From the NCBI GenBank assembly GCA_009778135.1, contig WRKJ01000104.1:1-52122 (forward strand): a stretch of 52,122 nt of DNA. The letters are read 5' to 3'. Positions 1 to 52,122 of this stretch are shown here, piece after piece (the first letter of the stretch is position 1; each line of letters starts with the position of its first letter). The notes beneath the pieces are model-generated. The model had not been told where the DNA came from, did no database searches, and saw only the letters and a program-made list of their open reading frames with translations. Both the position numbers and the translations under genes were made by a program. Source of the DNA: Defluviitaleaceae bacterium. GTDB taxonomy: Bacteria > Bacillota_I > Bacilli_A > MOL361 > Turicibacteraceae.

Positions 1-1299
1 TTTTGTATTCATAATCGAATCATTAAATCCAAAAGAAAACATAAGCAACGCACAAGAAGCCGCCATACCAAGCACGATGACTAGAAATCGCCCTTTATTG
101 CGAAAGGCATTTTTTAATGTATAACGTGTATTAAAAGTGAAACTTTTCCACAAAAATTCAATGTGTTCAATGAAAATCTTATTGCCACCTTTGGGAAGTC
201 TTGGGCTCATGGCATGTGCAGGCATTACCTGAAGTATCCCTAACAAAGCTATCCAGCTAGATAAGACACACAGGATAATAGAAGTTATCGTTGCACTCAA
301 CCACAAAGCAGGATAAAAAGCAAAACCAAGTGTTGGAACGATAAACACTGCCGAAAACATGTTAATGACAATGTCAGTCAAAAAGATGGCAGTCGTACAA
401 CCAATCATTGCACCAACGATTGCGGTAAAGAAAAATTGAGACAGATAAACGAAAATAATTCTTTTATTAGATGTTCCAAGAGCCTTCATAATGCCGATTT
501 GTTTTCTATCTTTTTGGATCGTACGTGAAAGGACAATATATGTGATGACCACAATGAGGACAGCAAATATAAAAGGGAAAATATAAGCAAAAGTGACAAA
601 TTGTTCCAAAGCATCACGATACATTTGGTAATTTACTTGTCCTTGGCGCTGTAAGTGATGAAAAGCACCAATCGCTTGTCCTGCCTCAGTTATGTCAAAA
701 TGATCATCAGTCATGACGACAATTTCATTATCATTTTCAGCAAAAAAGTCTCTGGTAACAAATATAACACCAAAAACATCTGCTCCAGCTATTGGATTGC
801 GTTCATTTTGAACCAAATAAATATATTCGGGGGAATACGCAATGCCAGTTATTTGTAGTTCTCTATGACCAACTACAATTGTATCGCCAATCAAAAGATC
901 CATCGCATTCGCATTCTGTCTAAGTAAAACACCTTCCATTTGATTGCTAGGTAGCCTACCGTCATCAAGATGGAGTGTGTTTATATCATGAGTTAATGAA
1001 ATGGCTCGAATCATTTGTTCGTCATTTCTAAAATCATGAACGACTCGCCCCTCTGATCGTAAAACACCATCAAAACCAGATAATAACGCCACACTTTCAT
1101 GATCAAATACACCATAAAAAGTCACATCTGCATAATTGTGGTCACTGAAAAATTGATCCGCTGTTTCCTCATATCGCATAAGAATTGTAAACAGTGTAAC
1201 AAAAAAGGAAACACCCACAGCTAATAGCAGAATAAGTCCCAATAATTGAGGGATATGGCGCCGCATTTTTCGTGAGACCAGTCGTAAAGGAGATTTCAT
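1..1299 (-). CDS. ABC transporter permease, MacB/FtsX type (3' end outside window)
   Basis: The frame is open from an ATG at 1299 to the window edge, about 433 codons, so the C-terminus is missing. The N-terminus has a short basic stretch and a membrane segment at about residues 17-41. A soluble extracytoplasmic region of about 170 residues follows, then a cluster of membrane helices around an FtsX-like core (visible: QIGIMKALGTSNKR), then a second basic stretch and the start of another helix. This is the layout of FtsX/MacB-family permeases that work with LolD/MacB-type ATPases. Its start overlaps the stop of the ATPase gene (TAATG), so the two are probably translationally coupled. It is the last visible gene of the 9.8-kb lipid-like operon, which suggests export or extraction of that operon's product from the membrane; the substrate is unknown. 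Confidence 0.9.
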   Translation of the reverse strand, partial: MKSPLRLVSRKMRRHIPQLLGLILLLAVGVSFFVTLFTILMRYEETADQFFSDHNYADVTFYGVFDHESVALLSGFDGVLRSEGRVVHDFRNDEQMIRAISLTHDINTLHLDDGRLPSNQMEGVLLRQNANAMDLLIGDTIVVGHRELQITGIAYSPEYIYLVQNERNPIAGADVFGVIFVTRDFFAENDNEIVVMTDDHFDITEAGQAIGAFHHLQRQGQVNYQMYRDALEQFVTFAYIFPFIFAVLIVVITYIVLSRTIQKDRKQIGIMKALGTSNKRIIFVYLSQFFFTAIVGAMIGCTTAIFLTDIVINMFSAVFIVPTLGFAFYPALWLSATITSIILCVLSSWIALLGILQVMPAHAMSPRLPKGGNKIFIEHIEFLWKSFTFNTRYTLKNAFRNKGRFLVIVLGMAASCALLMFSFGFNDSIMNTK

Positions 1300-2003
1300 T
1301 ACCAAACCACCTCTTTTGGTGAAAGTGGAAAATCATTTTCAGTGATAGAGCGAATTTCACCACTTCTCATCGTTATCACAATATCTGCTATTTTTGCTAT
1401 TTCCTGATTATGTGTAATCAATAAAACCGAAGCATTTTGTTTTTTCTGAACTTCCCTTAAAACTTCCAAAACCTTAATACCTGTATGGAAATCCAATGCG
1501 CCTGTCGGTTCATCACACAATAATACTTTTGGATTTTTTGCAATCGCACGAGCGATGGAGACCCGTTGCTGTTCACCACCAGAAAGTTCAGCAGGGTAGT
1601 GGTTCATGCGCCTTAACAAACCAACCACGGTTAATGCTCTTACCGCATTAGTTCGAGGTAATCCCGAGAGTTCGGTTGAAAATTCTACATTTTCAAGGGC
1701 AGTTAAATCGGGTAGCAGATTGTAACTTTGAAAAACAAATCCGATGTTTTCACCACGGAAACGCGTCATTTGCTTTTTATTAAAACTTGTGATATCAGTC
1801 TTGTAAAAATCAATCTTACCACTGGTTGGTTTATCCATACAACCAAGCATATTAAGCAAAGTTGATTTTCCAGAACCACTTGCACCCAAAATAACAACAA
1901 ACTTGCCACTTGGAATGGTGATACTCACATTATCCAAAGCAAGAACCCTAGCCTCTCCCTTGCCATATTCTTTAATTAAATTATTGACTGTAAAAAGGTT
2001 CAT
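1299..2003 (-). CDS. ABC transporter ATP-binding protein, LolD/MacB family
   Basis: This 234-residue ATPase has every expected motif: Walker A GASGSGKS (residues 40-47), Q-loop Q92, signature LSGGEQQR (140-147) and Walker B with DEPTGAL (164-170). The sequence from residue 40 to 60 ([11 protein letters not shown]) is typical of the LolD/MacB/YknY group, which drives mechanotransmission-type transporters or lipoprotein/lipid extraction. Its start lies 23 bp inside the end of the AMP-ligase gene and its stop overlaps the permease start, so all three are likely translated from one mRNA. The function as an energiser is secure; the substrate is not. Confidence 0.95.
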
Positions 2004-3348
2004 TTGTCATCATCTCTCTAACGTGATTATAATTTATTTTAGCACCATGTCGCTTATCCATTGGCAAATTTTCAACGATAACAACACGTTCAATTTTAAA
2101 AGCCGCTAATGCACTCAAAATCTGTTTTTCAGTTGGACCATTCTCCTCGATGACAACAACCCTGCTATCTGACACATTCAAAACAGCACCACGAATGCCA
2201 AAGTGGTCATCTAATACACATTCAACGGCAAAAGGATGAAGTATCCCATGTCGATCTTTAATCGTTTGGCTAACCCTGCCTGTCAACCACAAAAGACCAT
2301 CTTCATCAAAAAATCCAGTATCACCTGTTGGGTGCCACGCACCAACACCATCCTTTGCTAAAACAATTGCACCACGAACCAAAATCTCGCTTTCCTCACC
2401 AATCATACACTCAACCTCAGGGATGACACGCCCTACTGGCAAACCATGTCCCAGTTTAATCTTTTTAAGCATTGCCTCCCCAACCTCAGACCACCTTATA
2501 TGTGCAATCGGTTCAGCTTCTGTTGACCCATAAACGATATGTAACGCAATGTGCTTAGGTACTTTTTCTGCAACACTTGGATAAACGGGTGCACCACCAA
2601 GATAAATCACTTTCACCATTGGCAGATGACTGTATTGCAATAAATCAGCAATGAGCTTCGGTGAGCCAATTAATCGATTGATTCCTTCTTTCTCAATACT
2701 TTTAGCTAATTCTTTAGGAATAACTTTTGTTTTATAACGCTTTTTCGGCAAAACAGTTGTTATATTAGAAAGGAGATTAGCAACTGTAAAAATAGCAAGT
2801 GTCCCTAAGTCTTTGTGATCGGATGAAAAATCTGCATGTTTTGATAATACGTCATATTGATCCATTAAAAAGCCATGACTTCGAATAACGACTTTAGGCG
2901 TCCCTGTTGTTCCACTGGTAAAAGTTAAGACAGCAGGATGTTCATTATCTAAATCCAGATGTGTGATCTCATCACCTTTTTCACTCACTTTTAATACCTT
3001 AACTTTTCGAAGTGCAGGATATTTTAATCGTACCAAGCCAGTTACATGATCACAAATCATCGCTTTTGGTTGTAGTCTAACAATCGCATCATTAACAAAA
3101 TCCACGCCACGAGAAAAGTCAATAAAAATAGGAACTGCACCTATTGCCCATGTCCCAATGAAAGTTTGATATAAAGAGATTGACAAGGGAATGAATATTA
3201 AAATATAATCAGCTTTATTAATTCCTTGCTCCCCCATATCGCTGCCAAAACGAAGCCCTTGTTCTAGAAGGTCGGCAAAAGAAATCTTCTTCTTACCTTG
3301 AATCAAGGCAATCTTACTACTTCTTTCCAAACGGTCTAACATATTCAT
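1981..3348 (-). CDS. Acyl-AMP ligase (ANL superfamily)
   Basis: This 455-residue adenylate-forming enzyme would activate a carboxylic acid as acyl-AMP, possibly onward to CoA. The phosphate loop TFTSGTTGTPK is at residues 142-152, the YGSTEAEP motif (A5-like) at 273-280, and the ribose-binding TGD at 341-343. The C-terminal subdomain carries a lysine in RHGAKI (433-438), at the position of the catalytic A10 lysine. From memory, the GSTEAEP and RHxAKI wording resembles the OleC-like/uncharacterised fatty-acyl-AMP ligase branch more than classical acyl-CoA synthetases; that is only an impression. A ribosome site (GTAGGA) precedes the ATG at 3348. The gene sits 16 bp after the GNAT gene and overlaps the ABC ATPase, so it belongs to the lipid-like operon. 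Confidence 0.88.
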   Translation of the reverse strand: MNMLDRLERSSKIALIQGKKKISFADLLEQGLRFGSDMGEQGINKADYILIFIPLSISLYQTFIGTWAIGAVPIFIDFSRGVDFVNDAIVRLQPKAMICDHVTGLVRLKYPALRKVKVLKVSEKGDEITHLDLDNEHPAVLTFTSGTTGTPKVVIRSHGFLMDQYDVLSKHADFSSDHKDLGTLAIFTVANLLSNITTVLPKKRYKTKVIPKELAKSIEKEGINRLIGSPKLIADLLQYSHLPMVKVIYLGGAPVYPSVAEKVPKHIALHIVYGSTEAEPIAHIRWSEVGEAMLKKIKLGHGLPVGRVIPEVECMIGEESEILVRGAIVLAKDGVGAWHPTGDTGFFDEDGLLWLTGRVSQTIKDRHGILHPFAVECVLDDHFGIRGAVLNVSDSRVVVIEENGPTEKQILSALAAFKIERVVIVENLPMDKRHGAKINYNHVREMMTNEPFYSQ

Positions 3349-3364
3349 AAACGCATCCTACCTT

Positions 3365-4120
3365 CTACCTTTTTAATCCGTATAATGTATACTCACGGAA
3401 GATTTTTCCACCATATCTTGTCGCCGCTTTGCGCGACGTATTATCTTCAGCCATCAAAGCAGCGATGCTTGTTTTGATTCCCATCTTTTCAGCTTTAACA
3501 AGTACTGCATTGACAATCATTCCACCGATACCAGCAAAACGATATTCAGGCACCACAGCAACTGTTTTCACAATCAATATGCCATTTGTAACAAAGGCGA
3601 GTAAAAAGCCAACAACCTTCTGATCCATCTCAGCAACTAAAATAAAATCATGATCCATCCGATTAAATCTTGGTAAATATAGGGCTTCAAATTCAGCATA
3701 GCTAATCGGATGAAATAAAAAATTATTTGTAAAACTAGCCATTGATATCTCATACATTGTCTGTAACATCTCATGTACATCTCCTGATTTAAATCCACGA
3801 ATATTGACCCTTTCACTCTCCTTATAGGGTTTTATATTTTTGACTGGGCCTTTTGCACTAAAATATTTCTTAATCGGTACAAAACCTAAGTCAGTGTAAA
3901 CATCATTATACCAAAGTGGATTACTAGGTTCCATTGGAAAGCTTGGACTTCCATCAGTATAACTAACAAGACGATAATGATACCAAGTCGAACCATCAAT
4001 GGGTGCAATAATTTCATCATGTTCAGCCAATTCCTTCATATAACGGGTCAGTTTCTCTTTTCCGTCTTGAATATCGTTCATTTCAAAATTCCCAATATAA
4101 CCTTTATCTTTATATATCAT
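3365..4120 (-). CDS. GNAT-family N-acetyltransferase
   Basis: The 251-residue protein ends in a GNAT fold: strands around FILVAEMDQKVVGFLLAFV, then the acetyl-CoA loop in VVPEYRFAGIGGMIVNAV (RxxGxG at about residues 196-201) and the final NTSRKAATRYGGKIFREYTLY segment. About 100 residues before the GNAT domain form an extra N-terminal region of unknown role. The start has a strong GGAGGT site about 6 nt upstream. It lies between the kinase-like gene (17-bp gap) and the AMP ligase (16-bp gap). In context it could acylate the amino group that the BtaA-like enzyme would introduce, but this is inference; the acceptor is not visible from sequence. Confidence 0.85.
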   Translation of the reverse strand: MIYKDKGYIGNFEMNDIQDGKEKLTRYMKELAEHDEIIAPIDGSTWYHYRLVSYTDGSPSFPMEPSNPLWYNDVYTDLGFVPIKKYFSAKGPVKNIKPYKESERVNIRGFKSGDVHEMLQTMYEISMASFTNNFLFHPISYAEFEALYLPRFNRMDHDFILVAEMDQKVVGFLLAFVTNGILIVKTVAVVPEYRFAGIGGMIVNAVLVKAEKMGIKTSIAALMAEDNTSRKAATRYGGKIFREYTLYGLKR

Positions 4121-4137
4121 TTTTTACCTCCAAATTT

Positions 4138-5457
4138 CTATGCGATAAATTGTGCTAAAACCAATGTAAAAATCAAGACGAGTGTACCGACAAAAAACTG
4201 ATGACCCATTAGTTTTTCCGCTGTAATATGTGGATAATTAAACTTCTTTGTCAAATAGAACGCAAAATTAATACTTAGAAGTAGGAATAATAAGTAGATG
4301 ATAAATGCCATATTTCCAAGCTCACTAAAAAGAAATGTGGGAATTGAAATGAAAACAATGGCTTTTAAAATACTACAAACCGAGGCGAAAACAGCAGAGC
4401 ATTGTTGATAGCTAATTAATCTATTGTAGGTATTGATGATTAAATGACAAGCAAAAGCCAATGAGAAGGCTAGGTATAAGATATCAGCATAAGCCGGGAG
4501 AAGTCTGGCAAAGATCAAACAACAAATCCCAATGATTGCGTTACATTCTACTACTTTGTAAGTAAGGGGAATTTGTCTTTCTTCTTTGGGCATCAAAGGC
4601 AGAATTCCAAACATAATAAACAACATCGCAGCGGGAATTAGCCAAATAACCCCCCCTTCTAATAAAATGATATAGGCCATTAACAAACTATAAACAATGG
4701 ATAGTTTTGTAACAGGCGTCAGCTTATAAATAATGAGACAGGGAATCATAAGCACCAACATGATGCCTATATTTGTGGCAATCGACGTTAATGATTGATT
4801 AACATAATACCTTAAAAAGGTAAGTGTTAAAACAGGCAGTAGTAAATTATCACTTCCATCAACAAAAACCATTTCAATTACTGCAGCTAATATGCCAATT
4901 AAGAAAGCAATCACCAAGACTTCTACGCGTCCGACCTCAGACATAAGTTGTAGCGGGATTAAGGTACAAAAGAACGCAACGATAAAGAGCATCATACTCC
5001 CTTCACCACTTTTCGCACCTTCTTCAAAATGGGAAATTCTAAATCGACCATACTTAACCCCTACAAGGGCTGCAATACTATCTGCAAATGTTAAAATAGC
5101 CATTGGAATCAAATATTCATAAGGTTCTTGGTGTAGCATGAAAACAGCAAGAATAGCAGCAAGAAAGTAGAATTCGCCGAAGGATTTTCGTTCAACACCT
5201 AATAGTGCATTTCCTTTGCTCAATTTCTCGTTGAATCGGAGCAACGAAAACACTGAGATCGCTGTTATGACTAAATAAAAAACAGTCAAGCGATTCTCAA
5301 ACATAAAAGGAAATCCTAAACTGAAACAACCCACCCCTATGTGAACGGTTTTACGAGACCATTCAGCATTCAAGCCGACCTTAATAAATAGTTGTCCAAC
5401 CCCCATAAAGCTACCCAGAACCGCAAAAAAAACAATAAACCAAAACAAATCAGTCAT
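4138..5457 (-). CDS. Integral membrane polyprenol/phytol-kinase-like protein
   Basis: About 439 residues, almost all hydrophobic, with around a dozen membrane segments. The N-terminal half carries marks of the dolichol kinase/phytol kinase/CDP-lipid cytidylyltransferase superfamily (SEC59, VTE5): an early RKTVHIG (family pattern RKxxH) and TFADSIAALVGVKYGR, matching the conserved xxDxxAAxxGxxxG loop. Those enzymes phosphorylate a lipid alcohol with CTP or move CDP onto a lipid phosphate. The C-terminal 200 residues are a further membrane region not expected for a minimal kinase. I chose the ATG at 5457, preceded by GAGGTG; an in-frame GTG at 5469 is possible. It overlaps the end of the BtaA-like gene by 8 bp. 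Confidence 0.75.
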   Translation of the reverse strand: MTDLFWFIVFFAVLGSFMGVGQLFIKVGLNAEWSRKTVHIGVGCFSLGFPFMFENRLTVFYLVITAISVFSLLRFNEKLSKGNALLGVERKSFGEFYFLAAILAVFMLHQEPYEYLIPMAILTFADSIAALVGVKYGRFRISHFEEGAKSGEGSMMLFIVAFFCTLIPLQLMSEVGRVEVLVIAFLIGILAAVIEMVFVDGSDNLLLPVLTLTFLRYYVNQSLTSIATNIGIMLVLMIPCLIIYKLTPVTKLSIVYSLLMAYIILLEGGVIWLIPAAMLFIMFGILPLMPKEERQIPLTYKVVECNAIIGICCLIFARLLPAYADILYLAFSLAFACHLIINTYNRLISYQQCSAVFASVCSILKAIVFISIPTFLFSELGNMAFIIYLLFLLLSINFAFYLTKKFNYPHITAEKLMGHQFFVGTLVLIFTLVLAQFIA

Positions 5458-6574
5458 CACGCACCTCACTATTTCCGCCTAATACATCTAAATAAAACTT
5501 GCTATAAAAAAATGCCTTATCTTTGAGTAAAAACAAATCGTTTTTTTTCTGTGATGTTTTTATACCAAGCTTATCTCGCAAATTTTCACTACTTCGTGGC
5601 GCTAGAAAATTCCAGTAAGCATATCTAGTACCTATTTTAGACTTATTTGCCAGTGCCGTGTATAAGACATCCATTTCTTCTTGACTCATGTATTCAAAAA
5701 TATTACTCAAGTTAAATGCATCAATTTTATCCGAATGACTCGCGATAAAAGCTTCGATAGATATTTGTTGAAACTCAATTCGATCTAAGCTAGTCCTAAT
5801 TTTTTCATAATTCTCTGGTCGCAACGCATAAGGGAATACATCCGTGTAATGCCCTTTATACATAAACTGTAAATAAGGATTTTTACTTGGATCAAGGGTT
5901 GTAAAAGCATAAGACATTCGATCATGAATCCGATCAGCAACACTTCCTTCTACGTATTTAAAAAATTCTTTATCACGACCTAAACGCCCCAGTATAAAAC
6001 GTGAAAAAAAGAATTTACAAACCAGCTTAAAACGCAAGTTATTCCATGTTTTATCATAATAATGTGTCCGTTCATCTTCAGTTTTTGGTGCGAACAAATG
6101 ACTAAGTCGTTTTTGGCTATGAACCAATCTCACCAGCTTAGTTCTAAAAATCGCAAAATAACGATCCAATTTCCCTTGTGACATAAAACCTTTTTTGATT
6201 GCTTCTAGATGATTCTGCCAAAATTCACGAACATCATTGGGCATTTCAAGGGCATTAAAAGTAGCAAGGCGATCCATTTCCCCCTTAATAACCCCACCAA
6301 ATACCAAATGTTCTTGATGGCTTAGTTGCCTGTACATCGCTTTTCGCAATTCACAACAGGCAATTTGTGGGAAGCTTAAATCTATGGCATATACTTTCTT
6401 AACGCCCTTGGCAAGGAGAGCGAATGAGTTATCTCCAGCTGAGGCAATGGAAACAACAACATCTTTTGCTTTCAAATCTAAGGCTTCAATCAGTAAATCT
6501 GCATCTTCCCAAACCTGTGAATAACGGACAAAATCAAAGTTTGTGCGACTTTCAATATGCGTTTCCTTTTTCAA
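5450..6574 (-). CDS. BtaA-like (DUF3419) S-adenosylmethionine-dependent aminocarboxypropyl transferase
   Basis: The 374-residue protein begins with the DUF3419 hallmark RYSQVWEDADLLIEAL, then a Rossmann SAM-binding stretch VVSIASAGDNSFALLAKGVK and the acidic strand end VYAIDLS, and later FNLSNIFEYMS. Family members such as BtaA move the 3-amino-3-carboxypropyl group of SAM onto diacylglycerol, the first step of betaine lipid synthesis. BtaB, the N-methyltransferase that completes betaine lipids, is not in the window. The likely start is a TTG at 6574 behind GTGAGG; it overlaps the preceding gene by 23 bp. The acceptor here may be a glycerolipid or a prenyl compound, given the neighbouring UbiA and kinase genes. 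Confidence 0.82.
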   Translation of the reverse strand: MKKETHIESRTNFDFVRYSQVWEDADLLIEALDLKAKDVVVSIASAGDNSFALLAKGVKKVYAIDLSFPQIACCELRKAMYRQLSHQEHLVFGGVIKGEMDRLATFNALEMPNDVREFWQNHLEAIKKGFMSQGKLDRYFAIFRTKLVRLVHSQKRLSHLFAPKTEDERTHYYDKTWNNLRFKLVCKFFFSRFILGRLGRDKEFFKYVEGSVADRIHDRMSYAFTTLDPSKNPYLQFMYKGHYTDVFPYALRPENYEKIRTSLDRIEFQQISIEAFIASHSDKIDAFNLSNIFEYMSQEEMDVLYTALANKSKIGTRYAYWNFLAPRSSENLRDKLGIKTSQKKNDLFLLKDKAFFYSKFYLDVLGGNSEVRDD

Positions 6575-8930
6575 TGATCCTCACAACTCCTTTTTCACCA
6601 TCTAGTTCAATTAAATCTCCTGTTTCAATCGTTGTTGTTAAATGTTTAACAGATACAACAGCTGGAATTCCCATTTCTCTTACAACAATGGCTGTATGGG
6701 ATAATAGACTGCCATATTCAACTAAAACACCAGCTGACGGTGGAAACAACATAATCCATCCTGGATCTGTTCGTTTAGCTACTAGGATTTCACCGGCATG
6801 TATCGTTGCATCTTTTGGATTCGAAATAACTTTCGCACGTCCACGAACAATACCAGGACAGCAACCTAATCCAGTTAAAACATCGCCTGTCAATTCGATT
6901 TCTTGTTCCTTAATATGGCGTTTACTTAAACCGACACAGTCATAGGTCTCAAAACGGTTTTCATCAAAGTCACCATAGCTGGCATATTCAGTTTTTCTCA
7001 CTTCGATAAGTCCTTTTAAGTCCCATGTTGTGGCGCATCCTTCAATAAAGCTAAGAATTTCATTATACTCTAAATAGAAAATATCATCACGGGATTCAAT
7101 GACTTTAAAGCTTGCTAGCTGTGTCCCAATTTCTCTAAAAACGCTACGAACTGATCCAAAAGCCCTTGTTCGCTCAAATCTCAAATTTTCGCGATTTACA
7201 ATGGTTCGTCTTGCATGTTTTAAAATCCAATTGTAAAGAACTCGTTTAAGCCCTTTAATTTGGATTTTTTGCTCACTGTCATCAGCTTCTACTTGCTGTA
7301 GTTCTCCACGATGTAGCCGCTTTGCTAATGTTCCAATTGCTCGATACAAAGTTGTCGGATCATCATTTAAGGTTTCGCTCTCAAGTTTTAACTCATTGAT
7401 GCAACGGTCACCAAATTTATTTAAGTAAAAAGCTATTTTTGCTTTAATATCAGGTGGCAGATTTTCTTTTACCTTAGCAATAGGGTCAACAATAAAAGAT
7501 TGCGTTAATGCTTCATTGTCTTTAATGAGGATTGCCATCTCTTTAATAAGCTTTGCTGGTTCTGTACTAATAATGTCGCCGCTATGTTTTAATAAAGTAT
7601 TAAATTTATGCTCATCATCTATCTGACCCCATTTAGTAGATGTGGCCCTTAGCAAACCGTAAAAAATAGAAGCAAGGAAATCGTTAACAACAGGTGCATG
7701 CCATTTTTTAAATAGTTTATCTTCCAGTTCCCGATAGTATTGCGCTAGCTCAAAAAGGCTCAAACCACTTAAATCTTTACGCAACACTTCATCTAGCATC
7801 ATGTAAAATTTTTTTACTTGTTTAGGATTTTGACGATGATGTTTAGATAACTTTAAAATGACTGTAAAGATGGTTGATTTTGAAGGTGGCGGTAATAACT
7901 TTCTCACTTCATCAGATAAGCCCTCTTTCACCCCCATCATTTGTTCCATAAACCTTGCATTGTTTTTATAACCTGGTAAAACAGCAATTAATTTGTACCA
8001 TGATAGTAAATTATAGTAAACTTGCCCATTATGCAGCCCTAACATATGGGTTAAGCTATAGTCTTCTTCTTGAATTTTCTCTTCTTTAATTCCCATAACC
8101 CTTCCCATATCCCGATACACATGTCCATAAACAGATCGAATAAAGGAAAATGTCAATGGTGTTGTGACACCATTATAACTTTCGGCAATGTTGCTATTAT
8201 CCCAAATATTAATGTGGTCTGACTTAACTGTGATTTTTTTAAGTGACGTTATTGGGCGAGATTGTAATAAATAAAGCTGCCCCTTTTCATAAGCCCACTC
8301 AATATCTTGCAAATGACCAAAAAATTGACTAAGGGCTCGACATAGTTTGGCAATTTCTAAGCACTGCGCTTTGCTTAAAATGCCTTCACCTGTTACAACA
8401 TCATCAATAACTGTGAAGTCTTCACCATCAACAAGACCCTCGACTAATTTATCTCCTAAACCAGCAACGGCTGAAATGACACACTCCTTTGTGTTTCCAG
8501 TTATCGGATTGGCAGAAAAAGCCACGCCTGCAACATCTGCGTTTACCATTTTTTGAACCAAAACAGCTGGTGCCGTAACATCAGTCATGTTATTTTCTTT
8601 TAAATAAGCCTGAATTCTCGTACTTGTATGTGAATTTTGAACAAGGGCAATTTTTTCTAATACATCCGCCTTTGAGACATTTAAATATGTTTCAAATTGC
8701 CCAGCAAAAGAATGATGAACGCCATCCTCCATCTGAGATGATGACCTAACTGCAAACAATGATTCATCATCAAAATCAGATAACATTTCTATGATTTCTT
8801 GTTCTGAACATTCACCACTGCTTACAGCAAACCAAACGGGGATTTGACAATCTACAACTTGCAGTCGCGCAAGGGATAAAGCTTTTGCACCAATTTTACT
8901 TGATTCATAATTAAACGGGGTATAAATCAT
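6552..8930 (-). CDS. PEP-synthase/rifampin-phosphotransferase-like enzyme
   Basis: About 792 residues with an N-terminal PPDK-type ATP-grasp domain (VRSSSQMED, SFAGQFETYL, then DIEWAYEKGQLYLLQSRPI closing it near residue 235). A long middle region of about 440 residues follows, then a C-terminal phosphohistidine swivel domain with GSLLSHTAIVVREMGIPAVV; the phosphorylated His is at about residue 745. There is no PEP/pyruvate-binding barrel after it. This is the architecture of rifampin phosphotransferase, where ATP is split and the beta-phosphate goes via His to a small molecule. In this operon the acceptor is probably a pathway intermediate. The ATG at 8930 has AGGAG 9 nt upstream; TTG at 8939 is the alternative. 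Confidence 0.82.
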   Translation of the reverse strand: MIYTPFNYESSKIGAKALSLARLQVVDCQIPVWFAVSSGECSEQEIIEMLSDFDDESLFAVRSSSQMEDGVHHSFAGQFETYLNVSKADVLEKIALVQNSHTSTRIQAYLKENNMTDVTAPAVLVQKMVNADVAGVAFSANPITGNTKECVISAVAGLGDKLVEGLVDGEDFTVIDDVVTGEGILSKAQCLEIAKLCRALSQFFGHLQDIEWAYEKGQLYLLQSRPITSLKKITVKSDHINIWDNSNIAESYNGVTTPLTFSFIRSVYGHVYRDMGRVMGIKEEKIQEEDYSLTHMLGLHNGQVYYNLLSWYKLIAVLPGYKNNARFMEQMMGVKEGLSDEVRKLLPPPSKSTIFTVILKLSKHHRQNPKQVKKFYMMLDEVLRKDLSGLSLFELAQYYRELEDKLFKKWHAPVVNDFLASIFYGLLRATSTKWGQIDDEHKFNTLLKHSGDIISTEPAKLIKEMAILIKDNEALTQSFIVDPIAKVKENLPPDIKAKIAFYLNKFGDRCINELKLESETLNDDPTTLYRAIGTLAKRLHRGELQQVEADDSEQKIQIKGLKRVLYNWILKHARRTIVNRENLRFERTRAFGSVRSVFREIGTQLASFKVIESRDDIFYLEYNEILSFIEGCATTWDLKGLIEVRKTEYASYGDFDENRFETYDCVGLSKRHIKEQEIELTGDVLTGLGCCPGIVRGRAKVISNPKDATIHAGEILVAKRTDPGWIMLFPPSAGVLVEYGSLLSHTAIVVREMGIPAVVSVKHLTTTIETGDLIELDGEKGVVRIIEKGNAY

Positions 8931-8942
8931 CTTCAACAACTC

Positions 8943-9827
8943 CTAGATCCAGCTAGTAACACCTAATGCAAGATAAACAAATAGGAACCAAATAGCCGGA
9001 AATATTTTGAAAAATTTAGCATTCTTTTTAGCGGGAACCTTTATAAATTTAGTCGAAAAATAAATTGCAATGAGATACAGCGGCGCAAATATGGCTAAGA
9101 TGGTTCTGCTTGATTCAATGATATAGGCTGAAATAATGACTGCAATTAAAGAAGCGGCAACACATACTAACCAAACAATAACTGATTTTTTAACACCCCA
9201 AACAGCAGTATAGGTCGCAACGCCTTCTTCTTCCTCTTCTTCAGAACGAAGTTTTCTTCCTACTTCTAATACCAAGCCAGTAGCGTAGCCAGCCAGTAGA
9301 TAAGGAACTAATTCAATCAGAAATCCATGGGATATCCACTCGATTGAAGTGATGTAAAAGTTAATAAGCAACATCATAACCATATGACTTAACAAATAGA
9401 GTGTATGTTGCTGCTTCAACCAGTCAGCAACGCCAAATTCAAAACTCATCAACGCAAACCAAGCATAAACAATTAATAAAATAGGAAGAAGTCTAATATC
9501 TAGCCAAAAGGTTAACCCTATTTGAATCAAAACCAGAATAATCCCTAAATACTTTAATTCCATTAATGTAATAAGACCTCTCGGAACAGCGCGATAGGGG
9601 CGATATTTTTTATCCTCTTCATAATCCTTATGCTCATCAGCAATACGGAGCAACATAAACCAGATTAATGTGATAAAAATTCCTACAACATACTGAGCTG
9701 GAGAAGGAGAAGCACGATGGCTCAATCGATATGAGTAACTAATCCCACTCACTGTAAATACAATAATCATCGGTATGTATTGGGCCAACGGAAATCTTTC
9801 TTTTTGATAAATCCACCATTTCTTCAT
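8943..9827 (-). CDS. UbiA-family prenyltransferase
   Basis: The 294-residue membrane protein has about eight or nine hydrophobic helices. After the second helix comes the first aspartate-rich motif RIADEHKDYEEDK followed by YRPYRAVPRGLI, the standard UbiA prenyl-diphosphate site. The second motif region reads EVGRKLRSEEEEEEGVATY, a variant of the usual second DxxxD rich in Glu. UbiA enzymes transfer prenyl chains to aromatic or glycerol-phosphate acceptors. It is the first gene of the operon, and the next starts almost at once. No menaquinone genes are nearby, so MenA is unlikely; the acidic variant motif suggests a separate subfamily. Acceptor and chain length cannot be read from sequence. 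Confidence 0.88.
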   Translation of the reverse strand: MKKWWIYQKERFPLAQYIPMIIVFTVSGISYSYRLSHRASPSPAQYVVGIFITLIWFMLLRIADEHKDYEEDKKYRPYRAVPRGLITLMELKYLGIILVLIQIGLTFWLDIRLLPILLIVYAWFALMSFEFGVADWLKQQHTLYLLSHMVMMLLINFYITSIEWISHGFLIELVPYLLAGYATGLVLEVGRKLRSEEEEEEGVATYTAVWGVKKSVIVWLVCVAASLIAVIISAYIIESSRTILAIFAPLYLIAIYFSTKFIKVPAKKNAKFFKIFPAIWFLFVYLALGVTSWI

Positions 9828-9881
9828 TTGATCACCACTTTCAAAAAATTATTCGACTTCAATTGCTACTAGAAAAATGGC

Positions 9882-9926
9882 AGACAAGCACGCTCACTTT
9901 AAGTAGACTTATGTAGATACTTGTCT
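9882..9926 (-). promoter_or_regulatory. Inverted repeat in the leader of the UbiA-BtaA-like operon
   Basis: AGACAAG (9882-9888) and CTTGTCT (9920-9926) form a perfect 7-bp inverted repeat 31 nt apart, with a smaller palindrome TAAGT-AG-ACTTA (9900-9911) inside. It lies between the predicted transcription start (about 9930) and the UbiA start codon. It could be a leader hairpin or an operator for a dimeric regulator; there is no independent support. Confidence 0.35.
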
Positions 9927-9936
9927 AATAAGCTCA

Positions 9937-9965
9937 ATTCTATCACATTTATTTGAAAGAATCAA
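9937..9965 (-). promoter_or_regulatory. Sigma-A promoter of the UbiA-BtaA-like operon
   Basis: On the minus strand, TTGATT (9960-9965) and TAGAAT (9937-9942) are separated by 17 bp. A TGA just before TAGAAT gives an extended -10 (TGn). It reads into the UbiA gene with a leader of about 100 nt and is the only good promoter seen for the operon. Confidence 0.75.
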
Positions 9966-10050
9966 CATGATTGATAAAAAAAAGAGGCTAAAAAAATTAA
10001 AAAAATGTTTAATTCTAGCGCGTGTGTCCTTTCCATTCAAAACCACATAA

Positions 10051-10075
10051 AAAACTCGTCATTTAGACGAGTTTT
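10051..10075 (-). terminator. Rho-independent terminator after the spoIIQ-like gene
   Basis: AAAACTCGTC (10051-10060) and GACGAGTTTT (10066-10075) make a perfect 10-bp stem with a 5-nt loop. T-rich sequence flanks both sides, so it ends the spoIIQ-like transcript on the minus strand and could also stop plus-strand reading. Confidence 0.85.
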
Positions 10076-10080
10076 GTTTT

Positions 10081-10761
10081 TTATAAGTCATTAACTGTTC
10101 TGCCGATCACCTGTTCAGGGTTAATAAATTCACCACTTTGCATGACTTCTAAGTGAACCACGTTTCCTGCGTCGGGTTCTAAGCGTGAAAGTCCTGTGAC
10201 ACCTAAAGTATCTCCTTGATTCACAGTGCTCCCTACTGAGACAGCGACATCATAGACACCTGTTAAAATGGTTTGTAAGCCTTCTTCGTGATCAATGGTG
10301 ATCATCGTTCCACGTACAGCATCGTCATCAACAATGGCACTCACAGTACCAGACAAGGGTGCGATGACACCGACGACTTCATCTACTTCACATGTAAAGC
10401 TAACGCCTTGAGAAGGATGGCTATATTTTCCACCACCTAGTTCAAAGAAGAAAATACTGCTCGCCAATGCGGTGGCATCTTCTGATGTTTCATCGAAAAA
10501 AGTTGTCGTAATGTTAAAATGCGTTGTGTCGATGGGAACAATGAAGGTTTCTTGTACCGCAACGACGGGTGTGTCGTCAATGGGGTTGAAAACGGGTTGT
10601 AATTCTTCTTCTGCACCTACTGCAGGAATGTCTGGATCAATGGATCCTGATCCAGTTCGTGTGAGTTGTGTCCAAGCAAAGACTGTGCTCACACCTAACA
10701 ATGCGATTAGTGCAAATGTCACTAAGTCGGCTTTCTTGATAAAGTTTTTTATTTTATTCAT
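10081..10761 (-). CDS. spoIIQ: SpoIIQ-like forespore membrane protein (degenerate M23/LytM domain)
   Basis: The 226-residue protein has a short cytoplasmic tail, one membrane helix (about residues 12-30) and a C-terminal LytM-like domain. Where active M23 peptidases have HxGxD and HLHFE zinc motifs, this one reads SQGVSF and VVHLEV, so most zinc ligands appear lost. SpoIIQ uses such a domain as a structural plug: it meets SpoIIIAH across the intermembrane space in the engulfment channel. Position directly after spoIID supports this call. The ATG at 10761 follows GAGGTGAT; an upstream in-frame Met is less well placed. A catalytic M23 endopeptidase is less likely because of the missing ligands. 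Confidence 0.78.
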   Translation of the reverse strand: MNKIKNFIKKADLVTFALIALLGVSTVFAWTQLTRTGSGSIDPDIPAVGAEEELQPVFNPIDDTPVVAVQETFIVPIDTTHFNITTTFFDETSEDATALASSIFFFELGGGKYSHPSQGVSFTCEVDEVVGVIAPLSGTVSAIVDDDAVRGTMITIDHEEGLQTILTGVYDVAVSVGSTVNQGDTLGVTGLSRLEPDAGNVVHLEVMQSGEFINPEQVIGRTVNDL

Positions 10762-10802
10762 TTCTATCACCTCGCACATATCATGCGCAAGATGATGAGG
10801 TT

Positions 10803-11804
10803 TTATTCACGGTTGATCCGATTTTTTTCCACCAAGGTGACATTTTGATAAAAGTGTTGGAGAATTTCCTCATAGGTATAGCCTTCACGTGCCAAGGCAT
10901 TAGCACCATGTTGACTCATGCCAACGCCATGTCCATGACCATAAGTCGTAAAGGTCACCCCCCCCTCAAAGCTCGTGATGCTAAAAGCTGCTGATCTTAA
11001 TCCCAGTATTTCGCGCACGTCTCTCCCTGTATAAAGATGTGTCCCGATTGCGATCTCACTGACATTTCCTCCTTCGCTATGACTCAATATCTCAATCGTG
11101 TCAGTTGTAATGCCCGCATCTTCGAATGCTGCGCTTAATTCTTCTAATGTGAAGCTTTCACTGACTGAAAAGTTAGCATGGTTCTCATAGCCAGTACTGA
11201 TCACCGAACGTAAATAGGGTCTTGCACCAGCAAAAACATCTTCAGAATTCTCAGTTACCCCACTGCTCATGGCAAAAAACATCGGTGTAATCAATTCACC
11301 CTGATACGTTAAAACAATCCCTTTCGTTGACGTCACCGCTTCTTCTATCGTTGCAAAGTGAAGATCAAAGTGACTGCCCCAGCGTTCTTTTAATTGGTCG
11401 TCATCCAGAAAGACTTGATGCATCACCGTATCTAAGATGTAGTCCTCATGGGCAAGGATTCTAAGGGCATACGTTCGTGCTGCAATGGCTTGGGCACGCA
11501 GCGCATCTAATTCAAATAAAGCCGGCATCTCAGCAGCTACAACACCGATGATGTAGCGCTCAAATTCCATCGTTTCAAATTCGGATGTCGATGCCCGATA
11601 GACAGTCACATCAAAATCATCTGTTTCTGCTGTCTCTGATGACGCATGTGTTTCATCAATGGTGAGTAATAATTTGTCATCTATCTCGCTTGATGTCCCC
11701 CAGACAAACAGCACAGGGATCATCACCAATGTGATTAAAAAAGCACCTGTCAGTCCGAGTGCAATTTTGACATTTGTGGTTAAGTTAATCTTTTTCTTCA
11801 TCAT
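10803..11804 (-). CDS. spoIID: Stage II sporulation protein D (peptidoglycan lytic transglycosylase)
   Basis: About 333 residues with an N-terminal membrane anchor (about 12-35) and a SpoIID/LytB domain. The active-site region reads ERYIIGVVAAEMPALF, with the Glu of AAEMP at the catalytic position. Later conserved pieces are AQAIAARTYAL, PMFFAMSSGVTE and YGHGHGVGMSQHGA near the C-terminus. With SpoIIM and SpoIIP the protein degrades septal peptidoglycan during engulfment. The ATG at 11804 has GGAGG 5 nt upstream. It is followed by the spoIIQ-like gene after a 41-bp gap and preceded by ywzB, an arrangement also known around spoIID in Bacillus. Confidence 0.93.
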   Translation of the reverse strand: MMKKKINLTTNVKIALGLTGAFLITLVMIPVLFVWGTSSEIDDKLLLTIDETHASSETAETDDFDVTVYRASTSEFETMEFERYIIGVVAAEMPALFELDALRAQAIAARTYALRILAHEDYILDTVMHQVFLDDDQLKERWGSHFDLHFATIEEAVTSTKGIVLTYQGELITPMFFAMSSGVTENSEDVFAGARPYLRSVISTGYENHANFSVSESFTLEELSAAFEDAGITTDTIEILSHSEGGNVSEIAIGTHLYTGRDVREILGLRSAAFSITSFEGGVTFTTYGHGHGVGMSQHGANALAREGYTYEEILQHFYQNVTLVEKNRINRE

Positions 11805-11895
11805 AAAAACCTCCATTTATTGCTACGTCTAAACATGGCTATAAATAAAGGTATGCGCGGGTTGAATGACTTAGAACCATTGCTATTTCATGCGT

Positions 11896-12111
11896 CTAAA
11901 AAAGGGTTTCGATGAGTGTGAACACCGTTACGAAGTATTGGATCACTAATTGTGTAATCGCAATGGTTAACACTAAATAAGCGAAGATGAGCATGTTGTC
12001 GGGTGTATGACGTTTAAACATTTCTTCTAATCTTAAAAATTTCAACAGGTGAAAAACAAGTGGCAATAAAGCCAAATGTAAAATAATAATAAAGACATTC
12101 ATGACTTCCAT
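11896..12111 (-). CDS. ywzB: DUF1146 family small membrane protein (YwzB-like)
   Basis: A 71-residue protein with two hydrophobic segments (about 5-24 and 42-66) around a basic, polar turn (LRLEEMFKRHTPDN). Size, topology and position just before spoIID match the DUF1146/YwzB family; its function is not known. The ATG at 12111 follows AGGAGG with a 5-nt gap, and that ribosome site overlaps the stop codon of the Fic gene. The Fic gene and ywzB are therefore packed together, although they are not functionally related as far as known. Confidence 0.8.
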   Translation of the reverse strand: MEVMNVFIIILHLALLPLVFHLLKFLRLEEMFKRHTPDNMLIFAYLVLTIAITQLVIQYFVTVFTLIETLF

Positions 12112-12120
12112 GGCGACCTC

Positions 12121-12816
12121 CTAGATGTTAACTTGCATCGCTTCTTTATTCAAAAAACGTCGACTTCTATCGGCTTCAACAGCCATTAACTGCTTAGCAA
12201 ACGCAGTAAATCCTGACACATCATCTGTCGCTAAAAAGTTAAGATAAGCCGTGCGTTGTGCCCCTTTGATAATCAGTGGATAATGATCTGTTTTTAAAAG
12301 TAAGAAGTTCATTAACATCCGACCGGTGCGACCATTGCCATCTGAATAAGGATGTATTTTTTCAAATTCAATATGACTGCTTGTGATCACTTCAATCACG
12401 CCATCCTCATTTGCAACAGATAGCTGATAAGCTGTGTTTTCAACCCATTGCTGCATCAACATCGGTGTCTGTCTAACGGTTGCAGTCACTAAATCAGCAC
12501 CTAGAATTGCATTTTCATGCTGCTTGAATGTGCCAGCGTCATATGCCAATCTGTCCATGAGTCGTCTATGAACCTGATTCACCAAAGAAATTGATAACGG
12601 TTCATCATTGTTAACACATGCGAGTACATATTCAAATGCACCACGATGATTGTCGATCTCATAAAACTCACGCTTGCTAGGTGCCCCAGGGATTGTACCA
12701 TGTAAAATAATCGAAACCGTATCAGCTAAGCTAATGGTATTGCCTTCAATTGCGCTGGAATGATGCGCCAACCGAACCAGTACATCATCTAAATATGCCA
12801 AACTCATGTGCTTCAT
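12121..12816 (-). CDS. Fic-domain protein with N-terminal inhibitory motif
   Basis: The 231-residue protein carries the Fic catalytic loop HPYSDGNGRTGR (about residues 156-167; consensus HPFxxGNGRxxR). Fic enzymes usually transfer AMP from ATP to Ser, Thr or Tyr of a target. Near the N-terminus is SSAIEGN (20-26), the (S/T)xxxE(G/N) inhibitory motif, with E24 as the residue expected to block ATP gamma-phosphate binding. The inhibitory helix is therefore in the same chain (class II arrangement). The Tyr for Phe change in the loop is common and tolerated. It lies 57 bp after mntA and may share that transcript. The target is unknown. Confidence 0.9.
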   Translation of the reverse strand: MKHMSLAYLDDVLVRLAHHSSAIEGNTISLADTVSIILHGTIPGAPSKREFYEIDNHRGAFEYVLACVNNDEPLSISLVNQVHRRLMDRLAYDAGTFKQHENAILGADLVTATVRQTPMLMQQWVENTAYQLSVANEDGVIEVITSSHIEFEKIHPYSDGNGRTGRMLMNFLLLKTDHYPLIIKGAQRTAYLNFLATDDVSGFTAFAKQLMAVEADRSRRFLNKEAMQVNI

Positions 12817-12873
12817 GATCTAGTGACCTCCTTTTGGATCGCCAATATGCGCGATTACTTGTGATTTTCTGCA

Positions 12874-13179
12874 CTAGCCTTCATGCAGCTTAACACAGCT
12901 TTTATCAATAATAGAGCGAAAGTTTTCTGAACTTCCCCAGTAATCAATGACATCTACTCTAAAGCTAAGCTCACTTTCTTCAAAAGCTTCTTTTAATGCG
13001 CCCCATTCGCTAATCGTTAAATGATTGCCATCATGTTTCACAAAAGCTAAGTCTAAATCGGAGAATTTTTTATGCGTGCCTTTAAAACGTGAACCAAATG
13101 CCAAAACATGTCCATTTTTGAAATGTTGTTTTAAGATCGCTAATACTTCTTTCATTTCTAATTCGGTCATATGAATCAT
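12874..13179 (-). CDS. mntA: MntA-type antitoxin (minimal nucleotidyltransferase)
   Basis: A 101-residue nucleotidyltransferase with an exact GSx10DxD active site: G29-S30, then D41 and D43. This is the motif of MntA antitoxins, which neutralise HepT by adding AMP units to its tyrosine. GGAGG lies 10 nt before the ATG at 13179, and the start overlaps the hepT stop (TGATG), so the two are translated together. HI0073-like proteins of the same fold without antitoxin function exist, but the pairing with a motif-complete HEPN gene supports the toxin-antitoxin reading. Confidence 0.88.
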   Translation of the reverse strand: MIHMTELEMKEVLAILKQHFKNGHVLAFGSRFKGTHKKFSDLDLAFVKHDGNHLTISEWGALKEAFEESELSFRVDVIDYWGSSENFRSIIDKSCVKLHEG

Positions 13180-13592
13180 CAGTTCCGCTCCTCCAAAGCG
13201 TTGTATAAAGCAATCACGTCATCTTTAAATGCCAATGCGTCTACAACGACACGATTTGCTTTTTCTTCATCGTATGTATGAGAGGTGATATTGCGTGTTT
13301 CATTGTATTTAAACCATTTTGAAACGTCGTCAATTAAGCCATTTTCTGCTGCATAACGAAATAACTCACGTCGTGAGAAAACATGACCAGTTGTTGGACT
13401 CACATTAATTTCAAGCCAACGTTTAATAAATTTCCAAGCAAGTTCATAAGTGAATTCAAAATTTTGAACGACACCCGCTTTAAGAAGTTGAACATGTGCG
13501 TCATCGGGACTACTTTTAAATGATTCATAGATCCGAATCGCTGACTCTAATGAACGGATAGCTCGGTGAAAACTCGTTAAATCTAACTCCAT
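13179..13592 (-). CDS. hepT: HepT-type HEPN toxin (putative RNase)
   Basis: About 137 residues, mainly helical, in the HI0074/HEPN family. It contains RNITSHTY (R100, H105, Y107), an exact Rx4HxY motif: Arg and His are the RNase residues and the Tyr is the one that MntA AMPylates in described HepT/MntA pairs. The ATG at 13592 is preceded by AGGTGA; a GTG at 13601 and ATG at 13598 are alternatives. It forms a bicistron with mntA, toxin first. The pair sits between rpiB and ywzB-spoIID, which are core genes, so it looks like a small acquired insertion. Confidence 0.88.
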   Translation of the reverse strand: MELDLTSFHRAIRSLESAIRIYESFKSSPDDAHVQLLKAGVVQNFEFTYELAWKFIKRWLEINVSPTTGHVFSRRELFRYAAENGLIDDVSKWFKYNETRNITSHTYDEEKANRVVVDALAFKDDVIALYNALEERN

Positions 13593-13681
13593 ATCCATCA
13601 CCTACTTTTCTCAAATCAAATCTCGCCGAATCGGATTCTCCTGGCAAATTCATAGGTGCCCCAGGTCTTAATCCGCCATTC

Positions 13682-14137
13682 CTAGTTCGATTCATTTCCT
13701 TCATATGCCGCAATTTTATCCAACCGGTTTGCATGATGTTCTCCCATAAATGCCTCGCCCAACCATGTTTGAACAATCATTTTCGCCAATTCATCCCCAA
13801 TGACACGACCACCCATGGCAAGGACATTGGAATCATTATGTTGACGGGTTGCTTTAGCAGTAAAGACATCGTGTACCAATGCACAGCGCACCCCTTTAAC
13901 TTTATTAGCAGCAATGCTAATGCCAACACCCGTTCCACAAATTAAAATCCCGCGATCAAATTCACCAGCTGCTACTTTAGAACCGACTGTGAAAGCATAA
14001 TCTGGATAGTCCACACTGCCACATGTGTAACAACCAAAATCTTCATACGTCATGTTTAACGATTCCAATAGTTCGACGATTTTTTGTTTAAGCTCAAACC
14101 CACCATGATCTCCGGCAATTGCCACTTTTAATGTCAT
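13682..14137 (-). CDS. rpiB: Ribose-5-phosphate isomerase B / sugar-phosphate isomerase
   Basis: A 151-residue RpiB/LacAB-family isomerase, interconverting ribose 5-phosphate and ribulose 5-phosphate. It shows the usual IAGDHGGFELK start, DFGCYT, the catalytic Cys in GILICGTGVGISIAANK, and the RHNDSNVLAMGGRVIG stretch (RQHNDSN here). I chose the ATG at 14137, which has AAGGAG 9 nt upstream and gives the family's normal N-terminus; a further upstream in-frame ATG adds eight unmatched residues. It follows the ATP synthase terminator, so it has its own transcription or reads through. Confidence 0.92.
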   Translation of the reverse strand: MTLKVAIAGDHGGFELKQKIVELLESLNMTYEDFGCYTCGSVDYPDYAFTVGSKVAAGEFDRGILICGTGVGISIAANKVKGVRCALVHDVFTAKATRQHNDSNVLAMGGRVIGDELAKMIVQTWLGEAFMGEHHANRLDKIAAYEGNESN

Positions 14138-14251
14138 TGTTAACGACTCCTTATCAACCATTTAAATTAGTATATCAGATTTCAAAACAAAAATAAACTT
14201 TTTCTTACCCCTTATTTTAAGTTGCGTGGACGCGACCTCATGCTAAAGAAA

Positions 14252-14279
14252 TAATTGCTCCCAAAGACAAGAGCAATTA
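14252..14279 (-). terminator. Terminator of the ATP synthase operon
   Basis: TAATTGCTC (14271-14279 on the minus strand) and GAGCAATTA (14252-14260) form a perfect 9-bp stem with a 10-nt loop, followed by TTTCTTT. The atpC stop codon lies within the upstream arm. Confidence 0.8.
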
Positions 14280-14672
14280 CTGTGGTTTATTTAATTGACT
14301 TAACAAACGATAAAGCTCCATTTCCGACTTAATCAATTGATTCCGCTTTTTCATGGCTTCTTCTGATCTTGCTTGTTGGCGTGTTTCCATTTCTTCCATC
14401 ACACCCGCATGATCTGAGCGTAAACCTGTTTGTGCAAGGATGTTCACTTGGTTATGAGACACTTCTAAAATACCACCATCAATGCCCACATAAACATCTG
14501 CTGCTTCTTGTACTTTCAGACGAATGACACCAGCTTTTAAAAGCGAAATCATCGGTGCATGATCACCTAAAACACTGAATCCGCCATCAACGCCTGGTGC
14601 ATGGACGCCACTAACTGCGCCTTCAAAAAGCGCTTCATCAGGTGTCACAATGCGAACAGTTATCTTATTCAT
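14277..14672 (-). CDS. atpC: ATP synthase F1 epsilon subunit
   Basis: A 131-residue epsilon subunit: N-terminal beta-sandwich (TVRIVTPDEALFEGAVSGVHAPGVDGGFSVL in outline, with DHAPMISLLKAG) and a C-terminal helical hairpin (EEMETRQQARSEEAMKK). It is part of the central stalk and can inhibit ATP hydrolysis through the C-terminal helices. A GGAGGTG site precedes the ATG at 14672, 13 bp after atpD. It is the last gene of the operon; its stop codon is inside the terminator stem. Confidence 0.95.
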   Translation of the reverse strand: MNKITVRIVTPDEALFEGAVSGVHAPGVDGGFSVLGDHAPMISLLKAGVIRLKVQEAADVYVGIDGGILEVSHNQVNILAQTGLRSDHAGVMEEMETRQQARSEEAMKKRNQLIKSEMELYRLLSQLNKPQ

Positions 14673-14685
14673 TGCTTCACCTCCG

Positions 14686-16116
<1,431 letters not shown>

Positions 16117-16202
16117 CTAAACGTTTTTATCGCACAAGCCCATCCTCATTTTAACTTTGTTTTCAAGAAAAACCTTATGATGTACAATGACCCCATAGAT
16201 CA

Positions 16203-16244
16203 ATTTATTTTTCTATTGAAACACATTTCAACAGAAAAATAAAT
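16203..16244 (-). repeat. Long inverted repeat in the atpG-atpD gap
   Basis: Arms ATTTATTTTTCT (16203-16214) and AGAAAAATAAAT (16233-16244) pair perfectly over 12 bp. After one mismatch a further 6 bp (TTGAAA/TTTCAA) pair around a 4-nt loop. The 42-nt hairpin lies in the gap between atpG and atpD, with a second weaker stem at about 16250-16276. It may set mRNA stability or processing between the alpha-gamma and beta-epsilon parts of the operon. It could also be a weak internal terminator, but no clean U-tract follows on the minus strand. Confidence 0.6.
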
Positions 16245-16322
16245 GCTGTAAGCAATCGCGCACAAGCGGGGTTGCGTCAAGACTTACTTCCAAAGAAAAA
16301 TAAGCAGGCGTGCACGATCTGT

Positions 16323-17195
16323 TCATGACTTCTTTTTAATTTTTAACGCAGCAGCACCACCCACAATCTCATTAATTTCTTGGGTAATCGCTGCTTGGCG
16401 TGCTCGGTTGTAAATTAACGCTGACTCTTTGATAATTTCCATGGCATTATCTGTTGCACTCTTCATGGCATTCATCCGTGACGCATGTTCAGAAAGCTTG
16501 GCTTTTAACACATTGTGATAAATGCTTCCACTTAAATACTTCACCAACAGCTGTTGTAGAATCTCTTCTTGATTTGGTGAAAAATAATAATCCGGATTGA
16601 ATTTGTGATCAGTGGTCATCGGCTGAAGTGGTAAGATCTGTTCCATTTCTGGCTCTTGAACCATTTTTGACACATAGTTGTTATAAATCATGACAACTTG
16701 ATCCACTTCACCATTGAGATAATCCGTGATGATTTGATTAACCAAAGGTGCAATGTCTGTATAAATCATCTCATCTGGCACAAACATGTACTGATTTTCC
16801 ATGGTTGTTTTTAAACGGTTTTTGCCATAGTCAAACCCTTTACTGCCAATCATGTAGATTTTATAAGCTGTTGCTTGATTTAATTGCTGTTGCAACAGTT
16901 TTAACGTGTTGTTATTATAACCACCTGCTAATCCCCGGTCTGACGTGTTAACCAAATAAGCCGTGCACGGGTTGTGACCACTCGGATTAAATAACACATG
17001 GTCTTCAACAGGTAGTGTCGCCATCACATGCTTTAACGTTGTCTCAAGGGTTTTAACATAGCTGTCATGTTGTCTCACTTTGTTTTCTGCTTTTGTCAAT
17101 TTGGCAGCTGAAACCATCTGCATCGCTTTCGTTATTTTGCTCATGTTTTGCGTCGATACCATTTTAGATTTAATCTCATTCATGGATTGAGACAT
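16323..17195 (-). CDS. atpG: ATP synthase F1 gamma subunit
   Basis: A 290-residue gamma subunit, the rotating shaft of F1. The N-terminal helix reads MNEIKSKMVSTQNMSKITKAMQMVSAAKL in outline, and the C-terminal helix RMNAMKSATDNAMEIIKESALIYNRARQAAITQE carries the typical signature. The ATG at 17195 follows GGTGA by 6 nt; an in-frame GTG at 17201 is possible. It is 22 bp after atpA. The following gap to atpD is unusually long and structured. Confidence 0.96.
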   Translation of the reverse strand: MSQSMNEIKSKMVSTQNMSKITKAMQMVSAAKLTKAENKVRQHDSYVKTLETTLKHVMATLPVEDHVLFNPSGHNPCTAYLVNTSDRGLAGGYNNNTLKLLQQQLNQATAYKIYMIGSKGFDYGKNRLKTTMENQYMFVPDEMIYTDIAPLVNQIITDYLNGEVDQVVMIYNNYVSKMVQEPEMEQILPLQPMTTDHKFNPDYYFSPNQEEILQQLLVKYLSGSIYHNVLKAKLSEHASRMNAMKSATDNAMEIIKESALIYNRARQAAITQEINEIVGGAAALKIKKKS

Positions 17196-17217
17196 GACCA
17201 CTCACCAACTTCTCATT

Positions 17218-18720
17218 TTAATTTTTAAACGCTTGCTTAAATGCTTCGATGGCAACCTTTAACTGCGCGTCTTCTGGTAAATCTTTCGTCGTGCGGATAT
17301 GATCTAAAATCGCTGTATGCGCATTGTCCAAAAACTGATACAGTTCTCGTTCAAAGCGTCCAATTTCTGAAACGTCAATATCATCTAAATACCCATTGAT
17401 CAATGCGTAAAGCACACACACTTGTTTTTCAACAGGAATCGGTTGATTGACAGGTTGTTTTAAGACTTCAACCGTTCGTTCACCACGTGCAAGTCGTTTA
17501 CGGGTCTCTTCATCTAAATCAGAACCAAATTGAGAAAAAGCTTCTAACTCGCGATAAGACGCCAAATCTAAACGGAGTGTTCCTGCTACTTTTTTCATGG
17601 CTTTAATTTGTGCAGCACCACCAACCCGAGATACTGACAGTCCCGCATCAATGGCAGGCCTGATGCCCGAATGGAAATAATTTGACTTTAAAAAGATTTG
17701 ACCATCTGTAATGGAAATCACGTTGGTTGCGACGTAAGCAGATAAATCACCTGCTTGTGTTTCAATAAAGGGTAACGCTGTAATAGAACCGCCACCTAAT
17801 GCATCATTGAGTTTCGCTGCGCGTTCAAGTAATCTTGAATGCAAATAAAAGACATCTCCTGGGTAAGCTTCACGTCCAGGTGGTCGTTGCAAAAGTAACG
17901 ATAACTCGCGGTAAGCTGCTGCTTGTTTCGACAAGTCATCATACACGATCAACACATGCTTCCCTTGGTACATAAAGTCTTCTGCAATGGTCACACCCGT
18001 ATAAGGTGATACATAAAGCATCGGTGCTGGTTGAGAAGCTGATGCTGAAATCACAACGGTGTAAGCCATGGCATCATGACGCCTTAATGTTTCGACCACT
18101 GAATTAACGGTCGATTCTTTTTGACCAATGGCCACATACACACAAATGACATCTTGACCTTTTTGATTTAAAATGGTATCAACAGCAATCGCCGTTTTTC
18201 CTGTTTGACGGTCACCAATAATCAGTTCGCGTTGACCACGACCAATGGGCACTAACGCATCAATGGATTTAATCCCTGTTTGCAACGGCTCTTCAACAGA
18301 TTTTCTCGCCATCACACCTGAAGCTTTCACTTCAATGGGACGTTCTTTTTTCGCATTTAATGCGCCTAAACCATCAATGGGATTGCCCAAAGCATCAAGA
18401 ACACGACCAATCAGTTCTTCTCCGACGGGTACAGACATAATTTGTCCTGTTCGCTTCACTTCATCTTTTTCTTTAACTTGTCGATAATCACCAAAAATGA
18501 TGACACCTACATTGGAAAGATCTAAGTTTTGAGCCATCCCTTTAACACCTGTTGAAAATTCTAGAATCTCGCCAGCCATGACATTGGTTAACCCGTTAAC
18601 ACGCGCAATCCCATCTCCGACACTGATGACAGTTCCCGTTTCGCTAATGTCTAAGATGCGTTCATAATTTTCAATTTTATCTTTTAATCTTGCACTCATC
18701 TGTTCTAAATTGATGGACAT
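17218..18720 (-). CDS. atpA: ATP synthase F1 alpha subunit
   Basis: A 500-residue alpha subunit, the non-catalytic nucleotide-binding partner of beta. Visible features are the P-loop [42 protein letters not shown] and the signature region [17 protein letters not shown]. It ends with a Lys-rich tail similar to Bacillus alpha. The ATG at 18720 is preceded by GAGGTGAG, 13 bp after atpH. Nothing is unusual in the gene. Confidence 0.97.
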
Positions 18721-18733
18721 GTTTGACTCACCT

Positions 18734-19288
18734 CTATTCTAAATCCACTTTTTTGATTGATGCACGCAACGCTTCTAGTTGAGTGGCAATGGTGTCATCA
18801 TAAACTTGACTTTCCAATTCAACTTTGTAGCCACCTATTAAAGACGCATCAACGACTTCTTTAAATCTGACTTGCTTACCTGTTTTTTGAGAAAAGGCAG
18901 CCACCAATCTTTCCAATTGATGCGTTTTTAAAGGATGTACACTGTAAACAACGCCTTCAATGATGTTCAAATGGTCATCTAAATATTGACGAACTGTTTC
19001 GTCATAGATACGTTCAACACTTTCTAAGCGATCAAACCCTTCTTCTTCGACTAAAGTCGTTAAAAAATGAATCACTGTGGCTGAAATATCACCTGAAAAA
19101 CTTTCTTCAATCAATTGCTTTTTCTGCTGAATTGTCATCGTCGGCATGTTTAAAATGTCATTGAATCGAGGTTGAGCTTTCAAAACTTCAATGATATTTT
19201 TTAACTCATCACGAATTAGTTCCACCTGATTGGTTTTTGCGCCATCAATAAACAACTGCCAAGCATAAACTTCGTTATTTTTAACCAT
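18734..19288 (-). CDS. atpH: ATP synthase delta subunit (OSCP)
   Basis: About 184 residues, the peripheral-stalk subunit that fixes F1 to the b dimer. The all-helical N-terminal domain ([22 protein letters not shown]) and the C-terminal segment with [22 protein letters not shown] match the family; the last is the conserved delta signature. The start at 19288 has AGGT about 7 nt upstream and overlaps the end of atpF by 8 bp. A further ATG at 19294 is too close to that site. Confidence 0.93.
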
Positions 19289-19787
19289 TCTCATGACCTA
19301 CTTTGGCAATAAAATCATCAAATAACTGCTGATGAACTTTAGCATCAATTTCTTTTTTAATAATCTGCTTCGCACCACTGATTGTCATACTTGCAATTTC
19401 TTCTTTTATTTTCGTATGTGCCATTTTACGATCTTGTTCAATGGCAAGGGCTGCTTTGGCTAATTCTTGTTCTGCTTCCGCACGGGCAGCCGTCACCATT
19501 TCATCATAAGCCGTTTTTCCGTCTGCTTTTGAAGCTTCAACAATTTTTTCTGCTTCAACCTCAGCCTGTTCAATCTGGGTTTCATATTTTTCTTTTAAAT
19601 TCAAAGCTTCTGTTTTCATTGTTTTGGCTTCTTCAAAACCGCTATTTAAAAAGGCTTGACGCTTAGCCAAAAACGCCTTTGTCGGTTCCCAAGCAAAACG
19701 TTTGAAAGCAAACAGCAAAATACATAACGACAAAAGTTGAATCAACAATTGTGTCCAATCAGGCATTATTTCAATATTTATGTCCAT
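19281..19787 (-). CDS. atpF: ATP synthase Fo b subunit
   Basis: A 168-residue b subunit: one N-terminal membrane helix (about residues 12-30), then a long charged coiled coil (KAFLAKRQAFLNSGFEEAKT onward) that forms the peripheral stalk. The Glu/Lys/Ala-rich pattern runs to the C-terminus. A single atpF gene is present, as expected for a non-photosynthetic bacterium. AGGAGG precedes the start with an 11-nt gap. It overlaps atpH. Confidence 0.95.
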   Translation of the reverse strand: MDINIEIMPDWTQLLIQLLSLCILLFAFKRFAWEPTKAFLAKRQAFLNSGFEEAKTMKTEALNLKEKYETQIEQAEVEAEKIVEASKADGKTAYDEMVTAARAEAEQELAKAALAIEQDRKMAHTKIKEEIASMTISGAKQIIKKEIDAKVHQQLFDDFIAKVGHENG

Positions 19788-19837
19788 GTTATTTTTCGCC
19801 TCCTTCTCCGACGCTTAAAATCCACTTTTATGTTGAA

Positions 19838-20113
19838 TTAAGCAACGAAAATTAAAATGAATGCGATTAACAATCCATAAATGGCTGACGTTTCAGAAAT
19901 CCCTTGACCGATAATCATCACTTGCTGAATTTCATTTTTTGCTTCTGGTTGACGTCCAACAGCCTCAACTGCTTTAGCTGCGATATTCCCTTGTCCAAGT
20001 GCAACTGCAAATCCTGGAATCCCAGCTGCCAATGCTGCTGCAATTGATGTTAAACCTGATGCAAAACCTAAATCTGTAATCCCTGTTAATAAATTAATCA
20101 TTTGTAAGTACAT
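19838..20113 (-). CDS. atpE: ATP synthase Fo c subunit, Na+-type signature
   Basis: A 91-residue c subunit of two membrane helices joined by the RQPEA loop (residues 54-58). Helix 1 has GQG with Q41, helix 2 has SETSAIYG with E74, T75 and Y79. Spacing equals Q32, E65, S/T66 and Y70 of the Ilyobacter tartaricus c ring, so the Na+-coordinating set is complete. Proton-type Bacillus c subunits have neither the Gln nor the ET..Y pattern. The synthase is therefore predicted to translocate Na+, with H+ possible when Na+ is low. AGGAGG stands 7 nt before the ATG. Confidence 0.95.
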   Translation of the reverse strand: MYLQMINLLTGITDLGFASGLTSIAAALAAGIPGFAVALGQGNIAAKAVEAVGRQPEAKNEIQQVMIIGQGISETSAIYGLLIAFILIFVA

Positions 20114-20158
20114 TATTTTTCCTCCTACGTCATAAGAAACGTTTTAATTTTTTATCTT

Positions 20159-20833
20159 TTATTCGTCTGTTGCGACTAAATCCCCTGCCCAAATCATTAA
20201 TAAGAAGCAGAAGATAAGCGTTTGTAATAAGCCAGAAAAAATATCAAAATAGAAATTTAATGCTGGCAAAACGGGTAAAATCAACCAGCCAGTCAAATGC
20301 ATCAAAACACCAAGAATCATGCCACCACTCACAATATTTCCAAAAAGTCGAAGCGATAACGACAAAAACTTTGCCAATTCTCCAATGATATTTAAAGGCA
20401 ATAAAATAGGGAAATCTCCGACGAATGTGTCTTTCATATAAGTAAGTAAACCATTGATTCGAATGTTTAAAATAATCAAATAACATAAAGCAAATACCGC
20501 CAGTGCAAATGTCACATTAAAATTACTAGTCGGTGTCGTTAAACCGACAAGACCGAGTAAATTTGCAGACAATAAATAGATAATTAAAGTCCCCATAAAA
20601 GGGCCTAATCTTCCTTTTTTATCACCCATAATGCTATGGCACATCTCATGAATGCTCGTGACGAGTAATTCAATCAAAAGTAAAAGCCCAGTAGATGGCT
20701 TTGTCGGATCTGCTTGCTTCATTTTTTTGCCACAGATGGCAAAAAAAAGACAAAGCAAAGCGACAATCAAAAGTGAATTAAATACACCTGCTGAAATAAA
20801 AACTTCTTCATTTAAAAAGACGACTATGTCCAT
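20159..20833 (-). CDS. atpB: ATP synthase Fo a subunit
   Basis: A 224-residue a subunit with five or six membrane helices. The essential Arg is in SLSLRLFGNIVSGGM, and the C-terminal helix region LQTLIFCFLLMIWAGDLV follows. It forms the ion half-channels against the c ring. An AGGAG site precedes the ATG at 20833. It comes 45 bp before atpE in operon order. With the Na+-type c subunit, the a subunit should be adapted to Na+, but I could not point to a deciding residue. Confidence 0.95.
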   Translation of the reverse strand: MDIVVFLNEEVFISAGVFNSLLIVALLCLFFAICGKKMKQADPTKPSTGLLLLIELLVTSIHEMCHSIMGDKKGRLGPFMGTLIIYLLSANLLGLVGLTTPTSNFNVTFALAVFALCYLIILNIRINGLLTYMKDTFVGDFPILLPLNIIGELAKFLSLSLRLFGNIVSGGMILGVLMHLTGWLILPVLPALNFYFDIFSGLLQTLIFCFLLMIWAGDLVATDE

Positions 20834-20896
20834 CGCGCCACTCCTTTCTTTAAATGGGACAAAACGTTGAAACAGCCCATTTTTTTAAAAATGAAA

Positions 20897-21331
20897 CTAT
20901 TCTGAATCTTTTGTCGTTGTTTTGGTTCGACCAACCGTCAAAAAAGCATCTAACTTTAGGACAAAACCGACCATTGAAACACCAATAGCAGCGGCTAAAA
21001 TGCCATAAATACCGGCGAATTGAACCACTAAAAACAAACTAATGCCATACATTCCAAGTCTAAGCGTAAACCCTGAATTTTTAAGGAGTTGCTTACCTGT
21101 CGTGCTTTGAGATTGATCATTAACTAACTTATGGGCATCGATCACAATTAATCGAAAACTAATTAGATTCACGATCACACCTACCCAAAACCCACTTAAC
21201 ATGTTAATGAGCGGCCACCGCATCGATATTGAGACGATTATAAGAATAACCGTCACAAGCAATGATAACATCATGACCCGTTTAGGCACAAAACGGGCTG
21301 GATCATCGCGTAATTTAGACATGCTTTTCAT
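20897..21331 (-). CDS. atpI: ATP synthase protein I (AtpI-like)
   Basis: About 144 residues with four membrane segments (roughly 18-35, 38-55, 80-98 and 100-120 of the longer reading) after a short basic start. Its place as first gene of the atp operon and its hydrophobic pattern match AtpI, proposed to help c-ring assembly or ion/Mg2+ supply. The family is poorly conserved, so position carries most weight. The ATG at 21331 has AGAGGA 9 nt upstream; in-frame ATG at 21349 and TTG at 21367 are alternatives. A tiny upstream reading frame overlaps the longer variants. Confidence 0.8.
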   Translation of the reverse strand: MKSMSKLRDDPARFVPKRVMMLSLLVTVILIIVSISMRWPLINMLSGFWVGVIVNLISFRLIVIDAHKLVNDQSQSTTGKQLLKNSGFTLRLGMYGISLFLVVQFAGIYGILAAAIGVSMVGFVLKLDAFLTVGRTKTTTKDSE

Positions 21332-21356
21332 CACTTCCGTTCCTCTCATTTTACCA

Positions 21357-21383
21357 TCAGAAAACAAGACATTCTAAAACCAT
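21357..21383 (-). CDS. Eight-codon upstream reading frame before atpI (possible leader peptide)
   Basis: An ATG at 21383 with AGGAG 6 nt upstream (21390-21394) opens a frame of eight codons, M-V-L-E-C-L-V-F, then TGA. Its ribosome site is better than that of atpI, which starts 25 nt after the stop. It may feed ribosomes to atpI by reinitiation or limit atpI relative to the rest of the operon. It could also be chance. Confidence 0.35.
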   Translation of the reverse strand: MVLECLVF

Positions 21384-21660
21384 GTATCACTCCTACAGAC
21401 GAAGGTAAATAAAAAGGCTGTAACCGACTGTATCTTGCAGCGATTTGCAATGAAAGACGCACGACGGAATCTTGGTGATTGATTCTTTTTATTTATGCTT
21501 CTTTTTTCGTCATGGCATTCGCTCAGGCTTGTTCTTATCCTTGCATTTAGTAAGATTAATCACAAAAAAACACCTGTCCTAAAAGTCGCCTCTTTTACTA
21601 GCTATCTTTTTAGCAAAAGAAAGACCTCAAACGAGTGGTTTGAATGAATACCTGTTGTAA
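21368..21660 (-). other. Long 5' leader of the ATP synthase operon
   Basis: About 290 nt lie between the predicted transcription start (about 21661) and the upstream reading frame of atpI. On the minus strand they contain a 6-bp stem TCAAAC/GTTTGA just after the start, and GCTG/CAGC followed by CTTTTT near 21410-21440, a weak terminator-like element. No known riboswitch was recognised. I saw no other gene in 21384-21791. Confidence 0.45.
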
Positions 21661-21668
21661 CGCATAAA

Positions 21669-21697
21669 ATTATAGCACTTACTGTTTTAGGTGTCAA
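21669..21697 (-). promoter_or_regulatory. Consensus sigma-A promoter of the ATP synthase operon
   Basis: TTGACA (21692-21697) and TATAAT (21669-21674) stand 17 bp apart on the minus strand, and TGC before TATAAT gives an extended -10. This matches the consensus at every position, as expected for a strongly expressed housekeeping operon. It also marks the start of the long leader. Confidence 0.92.
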
Positions 21698-21791
21698 GCC
21701 ATTTTTATTTAATTTTACCCCTTAATGTGACGACTGGCAAAAAACAAGCAAAAATAAAGATGGTCACAGTTTAGAAACCCCTTTCTTTTTC

Positions 21792-22643
21792 TTATTTAAA
21801 TGTCATGCGATACGTCGCCGTCAATTTTTCTTGACCTTGAAGTAATTGAATGCCCTTTTTTTCAGCCAGTTCACCCATGGTGTCTGTCGTATCGACCAGA
21901 CCGTGCCAAGGCGCGATACAGACAAAGGGTGCCACTTGACCTGCTTCATTAATCGGTGACCAAATGCCGACATAAGGAAAGCCGTCAAATCCCACCTCTA
22001 CTTCCCGGTCGTGGGTGTAAGACCGCAGCATGATTTCCGACTCACCTTCCAAAATCAAAAGCGGATAAGCTTCGAACAAGTCTTGACTAAGGGGTAAGAA
22101 CGGCAAGTTTTCAATGATTTCCGTTTTCCCTGCTGCAAAGTCGACCCAACCCTGCTGATCAACCACATAGGCTTCGATGCCTTGGCTGTCTTTCAGCTGC
22201 AAGGCATAATCGGACAAATCAGATTCAGTGGCAAAAGCAGGGCAAGCACCAATCGCAAAAGGCAATGTTGTTTCACCTAAGTTGATCACTTCCCAGGTCA
22301 CTTTAACGGTGGTGTCTTCAAGCACATAACCCATGCGTAACTCAAATTCAAAAGGATACTGCTTGCGTGTTTCATCCGTTGCTTGAAGCTTCAACCCAAC
22401 TTCATGGGCAGTCTGGTGAAGCACTTCAAAGTCCATCTCATGTGCAAACCCCTGCCTTCCCAGTTGTGTCATTGCGTCAATAACAGGAAATAACAGCGGT
22501 GCACGATGTTGCCAAAACATGGGATGACCCGACCATAAATAGTCCGTTCCATCCTTTACAACGCGCATCAATTCTGCACCCTTCGTGTTAACTTCAATTG
22601 TTAATGCGTCATTTTTTAGTGTCAAAACCTCATCATTAAACAT
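21792..22643 (-). CDS. Aldose 1-epimerase family protein (LacX-like)
   Basis: A 283-residue protein of the galactose-mutarotase fold. It opens with TLKNDALTIEVNTKGAELMRVV, has DYLWSGHPMFWQHRAPLLFPVI (the substrate-site WxxRxPxLFP pattern), then mid-protein FAIGACPAF and a C-terminal CIAPWHGLVDT. These are features of the LacX/YihR subgroup, which interconverts anomers of a sugar or sugar phosphate; the substrate is not known. GAGGGAG precedes the ATG. It is a single gene with its own promoter and lies before the atp operon without sharing it. Confidence 0.85.
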   Translation of the reverse strand: MFNDEVLTLKNDALTIEVNTKGAELMRVVKDGTDYLWSGHPMFWQHRAPLLFPVIDAMTQLGRQGFAHEMDFEVLHQTAHEVGLKLQATDETRKQYPFEFELRMGYVLEDTTVKVTWEVINLGETTLPFAIGACPAFATESDLSDYALQLKDSQGIEAYVVDQQGWVDFAAGKTEIIENLPFLPLSQDLFEAYPLLILEGESEIMLRSYTHDREVEVGFDGFPYVGIWSPINEAGQVAPFVCIAPWHGLVDTTDTMGELAEKKGIQLLQGQEKLTATYRMTFK

Positions 22644-22681
22644 CGTATCTCCCTCTTTCTCATTTGCAGTCTGTTACAACC

Positions 22682-22710
22682 CTTATACGCTTTTTCGATG
22701 CGTGTCACAA
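22682..22710 (-). promoter_or_regulatory. Promoter of the aldose-epimerase-like gene
   Basis: TTGTGA (22705-22710) and TATAAG (22682-22687), 17 bp apart on the minus strand, lie about 40 nt before the start codon and just past the csoR terminator. Confidence 0.6.
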
Positions 22711-22717
22711 AGCAAAA

Positions 22718-22759
22718 AAATCGAACTTAAAGATAAGTTTCAATCCAAAAGTTCGATTT
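22718..22759 (-). terminator. Terminator of the copA-csoR operon
   Basis: AAATCGAACTT (22718-22728) and AAGTTCGATTT (22749-22759) form a perfect 11-bp stem with a 20-nt loop. On the minus strand the stem ends in a run of T. It closes the copper operon. Confidence 0.88.
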
Positions 22760-22796
22760 TAGTTCGTAACATGTGTATGCGCCCATTTCCCTTCGA

Positions 22797-23060
22797 CTAT
22801 TTGATGATTTTTTCAAGAATTTTTGTAATTTCATCCATCTTTTGGGCACTGTCGTCTGCTGCAACAGCAGCTGTCACACAGTTGGCAATATGTTGCTTTA
22901 AAATCAACACTTGCGCTTTTTTAACCAAGCCTTGCGTCGCCGCAATTTGATTTGAAATATCCATACAATAGCGTCCATCTTCAATCATTTTAATGACACC
23001 GTCAATTTGGCCTCGCGCTGTTTTTAACAGTTGCATGGCTTTTTCTTTTTCTTCATTCAT
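22797..23060 (-). CDS. csoR: CsoR-family copper-sensing repressor
   Basis: An 87-residue all-helical DUF156 repressor. The copper ligands of CsoR are present: C32 in RYCMDI and H57/C61 in KQHIANC, spaced as in the C-H-C triad. Copper binding releases the protein from its operator. It is the second gene of the operon, 70 bp after copA, with a matching G/C-rich operator over the copA promoter, so it would act as an autoregulated copper switch. The start is unclear: ATG at 23060 or 23066 lacks a good ribosome site, while a strong AGGAGG lies in front of a tiny reading frame just upstream. Confidence 0.92.
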   Translation of the reverse strand: MNEEKEKAMQLLKTARGQIDGVIKMIEDGRYCMDISNQIAATQGLVKKAQVLILKQHIANCVTAAVAADDSAQKMDEITKILEKIIK

Positions 23061-23081
23061 GTTCATCGATGCGCAAGCAGT

Positions 23082-23108
23082 TCACTGAAGACGCATCACA
23101 CACCTCCT
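23082..23108 (-). promoter_or_regulatory. Strong ribosome site and four-codon reading frame ahead of csoR
   Basis: AGGAGG (23103-23108 on the minus strand) stands 6 nt before ATG at 23096. That frame reads M-R-L-Q and then TGA (23082-23084), in the same frame as csoR, whose ATG follows 15 nt after the stop. Translation of csoR probably depends on reinitiation after this minicistron. The in-frame TGA excludes a longer csoR product under the standard code. Confidence 0.5.
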
Positions 23109-23135
23109 CACATCTGTCAACGTTCTTGGACCGGC

Positions 23136-25615
23136 TTACGCTTTAAAATGCTTGAGTCGCAACGCATTTAAAATGACCGAAATAGAACTAAAAGCCATGG
23201 CAGCAGCGGCAAACATCGGGTTTAATAAGGGACCACCAAATAAATGCAACACACCCGCTGCCACTGGAATACAAATCATGTTGTAAATGAAAGCCCAGAA
23301 CAGGTTTTGTTTAATATTGGAAATGGTTTTTTTCGACAGTTTAATCGCAGTGGCAACAGCCATTAAATCATTTCGAATGAGAACGATGTCTGCTGATTCA
23401 ATGGCGACATCGGTTCCAGAACCGATGGCTATGCCAACATCTGCTTGTACCAATGCGGGCGCATCGTTAATCCCATCACCCACCATCGCCACTGATTGAC
23501 CTGCTTGTTGCAGTCGTTTTATTTCTTCTGATTTATGACCAGGCAACACGTCAGCAAGGACGCGATCGATACCCACTTGTTTTGCAATCGCTTCTGCTGT
23601 TTGTTTGTTATCCCCGGTTAACATGGCCACTTCAATGCCTAACTGTTGTAATGTCGCAACCGCTTTTTGACTACTTGCTTTGACCACGTCTGCAACGGCA
23701 ATAATGCCTTGTAGCTGACCCTCTACTGCCACATACATGGGTGTTTTCCCCAGGGTTGCCAAATCACGTGATGGAGATAACTGCATCGCGTCAAGTTGGA
23801 TGTGTTGCTCTTCCATGAAACGTTGATTCCCAATGAAGATGCGCTTGCCATGAACCGTCGCTTTGATCCCTTTCCCTGTCATCGCTTCAAATGTGTCAAC
23901 GTCAAACAAGGATAAGCCTTTTTCTTTCGCTTCATTGACGATGGCAACACCGAGCGGATGTTCTGACCCTGTTTCGGCTGATGCTGCCAATTGTAATAAA
24001 GCGTCGGCTGAACGACTTTCATTCATCAAAATGACATCTGTTACCACTGGTTTTCCTTCTGTTAACGTACCCGTTTTATCAAAAACAACGGTGTTCAACC
24101 GATACGCACTTTCAAGGGCCACACCTGATTTAATTAAAATGCCATTTTCTGCGCCTTTTCCTGTTCCAACCATTAAAGCAGTTGGCGTTGCCAACCCTAA
24201 TGCACAAGGACAAGCAATGATTAAAACTGAAATAAAGACAACCATCGCCAGTTCAACATTTCCTGTTCCGATGTACCAGAGCACACCCGCTAAAATTGCA
24301 ATGAAACATGCAACAGGAACGAAGTAACCCGTCACGACATCTGCAATTTGCGCAATGGGCGCTTTCGAACCGCTGGCTGCTTCCACCAGTTTGATAATTT
24401 GAGCCAAAGCTGTTTCGCTTCCAATCTTCGTCGCTGTAAACTGAATCATGCCATTTGTATTGATGGTCGCTGCAAAGACGTCATCACCGACATGCTTATC
24501 AACGGGCATGCTTTCACCCGTCAGCATGGCTTCATCAATGGCCGTATTCCCTTTGATAATCGTGCCATCAACTGGGATTTTTTCGCCCGGTTTCACAACG
24601 ACCACATCACCTATTTCAACGTCATGAATGGGCACTTCTATTTCGGTCTCATTTTGAATGATCATGGCCGTCTTTGGTGTCAACCCCATTAATTTTTTAA
24701 TGGCTTCTGATGTTTTACGCTTGGAAATGGCTTCGAGTGTGTTGCCTAATAAAATTAAGGTCACAATGACACCTGCAGTTTCTAAAAACAAATACATGAC
24801 CATGTGATAATGCCCTTGATAAACATGCCAAATATTTAATAGACTATAAGCCACTGCAGCCGACGTTCCCAACGCAACGAGCGAATCCATATTGGGACGT
24901 CGCTTCAACAAAGCAGTAAAGCCTTTGACATAAAAATCTCGTCCAGCAACTAAAATCGGCACTGTTAACACCACTTGCACCCATAAGTGAATCAACGGAT
25001 TTTCCATCGGATCAATCAGCTGTGGCACTGATAAGGGAAGCCAGCCCAAGCCAACCATCTCAAGCATCGGCACCATCGCCACGTAAAACAACGGTACGCA
25101 AAAAACAACAGCTAACAGTGTTTTACGCCAAAGGCTTTTAACTTGCTTGTCTTTACGCAATTGATCCTCATCAACGGCATCAAAAGTGGTCAATGCTAAC
25201 GGTTCAAAACCTAAGTCTTTAATGACCTGTTTCATCTTAGCCACTTTAATGACGGTCGGATCATAATGAATCATTGCTTTTTCAGTCGCAAGGTTAACAG
25301 ATACATCGACGATGCCTTCAAGCTTTGCAAGTATCTGTTCGATGTTTCCAGAACAAGACGCACAACTCATCCCAGCAATCGGAATCGTGACTTGACTGTC
25401 TTTTTTTTTTCCAACACTTGAAAACCTAATGTCGTGACGGTTTCTTTAATGGCTTCAACAGAGATGACAGCTGGCTCAAATTCCACCGATAATTGCTCGG
25501 CTGCTAAATTAACAGACGCCATGTGAACACCAGCCAGCTTACCCACTGTTTGCTCGACTTTTCCTGAACAAGACGCACAGTTCATGCCGCCTACACCAAT
25601 GATTTGTTTTTCCAT
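23136..25615 (-). CDS. copA: Copper-exporting P-type ATPase CopA, complete only after a -1 shift at A10
   Basis: The full protein would be about 826 residues, a P1B-type Cu+ pump of the cytoplasmic membrane. Two heavy-metal domains have GMNCASC and GMSCASC. The rest has the membrane CPC motif ([13 protein letters not shown]), DKTGTLTEG with the phosphorylated Asp, the SEHPLG motif, [10 protein letters not shown] and a final [13 protein letters not shown]. The gene is split: domain 1 reads from ATG 25615, everything else is in the -1 frame from a run of ten A (25401-25410 on this strand). Both sides are intact and conserved. Slippage by polymerase or ribosome, or a one-base loss, would explain it. 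AGGAGG lies 7 nt before the ATG. Confidence 0.88.
25367..25615 (-). CDS. CopZ-like short product: first metal-binding domain of CopA without frameshift
   Basis: Read without a shift, translation from 25615 gives 82 residues: one complete heavy-metal-associated domain ([19 protein letters not shown], CxxC at about residues 13-16) plus a short basic tail after the A10 run ([13 protein letters not shown]). This is the size and content of a CopZ copper chaperone. No separate copZ gene is in the operon. In E. coli, copA yields a similar chaperone from its first domain by programmed frameshifting. Here the unshifted product would be the chaperone and the shifted one the pump. Confidence 0.7.
25401..25410 (-). 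other. A10 slippage site inside copA
   Basis: Ten consecutive A on the coding strand (GG-A10-G). In frame 0 the codons are GAA-AAA-AAA-AAG; slipping back one base gives GAA-AAA-AAA-AAA-GAC and joins the CopA body. Runs of this length are known to slip in transcription and translation. A sequencing error in the homopolymer is the main alternative. Confidence 0.7.
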
Positions 25616-25635
25616 ATTTATTCCTCCAATGCCTC

Positions 25636-25653
25636 CACCCCCTAGAGGGGGTG
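25636..25653 (-). promoter_or_regulatory. CsoR operator of the copA-csoR operon
   Basis: CACCCCCT and AGGGGGTG form a perfect inverted repeat around AG. This matches the GC-rich CsoR operator type (TACCCC-N-GGGGTA). It sits just downstream of the -10 region, where a bound repressor would block transcription, and the operon encodes CsoR itself. Confidence 0.88.
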
Positions 25654-25661
25654 CTCTCATT

Positions 25662-25690
25662 ATCATACACCATTTTAAACGAGAATGCAA
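25662..25690 (-). promoter_or_regulatory. Promoter of the copA-csoR operon
   Basis: TTGCAT (25685-25690) and TATGAT (25662-25667), 17 bp apart on the minus strand, lie directly upstream of the CsoR operator. Confidence 0.7.
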
Positions 25691-25715
25691 CCCTAAACTT
25701 TTAAAAAATTTTTTA

Positions 25716-25744
25716 TTGCTATTTTCGACGTATTCGTTTAAAAT
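25716..25744 (+). promoter_or_regulatory. Promoter of the YuiF/NhaC-like transporter gene
   Basis: TTGCTA (25716-25721) and TAAAAT (25739-25744) are 17 bp apart on the plus strand, about 90 nt before the start codon. It is divergent from the copper promoter, which it abuts. Confidence 0.55.
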
Positions 25745-25832
25745 AAGACCTATGCTAATGAATCATTTGGTCTATGATGATCAGCTGTGGCATATATTTG
25801 ACAACAAGACTTGTGAAAAAGGAGCATTTTTT

Positions 25833-27164
25833 ATGTTAACAAACCCGATTGTTTTATCTGTTTTTGTCATGATTGCGTTATGCTTGCTCAAAGTGAACAT
25901 CATTATCGCCATCCTGATTGCGTCTATTTTAGCTGGTTTTCTTGCTGGCATGCCCATTAATGAGATCATGTCGATCTTTGTAGGGGGCATGGGGGCACAT
26001 AATAGCATTGCATTGGCTTATGTTTTATTAGGTGCGTTGGCTTATGGCATTCAGTCTACAGGACTTGCAACTAAATTTACAACTGTTTTAGAGCGTCTCT
26101 TTGGCAAGTCTGGGAAAGTATTGATCCTCATCATTGCTGTCATCGCTTCTTTATCTCAAAATCTGGTGCCGATTCACATCGCATTCATCCCCATTTTAAT
26201 TCCACCTTTACTCGGTCTGATGAATAAAATGAAAATTGACCGTCGAGCTGTTGCTTGTGCACTGGCTTTCGGATTAAAAGCCCCTTATATTTTGATTCCT
26301 GCTGGATTTGGATTAATTTTTCATAACATCATTGCCACCAATATTTCTAACAATGGGATGGATGTTGACGCAACACATATTTGGCCTCACATGATTTTGC
26401 CAGCTGTTGGCATGCTCGTCGGTTTATTAATTGCGGTTTTTATCACGCACAGAAAGCCCCGTGAATACGAAGACCTCCCGATAGAAGGCGCTGTTTCAAA
26501 TGAAACTGACAACGAAGGTTTTACCCTACGCCACTGGGGCGCATTGCTCGGGACTTTGACCACTTTCATCGTGCAAATTTGGGCACAGGCCACCCATGAA
26601 GGTTCGCCATTATGGGCATTACCCGTTGGTGCCACTTTAGGTCTTTTAATCATGTTGGCAACAGGTGCCATTAAATTTAATCAATTTGATGATACCATCA
26701 AAGGTGGTCTTTCTTTAATGGGCTTCATCGCCTTTGTCATGTTGGTCGCCGGCGGTTATGCGGCTGTCATTCGTGCCACTTATGGCATTGATGCCTTAGT
26801 CGGTGCAGCTTATCACCTGATCGGAAACAGTCGACTACTCGCTGTCATTGCCATGCAACTCATCGGTTTACTCATCACCCTTGGGATTGGGACGTCTTTT
26901 GGCACCATTCCCATTATTGCAACCGTCTTTGTTCCCCTTTGCATCGCCATGGGATTTTCTCCAGCAGCCACCATTGTGTTAATCACAACAGCCGGTGCAA
27001 CAGGTGATGCCGGTGTACCAGCATCCGATACTGCCTTGGGTCCAACTGCGGGGCTCAATGCAGATGGTCAACACGATCACATTTGGGACACCTGTATCCC
27101 AACCTTCCTTCACTTTAACATTCCCATTAAAGTCGTTGGCATCATTGCAGCGATGCTCCTTTAA
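25833..27164 (+). CDS. Na+/H+ antiporter family membrane transporter (YuiF/NhaC-like)
   Basis: A 443-residue protein with about 11-12 membrane helices. The first helices (NPIVLSVFVMIALCLLKVNI), the QNLVPIHIAFIPILIPPLL stretch, and the Gly/Thr/Asp-rich second half (GTSFGTIPIIATVFVPL, TTAGATGDAGVPASDTALGP) are typical of the Na_H_antiporter/YuiF group, which contains putative Na+/H+ antiporters and amino-acid permeases. The ATG at 25833 is chosen because AAGGAG lies 8 nt upstream; the frame extends further 5' without homology-like sequence. It stands alone between its own promoter and a two-way terminator. An organism with a Na+-type ATP synthase would need such antiporters, but the substrate is not settled. 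Confidence 0.85.
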   Translation: MLTNPIVLSVFVMIALCLLKVNIIIAILIASILAGFLAGMPINEIMSIFVGGMGAHNSIALAYVLLGALAYGIQSTGLATKFTTVLERLFGKSGKVLILIIAVIASLSQNLVPIHIAFIPILIPPLLGLMNKMKIDRRAVACALAFGLKAPYILIPAGFGLIFHNIIATNISNNGMDVDATHIWPHMILPAVGMLVGLLIAVFITHRKPREYEDLPIEGAVSNETDNEGFTLRHWGALLGTLTTFIVQIWAQATHEGSPLWALPVGATLGLLIMLATGAIKFNQFDDTIKGGLSLMGFIAFVMLVAGGYAAVIRATYGIDALVGAAYHLIGNSRLLAVIAMQLIGLLITLGIGTSFGTIPIIATVFVPLCIAMGFSPAATIVLITTAGATGDAGVPASDTALGPTAGLNADGQHDHIWDTCIPTFLHFNIPIKVVGIIAAMLL

Positions 27165-27168
27165 CAAA

Positions 27169-27210
27169 AAAAAGACAAGCGTTCACTTTAAATCGGACAC
27201 TTGTCTTTTT
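27169..27210. terminator. Bidirectional terminator between the transporter and the PdaA-like gene
   Basis: AAAAAGACAAG (27169-27179) and CTTGTCTTTTT (27200-27210) form a perfect 11-bp stem with A-rich and T-rich flanks. The two convergent genes end on either side of it, so it serves both strands. Confidence 0.88.
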
Positions 27211-27219
27211 ATGTACCTG

Positions 27220-28029
27220 TCACTCAATCACAATCCCCATAGGTTCTTCTACAACATCTGTCATCATTAAATACTGTAACGATTTAAACAGATAGCCTGC
27301 TTCTTCAATAGATGAGATTAAATCTGCCATGGCTGCTGCATTGTCACTAGAAGTTGAATGCAACAACATAATCGCACCTGGGTGCATCCGTTTCATCACT
27401 TGCTCATGGGCATAAGCACCCCCTTTTTGTTGGTCAACATGCCAATCCACATAAGCCAATGACCAGAGAATCGTATAATAACCTGCTTCTTTCGCCCAAT
27501 TGAGTACCTCTTGATTAAAACGTCCTTCTGGTGGTCGTAAATATTTGCTCATTTCTTGACCTGTTATCTCATAAAATTTTGCTTCAGCACGTGCTAATTC
27601 ATCAAAAAACCTTTCTTTTGAAACGGTGGTTAAATTCGGATGGTCGTATGTATGATTACCGACCAAATGACCTTCTTGAACCATGCGCAACACTAACTCA
27701 GGCTCTTCTTCCATAAAATGACCTGTTAAAAAAAACAATGCTGGGACGCGCGCCGCTTTTAACGCATCTAAAATGGTTGGCAAATTGCCATTCTCATACC
27801 CACAGTCAAATGTTAAATAAACGGCATTATCATCTGGACTTCCGATATAATAAGCATCATTGTCTTTAACAATGCTTTCGTAATCACTTCCTGGATACGG
27901 TTGAACTTCTCCTGAGCCTTTTTTCGGAATGCCCCAGCTAATGTCATTGGCATGAACCGATAAAGCAGGTTGGATCAACATGCCCACAATCAAAGCGGTC
28001 TGTAACAGTTTATCATGTTTTTTCTTCAA
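27220..28029 (-). CDS. pdaA: Secreted polysaccharide deacetylase, PdaA-like
   Basis: A NodB-fold deacetylase of about 269 residues with a signal peptide ending near VHA-ND. Motifs are YLTFDCGYENGN (motif 1; the second Asp is replaced by Cys, as PdaA-type enzymes also deviate here), VGNHTYDHPNLT (HxxxH metal ligands), RPPEGRF and LLHSTSS. PdaA deacetylates muramic acid in spore cortex so that muramic lactam can form, needed for germination; the neighbourhood of sporulation genes agrees. The start is probably TTG at 28029, with GAGGAG 9 nt upstream and a normal signal peptide; the ATG at 28098 has no such site. Confidence 0.85.
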   Translation of the reverse strand: MKKKHDKLLQTALIVGMLIQPALSVHANDISWGIPKKGSGEVQPYPGSDYESIVKDNDAYYIGSPDDNAVYLTFDCGYENGNLPTILDALKAARVPALFFLTGHFMEEEPELVLRMVQEGHLVGNHTYDHPNLTTVSKERFFDELARAEAKFYEITGQEMSKYLRPPEGRFNQEVLNWAKEAGYYTILWSLAYVDWHVDQQKGGAYAHEQVMKRMHPGAIMLLHSTSSDNAAAMADLISSIEEAGYLFKSLQYLMMTDVVEEPMGIVIE

Positions 28030-28047
28030 CTTAATCAACTCCTCATC

Positions 28048-28077
28048 TTGATAAGTTGACCTTTTTTGACGTATAAT
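28048..28077 (+). promoter_or_regulatory. Promoter of the YihY-like gene
   Basis: TTGATA (28048-28053) and TATAAT (28072-28077), 18 bp apart on the plus strand, 46 nt before the ATG at 28123. The region is divergent with the PdaA-like gene, whose promoter I could not place securely. Confidence 0.55.
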
Positions 28078-28122
28078 ATACCTGATTAAAAAATTCAAAT
28101 CTCATAAAGGTTGGGTTCATCT

Positions 28123-28920
28123 ATGTCAACAGTTAAACAATTTCTCATGTGTCAACTCAAAAAAAAAGAAATTCAAGCCATTCCTGAAGTGCTCGCTTTT
28201 AATTTCATGATGGCATTGATTCCTTTGCTGATCATTTTTTTCCAAATTCTCGCTTTTTTATCCATCGAAACGACTTTATTAGATGAAACCATCACACAGT
28301 ACTTACCCAGTGAATTGTATGACTTTATGATGGAATTTTTAGAAACAGCTTCGTTAGGGTTTAGTAACAATCCACTCCTGATTGCTGTCACAGTTTGCAC
28401 ATTGACTTTGACCATTTCAAAGGGGGTCAATGGGATTTTTAAAGCTTTTCTCATTACTTATGACGAAACGGTCGATGTTCCTGGTTATAAACAGCGGCTC
28501 GCTTCTATTTTGACTTTCTTTTTATTACTGGGATTTAGTGCTTTTGCAACTTTTTTGATTACGATTTCTCATGTTTTCCTCACTTATTTCCATCCCGTCC
28601 TTAAAACCACCGTTGAACTCATTATTTTCACTTTGGTTTGCTTCACTTTTTTCTTTTTATTATTTAAACTCGCACCCAACAAAAAAAAGGCGTTGCGACA
28701 GTTACTACCAGGTTGCATCTTAACGACAACTGGTTTTATTATCACAACGACTGTTTTTACTTATTATGTCGATCGACTTGCAAATTTCCATCTGGTATAC
28801 GGCTCACTTGCCATTATTATCATTTTACTCACTTGGCTTTATTTGGTCGGATGGGTCATTAACTTGGGGATCCAACTGAATTACGTGCTACAAATGGGCT
28901 GTGATGTTAATAATGAATGA
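28123..28920 (+). CDS. YihY/virulence factor BrkB family membrane protein
   Basis: About 265 residues with six membrane helices. The N-terminal helix follows a region ending EVLAFNFMMALIPLLII, the signature-like stretch of the family (former ribonuclease BN annotation), and ends with LAIIIILLTWLYLVGWVINLGIQLNYVL. The function is unknown; the old RNase BN assignment is not valid for this family. The start is probably the ATG at 28123 (no strong ribosome site). The 3' end overlaps the convergent transpeptidase gene by 14 bp. Confidence 0.82.
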   Translation: MSTVKQFLMCQLKKKEIQAIPEVLAFNFMMALIPLLIIFFQILAFLSIETTLLDETITQYLPSELYDFMMEFLETASLGFSNNPLLIAVTVCTLTLTISKGVNGIFKAFLITYDETVDVPGYKQRLASILTFFLLLGFSAFATFLITISHVFLTYFHPVLKTTVELIIFTLVCFTFFFLLFKLAPNKKKALRQLLPGCILTTTGFIITTTVFTYYVDRLANFHLVYGSLAIIIILLTWLYLVGWVINLGIQLNYVLQMGCDVNNE

Positions 28921-30382
28921 CAACAGGCATCCCAATATGGATCAAATTAAATAAGTCTCGGGCCGCTTGGAGCGGCAAATTGATGCAGCCATGCGAGCCG
29001 GTACGCTGATACTGTTGACCACCGAAATAAGGTTGCCAAATCGCATCATGGAAGCCGTAACCAGACCAAGTGGTTCGCATCCAGTAGTCAACAACAACTT
29101 CATAAGTTGGCTCGCCATCCTCATCTAGCCAAGGTGAGATTAACGTGCTGTTGCGCTCCATTTCTAAAATGGAATACACCCCTTGTGTCGTGTTATACGT
29201 CACCGGACGCCCAGTCACAATGGGTGATTCAAAGACCACTTGTCCATCCACAATGCCCCACATCTCTTGGTTCGTTAAATCAACTTGTAAAAAGGTGTTT
29301 CCCCAGTCTGTTTCCCCGTGGGTGATGCCCCGTTGAAAGTAAATGGGCTCTCGTTCAATGACAGCTCCATTTCGAATGTTTTGAATCAATTCAGCAAACT
29401 CTAAATCACGATTAACAATCCATCCGAAAAAGCCGCCTTGAACAGTTAAGTTTCGACCATCATGTCCTGTAAAATGACGCACCGCACCCCCACTAATATG
29501 GGTGCTACCTGTATTCACCGTTTGGATAAAGCCGTCTAACCATGCCCACACTTGTCCTTCATCCAAATGAACATTAAACGCCTCGTCAATGGTGACCCAA
29601 TTGGCAATTAAACTTCGATCGACGACCACTTCTCTCCCAACTAAGTACGTGATCTCAGTGCTTAAATAGCGATTGACCCGTTCAAATGCTTCTACGATAG
29701 GCGGTGACTGCGTCGTCAGTTCAGGTTGAATAAAAATATCTGCTGTGGTCACATTTAATGCAGGTGCTAAAAGCGTCACCTGTTCTTCTAATAACTTTTG
29801 CAAAACGTCTACATCCACCACATTTCCATATTGATGTGGGACCATCACAGCTTCTGTTCCTTCCACGATCACATCAGCTGATACTGGGAATGTTTGACCT
29901 TCCGTCACCAAGTCAAGGGTTGAAATACGCGTTTTAAGTAATGTTTCGTCAAAAAACAAGTCAAACTGAGCATCTATGCCTTGTGAATTGATCAAGCTTA
30001 ACGGCCATGAAAAGGGATTTTGTGCCGCTAATAAACCTTCAATGGTTTCACTTGCTACAAATCTCAGATCCATTTCCGAGGCATAAATATGTTCAGTCAA
30101 CCCGCCTTCTTGAAAAATGGTCATATAAAAATCAGCAGCTTTGCTTTCAACAAATGCGCGCGCATCGCTGGTCGTTTGCCTTGAAAAGTCAACGCCATTC
30201 ACTTGCGTGTTAAAGAAAAAACGGTTTGAAAAATAAAACGCACCGCCGACGTATCCTGCCATCAAAAACATAGACAAAAAAAGCCCGATCATCTTTCGCA
30301 CTTTAGACCGTTTCTTTCGCTTAACTATTGGATTGATTTCACCTTCTTCTAATCTGAAATCAGCTTGCTTATGTTGGATCAT
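28907..30382 (-). CDS. L,D-transpeptidase (YkuD) with N-terminal peptidoglycan-binding region
   Basis: A 491-residue protein with a basic cytoplasmic tail, one membrane anchor (about residues 30-52), a long extracytoplasmic region with PG_binding_4-like repeats (VNGVDFSRQTTSDARAFV) and a C-terminal YkuD domain. The catalytic motif is TGSHGCINLP, with the Cys as nucleophile, preceded by GYGFHDAIW. YkuD enzymes make 3-3 cross-links or attach proteins in peptidoglycan and resist many beta-lactams. The domain order is that of the Enterococcus Ldtfm type. It has its own upstream space, and its 3' end overlaps the YihY-like gene. Confidence 0.9.
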   Translation of the reverse strand: MIQHKQADFRLEEGEINPIVKRKKRSKVRKMIGLFLSMFLMAGYVGGAFYFSNRFFFNTQVNGVDFSRQTTSDARAFVESKAADFYMTIFQEGGLTEHIYASEMDLRFVASETIEGLLAAQNPFSWPLSLINSQGIDAQFDLFFDETLLKTRISTLDLVTEGQTFPVSADVIVEGTEAVMVPHQYGNVVDVDVLQKLLEEQVTLLAPALNVTTADIFIQPELTTQSPPIVEAFERVNRYLSTEITYLVGREVVVDRSLIANWVTIDEAFNVHLDEGQVWAWLDGFIQTVNTGSTHISGGAVRHFTGHDGRNLTVQGGFFGWIVNRDLEFAELIQNIRNGAVIEREPIYFQRGITHGETDWGNTFLQVDLTNQEMWGIVDGQVVFESPIVTGRPVTYNTTQGVYSILEMERNSTLISPWLDEDGEPTYEVVVDYWMRTTWSGYGFHDAIWQPYFGGQQYQRTGSHGCINLPLQAARDLFNLIHIGMPVVIHY

Positions 30383-30475
30383 AGTCGTTCACCTTCCACA
30401 TTTTATCCTTTTTTTATATATCCCTATTTTATCATATTATCCATTAAAATTCTAGTCACTATTTTCAAAATACCA

Positions 30476-30505
30476 TGCATATTTTTTAACTTTCGACAAA
30501 TAATA
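30476..30505 (+). promoter_or_regulatory. Sigma-G-like promoter of the germination receptor operon
   Basis: TGCATA (30476-30481) and AATAATA (30499-30505) are 17 bp apart and differ from the sigma-G consensus (TGMATA, CATAMTA) at one position. It lies 31 nt before the gerA-type operon, which is forespore-expressed in other spore formers. Confidence 0.6.
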
Positions 30506-30536
30506 TCACTACAAAGTTAAAAGTGAGTGATGAATC

Positions 30537-32090
30537 ATGGATTTAAATGCACCTCATCAACAAGTGGTGATTTCTGAACTACTAGATGTAAATGTCAAAA
30601 AGTTCAAAAAAGATTTTGGTGACGCCAACGATTTTTTAGTGAGGGAAGTCACTTTACAAGATGCGCATCAAACGAAAGCGGCCATTATCGGGATCGATGG
30701 TCTTGTCAATGGCACAGATGCACAAGATTTTATTATCGGACTTCTAACCGTTGATTTATCCATCATTGATCAACGTCTCCCTAAAAATGCTGAAGCGATT
30801 TTTGATGTGATCTATCACGCCCGTGTGAGCATGTTTGATGCCAATAAAAGCAACGACGTTCAAACGCTTTATGACAACATTTTAACGGGGCATGTCATCG
30901 TTTTAATTGATGGTGTGGCTTGTGGGATGATTTTTGATTGTAAAGGTTGGCCATCGCGTGGCATTGGCACGCCAATGACCGAAAAATCCTTGTGGGGACC
31001 TAAAGATAGCTTCGTGGAAACCATTCGCTTAAATACAGCTTTATTGCGGCGTCGATTAAGAGATCCCAGGTTACGTTTTGATGTACATGCTGTGGGACGC
31101 ATGACCAAAACAGATGTATTCGTCGCTCACATAGCTGGCTTAACCAACCCCGAATTTGTGAAGCTTGCCAACGATCGCATCAAAGCCATTGACATTGATA
31201 CCATTACCAATGCTTATGAACTCATCCAACTCATCGAAGACAAGCATCATTCTTTATTGCCGCGTTTGATTGAAACAGAAAGACCTGATCGGGTTATGAA
31301 GGCGCTATCCGAAGGTCAAGTGGCCATTTTTGTCGATGGTAGTCCCTACGCCATTATCGGTCCTTTTTATTTCACGTCTGCTTTTTCCGCCATTGATGAT
31401 TATTACAACCAACCTTTGTTAGCCACCGTCAAACGATCCATGCGGTACTTCGCTTTTTTTGCCATTATTTTAATTCCAGGTCTTTATATTGCGTTATCAA
31501 CTTTTCATCAAGAAATGATTCCCACTTCGCTGCTCATTACCATTATTAATCAGCGGTCAGCCAATCCTTTTTCAACCTTTGTTGAGATTTTCATCGTTGT
31601 TATTTTATTCGAAATCATCCGTGAAGCGTCACTGCGAAAGCCTGATGCCATTGGTGATTCGATGACCATCGTCGGTTCTTTAATTATGGGAACGACCATT
31701 ATTGAGTCTGGATTGGTTTCTTATGCAGCGATTATCGTGGGTTCGATTACGACCATTTCATCGTTTTTGCTCTCTAATACAAGAATTAACACGGCGGCAC
31801 GGTTATATAAAATCGTCTTTATGGTCATCGGTTCAACTTTTGGTTTTTATGGCATTACGTTGTTATTTATTATTTTAATGACGCATATGGTGTCGTTGAC
31901 GTCGTTTAATCAAGCTTATTTGGCACCGATGGCACCGTTTAATTTAAGTGATCAAAAAGATCAACTCATTAAACTGCCCGTGACTTGGATGAAAAAGCGA
32001 CCGAAAATCTTCGCACCCCTTGATCCCATCAGGTCAAACTTAACACCACAACCTGCTGAAAAAAAAGGAGGCACTTCACATGTCGATTAA
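30537..32090 (+). CDS. gerKA: Germinant receptor A subunit (GerA/GerKA family)
   Basis: A 517-residue GerA-family protein: a hydrophilic N-terminal half of about 270 residues, including IIGIDGLVNG and LLTGHVIVLIDG-like stretches (NILTGHVIVLIDGVACG), and a C-terminal membrane domain of about five helices. The KRSMRYFAFFAIILIPGLYIAL region and EIIREASLRKPDAIGDSMTIVGSLIMG are typical. With B and C subunits it forms the nutrient-sensing receptor in the inner spore membrane. It overlaps the C gene by 11 bp. The gene order A-C-B is common. The symbol follows GerK by general likeness only. Confidence 0.9.
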   Translation: MDLNAPHQQVVISELLDVNVKKFKKDFGDANDFLVREVTLQDAHQTKAAIIGIDGLVNGTDAQDFIIGLLTVDLSIIDQRLPKNAEAIFDVIYHARVSMFDANKSNDVQTLYDNILTGHVIVLIDGVACGMIFDCKGWPSRGIGTPMTEKSLWGPKDSFVETIRLNTALLRRRLRDPRLRFDVHAVGRMTKTDVFVAHIAGLTNPEFVKLANDRIKAIDIDTITNAYELIQLIEDKHHSLLPRLIETERPDRVMKALSEGQVAIFVDGSPYAIIGPFYFTSAFSAIDDYYNQPLLATVKRSMRYFAFFAIILIPGLYIALSTFHQEMIPTSLLITIINQRSANPFSTFVEIFIVVILFEIIREASLRKPDAIGDSMTIVGSLIMGTTIIESGLVSYAAIIVGSITTISSFLLSNTRINTAARLYKIVFMVIGSTFGFYGITLLFIILMTHMVSLTSFNQAYLAPMAPFNLSDQKDQLIKLPVTWMKKRPKIFAPLDPIRSNLTPQPAEKKGGTSHVD

Positions 32091-33309
32091 AAAATTAATA
32101 GTAGCAGGTTGGATGACGCTTTGCATGATCACCTTTTTGACCGGTTGCCTTGAACCTGTAGAAATCAATAAGTTGGGCATTGTCTCAGGACTTGCGGTTG
32201 ATCAAACAGATGATGGGTATATCGTAACAGCTCAAATTTTGAATCCAGCTGCCATTTCTGGGAAAACAACCAATGCATTGCCTGTTTATAGTTTAAAAGC
32301 TGAAGGCACCAGTATTCATGAAGCTTATAAAAAGCTGGATGACATGCAAAGTGCAGCTTTATCTTTATCGCATCTGAACGTCATGGTCATCAACGAAGCT
32401 TTTGCAGAAGCTGGTTTTGCGCCACTGTTGAATTTTTCCTTGCGCCGATTTGATGTGAGACCCGATATTTCCATTGTCGTTGCAAAAGATGCCGCTGCCA
32501 GTGACATTTTAAATGTCATAACAGCCCTTGATTTAATTCCTGCCAACCAAATCAACATTTCAAATCGGGTGCCTTCTCGGACGGAACGATTAACCAGCTA
32601 TAATTTGTATGAAACAGTCGATATGGTCAATACGAATACGATTAACACCGTTTTAAACGCTGTGACCCTTCACCGAGAACAAACTCAGTTGGATGAAGAT
32701 CATCAATTAGAAGCAGGCATGGGCAATCAAGCGACCCAAAATGGGTCAACGTTGAATAATATCCTTGATATCACGGTGCCTGTTCAACTACGCTTTGAAC
32801 ATCTCGCTGTTTTTCAAGGAGACAAACTCGTTGGCTTTATGAATGATGCTGAGGCACAACTTTACAACATGGTTTTAGGTGACTTCAAACGCTATGACAT
32901 CGTGACAAAAATTGAAGAAGACTATTACACTTCTTTTGGGGTCACAAAAATAGATTCAAAAATCACCACTGATTTAGCACAAAACGAAGCAACCCTTCAA
33001 TTAAGTTTAAGTGGCCTTATTTTCGAAAATACGTATCCCATTGATTTAACCAATCAAGAAAATTTAGTGGTGATCAGCGAACATTTAAAAAGCAGCTTGG
33101 CGCAAGACATGACTGATTTTGTTAACAAGGTTCAAACAGAGCTTAAATCTGATATTTTTGGTATTGGCGGAAAAGCTTATTATCAAGAGCATCACGTTTG
33201 GAAAGAAAAAGAAGGCTATTGGTCTGAACTGTTCCCAGAACTGACGCTGAACATTGAAATTGAACTAGAAGTCAACTCAGTTGGAGAGATTGGAAATGTC
33301 ACGCTGTGA
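32080..33309 (+). CDS. gerKC: Germinant receptor C subunit, lipoprotein (GerKC family)
   Basis: A 409-residue lipoprotein: signal peptide with lipobox LTGC (Cys at about residue 23), then CLEPVEINKLGIVSGLAVDQ, matching the GerAC start (C-D-x-x-E-I-x-x-L). The remaining sequence has the three-domain GerAC pattern. AAGGAGG stands 7 nt before the ATG. It is translationally linked to the A gene by overlap and followed by the B gene after 74 bp. It is expected on the outer face of the inner spore membrane. Confidence 0.9.
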   Translation: MSIKKLIVAGWMTLCMITFLTGCLEPVEINKLGIVSGLAVDQTDDGYIVTAQILNPAAISGKTTNALPVYSLKAEGTSIHEAYKKLDDMQSAALSLSHLNVMVINEAFAEAGFAPLLNFSLRRFDVRPDISIVVAKDAAASDILNVITALDLIPANQINISNRVPSRTERLTSYNLYETVDMVNTNTINTVLNAVTLHREQTQLDEDHQLEAGMGNQATQNGSTLNNILDITVPVQLRFEHLAVFQGDKLVGFMNDAEAQLYNMVLGDFKRYDIVTKIEEDYYTSFGVTKIDSKITTDLAQNEATLQLSLSGLIFENTYPIDLTNQENLVVISEHLKSSLAQDMTDFVNKVQTELKSDIFGIGGKAYYQEHHVWKEKEGYWSELFPELTLNIEIELEVNSVGEIGNVTL

Positions 33310-33383
33310 GGAAAGTTTGCAAGTTTCACTGGCGCATCCCATCAGTCGTACAAGATCTATACGTTAAGGAGACATGTTAATTT

Positions 33384-34517
33384 ATGAAACATCATAACAC
33401 GAGACAACTCAGTCTCAATCAACTTACCACCATCATTATTCTGTTTCTGATCGGTGGTTCTGCTTTTTCTTCAACAGGGCGGTATTCGGGACAAAATGTT
33501 TGGATTGTTCTGTTGATTGCCGGTTTCTTCGGTGCCGGTTTATTCACCATTTTTCATCGCATTAACACCCTTCATCACAACCAAGGATTACCCGACATTC
33601 TCAAATCTACTTTTGGTCAAATACTCGGTACTGTGATCCTTTTCGCTTATGCCTGCTTCTTTTTCTTTCGTACCCTTTCTGTCGGGAATTATATGTCAGC
33701 CATGGCACAACAAACGTTAATGTTTGGCGTCAATCACCGGGTGGTGATTACCATGTTAATCATCACGGTGGTGGTTTGCACACTGCATGGACTTACAGCC
33801 ATCGGTCGTTCATCAGAAGTTTTTCTCTTTCTGATTCTCCTTTGTATGCTGCCGTTTTTGCTTGCCATTTTCACATCAAGTGTCTTTAAAATGGAAAATC
33901 TCATTCCAATTTTAGCAGAAGGTGTCCCGAGCATTGTGAAAGACGTGACCCGAAACACATTTTTTCCTTTTGGAGAATTGGTTATTTTCCTCATGCTTTT
34001 CCCTTATTTGGTGACGCCAGAAAGCAAAGGTGTCTTAAAACGCAGCTATATCTCCATTGCCATTGCTGTTTTGTTAATGATTGCCATCAATTTAACCATC
34101 GTCGCTTTAATTGGTGCCACTTTAACGTCTAATTTTGAATATCCTTTTTACAATGCCATGCAACTTGCTGGCTTAACAGGTTTTTTAGAACGTTTGGATC
34201 CTTTGTCAGTTGTCATCATGGTTGTCGGTGAATATTTCAAACTCGTCATTTATTTTTTCGTCACCGTTTTAGCCTTTCAAGCTTTAAACAAACGATTCAA
34301 CTTCAAAATCGTCCTCACTTTACTCGCCATCTTATGTTTCTTTGTAGCACCTATTGTCCATGTTCATGAAACAGGCTTTATGATGGATGTCGTACCCTTT
34401 AGAATTTTGCCCATCTTTGAACTCGCACTTCCCCTTCTCATTTGGATCGTTAGTGAAATCAGGTTTCGCAAAAAAAGTCCACAACTGACAGGAACAGTAA
34501 ACCCCGAGTTAGCTTAA
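33384..34517 (+). CDS. gerKB: Germinant receptor B subunit (GerKB family transporter-like)
   Basis: A 377-residue membrane protein with ten predicted helices, of the spore permease (amino-acid/polyamine/organocation transporter) branch. The start NQLTTIIILFLIGGSAFS and the middle segment ILAEGVPSIVKDVTRNTFFPFGELVIFLMLFPYL are typical of GerAB. It binds the germinant. A ribosome site AAGGAGA lies before the ATG. It is the last gene of the operon; its stop codon is in the terminator loop region. Confidence 0.9.
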   Translation: MKHHNTRQLSLNQLTTIIILFLIGGSAFSSTGRYSGQNVWIVLLIAGFFGAGLFTIFHRINTLHHNQGLPDILKSTFGQILGTVILFAYACFFFFRTLSVGNYMSAMAQQTLMFGVNHRVVITMLIITVVVCTLHGLTAIGRSSEVFLFLILLCMLPFLLAIFTSSVFKMENLIPILAEGVPSIVKDVTRNTFFPFGELVIFLMLFPYLVTPESKGVLKRSYISIAIAVLLMIAINLTIVALIGATLTSNFEYPFYNAMQLAGLTGFLERLDPLSVVIMVVGEYFKLVIYFFVTVLAFQALNKRFNFKIVLTLLAILCFFVAPIVHVHETGFMMDVVPFRILPIFELALPLLIWIVSEIRFRKKSPQLTGTVNPELA

Positions 34518-34528
34518 ACTCGGGGTTT
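34499..34528 (+). terminator. Terminator of the germinant receptor operon
   Basis: AAACCCCGAGTT (34499-34510) and AACTCGGGGTTT (34517-34528) form a perfect 12-bp stem with a 6-nt loop, followed by TTAC. The stem includes the end of gerKB. Confidence 0.88.
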
Positions 34529-34614
34529 TACATGTCTTTGATGATGATACAGCATTTTCACGCTGATGTGTCGATGAAAACGTCTTTAGTTTGTGCGCAT
34601 CAAATCAGCGACTT

Positions 34615-35220
34615 TTATCGAAACAAACTCACAATTTGATAAGCGATGTAATACATGACTTCTTGTCTTAAAAAAGGGAGCTGTGTTTGAAGGGTTTGAT
34701 ACCGCGATGTCGGTGTCGGTGATGAATAAGCCTTCAATCCAGCATCACTGGCCATTCTCACAGCTCTTAACATATGCAGCGGATCACTTACCAAAATGAC
34801 CGTTTCAATCTCATAAGCTTCAATTAACGACATGACGTATGAAAAATGGGCTTCTGTCGTTCGAGAGTATTCTTCAATTAAAATAAATTCGAAAGGAATT
34901 CCCGCTTCTAAAGCATAACGCCTTGCCACATATGCTTCTGAGTACTCGGCGCCTGTCCCATAACCACCTGTGAAAATCAGATAATCCACATAGCCTTGTT
35001 CATACAGCCAAATACCGTGGCGAATCCGTTCCAAAAAGACAGGTGAAGGATGATTATGCCAAGCAGCAGCCCCTAAAATGATGGCAGCATCTGCCGACTG
35101 CCGTTCATCTCGACTGCCATAATGCCAAATGCGTCCTGCAGTTACACCGATATAAAGTAAGACGAGTACGAAGCAGACACTCACTCGTTTTAACAGTTTA
35201 ATGCGTTTGTGTGCGTTCAT
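34615..35220 (-). CDS. DUF218 (YdcF/SanA-like) membrane-anchored protein
   Basis: About 201 residues with an N-terminal membrane helix (about 10-28) and a DUF218 domain. Motifs are ADAAIILGAA, RIRHGIWLYEQGYVDYLIFTGGYG, SRTTEAHFSYV and ILVSDPLHMLRAVRMASDAG. Proteins of this family affect cell-envelope integrity in Gram-negative bacteria and may bind nucleotides; the activity is unknown. A run of ATG codons precedes the sequence; the one at 35220 has AGGTG at a suitable distance. It is a stand-alone gene with no clear partner. Confidence 0.82.
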   Translation of the reverse strand: MNAHKRIKLLKRVSVCFVLVLLYIGVTAGRIWHYGSRDERQSADAAIILGAAAWHNHPSPVFLERIRHGIWLYEQGYVDYLIFTGGYGTGAEYSEAYVARRYALEAGIPFEFILIEEYSRTTEAHFSYVMSLIEAYEIETVILVSDPLHMLRAVRMASDAGLKAYSSPTPTSRYQTLQTQLPFLRQEVMYYIAYQIVSLFR

Positions 35221-35308
35221 CATCATCACCTAACCATTCATTTCTACCCCATCGTTAGAAAACATGTCATCACAAAAAGGAAAGAGCATTAATTAAAACG
35301 CTTTTTCT

Positions 35309-36058
35309 CTATAGGTATTCCAGAACATTTAACTGTAATGCCTCGGCCATTTGGCGTGCTTGTTCAACATATCGATCATTCAGAAATTCAGGCTGATGAC
35401 AGTCAGCATTAATTAAAACCTGGGTCTCAGGATAATGCGTTGCAATGATTGACCAAAAATCCTGTGATGGATAAGGCTGCTTTTTTCGTCTCAACCCATT
35501 GGCGTTGACTTCCAGTGGTATGTCATATTGACGTGCTGCTTTTGCGATGTGATGCGTCACCCGTTCACATGTCTGATCCCATGCGGGATAAGACGTCATA
35601 AAAACATCAGGATGCGCCAAAAATCGAAACAACCCTGTTTTCATGGCAACTTCAAGTTCTTGGGCATACATGTTGAGCTGCTCAGGCTTCCTAAAAGAAA
35701 AAGCACTTTGATACTCACCTTCGTGGAAAATATAATGACCTGCCAAAATTAAATAATCAGTCTGATGCGTTAGCGCTTCTATATCGTCATGAATGTGTGG
35801 AAAGTATTCACATTCAAAAGCTTTCAAAAGCTTAATTTGTGGATACTTCGCTTGCAACATTTCAATTTCTTTTAAATAAATGGGCAAATCTTCATAATTC
35901 ATGCGGTGAGCACCCATCTGGGAAAAATGCTCAAAAGGAACATGACAACTCATGCCAATTTCTGCATAACCGTGTTTAATGGCTTCCACTACATAATCTT
36001 CAATTTCACCTTTCGCATGACCACAGCGATAATGGTGTGTATGATAATTCGTTAGCAT
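35309..36058 (-). CDS. PHP-domain phosphatase, histidinol-phosphatase (HisJ) family
   Basis: A 249-residue PHP-superfamily metal hydrolase. The metal-site motifs are NYHTHHYRCGHA at the N-terminus, EIGMSCHVP, AFECEY, ILAGHYI, LAHPDVF and NADCHQPE at the C-terminus. This set fits the HisK/HisJ histidinol-phosphate phosphatase family. No other his gene is near, so a different phosphoester substrate is possible. The ATG at 36058 is preceded by GGAAG; an in-frame ATG at 36079 adds a non-homologous seven residues. Confidence 0.85.
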   Translation of the reverse strand: MLTNYHTHHYRCGHAKGEIEDYVVEAIKHGYAEIGMSCHVPFEHFSQMGAHRMNYEDLPIYLKEIEMLQAKYPQIKLLKAFECEYFPHIHDDIEALTHQTDYLILAGHYIFHEGEYQSAFSFRKPEQLNMYAQELEVAMKTGLFRFLAHPDVFMTSYPAWDQTCERVTHHIAKAARQYDIPLEVNANGLRRKKQPYPSQDFWSIIATHYPETQVLINADCHQPEFLNDRYVEQARQMAEALQLNVLEYL

Positions 36059-36122
36059 GTCTTCACTTCCTTTTGCCATACAGTCTGAACTTTAAAGCTA
36101 TTATATCACAACCCCATGAAAA

Positions 36123-36147
36123 AAACTAGGCGTGCATCACCTAGTTT
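36123..36147 (-). terminator. Terminator after the lipoprotein gene
   Basis: AAACTAGG (36123-36130) and CCTAGTTT (36140-36147) form an 8-bp stem with a 9-nt loop, followed on the minus strand by a run of T. Confidence 0.8.
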
Positions 36148-36169
36148 ATCCATTGTTGGATTTTATTAT

Positions 36170-36832
36170 TTATTCGAATGGTACACTTGAATGGTGTAAT
36201 TGAAGTCTAATGTTTCCATCAGTTCCTCTAAACCATGCCATTGATTTGTGAACAGTTGTTTCTCCACCGTCACCATCTGTAATGACAACTGTTCCCATCC
36301 CGATTGCTGTTTCGCCATTAAACACATATGTCCAATCGTCTTGGAATTCAACATTCGTCCATACATTCGTTGCAAATCCAGTTCCATCTTCATCGATGGT
36401 CTGAGGCGCTGACGTCCCAATAAAATAGCTCGCTGCACCGTCCCAATCAAGACGGAAAGGCTCATCAGATGCAATCGTCGGCTTGAACAAAACCGCACCG
36501 TAATCATAGCCGTATAAATCTTCAAGCACTGCAACTGCCACATCAACATAATCTTCATCATTGTTAAACGCCGTACTAATTCTGACTAAGCCCTCTCCCC
36601 AAGCCAATTGAAATGCCTCAATTTCCGCTGCTGTAATCGGATTGATCGCTGTCGCATCTGAATCCACAGGATCGTCTTCATTCTCACCGTTGTCAGTTGC
36701 TGTAATCGGAGCAGCTGTCGCATCTGAATCCGCAGGATCTTCCTCATTCCCACCGTTGTCACATGCAGCTAAAAATAAGATCGGTACGATTAAGCCTAAT
36801 AGCCATAACTTTTTTAAACTTCTTTTGTTCAT
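36170..36832 (-). CDS. Lipoprotein with acidic linker repeat and a SnoaL/NTF2-like-looking domain
   Basis: 220 residues. The signal peptide ends in a lipobox LAAC, so the mature protein should be membrane-anchored outside the cell. A linker follows made of two copies of about 22 residues (DNGGNEEDPADSDATA and DNGENEDDPVDSDATA), then a domain of about 150 residues. Its pattern (helix EAFQLAWGEGLVRI, Asp/Tyr-rich GYDYGAVLFKPT, then WTNVEFQDDWTYVFNGETAIGMG strands) looks like an NTF2/SnoaL fold of unknown function; that reading is tentative. It is a single gene with a good promoter and terminator. Confidence 0.85.
   Translation of the reverse strand: MNKRSLKKLWLLGLIVPILFLAACDNGGNEEDPADSDATAAPITATDNGENEDDPVDSDATAINPITAAEIEAFQLAWGEGLVRISTAFNNDEDYVDVAVAVLEDLYGYDYGAVLFKPTIASDEPFRLDWDGAASYFIGTSAPQTIDEDGTGFATNVWTNVEFQDDWTYVFNGETAIGMGTVVITDGDGGETTVHKSMAWFRGTDGNIRLQLHHSSVPFE
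36651..36782 (-). repeat. 66-bp tandem duplication in the lipoprotein linker
   Basis: The stretch from GTCGCATCTGAATCC (36651) repeats at 36717, a period of 66 bp or 22 codons. The copies differ at scattered positions. It duplicates an acidic flexible linker just after the lipid anchor. Confidence 0.75.
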
Positions 36833-36935
36833 TATTCAAACACCTCATCTATTTAATTTTTTCTTATTAATCATGAACGTCATTACAGATTGTGTCGACA
36901 CTTAACCCCACATATGCTCATCACCAATAAATGAT

Positions 36936-36964
36936 ATTATAGGCAACTTTAAATAAAAAGTCAA
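36936..36964 (-). promoter_or_regulatory. Promoter of the lipoprotein gene
   Basis: TTGACT (36959-36964) and TATAAT (36936-36941), 17 bp apart on the minus strand, about 100 nt before the start codon. The interval 36965-37065 beyond it is A/T-rich with nothing else recognised. Confidence 0.8.
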
Positions 36965-37065
36965 CAAAAAAATGAAATTTTCAAAAATTTTTAGCTAAAA
37001 AAGTGATCGTAAACGCCAATGTCATGAACTCAAGAAAAACGAAGCCCTAAAACTTACCCCTCCCC

Positions 37066-37380
37066 TTAGCTAATGACACCATCAAAAAATCGTGCAACAC
37101 CACGTAGCATTTCTCTCACAACGGTTTGTAAAGCATGTCCCACATTTCTACCTGTCCGTGCAATCAAATTGCCTTGTTGAAGTGTGGCAGGTCCTCTGTC
37201 ATACGTATCATCAAAATGACCACCTGCGATTAAGCCAGCTTCATAAGCTCTAATTTGTTCGTTTAATGTCGTATAAGCTCTGTGATTGTTTGGAGACGGT
37301 TCTTGATTTCTGGCGCCTTCATAAGACATTCCGATCCACAAAAGGAGGACGACCAATAAAAATTTGTACCTTGTCTTCAT
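37066..37380 (-). CDS. YqxA-like small membrane protein downstream of spoIIP
   Basis: About 104 residues with an N-terminal hydrophobic segment (about 5-20) then a polar region with a short hydrophobic C-terminus. The position directly after spoIIP, the size and the start MKTRYKFLLVVLLLWIGMSYEG recall YqxA (DUF3679), which follows spoIIP in Bacillus. Sequence support is weak, and the function of YqxA is unknown. The ATG at 37380 follows AGAGGTGA and overlaps the spoIIP end, indicating coupling. Confidence 0.65.
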   Translation of the reverse strand: MKTRYKFLLVVLLLWIGMSYEGARNQEPSPNNHRAYTTLNEQIRAYEAGLIAGGHFDDTYDRGPATLQQGNLIARTGRNVGHALQTVVREMLRGVARFFDGVIS

Positions 37381-37385
37381 GCCGC

Positions 37386-38474
37386 TCACCTCTCGTCAAT
37401 ATATTGTAAAATATACGTCGCAAGGACATCTGCTAGTACTTCTATCGTATTCATGGCTTCTTCAACTGTTGTTTCAACTGTGCCAATTTCAAGGAGCTGT
37501 AAAGTAGCAGCCACATCTTGGTTATAAACCCCGTTTTGTCCAATACCTGTATGAACACTGACACCTCGTGAAAGACCTGGACGTACTGCTTCTAGCATGT
37601 TGTGTAACTGGCGTGCCATTTGGTAGTTTTCGACATATCCTGCTGGATTGTGACCACCGATGACAAATAAAACCCGACCGTATGTTCGATCCCCAATGGT
37701 AATCGTTGCGAGTTCTCTGGCAATGCCATCTCGATGTAAGTCGAAGAAAAATTGAAGCGTCGGATGTTGGTTAATTCGTTCTTCAATGAAAATGCGAGAA
37801 GCTTGATAAGACTGTGCAAATGTCCAGCCTTGGGGGCGCATAATGTCTCTGACATCTCGATCTTCGACGAGCGAAGGAATACCCTGTTTTTCGAAAATGT
37901 ACGCGATCATGTGATTAAACTCGATCACATTCATTTCACCTACATGATAATCTGCCCATGTTGCACCAATCATTTCTGCTGGATGACTGTTAAAGAGGTA
38001 GACCAGTGGCTCATCTGAATTGATATAAGTCGCCCGAGGGACGCTTCCTTCTTCTTGTTCATGGATCAATTGAGCTTGACGAACGAAGCTTTCAGCAGGT
38101 TGCCACGTTAACATGTAGAGTTCTTCTGATTCATCACGTCGCCTACCAATGCGAGGCAAGGCTTCTATGAACGCCGTTTCTGCTTCAGCATTACCACGAA
38201 AAGCAAAGCCGTCTCGTAGAAAAAAACGCATTTGTGCCCAAGTTGGTTGCCACATGATTTGCCAAAGATGTCGCGGAAAACCCAAAACACTTCTGATCAT
38301 ATTCGGCCCTGTTTCAAGCGAAAAATAGGTCTCATTTTCCATGTTAACTTCTACTAGATCAATGGCTGATGCTTGTTCGTCATCTTGACCAGATCCAATC
38401 CCGCTTCCGATGATGAGCATCGCCATGATCCCCACTCCCACTGCTAAGTAAAGTCGATGATGTGCTTTTTTCAT
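37386..38474 (-). CDS. spoIIP: Stage II sporulation protein P (peptidoglycan amidase/endopeptidase)
   Basis: 362 residues from the ATG at 38474, with a signal anchor (about 8-26) and a SpoIIP domain. Conserved elements are LVYLFNSHPAEM, the zinc-site FFFDLHRDG, RVLFVIGGHNPAGY, LSRGVSVHTGIGQNGVYNQD and the last Glu in LEIGTVETTVEEA. SpoIIP cleaves peptide side chains before SpoIID cuts the glycan in the engulfing septum. A GGGGTG stretch precedes the ATG. The frame continues upstream to 38549 but without the usual N-terminus. It is divergent from sigK. Confidence 0.93.
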   Translation of the reverse strand: MKKAHHRLYLAVGVGIMAMLIIGSGIGSGQDDEQASAIDLVEVNMENETYFSLETGPNMIRSVLGFPRHLWQIMWQPTWAQMRFFLRDGFAFRGNAEAETAFIEALPRIGRRRDESEELYMLTWQPAESFVRQAQLIHEQEEGSVPRATYINSDEPLVYLFNSHPAEMIGATWADYHVGEMNVIEFNHMIAYIFEKQGIPSLVEDRDVRDIMRPQGWTFAQSYQASRIFIEERINQHPTLQFFFDLHRDGIARELATITIGDRTYGRVLFVIGGHNPAGYVENYQMARQLHNMLEAVRPGLSRGVSVHTGIGQNGVYNQDVAATLQLLEIGTVETTVEEAMNTIEVLADVLATYILQYIDER

Positions 38475-38520
38475 ACTAACACCCCACTTAAGCTTATGAA
38501 CCTTGTTGATTCTATTATGT

Positions 38521-38535
38521 CTCGTGCTGCACGAG
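38521..38535. promoter_or_regulatory. 15-bp palindrome in the spoIIP leader
   Basis: CTCGTGC-T-GCACGAG is a perfect palindrome of 7-bp arms. It lies just downstream of the predicted spoIIP -10 (38548-38553) and upstream of its ATG. It could be an operator or a leader hairpin; no regulator is known. Confidence 0.4.
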
Positions 38536-38547
38536 GTTTCGCTTTTC

Positions 38548-38553
38548 ATTATA
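38548..38553 (-). promoter_or_regulatory. Extended -10 ahead of spoIIP
   Basis: On the minus strand TGTTATAAT gives a TGn extended -10. No good -35 is present at 17 bp. The real promoter may be a sporulation-sigma site that I could not place. Confidence 0.35.
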
Positions 38554-38577
38554 ACAAGTCTGAGTCGAAGATGTTGC

Positions 38578-38583
38578 TATAAT
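38578..38583 (+). promoter_or_regulatory. Extended -10 ahead of sigK
   Basis: TGCTATAAT on the plus strand is an extended -10, 77 nt before the sigK start, with no clear -35. In Bacillus sigK is read from a sigma-E/SpoIIID-type promoter, so this site is only a suggestion. Confidence 0.3.
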
Positions 38584-38659
38584 TTGTAACGGTCGTTAAG
38601 TTCTATTTTAAAAGTGATCAACATAGAATGACATAATTCGATTTACAGGAGGCGTTAAC

Positions 38660-39349
38660 ATGTTTATTTTTTCTTTTTTATGTGCAGTGTTGTTTAAGGT
38701 GGTTCCCCTGATGGGCAGTTTATCTGGACAGGCTTTTCCAACGCCTTTATCTTCAGAAGAAGAAGCACATTATTTAACGTTGCATGAACAAGGCGATAAG
38801 TTGGCACGTCAAAAGCTCATCGAGCATAACTTACGACTGGTTGCGCATATTGTCAAAAAATACGAAGACCGTCAAGATGCAAGAGATGATTTAATTTCAA
38901 TTGGTACCATCGGCCTCATTAAAGGCATCGACTCTTTTCAAGCAGGAAAAGGAACGAAATTGGCGACTTATGCAGCCCGATGTATTGAAAATGAAATTTT
39001 GATGATGTTTCGTGCCAATAAAAAAAAGCGCAATGAAGTTTCTTTACAAGATTCCATTGGCTATGACAAAGAAGGAAACGAAGTTTCTTTAATTGACGTT
39101 CTCCCTGATGAAAAAGTCGACATTAGTGAAGATATCATCAAGCAGTTAAACATTGAAAAGATTTGGATTCATTTGGACATTTTAACGAACCGTGAAAGGG
39201 AAATCATTATTCGCCGCTTCGGTCTTTCAACTGAAGCAGAAGAAACACAGCAAGAAATTGCTAAATCATACAATATTTCTCGTAGCTATGTGTCAAGAAT
39301 CGAAAAACGGGCGTTAATGAAATTATATCGTGCGTTTAGAAAAGATTAG
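38660..39349 (+). CDS. sigK: RNA polymerase sigma-K (mother cell sporulation sigma factor)
   Basis: A 229-residue sigma-70-type factor. The hydrophobic N-terminus (FIFSFLCAVLFKVVPLMGSL) is the pro-sequence removed by SpoIVFB, followed by the processing region GQAFPTPLSSEEE. Region 2 has the LIEHNLRLVAHIVKKYED and DLISIGTIGLIKGIDSF core and GTKLATYAARCIENEIL; region 4 ends with ISRSYVSRIEKRALMKLY. The gene is uninterrupted, so there is no skin-like element. AGGAGG stands 7 nt before the ATG at 38660. It is divergent from spoIIP and convergent with nadD. Confidence 0.95.
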   Translation: MFIFSFLCAVLFKVVPLMGSLSGQAFPTPLSSEEEAHYLTLHEQGDKLARQKLIEHNLRLVAHIVKKYEDRQDARDDLISIGTIGLIKGIDSFQAGKGTKLATYAARCIENEILMMFRANKKKRNEVSLQDSIGYDKEGNEVSLIDVLPDEKVDISEDIIKQLNIEKIWIHLDILTNREREIIIRRFGLSTEAEETQQEIAKSYNISRSYVSRIEKRALMKLYRAFRKD

Positions 39350-39360
39350 CGTGGCCTAAG

Positions 39361-39951
39361 TCAAAGGGTTTCTCTTGCTTGGTAAAGTCGATGTTGCTGA
39401 ATATAAGCGTCAATTTCTGGACGCACATGGTCTTTTTTTGTCTGGTCAGCTCTAAAGGTAGACGATGAAATGACCATTTTTTCAAAATCATTGACGATGA
39501 TAAAGCGATCAACTGCAGCTTCAAAATGGTCGGAAATAAACCGAGAAACGTCCACATGACCACGGTTTAAAATCATTATTTTAACTGTTTGAATGAAGCG
39601 TTCATGGTGATGCCAATTCATCAATTGCAAAAGATTATCTGCACCCATCACAAACGCCAAGTCTACGCCAGGATAGTCAAGTTGCAACTGTTCAAGGGTT
39701 TCAATGCTTTTTAAAGCCCGCTTTGCTTCAACTTCGACTTTTGAAAGAGACGCACCCGGCAGTTTCTCAATTAAGATTTCTAACATCTGCATTCGGTGAT
39801 CAGCAGAAATGAGCCCTACTTTCTCATAATGATCACCTACTGGAACAAAAAGCAGTTTTTCAATCCCTGGTAAGTTCAAAACATGCTTGGCAATTTGTTC
39901 ATGTGCAAGCGTTGGGGGGTTAAAAGCACCACCAAAAACAGCAATCATCAT
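39361..39951 (-). CDS. nadD: Nicotinate-nucleotide adenylyltransferase
   Basis: About 196 residues of the NadD nucleotidyltransferase family. The N-terminal GGAFNPPTLAHEQIA carries the (H/T)xxH-type motif, and FVMGADNLLQLMNWHH is typical of NadD. The C-terminal ISSSTFR resembles the ISSTxIR motif. It makes deamido-NAD from nicotinate mononucleotide. The ATG at 39951 follows AAAGG; ATG at 39957 is too close to it. It is 11 bp past the convergent sigK stop, with rnhB upstream. Confidence 0.88.
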   Translation of the reverse strand: MMIAVFGGAFNPPTLAHEQIAKHVLNLPGIEKLLFVPVGDHYEKVGLISADHRMQMLEILIEKLPGASLSKVEVEAKRALKSIETLEQLQLDYPGVDLAFVMGADNLLQLMNWHHHERFIQTVKIMILNRGHVDVSRFISDHFEAAVDRFIIVNDFEKMVISSSTFRADQTKKDHVRPEIDAYIQQHRLYQARETL

Positions 39952-39974
39952 CAACATCCTTTCTTCAACATTCT

Positions 39975-40607
39975 CTAGTTTTCTCCGTTTTTAAAGATCA
40001 TGCTTTTTATCGGTTCAAATGACGTTCGATGCACCCCTTCAATGTAACCATGGCGATTTAAAGCAGATCGGTGCATGTTGGTGCCATAGCCGGCATTTTT
40101 CTCAAATCCGTAAACAGGGTATTGCTTGCTCAACTCAACCATCATTTGATCACGTGCGACTTTTGCAACAATACTAGCGGCCGCAATCGATAAACTTTTC
40201 GCATCTCCTTTGACAATGCCCGTTTGCGGTATGTCAACCTCTAATGTCAAGTAATCGATTAAAAGATGTTCCGGCACCACCTCTAATCCATCAATGGCAC
40301 GTTTCATGGCAAGCTTTGTTGCTTGTAAAATATTAATGTCATCGATTTCACCAACGGTCGCAACACCCATGCTGACTGATGTGGCCACTTCCATAATCTG
40401 CTTGGCATACAGCGCTCTTTTTTTGGCACTTAGCTTTTTGGAATCCGTCACGCCATCCAATGTGACATGTTGAGGTAAAACGACTGCAGCTGCCACCACT
40501 GGACCTGCTAAAGGACCACGTCCGACTTCATCAACGCCAGCAATCACGTTGACCCCTTGATGATATAATGCTTTTTCATAGGTGAGTAAACAAGCGTCAT
40601 GATTCAT
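39975..40607 (-). CDS. rnhB: Ribonuclease HII
   Basis: 210 residues from the ATG at 40607, an RNase H fold of the type-2 family. Active-site acids are in VIAGVDEVGRGPLAGPV (Asp-Glu), then LLIDYLTL and SIAAASIVAKVARD. It removes ribonucleotides from DNA-RNA hybrids. An earlier in-frame ATG at 40646 lies deep inside rbgA and gives an odd N-terminus, so I prefer 40607. It overlaps the 3' end of rbgA by 11 bp. The rbgA-rnhB pair is conserved in Bacillus. Confidence 0.95.
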   Translation of the reverse strand: MNHDACLLTYEKALYHQGVNVIAGVDEVGRGPLAGPVVAAAVVLPQHVTLDGVTDSKKLSAKKRALYAKQIMEVATSVSMGVATVGEIDDINILQATKLAMKRAIDGLEVVPEHLLIDYLTLEVDIPQTGIVKGDAKSLSIAAASIVAKVARDQMMVELSKQYPVYGFEKNAGYGTNMHRSALNRHGYIEGVHRTSFEPIKSMIFKNGEN

Positions 40608-41490
40608 GTTCGATTTCAAGCCTCTCAATGAAGTGTGGCGTTTCAAAAGATAATCGACCCAATTTCACATCGCGAATTTCTTTAATGAGCGTTTCGCAAA
40701 CGCGGTCGTAATCAATGTCGCCACCTGTGACGAGAAATTTTCGATTTTCACCAATGGCTGTTAAAATGCTGGCTGGCTCATCGACGTCTATTTGGTCATC
40801 ACGTAGGTGATAGCGTGCGATCAACACTGTTTGATAATGCGTAAGCAAATAGTTAACCGCATAAAGCGACACGTCATCAAGGGGTAAAATGGTATCTTTA
40901 ATGGCACCCGTTAAAGCAAGAGAAAAACCCACATGACGACTTTCAAATTTCGGCCACAACATCCCTGGCGTATCTAATAATTCCAGTTCAGCCGCCACTT
41001 TGATCCATTGCTGTGCTTTGGTGACACCAGGTCGATTGGCTGCTTGCGCCGCTTTTCGTTTTGCCAACGTGTTAATCAGTGTGGACTTCCCTGCGTTCGG
41101 AATGCCAATGATCATGGCTCTGATCGGTCTTGGGCGTAACCCTTTCGCTTTTTCTTTGGCAAATTTCTCTGCTAACATTTCTTTGGACTTCGCAACAATC
41201 TTTTCTTTGGCACTGTGATGCAATGAATCAATGGCAATGGCTGTTAAACCTTGTTTTTCAAAAGCTTCCAACCATAATTGGGTCACTTTCGGATCTGCTA
41301 AATCTGTTTTATTTAAAATCACAAGGCGATTTTTTTGACCGACCATTTTTTTAATCAATGGATTTTGGGAGGAATAAGGGATTCTTGCATCTAAAATTTC
41401 ATACACAATGTCAACCAATTTGATGCGTTCTTCAATTTGACGACGGGCTTTCACCATATGCCCAGGGAACCATTGGATGTTATGATTCAT
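40597..41490 (-). CDS. rbgA: Ribosome biogenesis GTPase RbgA (YlqF)
   Basis: A 297-residue circularly permuted GTPase. It opens with IQWFPGHMVKARRQI, the family signature, then the G4 motif NKTD, G1 GIPNAGKST and G3 DTPG in permuted order, and a C-terminal RNA-binding helical region. It acts late in 50S subunit maturation. AGAAAGG lies before the ATG at 41490. The gene is upstream of rnhB in one transcript. Confidence 0.96.
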   Translation of the reverse strand: MNHNIQWFPGHMVKARRQIEERIKLVDIVYEILDARIPYSSQNPLIKKMVGQKNRLVILNKTDLADPKVTQLWLEAFEKQGLTAIAIDSLHHSAKEKIVAKSKEMLAEKFAKEKAKGLRPRPIRAMIIGIPNAGKSTLINTLAKRKAAQAANRPGVTKAQQWIKVAAELELLDTPGMLWPKFESRHVGFSLALTGAIKDTILPLDDVSLYAVNYLLTHYQTVLIARYHLRDDQIDVDEPASILTAIGENRKFLVTGGDIDYDRVCETLIKEIRDVKLGRLSFETPHFIERLEIEHES

Positions 41491-41541
41491 GTTAACTTTC
41501 CTTTCTTACCGACAGTCCTTATTTGGCAGTACCACTTAGAA

Positions 41542-41583
41542 AAATAAAGTGTGCAGTAGTGATCTACTTACACACTTTTATTT
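41542..41583 (-). terminator. Probable terminator of the murC-ytxG-ytxH transcript
   Basis: AAATAAAGTGTG.. (41542 on) pairs with ..CACACTTTTATTT (to 41583), with small bulges around a GTAG/CTAC inner stem. On the minus strand it ends in TTTCT. It is between ytxH and rbgA. Confidence 0.6.
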
Positions 41584-41628
41584 GATAGAATGTCTTGATG
41601 TCAACCAATCGTTGTTTAACGATGCAGG

Positions 41629-42009
41629 TTACACTTCTGGCACTGCTGTTGTCGCTTCTTTGGTCGGTTCTGTTGCTTCTTCTGAAGCCGTTTTAGTCTC
41701 TGTAAGTTGTTCTTTAATGTCGCTTAAGCGTTCACTTACTTCATCAAACTTTTTCTGAACTTTTTCTTTCGATTCATTCCAGTCGAATGCTTCAATTTTT
41801 TTCTTCGCTTCATCTAACTTGTCTTTTAACGCTTCTTTTGTTTCATTAAAGCTCACTTCTTTAAAGTCAAAGTCTTTCACTTTCTTTTGCATGTCATTGA
41901 CTTTCTTGATTAATTCATCTTGCAAATCTTTCCCTGTTTTAGGTGTAATCAGCGCCGTCATAACGGCACCTACTGTTATTCCGGCTAAAAATGCACAACA
42001 CTTTTTCAT
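41629..42009 (-). CDS. ytxH: YtxH-domain protein
   Basis: A 126-residue protein with a short N-terminal hydrophobic segment (about 4-22: CAFLAGITVGAVMTALITP) followed by the YtxH-type GKDLQDEL and a long, charged coiled coil. The C-terminal tail is Thr/Glu-rich. The family is of unknown function, often stress related. Place after ytxG and murC matches Bacillus. Confidence 0.82.
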   Translation of the reverse strand: MKKCCAFLAGITVGAVMTALITPKTGKDLQDELIKKVNDMQKKVKDFDFKEVSFNETKEALKDKLDEAKKKIEAFDWNESKEKVQKKFDEVSERLSDIKEQLTETKTASEEATEPTKEATTAVPEV

Positions 42010-42012
42010 CAT

Positions 42013-42324
42013 CTATCCCTCTTTTTGTTTTTTATTTTTTTTCTCTTGCTTACGTGCGCGTTTTTCTTTCACGGCTTTAAATTTTTGAATTAAATCCGTG
42101 GCTTTTTTAAATTCAGCCACTTTATTAATCACAACCATTTTGGTCGTTTGAATGTCGTCAATCATTTCGTTTACATGGTACAATGTTTCATTTAGTTGAC
42201 GTGCTGTTTTTTTCAATTCTTTCATCAACCCAACTAAATAGATCGTCAATGCGCTCAAACAAATGGCACCTACAACACCTAATAATTGTCCCAGTGTAAA
42301 TGAGACTGTCATCGTATTACTCAA
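42013..42324 (-). CDS. ytxG: DUF948 family protein (YtxG-like)
   Basis: A 103-residue protein with one N-terminal membrane helix (about 8-30) and a DUF948-like amphipathic stretch KELKKTARQLNETLYHVNEMIDDI, then a very basic tail (EKKNKKQKEG). The function is unknown; it comes just after murC as in Bacillus (murC-ytxG-ytxH). The TTG at 42324 has AAGGGTG upstream; an ATG at 42312 is an alternative. Confidence 0.82.
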   Translation of the reverse strand: MSNTMTVSFTLGQLLGVVGAICLSALTIYLVGLMKELKKTARQLNETLYHVNEMIDDIQTTKMVVINKVAEFKKATDLIQKFKAVKEKRARKQEKKNKKQKEG

Positions 42325-42363
42325 CCCGGTACACCCTTTCTTTCTTGATTTATTGCTTCATGG

Positions 42364-43656
42364 TTACAGCATGTTCATGTAGGCATATTCATATTTTTCA
42401 ATATCTCCTGCGCCCATAAACACCAAAACCCCTTTTTCATGTTGTTTCAATTGACCCACTTCTGGTAATCGTAACAATTTAAATGCATCATGATCGTCAA
42501 GTATCATCTGAATATCAATGTCACTTGCTTTTTCTCTCGCAGAACCAAAGATTTCCGTTAAATACACATGATCAGCCAATTTTAAAGCGTCGGCAAATTG
42601 TGTGGCAAACGTCGTGGTTCTTGAAAACGTGTGGGGTTGAAAGATGGCGATGAGCGGACGTGTTGGAAATTTTTGTCTCGCTGCTTTTAATGTCACTTCA
42701 ATTTCTGTCGGATGATGCGCATAATCATCAATTAAAATTTGCGCACCCACTTCTCGTTGGCTAAAGCGACGTTTAACACCCATGAACAAAGACAAATCTT
42801 TCCCGACGGCTTTAGGATCCATCCCTTCTAAATAACAAACGGCAATGACCGATAAACTGTTTAAGACCATATGGTCTCCAAAAAAGGGCGTTTTAAACGT
42901 ATGATAATACTGACCTTCGATGATGACATCAAATGTGGTTCCTTCCGTTTCCTTCATGACGTTTTTTGCCTTCACATCATTATGATCCAAGAAACCGTAA
43001 GTTAAACAGTTGGTCACGTTTAATTTTTTTATTTGCGCATCATCACCCCACATGATGACTTTTTTTCGACACTGATCAGCAATGCCTTGAAACGCCGACA
43101 AAACATCATCTACATCTTTAAAATAGTCAGGATGATCGTGTTCAATGTTCGTCACAATTAAATAGTCCGGGTGATACGCCAAAAAATGTCGCCGATATTC
43201 GCATGCTTCAAAAACAAAATACCGACTCGTTTCAACCCCTTTACCCGTTCCATCTCCAATCAAATAAGACGTCGGTTGAGATAAACGCAACACATGTGCC
43301 AACAAACCCGTCGTCGTCGTTTTCCCATGCGTCCCTGAAACAGCAATGGAAACAAATTGACTTGCCAATTCACCCAGAAATTCATGATAACGAACCACGC
43401 GCGCACCAACAGCTTTCGCATAACACACATCTTCATGATCATCTGAAAAAGCATTCCCGACAATCACTTCCATATCGGGCTCAATGCGTTTTGCTCCCCA
43501 TGGATGCAACACAATCCCTTTTGCCTCTAACTCAATTTGAGTAAACAACATCTCTTTAATATCAGAACCTGCTAACGCATGTCCCATATCATGCAACACA
43601 TTGGCCAGCGCACTCATGCCTGCGCCTTTAATCCCCACCAAATAATACTTTTTCAT
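42364..43656 (-). CDS. murC: UDP-N-acetylmuramate-L-alanine ligase
   Basis: A 430-residue Mur ligase that adds L-Ala to UDP-MurNAc in peptidoglycan synthesis. The N-terminal GIKGAGMSALA is the nucleotide-sugar site, the P-loop is SGTHGKTTTT, and the middle and C-terminal domains have NIEHDHPDYF, DDYAHHPTEI and FQPHTFSRT. GGGAGG precedes the ATG. It is 39 bp upstream of ytxG. Confidence 0.95.
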   Translation of the reverse strand: MKKYYLVGIKGAGMSALANVLHDMGHALAGSDIKEMLFTQIELEAKGIVLHPWGAKRIEPDMEVIVGNAFSDDHEDVCYAKAVGARVVRYHEFLGELASQFVSIAVSGTHGKTTTTGLLAHVLRLSQPTSYLIGDGTGKGVETSRYFVFEACEYRRHFLAYHPDYLIVTNIEHDHPDYFKDVDDVLSAFQGIADQCRKKVIMWGDDAQIKKLNVTNCLTYGFLDHNDVKAKNVMKETEGTTFDVIIEGQYYHTFKTPFFGDHMVLNSLSVIAVCYLEGMDPKAVGKDLSLFMGVKRRFSQREVGAQILIDDYAHHPTEIEVTLKAARQKFPTRPLIAIFQPHTFSRTTTFATQFADALKLADHVYLTEIFGSAREKASDIDIQMILDDHDAFKLLRLPEVGQLKQHEKGVLVFMGAGDIEKYEYAYMNML

Positions 43657-43731
43657 AACGGTGTTTTCCCTCCTCCCTCACATTACCTGTGATACACCAG
43701 AACCCGCTGAACAAACCACCATCGTGAGCCA

Positions 43732-43761
43732 ATTATCACATGCATAGACGCCAGATGTTAA
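43732..43761 (-). promoter_or_regulatory. Possible promoter of murC
   Basis: TTAACA (43756-43761) and GATAAT (43732-43737), 18 bp apart on the minus strand, overlapping the end of the SftA-like gene. Confidence 0.4.
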
Positions 43762-45707
43762 ACATCTTCCTCAGCAACCAAATACCTGGGTTTTCCTTGT
43801 GATTTGACGAAAGCGACCACGCGCGCCACTTCTTCATCACTGACAAAAGCACCTTGTATACGACGGATGTCCTGACCCTTTTCAACCATTAACAAATCGC
43901 CTTCACCAAGTAGCACTTCAGCACCATCATGCGCTAACACGACATGGGACGCTTGATGCGTTGCAACGGCAAAAGCGAGACGCATGGGCATCTTTGCTTG
44001 AAAGGCTGGCGCCATGATGTGACAAGTAGGTTCCGCCGTTGCTGCCAAGATGTGAACGCCAGCCGAACACGCTTTTTGCAACAAAGAGACAAAAGCATCT
44101 GCATCATCACTTGTTTTCATGACATCGGCTAACTCACTGATGACAATGACGAGATAAGGCATTTTCTCGTAAGTCACCACCCCGTCATGCCGTTTTTTAT
44201 TAAAGGTTGTCATGTCACAAACACCATGTTGAAGAAACTGTTCATGACGTCGCTTTATTTCGGAAGCGACCCATGCAAGGGCTAATCCAGCTTCATGGTC
44301 ATCTGTTACGACAGGTTTGATCAAATGCGGCATATCCGCATAAAGCGAAAAATCATCTTTTGAATCAAGTAACAACAGGTTCACTGTATCAGGCATCGCT
44401 TTGTACAACAGGCTGATCAACAATGCATGTAAACAAGTCGACTTACCTGCACCAGGTTGTCCCACAATCAAGCCGTGCGACACCGATAAAAGATCCCCGT
44501 AAACAGCTTCTTTCAACACTGTTTCACCGATCCCCATGACCAAGGGACTTTCATGTAAAATAAATGCAGGCGATGATAAGACGTCTTTTAATCTCACCAA
44601 CTGCTTTGTCTCATTGGCCATTTCAATGCCCACTGTGTTCGTTCCTAAAAGCGGTATAACCCGCAACCCAGTCGCTGAGACAGCTGGCTTCAAGTCATCA
44701 ATCAGCGCTTTTAGTTCACGGATCGTCGTCTTTGAGCCGAGTGCCACTTCAAATTGTGTAACCGTCGCACCTTGTACATAATCGCCTGTCACAGTAGCTG
44801 CCACACCTAATGTGTCAAAAGCTTGTTCCAACAAGCGCATTTTTTCTAAAATCCATTCATCATCATCACGTCTTTGCGGCGTTCCAGTTTCCAATAAATC
44901 CAATGTTGGAATTTCATAATAAACGTCGTTGGGAAAAGCGTCATCCAAGGGAAGTGCTGTCCAAATCGTTTCTTCTTTGGAAACTTGTCCTTCAGTCACA
45001 ACAGCTGCTTGTTCACGCACAGCCGCTTGTTCATTGTCAGCTGGCTGCTGCGCGTCTGTCGATCCAAGAAAAAGGTTTTTTTCGCGTTCACTCACAGTGT
45101 GTGCGTCTTCATCAGCAGTCACCATTCGCGTCAAAGGTTGAGGTCCTTTCAATTGACCGAAGCGTTCTTTTAAAACATCATCAAGGGGTCTGTCGTATTG
45201 GGCATACGTATCACTGTCTGCCAGTTTCACACGAACCAAGTTCGCATCAATTTGAAATTCGCCTTCTAAGGTTGAAAAGACGAGTCGACCTTGGATCGGA
45301 ATTTGACCTGATTCTTCTTGGGCACCACTGGCGAGTATTTCTGATAAATCCGACGTCAATGTGAAAGTGGCACCGACCATGGCTTCTTCAGTGAGCATCA
45401 CAGGCTCATGTGTGCCCAACACTTTACCGGTAATTTGATCATAAATACCATGCGCAATCATGACTTCCACATGATTGGTTTTTTTACGTCCTGAAATCGG
45501 TGAAATAAACGGTTGCGCACGAAAAGAAGAAGTGGCCATCTCAGCTTTCGCCTGCTTCCTTTTTTGATCAGCTTTTGTGGATTCAGGTCTCTTGTTATGA
45601 TATGCTTCAATGGGCTTATTGGCAATTGATTTCAAGCTTGAAGTTGTTGGGCTTGCATAAACACCTGGTTCCACTTTGATCGGTTCGTTTTTATCCTTTT
45701 TATTCAT
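43758..45707 (-). CDS. sftA: SftA/FtsK-like DNA translocase, truncated and motif-degenerate
   Basis: About 649 residues without a membrane domain. An N-terminal FRAQPFISPISG recalls the SftA segment; a FtsK motor follows with Walker A GQPGAGKST and the typical MPHLIKPVVTDDHEAGLALAWV stretch. Two features depart from the family. The Walker B IDELAD reads ISELAD, so the Mg2+-binding Asp is Ser, and the ATQRPS segment reads ATAEPT. The C-terminal winged-helix gamma domain is absent: the protein stops soon after AFVSDEEVARVV. Position next to murC fits Bacillus SftA. The ATG at 45707 has GGAG 8 nt before. Confidence 0.78.
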   Translation of the reverse strand: MNKKDKNEPIKVEPGVYASPTTSSLKSIANKPIEAYHNKRPESTKADQKRKQAKAEMATSSFRAQPFISPISGRKKTNHVEVMIAHGIYDQITGKVLGTHEPVMLTEEAMVGATFTLTSDLSEILASGAQEESGQIPIQGRLVFSTLEGEFQIDANLVRVKLADSDTYAQYDRPLDDVLKERFGQLKGPQPLTRMVTADEDAHTVSEREKNLFLGSTDAQQPADNEQAAVREQAAVVTEGQVSKEETIWTALPLDDAFPNDVYYEIPTLDLLETGTPQRRDDDEWILEKMRLLEQAFDTLGVAATVTGDYVQGATVTQFEVALGSKTTIRELKALIDDLKPAVSATGLRVIPLLGTNTVGIEMANETKQLVRLKDVLSSPAFILHESPLVMGIGETVLKEAVYGDLLSVSHGLIVGQPGAGKSTCLHALLISLLYKAMPDTVNLLLLDSKDDFSLYADMPHLIKPVVTDDHEAGLALAWVASEIKRRHEQFLQHGVCDMTTFNKKRHDGVVTYEKMPYLVIVISELADVMKTSDDADAFVSLLQKACSAGVHILAATAEPTCHIMAPAFQAKMPMRLAFAVATHQASHVVLAHDGAEVLLGEGDLLMVEKGQDIRRIQGAFVSDEEVARVVAFVKSQGKPRYLVAEEDV

Positions 45708-45821
45708 CCTTAACACTCCGTCAAAACACTTGCGTCCTTTTCATCGCTTAGCCAAATTATACCACATCTTGAGCCATGAAACCAGTGCAAACGACAAAAA
45801 AATAACAGCCTTTGATGTTTC

Positions 45822-47180
45822 TTACACCCCTTTTGCAAACTGTCCTGCTGTCCACCCAACCGTTTCATTCACAGGGTGTGGCCAAGCAAGTGCGCCTTCA
45901 CATAGCGGATAACCTGCTTTCGTCACCTTCATTTGCACCACGGCTTCATCAAAATCAGCGGGTACGGGACATTTCAAATGCAAGTAATTGCTGGCATGAC
46001 CGATGGCATAGCCATCTTTTATTTTCTCCACGATCACCTCTAATACGTCACCTTCAAACTGAGAAGCATATTCTTTCGCCAGTTGTTCATTGACAGCAAT
46101 CATGGCACTGACGCGCATCGTTTTCGTGATTTCAGAAACATGGTTGGGCATGGTCGCTGCTTTTGTGCCATTGCGCAACGAATAAGGAAAAACATGTAAT
46201 TCCGCAAAGCCAATGCGTTTCACTGTTTCAACACTTTCTAAAAAGTTTTCTTCCGTTTCACCAGGGAATCCGACGATAATGTCTGTCGTAATCGACATGC
46301 GTGGAAAAATAGCACGCAACTTTTCAATTTTCGCTTCATATTCATCCAAGACGTAAGTGCGGCGCATCGCTTTTAAAATGTCATTAGAACCTGCTTGAAT
46401 CGGCACATGAATATGTTCAGCAATGACTTCACTGTGAGTTAACATGACGTCAATGACATCATCCGTCATTTGAGAGGCTTCAATAGAAGAAATTCGAATG
46501 CGTTTTAACCCTTCGATCGCACATAAGTCACGTAACAAATCAGACAGCTTATAATGCTCTAAATCTTCTCCATAGGCGGCTGTGTGAATCCCAGTTAAAA
46601 CCAATTCAATATGACCACTCGCAACCAAATTGCGTGCTTGTTGTAAGACGATTTCCGGTTGTTCCGAACGCACGCGCCCACGCGCCCAAGGAATGATGCA
46701 AAATGTACAAAACTTGTTACATCCGTCTTGAATTTTAAGTGCGGCGCGTTTGCGGTTTTCAAAATGCGTGACATTTAATGTTTCAAATTTCTTCTCTTTA
46801 AAAATGTTGTCGAGTACGGCATTAATAGGTAACCGTTCTCGTTCATAACGTTCAATCAAGCGCAAAATATCACTTCGACCTGATGTCCCAATGACAATGT
46901 CCACGCCAGGAATGGCGGCGACTTCTTTCGGTTGTGTTTGCGCCATACATCCCATGACGCAAACCACGGCTTCAGGGTTTTTCCGAATGGCACGCCGAAT
47001 GATTTGTCGACTTTTTTTATCGCCACCATTGGTGACTGTACAACTGTTGATCACATATACATCTGCACGGTCTTTAAATTCAGCACGGTCATAACCTGCT
47101 GTTTCAAACAAGCCCCATACCGCTTCTGTTTCATAATAATTCACTTTACAACCTAATGTATGAAATGCTACTTTTTTCAT
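45822..47180 (-). CDS. mtaB: tRNA t6A37 methylthiotransferase MtaB
   Basis: A 452-residue radical-SAM methylthiotransferase that makes ms2t6A37 in tRNA. The N-terminal UPF0004 domain has HTLGCKVNYYE, SCTVTNGGDKKSRQ and VVCVMGCMAQ with its three Cys. The radical-SAM core has GCNKFCTFCIIPWARGR (CxxxCxxC), and the TRAM domain closes the protein. Homologous to YqeV of Bacillus. The gene sits one base after rsmE on the same strand, so they are coexpressed. Confidence 0.95.
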   Translation of the reverse strand: MKKVAFHTLGCKVNYYETEAVWGLFETAGYDRAEFKDRADVYVINSCTVTNGGDKKSRQIIRRAIRKNPEAVVCVMGCMAQTQPKEVAAIPGVDIVIGTSGRSDILRLIERYERERLPINAVLDNIFKEKKFETLNVTHFENRKRAALKIQDGCNKFCTFCIIPWARGRVRSEQPEIVLQQARNLVASGHIELVLTGIHTAAYGEDLEHYKLSDLLRDLCAIEGLKRIRISSIEASQMTDDVIDVMLTHSEVIAEHIHVPIQAGSNDILKAMRRTYVLDEYEAKIEKLRAIFPRMSITTDIIVGFPGETEENFLESVETVKRIGFAELHVFPYSLRNGTKAATMPNHVSEITKTMRVSAMIAVNEQLAKEYASQFEGDVLEVIVEKIKDGYAIGHASNYLHLKCPVPADFDEAVVQMKVTKAGYPLCEGALAWPHPVNETVGWTAGQFAKGV

Positions 47181-47181
47181 G

Positions 47182-47937
47182 CTAAATCCTTCTTTCTATT
47201 TCTAACCCATAAGACAAGGCTGACATCACATAAATGGGTGCCGTTTCCGTGCGTAAAATTCTCGGTCCTAAGCCAACCGAGATAAAACCAGCTTCCGTTA
47301 GCATGGCTGCTTCCGACGAATCAATGCCACCTTCTGGGCCAATTAAAATGAGCACGCGCATGCCTGCTTCTAATTGATTGATCACACGAGAAAGCGAATC
47401 TACATGGGTGATACCCGACTGTTCATAAGCAAACAAACAGACCTCATATTGGCTCGCTTGTGCCATCAGCTGTTGCAGTGACATCGGTTGCTTGATAACA
47501 GGCACGACTTGTCGATGTGCTTGGCGTGCAGCTTCTAACGCAATTTTTTGCCAACGTGTTACTTTTTGATCCACTTTTTTGACATCAAGCTTCACCACCG
47601 ACCGCTGCATCACAACGGGTAAAAAACAATGAACACCACATTCGGTTGCTTTTTGCACCACCCACTCAAATTTATCGCCTTTGATCAACCCTTGAGCCAG
47701 CGTAACCGATACAGGCAACTCCACTTCCTCTTCTTTTGTTTCAACCCGTTTGAACCAAACTTTCGATTGATCAATCGCTGTTATTTCCACCACATAACTT
47801 TGCTGTGCATCTGTGCACACCACGACGCGATCCCCAACTTGCCCGCGCATCACATGCGTCACATGATGAACATCCGACCCAACGATCCATCCTTCATCTG
47901 CTTTCAGCTGTTCACTTTTGATAAAATAACGCTGCAC
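47182..47937 (-). CDS. rsmE: 16S rRNA m3U1498 methyltransferase RsmE
   Basis: A 251-residue SPOUT methyltransferase. It has an N-terminal PUA-like domain (MQRYFIKSEQL... HVTHVMRGQVGD), the KATECGV segment, and a C-terminal knot with LILIGPEGGIDSSEAAML and LGPRILRTETAPIYVMSAL. It methylates U1498 of 16S rRNA. It is YqeU of Bacillus, followed directly by mtaB (YqeV), as in Bacillus. GGAAGGTGA precedes the ATG. Confidence 0.95.
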   Translation of the reverse strand: MQRYFIKSEQLKADEGWIVGSDVHHVTHVMRGQVGDRVVVCTDAQQSYVVEITAIDQSKVWFKRVETKEEEVELPVSVTLAQGLIKGDKFEWVVQKATECGVHCFLPVVMQRSVVKLDVKKVDQKVTRWQKIALEAARQAHRQVVPVIKQPMSLQQLMAQASQYEVCLFAYEQSGITHVDSLSRVINQLEAGMRVLILIGPEGGIDSSEAAMLTEAGFISVGLGPRILRTETAPIYVMSALSYGLEIERRI

Positions 47938-48006
47938 ATCGTCACCTTCCTTGCTTTTAGCTGCTTCATTTTAAACAACAACATCTATTGTTCACTTTTT
48001 TATCAT

Positions 48007-48035
48007 ATTGTACCGCATCTTGGTCCATAATACAA
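48007..48035 (-). promoter_or_regulatory. Promoter of rsmE-mtaB
   Basis: TTGTAT (48030-48035) and TACAAT (48007-48012), 17 bp apart on the minus strand, about 70 nt before rsmE. The stretch 48036-48140 beyond it holds no gene I can see. Confidence 0.55.
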
Positions 48036-48140
48036 TGGGTTAAGGAACTCTTTCAACACATTCTGAGCAGATCAACTTGCAATACAGCGCTTAGCATTGA
48101 ATGAGTCGATGTTTAACGTTTTCAAACGTCATAAAAAAAC

Positions 48141-48163
48141 CAAGTAAACACCATGTTTACTTG
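48141..48163 (-). terminator. Terminator of the surface-protein gene
   Basis: CAAGTAAAC (48141-48149) and GTTTACTTG (48155-48163) form a perfect 9-bp stem with a 5-nt loop, followed on the minus strand by GTTTTTTT. Confidence 0.88.
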
Positions 48164-48184
48164 ATCTCTTCAGGAATCAATTTA

Positions 48185-51100
48185 TTATTTTTTCTTCCTT
48201 CTAAAAAATGAAAGAATCGTACCAATTCCAGTTGCAACAATTCCAGGTGCTGCCGTACCTGCAACATTGAGTCCTGTTGTCGGTAATGCGACTGGTTTTG
48301 TCGTTGGAACTGTTGGTGGTTCTGTTGGTGGTAATACGACTGTTGGTGGCGCCGTCGTCACGATGGGTTCTGTTGGTTGTGTGGTCACGATTTCCGTCGG
48401 ATCCGTTGGATCAGTTGGCGGTTCTGTTGGATCCGTCGGGTCTGTCGGTGGCAAAGTTGGTGGTTGAGTCGGATCCGTCGGTGTCGTTGGACCCGGCACT
48501 TCCGGTACTTCCACCGTCGCATCATCTTCTTCGATGAACGGACGTTCACCAGCTTCATCAAGCGGACCGTATAAAGCAGCCACATTGGCAAAAATCGTAC
48601 CTTCTGCTGCTTCTAACACGCGCACTCTAAACGTGATGGTTGCCGCTTCAAAAGCAGCCAACTCACTAAAGTCAACCGTTAAGATCCCATTGACGAAAGT
48701 CGCAACAGCAGCACTGTTACTTTCAACAGCGATGCTATTGGCATCAACACCAATCAAGCTTAGTAAATGTCTCAAATCGTCAACGACTTGATAATCAAAC
48801 ACATCAAACGGACTTTCATTGGTCACAGTGATGGTATAATTTAAAATGTCACCGACACTCGCAATGGTTGAATCGACACCATTAACTAATTTTCCTAGTG
48901 ATACGAGTGGCACTTCCACCGTTGCATCATCTTCGTCTACAACTGGTCGTTCACCCGTTTCTTCACTAGGAGGGCCATATAAAACAGCCGTATTAATGAA
49001 TGCTGTGCCTTCTGCTGATGCCAACACCGTTGCCGTAAACGTAATGAGGACCACTTCTTGCGATGCAAGTTCTGGGAAATGCACCGTTAAGACATGACCT
49101 TCAAATGCATAAGCGACCTGATCACGACTGATCACAAGGCTCGTTGTATCAATGTCCAAATAAGCAGCTAAATGACTTAAATCGTCGATTAAGACATGAT
49201 CTAAAACATGAACTGGACCATAATTGGTCACGGCAATCGTATACGTTAAGGTTTCACCGACAGTGGCGAAAACAGAAGTCTCACCATTGACTAATTTTTC
49301 CACTGATAACCCTGGAACGAGCACGTCTGCCTCATCTTCATCGATAGGAACTTCATCATCTTCTTCCTCACCAGGAGGGCCGTATAAAACAGCGACATTG
49401 ACCAACACGCGACCTTCTGCGGCTTCTAAGACCGTGGCATCAAACTCAATCGTTGCCACTTCACCAGCATCTAGTTCAGCAAAATGAACCGTTAAAACGC
49501 CATTTGCAAACGTCACAGTGGCATCATTGTTACTCGTCACTGTGATGCTTTCTGGATCAACCTGAAGATAAGCCAATAAGGGGTTCAAATCATCAACGAC
49601 GCGATGATTAAACGCACTAAACTCACTTTCATTCGTCACCGTAATGGTGTACGTCAACACTTCGCCCGCTTCTGCAATCACATCATCGACACCGTTAACC
49701 ACTTTTTCAAGGGTTAACACAGGGGTTTGAATCGTTGCGTCATCATAATCAAGACGTCTACGTCCTTCAGGTGTGATGCCTTCTGGATCAAGCAAACCAC
49801 CATTTCCATCAGTAGGTGGTCCATATAAATGGGCCACATTGACCAAGTCAATTCTACCTGCGGCGGCCTCTAATACAGTCGCATTAAACGTAATGACAGC
49901 CACTTCGTCAGCAACTAACTGAGGGAAGTTAACTGTTAAAACACCATTGGTAAACGCATGAGATGCTGGGTAGTGACTCTCAACGACGATGCTATTGGCA
50001 TCAACAGCAATATAAGTTAACAAATGTGTCAAGTCATCAACGACTTCATGGTCAAAGACATTAAATGGACTTTCATTCGTCACATAAATGCTGTAGGTTA
50101 AGACTTCATCGACATAAGCAGTCCATAAGTCAACACCATTGACATGTTTAACTAAAGACAATTTCGGCACTTGAACTGCTGCGTCATCTTCGTCAACAGG
50201 ACGATCGTCTTCGTCATACAACACTGCCACATTGACAAATGTATCACCAGGTGCTTCTGCTAAAACAGTTGCCGTAAACGTAATGGTATACGTATTTCCA
50301 GGCGCTAAATAAGCAATGTTAACTGTTAAGACGCCATTGCTCATCGCACCAGGCAGAGACACACCATTGACGAGTACACTGTTGGCATGAACATCAATGT
50401 AAGCGAACAAATGATTCAGATCATCCACAACGCGGTGATTGACAACAGAAAACGCACTGTTGTTTCTGACCGTAATGGTGTACATTAACGTTTCACCTAC
50501 ATTAACCAATGCTTCATCAGAACCGTTAACCCATTTGATCAACGTTAAATCTGATACATGAACGATTGCATCATCATCGTCAATCTGTGAGCCACGTGTT
50601 GGCTGTCCAGCTGGATCACGTTCAATGTTGTTATCTTCATCAATGATAAGTGAATATAAGAAGGCAACATTTTGAAGGTCACTTCTACCTGCTGCGGCTT
50701 CTAAAACGGTCGCTCTAAACGTAATCGTAACCGTTTCATTCGCATACAGTTGGTCGAAGTCAACGATTAAAAGACCCTCTATAAACGCAGCTGTTGCATG
50801 TACAGTATTCACAGAAATACTTTGTGGAATCACATCAATGTAAGCTAACAAGTGATTCAAATCATCAACGACTTGATAACCAAATACATCAAATGGACTT
50901 TCATTGTTCACTTCAATGGTGTAAATTAAAGTGTCTCCAACTTGAGCCACGATTTCATTTTGACCATTAACGCGCTTGATGAGCGATAACTGAGGAACAC
51001 GTACGATGACTTCTTCTGATGGAATCTCTTCCTCTGGTGTTTCAAGAATTGCGACGTTTGGAATATCACTTCCTTCTGCAGCTGGTAATACTTCTACCCT

Positions 51101-52122
51101 AAAGGTGATGGCTGTATCACCCACTGCTAATGAATCAAATGTGACACGCAACTCGCCAGTTAAGCCATTAAACGTATAGTCCCAACCCGTACTCGCAGGA
51201 CTTCCATTGATTTGGACACTTCCTGGGATAAATGCGACCAAGCTAAGATCAAGCACATCAACAACATCAAACGCACCTGGTAACACAACGTCATTTGGAT
51301 TGTTCACAGTAATCGTGTACGTCACCTCTCCGCCAACTTCTTGGAATGCAACATCTGCAGATTTCTCAAGCGTTGGTGGATCAAGCGGTGGAACGTCAAC
51401 ATTGTGATCATCTTCGTCGACTTGCTCACCAGTTGGCACATAGATCAAAAGTGCCGTGTTTGGAATATTTCCATCTGCTGCTTCCGCAAGAACGCGGACA
51501 CGGAATGTGATCTCAATTGACGAATTCGGTGCTAAACGTTCAATGTTTGCACGAATCTCTCCTGTAACTGGATTAAAAGCGCCCATAGAAGGACCGTCTA
51601 CTAATTCTACCAACGTGAGGTCCAAGACATCGACAACGTCAAAATTGTACAAAGCAGCATATGGATTTGGATTCGTTACGCTCAGCGTGTAGTTGATATA
51701 TCGACCTACATACTGTCTCGTTACGTCTCCATCTTTATCAAGCGTTGGATCCAAAAGGTCTGGAACATCAACATCGTGATCATCTTCATCGACTTGCTCA
51801 CCAGTTGGCACATAGATCAAAAGTGCCGTGTTTGGAATATTCCCATCTGCTGCTCCTGCAAGAACGCGGACGCGGAACGTGATCTCAATTGACGAATTCG
51901 GTGCTAAACGTTCAATGTTTGCACGAATTTCTCCTGTAGCTGGATTGAAAGTTCCCATAGAAGGACCGTCTACCAATTCTACCAACGTGAGATCTAAGAC
52001 ATCGACAACGTCAAAATTGTACAAAGCAGCATATGGATTTGGATTCGTTACTTTTAATGTATAGTTGATATAGCCACCCACAAGCTGTTGTCTGACATCT
52101 CCATCTTTATCAAGCGTTGGAT
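48185..52122 (-). CDS. Cell-wall-anchored surface protein with DUF11-like repeats (5' end outside window)
   Basis: At least 1312 codons; the frame is still open at the window edge, so the signal peptide and N-terminus are missing. Nine DUF11-type beta-sandwich repeats of about 110-125 residues are visible, each with a variant of VGETLTYTITVTNES, VVDDLNHL, then VATITFxATVLEAA and NVAxLYG. The two most N-terminal visible repeats are nearly identical. A Pro/Thr/Asp-rich spacer follows (PTDPT-type units), then the sortase signal LPTTG, a hydrophobic segment and the tail RRKKK. It is expected to be covalently linked to peptidoglycan and may act in adhesion or as a stalk. No sortase gene is in the window. 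Confidence 0.92.
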   Translation of the reverse strand, partial: PTLDKDGDVRQQLVGGYINYTLKVTNPNPYAALYNFDVVDVLDLTLVELVDGPSMGTFNPATGEIRANIERLAPNSSIEITFRVRVLAGAADGNIPNTALLIYVPTGEQVDEDDHDVDVPDLLDPTLDKDGDVTRQYVGRYINYTLSVTNPNPYAALYNFDVVDVLDLTLVELVDGPSMGAFNPVTGEIRANIERLAPNSSIEITFRVRVLAEAADGNIPNTALLIYVPTGEQVDEDDHNVDVPPLDPPTLEKSADVAFQEVGGEVTYTITVNNPNDVVLPGAFDVVDVLDLSLVAFIPGSVQINGSPASTGWDYTFNGLTGELRVTFDSLAVGDTAITFRVEVLPAAEGSDIPNVAILETPEEEIPSEEVIVRVPQLSLIKRVNGQNEIVAQVGDTLIYTIEVNNESPFDVFGYQVVDDLNHLLAYIDVIPQSISVNTVHATAAFIEGLLIVDFDQLYANETVTITFRATVLEAAAGRSDLQNVAFLYSLIIDEDNNIERDPAGQPTRGSQIDDDDAIVHVSDLTLIKWVNGSDEALVNVGETLMYTITVRNNSAFSVVNHRVVDDLNHLFAYIDVHANSVLVNGVSLPGAMSNGVLTVNIAYLAPGNTYTITFTATVLAEAPGDTFVNVAVLYDEDDRPVDEDDAAVQVPKLSLVKHVNGVDLWTAYVDEVLTYSIYVTNESPFNVFDHEVVDDLTHLLTYIAVDANSIVVESHYPASHAFTNGVLTVNFPQLVADEVAVITFNATVLEAAAGRIDLVNVAHLYGPPTDGNGGLLDPEGITPEGRRRLDYDDATIQTPVLTLEKVVNGVDDVIAEAGEVLTYTITVTNESEFSAFNHRVVDDLNPLLAYLQVDPESITVTSNNDATVTFANGVLTVHFAELDAGEVATIEFDATVLEAAEGRVLVNVAVLYGPPGEEEDDEVPIDEDEADVLVPGLSVEKLVNGETSVFATVGETLTYTIAVTNYGPVHVLDHVLIDDLSHLAAYLDIDTTSLVISRDQVAYAFEGHVLTVHFPELASQEVVLITFTATVLASAEGTAFINTAVLYGPPSEETGERPVVDEDDATVEVPLVSLGKLVNGVDSTIASVGDILNYTITVTNESPFDVFDYQVVDDLRHLLSLIGVDANSIAVESNSAAVATFVNGILTVDFSELAAFEAATITFRVRVLEAAEGTIFANVAALYGPLDEAGERPFIEEDDATVEVPEVPGPTTPTDPTQPPTLPPTDPTDPTEPPTDPTDPTEIVTTQPTEPIVTTAPPTVVLPPTEPPTVPTTKPVALPTTGLNVAGTAAPGIVATGIGTILSFFRRKKK
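51405..52122 (-). repeat. 372-bp near-identical tandem repeats in the surface protein
   Basis: TTGGCACATAGATC begins at 51433 and again at 51805, a period of 372 bp (124 codons), with only scattered differences through the overlap. Near-identity at the DNA level implies recent duplication or gene conversion. The array may extend beyond the window. Confidence 0.88.

Follow-up and report, generated by a model that had tools for sequence, protein, structure and literature searches.

The closest described relative of the arrangement reported here is copA of Escherichia coli, which, as far as the cited accounts describe it, is subject to programmed frameshifting by ribosomes in the -1 direction (Meydan 2017; Drees 2017; PMC5009743, PMC7558416, PMC9548414). 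A second type of relative is found among genes subject to transcriptional slippage, in which an A/T run of at least nine lies at a frame transition. The A11 run of Citrobacter rodentium tssM1 gives rise to A10-A15 mRNAs and both resulting proteins are needed (PMC4256274), and the A9 run of Thermus dnaX gives about 50% short product (PMC1088944). Poly(A) genes of endosymbionts yield 12-50% corrected transcripts (PMC5009743). Avoidance of long runs was described by Baranov et al. in genomes where slippage is harmful (PMC1088944), ribosomes are known to slide on AAA codons (PMC4363877), and in one systematic study poly(T) provoked more slippage by the RNA polymerase of E. coli than poly(A) did (PMC6260861).

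The copA gene considered here is encoded on the minus strand of the window (i.e., the whole 52,122-nt stretch of DNA that was analyzed) and is linked to csoR. An A10 run (25401-25410, minus strand), the longest A/T run anywhere in the window, is positioned at its HMA1/HMA2 junction. In minus-strand order, the gene is preceded by a predicted sigma-A type promoter-like site (TTGCAT-N17-TATGAT, 25662-25690), an inverted repeat (ACCCCC-TCTA-GGGGGT, 25637-25652), and a GGAGG ribosome binding site (TTGGAGGAATAAATATG, 25623-25627) that lies 7 nt 5' of ATG 25615. The original prediction had assigned this same ATG as the start together with an AGGAGG site; the start was retained, and the letters of the site were corrected to GGAGG. 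Located 3' of copA is a gene for a csoR-type metal-sensing repressor of 89 aa (22797-23066, minus strand; PF02583, E 4.1e-24), the product of which has the Cys-His-Cys pattern (YC, QH, NC) of copper-sensing CsoR. Linkage to csoR suggests that the inverted repeat is a putative CsoR operator, and a similar C-rich/G-rich repeat (ACCCCCACCGAGGGGT) is present at the equivalent place in G001, a genome from the same genus.

Read from ATG 25615, the zero frame encodes one complete HMA domain (MNCASC; PF00403, E 2.5e-15, a profile match to residues 8-65), passes through the A10 run, and terminates at TGA 25369-25367, which results in an ORF of 82 aa that comprises HMA1 and a tail (25367-25615, minus strand). 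The second HMA domain (MSCASC) and the entire P-type ATPase are encoded in the -1 frame (23136-25400, minus strand), which is open from slightly 5' of the A10 run to TAA 23138-23136 and has no further lesion across 744 codons. This partitioning, with one intact domain ahead of a stop after 82 residues and an intact second domain and pump in the -1 frame, agrees with the original prediction. The pump matches TIGR01511 with 623.6 bits (cut-off, 397) and carries A-domain, CPC, DKTGT, TGES, SEHPL, YNMICIP, and MAFSS motifs. The profile, the catalytic motifs, the membrane CPC, YNxxxxP, and MxxSS are all those of a P1B-1 Cu+ ATPase CopA, and copA has the two N-terminal CASC HMA domains expected of such an enzyme; the protein predicted from the -1 frame is a Cu+ P1B-1 ATPase CopA. 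The predicted 82-aa product is CopZ-like in that it carries a free-standing HMA domain with MxCxxC, where a CopZ copper chaperone is defined as a free-standing HMA protein with MxCxxC and about 65-80 aa. However, it scored 59.7 bits against the CopZ model, below the cut-off of 91.

The earliest ATG, GTG, or TTG codon in the pump frame is ATG 25370, from which an ORF of 744 aa can be annotated. No Shine-Dalgarno sequence was read before this codon and no well-placed internal Shine-Dalgarno sequence was detected, which upholds the earlier claim that the pump has no ribosome-site start of its own. A separate pump start that would cover all of HMA2 was also rejected, given that the pump frame has no start codon ahead of ATG 25370.

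The zero frame across the run reads TTG GAA AAA AAA AAG ACA. The dnaX-type heptamer A_AAA_AAG, which had gone unnoticed in the original prediction, is thus placed exactly in register within the A10 run and the G that follows it, at the end of HMA1. A -1 slip at this heptamer would continue as GAC AGT CAA GTC ACG ATT CCG ATT GCT GGG ATG AGT. When hypothetical transcripts that differ in run length were translated, A10 gave 82 aa, A11 gave 826 aa, A8 gave 825 aa, and A9 and A12 gave dead ends of 98-99 aa. The 826-aa pump that would result from either a -1 slip or an A11 transcript compares with 825 aa in G001 and has the linker length of the G001 protein (linker, FTVIEEKKNSRATIPIAGM). Together, the register and the products of the different run lengths suggest that slippage of the polymerase and slippage of the ribosome would yield the same pump. 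No downstream stimulatory RNA structure was predicted in the window (z of +0.57 to +0.71 relative to shuffles, for folds free of pseudoknots), and no Rfam families were matched in the window.

The split copA resembles known slippage and frameshift genes and does not represent a new class. To the extent that the cited accounts describe it, E. coli copA is alike in yielding two products, of which the shorter (about 70-82 aa) is its first HMA domain, in the -1 shift, and in a slippery sequence where HMA1 ends. However, the zero frame of E. coli copA encodes the pump and its -1 frame the chaperone, whereas these roles are reversed in the window, where the heptamer A_AAA_AAG is inside an A10 run and is accompanied by no predicted stimulatory structure; it is G001 that matches the direction of E. 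coli. Window copA falls outside the E. coli-type copA frameshift genes, from which it differs in direction, in having no predicted stimulator, and in its lack of conservation (described below); it may work in a similar manner.

Slippage genes other than copA provide further points of comparison. As in C. rodentium tssM1, the window has a long A run shortly before a premature stop, the genomic frame is that of the short form, and slippage is predicted to restore full length, although tssM1 is a different gene with proof from mass spectrometry and genetics and the window is known from sequence alone. The gene shares with dnaX the heptamer (A_AAA_AAG in E. coli), the class of A run (A9 in Thermus), and two proteins with a common N-terminus, but in dnaX the zero frame gives the long product, stimulators are known in E. 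coli, and the protein is unrelated to CopA. Frameshifted poly(A) genes of Buchnera and Blochmannia are likewise intact but for a single indel, located within a long A run and tolerated via slippage (PMC5009743, PMC3017870). In contrast to the window's genome, which strongly avoids such runs, these insect endosymbionts tolerate >100 coding runs of A9 or more.

On balance, we lean toward the reading that the A10 run is real and slippage-prone and that slippage makes both the 82-aa HMA protein and the full pump. We infer a genuine run, slippage upon it, a stable short product with chaperone function, and induction of the gene by copper. Under this reading, copA would be copper-induced under the control of a CsoR-type repressor, and a one-base frame break would be situated at the slippage-prone A10 run between the two N-terminal HMA domains. 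Faithful reading would give the 82-aa HMA protein, which could serve as a copper chaperone, while minority decoding would give the full 825/826-aa pump, through slippage of RNA polymerase to A11 or A8 transcripts and/or through a -1 slip of the ribosome at A_AAA_AAG. The break would most likely have arisen by replication slippage in the Lys-rich linker and would persist because slippage supplies the pump. Since published A9-A11 runs give mixed transcripts, some full pump would be expected without special design if the A10 run is real; the amount is uncertain given that slippage of the E. coli polymerase is weaker on A than on T. The DNA is accounted for just as well by a one-base indel that slippage makes tolerable, or by a run that was miscalled, as by the setting of a ratio, and a selected chaperone-to-pump ratio is no more than a possibility. 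If true, the slippage reading would provide a second, independently evolved copA that gives a chaperone and a pump, outside of the enterobacteria and with the frame roles reversed, and the slippage of copA would possibly take place at transcription instead of translation.

The evidence base for the split is the DNA sequence of a single draft genome (109 contigs; estimated contamination of 2.57%), and its distribution appears to be equally narrow. The order was sampled by eight genomes, including that of the window (G000), that belong to one family and three genera. G001 (71% identity) encodes copA in one frame (825 aa) with only an A7 run, and its linker reads GAA GAA AAA AAG AAT AGC. The copA of G007, from a sister genus (68%), is also in one frame and has no A run, and genomes of the genus denoted g2 (49-57%) encode copA in one frame, with the copy in G005 cut by a contig end. 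Collectively, no copA frame break was detected in the seven other genomes of the family (G001-G007), as far as contigs allow. In a class-level sample queried with HMA1-linker-HMA2, 78 genomes matched and only G000 produced overlapping pieces in two frames. In a phylum-level sample, which overlaps the class-level sample, 124 genomes matched and only G000 was split among the matches listed. More sequences of the species were sought in viral contigs, with no match. A split conserved in relatives was rejected based on the unbroken genes of G001-G007 and the wider class and phylum surveys, which revealed no similar split among the matches listed; the split thus appears private to G000 as far as is visible. 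Conservation of the run and frame break therefore did not hold when relatives were compared, with A7 in one frame in the same genus and no such run in sister genera. The observation that the original prediction had named against itself, namely relatives with the gene in one frame and without a long homopolymer, is in its literal form what was found.

The one-frame genes of every relative, and the draft state of the assembly (109 contigs), are also what would be seen if the break were an assembly or consensus artefact, in which case the true run would leave the frame unbroken from HMA1 to HMA2 and copA would be an ordinary two-HMA pump. At the length of an A10 run, slippage during PCR and in reads can make consensus calls unreliable. 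About 430 kb of the assembly was sampled by region (39% GC in the sample), and 182 A/T runs of 7-9 within ORFs were found to keep frame. The only convincing frame break at a homopolymer in this sample was that of copA; the remaining candidate breaks were judged by eye to be gene junctions or spurious ORFs, and on these grounds the idea of widespread homopolymer errors, or of decay, in the assembly was rejected. Nine distinct A/T runs of at least 10 were identified genome-wide, four of them coding; of these four, only that of copA breaks frame, and the rest (A10 or A11 in length) keep it. A general homopolymer problem in the assembly is unlikely, with only three comparisons available at A10/A11 length, and the runs of 7-9 together with these three make a routine homopolymer miscall less likely. 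We consider an artefact unlikely, although by no means negligible. If the break is not real, the locus serves as a caution that what resembles a designed switch in a draft genome can come from a lone A10 run.

Long A runs are otherwise scarce in the coding sequences of G000. Three A runs of at least 9 were observed in 371 kb of other CDS, whereas synonymous shuffles gave about 34 on average; shuffles of 340 CDS yielded 25-40 such runs, which amounts to a depletion of about 11-fold. T runs of at least 9 numbered five, versus 13-21 in the same shuffles of 340 CDS. The strong depletion of long A runs makes the intragenic A10 a rare exception in G000. Slippage of polymerases or ribosomes on long A runs would be expected to bring about such avoidance, which could equally reflect mutability in replication; ribosome sliding on AAA codons would also cause it.

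Retention of the A10 run despite this strong avoidance is among the observations that fit a programmed two-product gene, in which the run would be selected for a chaperone-to-pump ratio as a mirror of E. coli copA. Also consistent with a programmed gene is a genus without copZ. The absence of copZ from the copA operon of the window, claimed originally, was borne out and extends to the whole genome: a genome-wide HMA search revealed no cysteine-bearing copZ in G000 (97% complete) or in G001 (75% complete). The sole other HMA match in G000 outside of copA (C85) is weak, falling under the Pfam cut-off, and has a counterpart in G001; neither has CxxC, and C85 was rejected as a copZ encoded elsewhere in G000. 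In both genomes of the genus, the gene for a conserved HMA-fold protein (about 70-78 aa; L196:1984-2220 and L197:1566-1775) that lacks CxxC, and with it the metal site, adjoins a tadA-like deaminase gene.

Genomes of g2 encode a small CxxC HMA protein directly behind copA, and G007 encodes a separate copZ in front of copA (L198:3531-3902). Phylogenetic reconstruction of 70-residue domains grouped the G007 chaperone with the CopA HMA domains of G000, G001, and G007 (91/88), in a short alignment with a long G007 row, and placed other CopZ in a separate group (97/96). By pairwise score, the closest matches to the G007 chaperone were HMA1 of G000 and G001 (146 and 145), with the next best at 112. 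These observations weakly suggest that the copZ of G007 is a chaperone re-made from a pump domain, and a CopA-derived HMA domain that acts as a free chaperone would fit the lineage, which favors a programmed copA.

The arrangement in G001 bears on the programmed reading as well. In its copA (L199:2065-4542), a slip site is located at about nt 204-215 of the gene, where the linker holds an in-register A_AAA_AAG and a -1 slip would read GAA TAG, with a stop one codon later. Such a slip would free a 73-aa HMA protein and leave the zero frame to encode the pump, as in E. coli copA. An imperfect stem of 12 bp (GCGCGA.CAUUCC...GGGAUG..UUGUGC) is predicted to start 7 nt 3' of the heptamer and was matched in 3/200 dinucleotide shuffles. 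Nevertheless, the stem is not unusual among synonymous versions of the coding sequence (p about 0.19), and the probability of the heptamer and stop from codon usage alone, given the protein, is about 0.09. The programmed reading is further weakened by a break that is known from one genome and by a window without a predicted hairpin, and we judge it, too, to be unlikely without being negligible. The readings overlap in part, in that the programmed case lies inside the slippage explanation. That the chaperone is the default and slippage supplies the pump in a copZ-less genus, with copA recoding having evolved independently and the frame having flipped within the genus, strikes us as rather unlikely.

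Where copper is scarce a copper pump may not be needed, and the break may instead reflect a real loss-of-function or phase-variable state in which replication slippage shuts down pump production in some of the cells and little of it is usefully rescued. Contingency loci that consist of poly(A) runs are known, as in p78 of Mycoplasma fermentans (PMC3711429). However, the remainder of the pump ORF is undamaged, and some pump would be expected even in an 'off' state given that long bacterial A runs commonly slip in transcription (PMC5009743, PMC3017870); we view such a state as rather unlikely.

Translational coupling, a further conceivable route to the pump in which ribosomes from TGA 25369 would re-initiate at ATG 25370 by way of the ATGA overlap between this codon and the stop of the 82-aa ORF, is highly improbable, since ATG 25370 has no Shine-Dalgarno sequence, the product would miss the first strand of HMA2, and the overlap, which the conserved GM(S/N)C codons (GGG-ATG-A) dictate and which is also present in the one-frame copA of G001, is therefore no sign of selection.

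Returning to slippage in copA more broadly, a slip heptamer with a near stop was absent from most of the two-HMA linkers compared. G001 is a better candidate for E. coli-type recoding than window copA, and its site is suggestive, but only suggestive, of a candidate E. coli-type copA frameshift outside of the enterobacteria. The heptamer and near-immediate -1 stop of G001 lead to the testable prediction that loss of copZ accompanies copA recoding. Another possible copA frameshift site was observed in the class-level genome G118 (L184), where the linker reads CAT TTA AAA AAT GAT; TTTAAAA/AAAAAAT heptamers lie where HMA1 ends, and a -1 stop follows within one codon.
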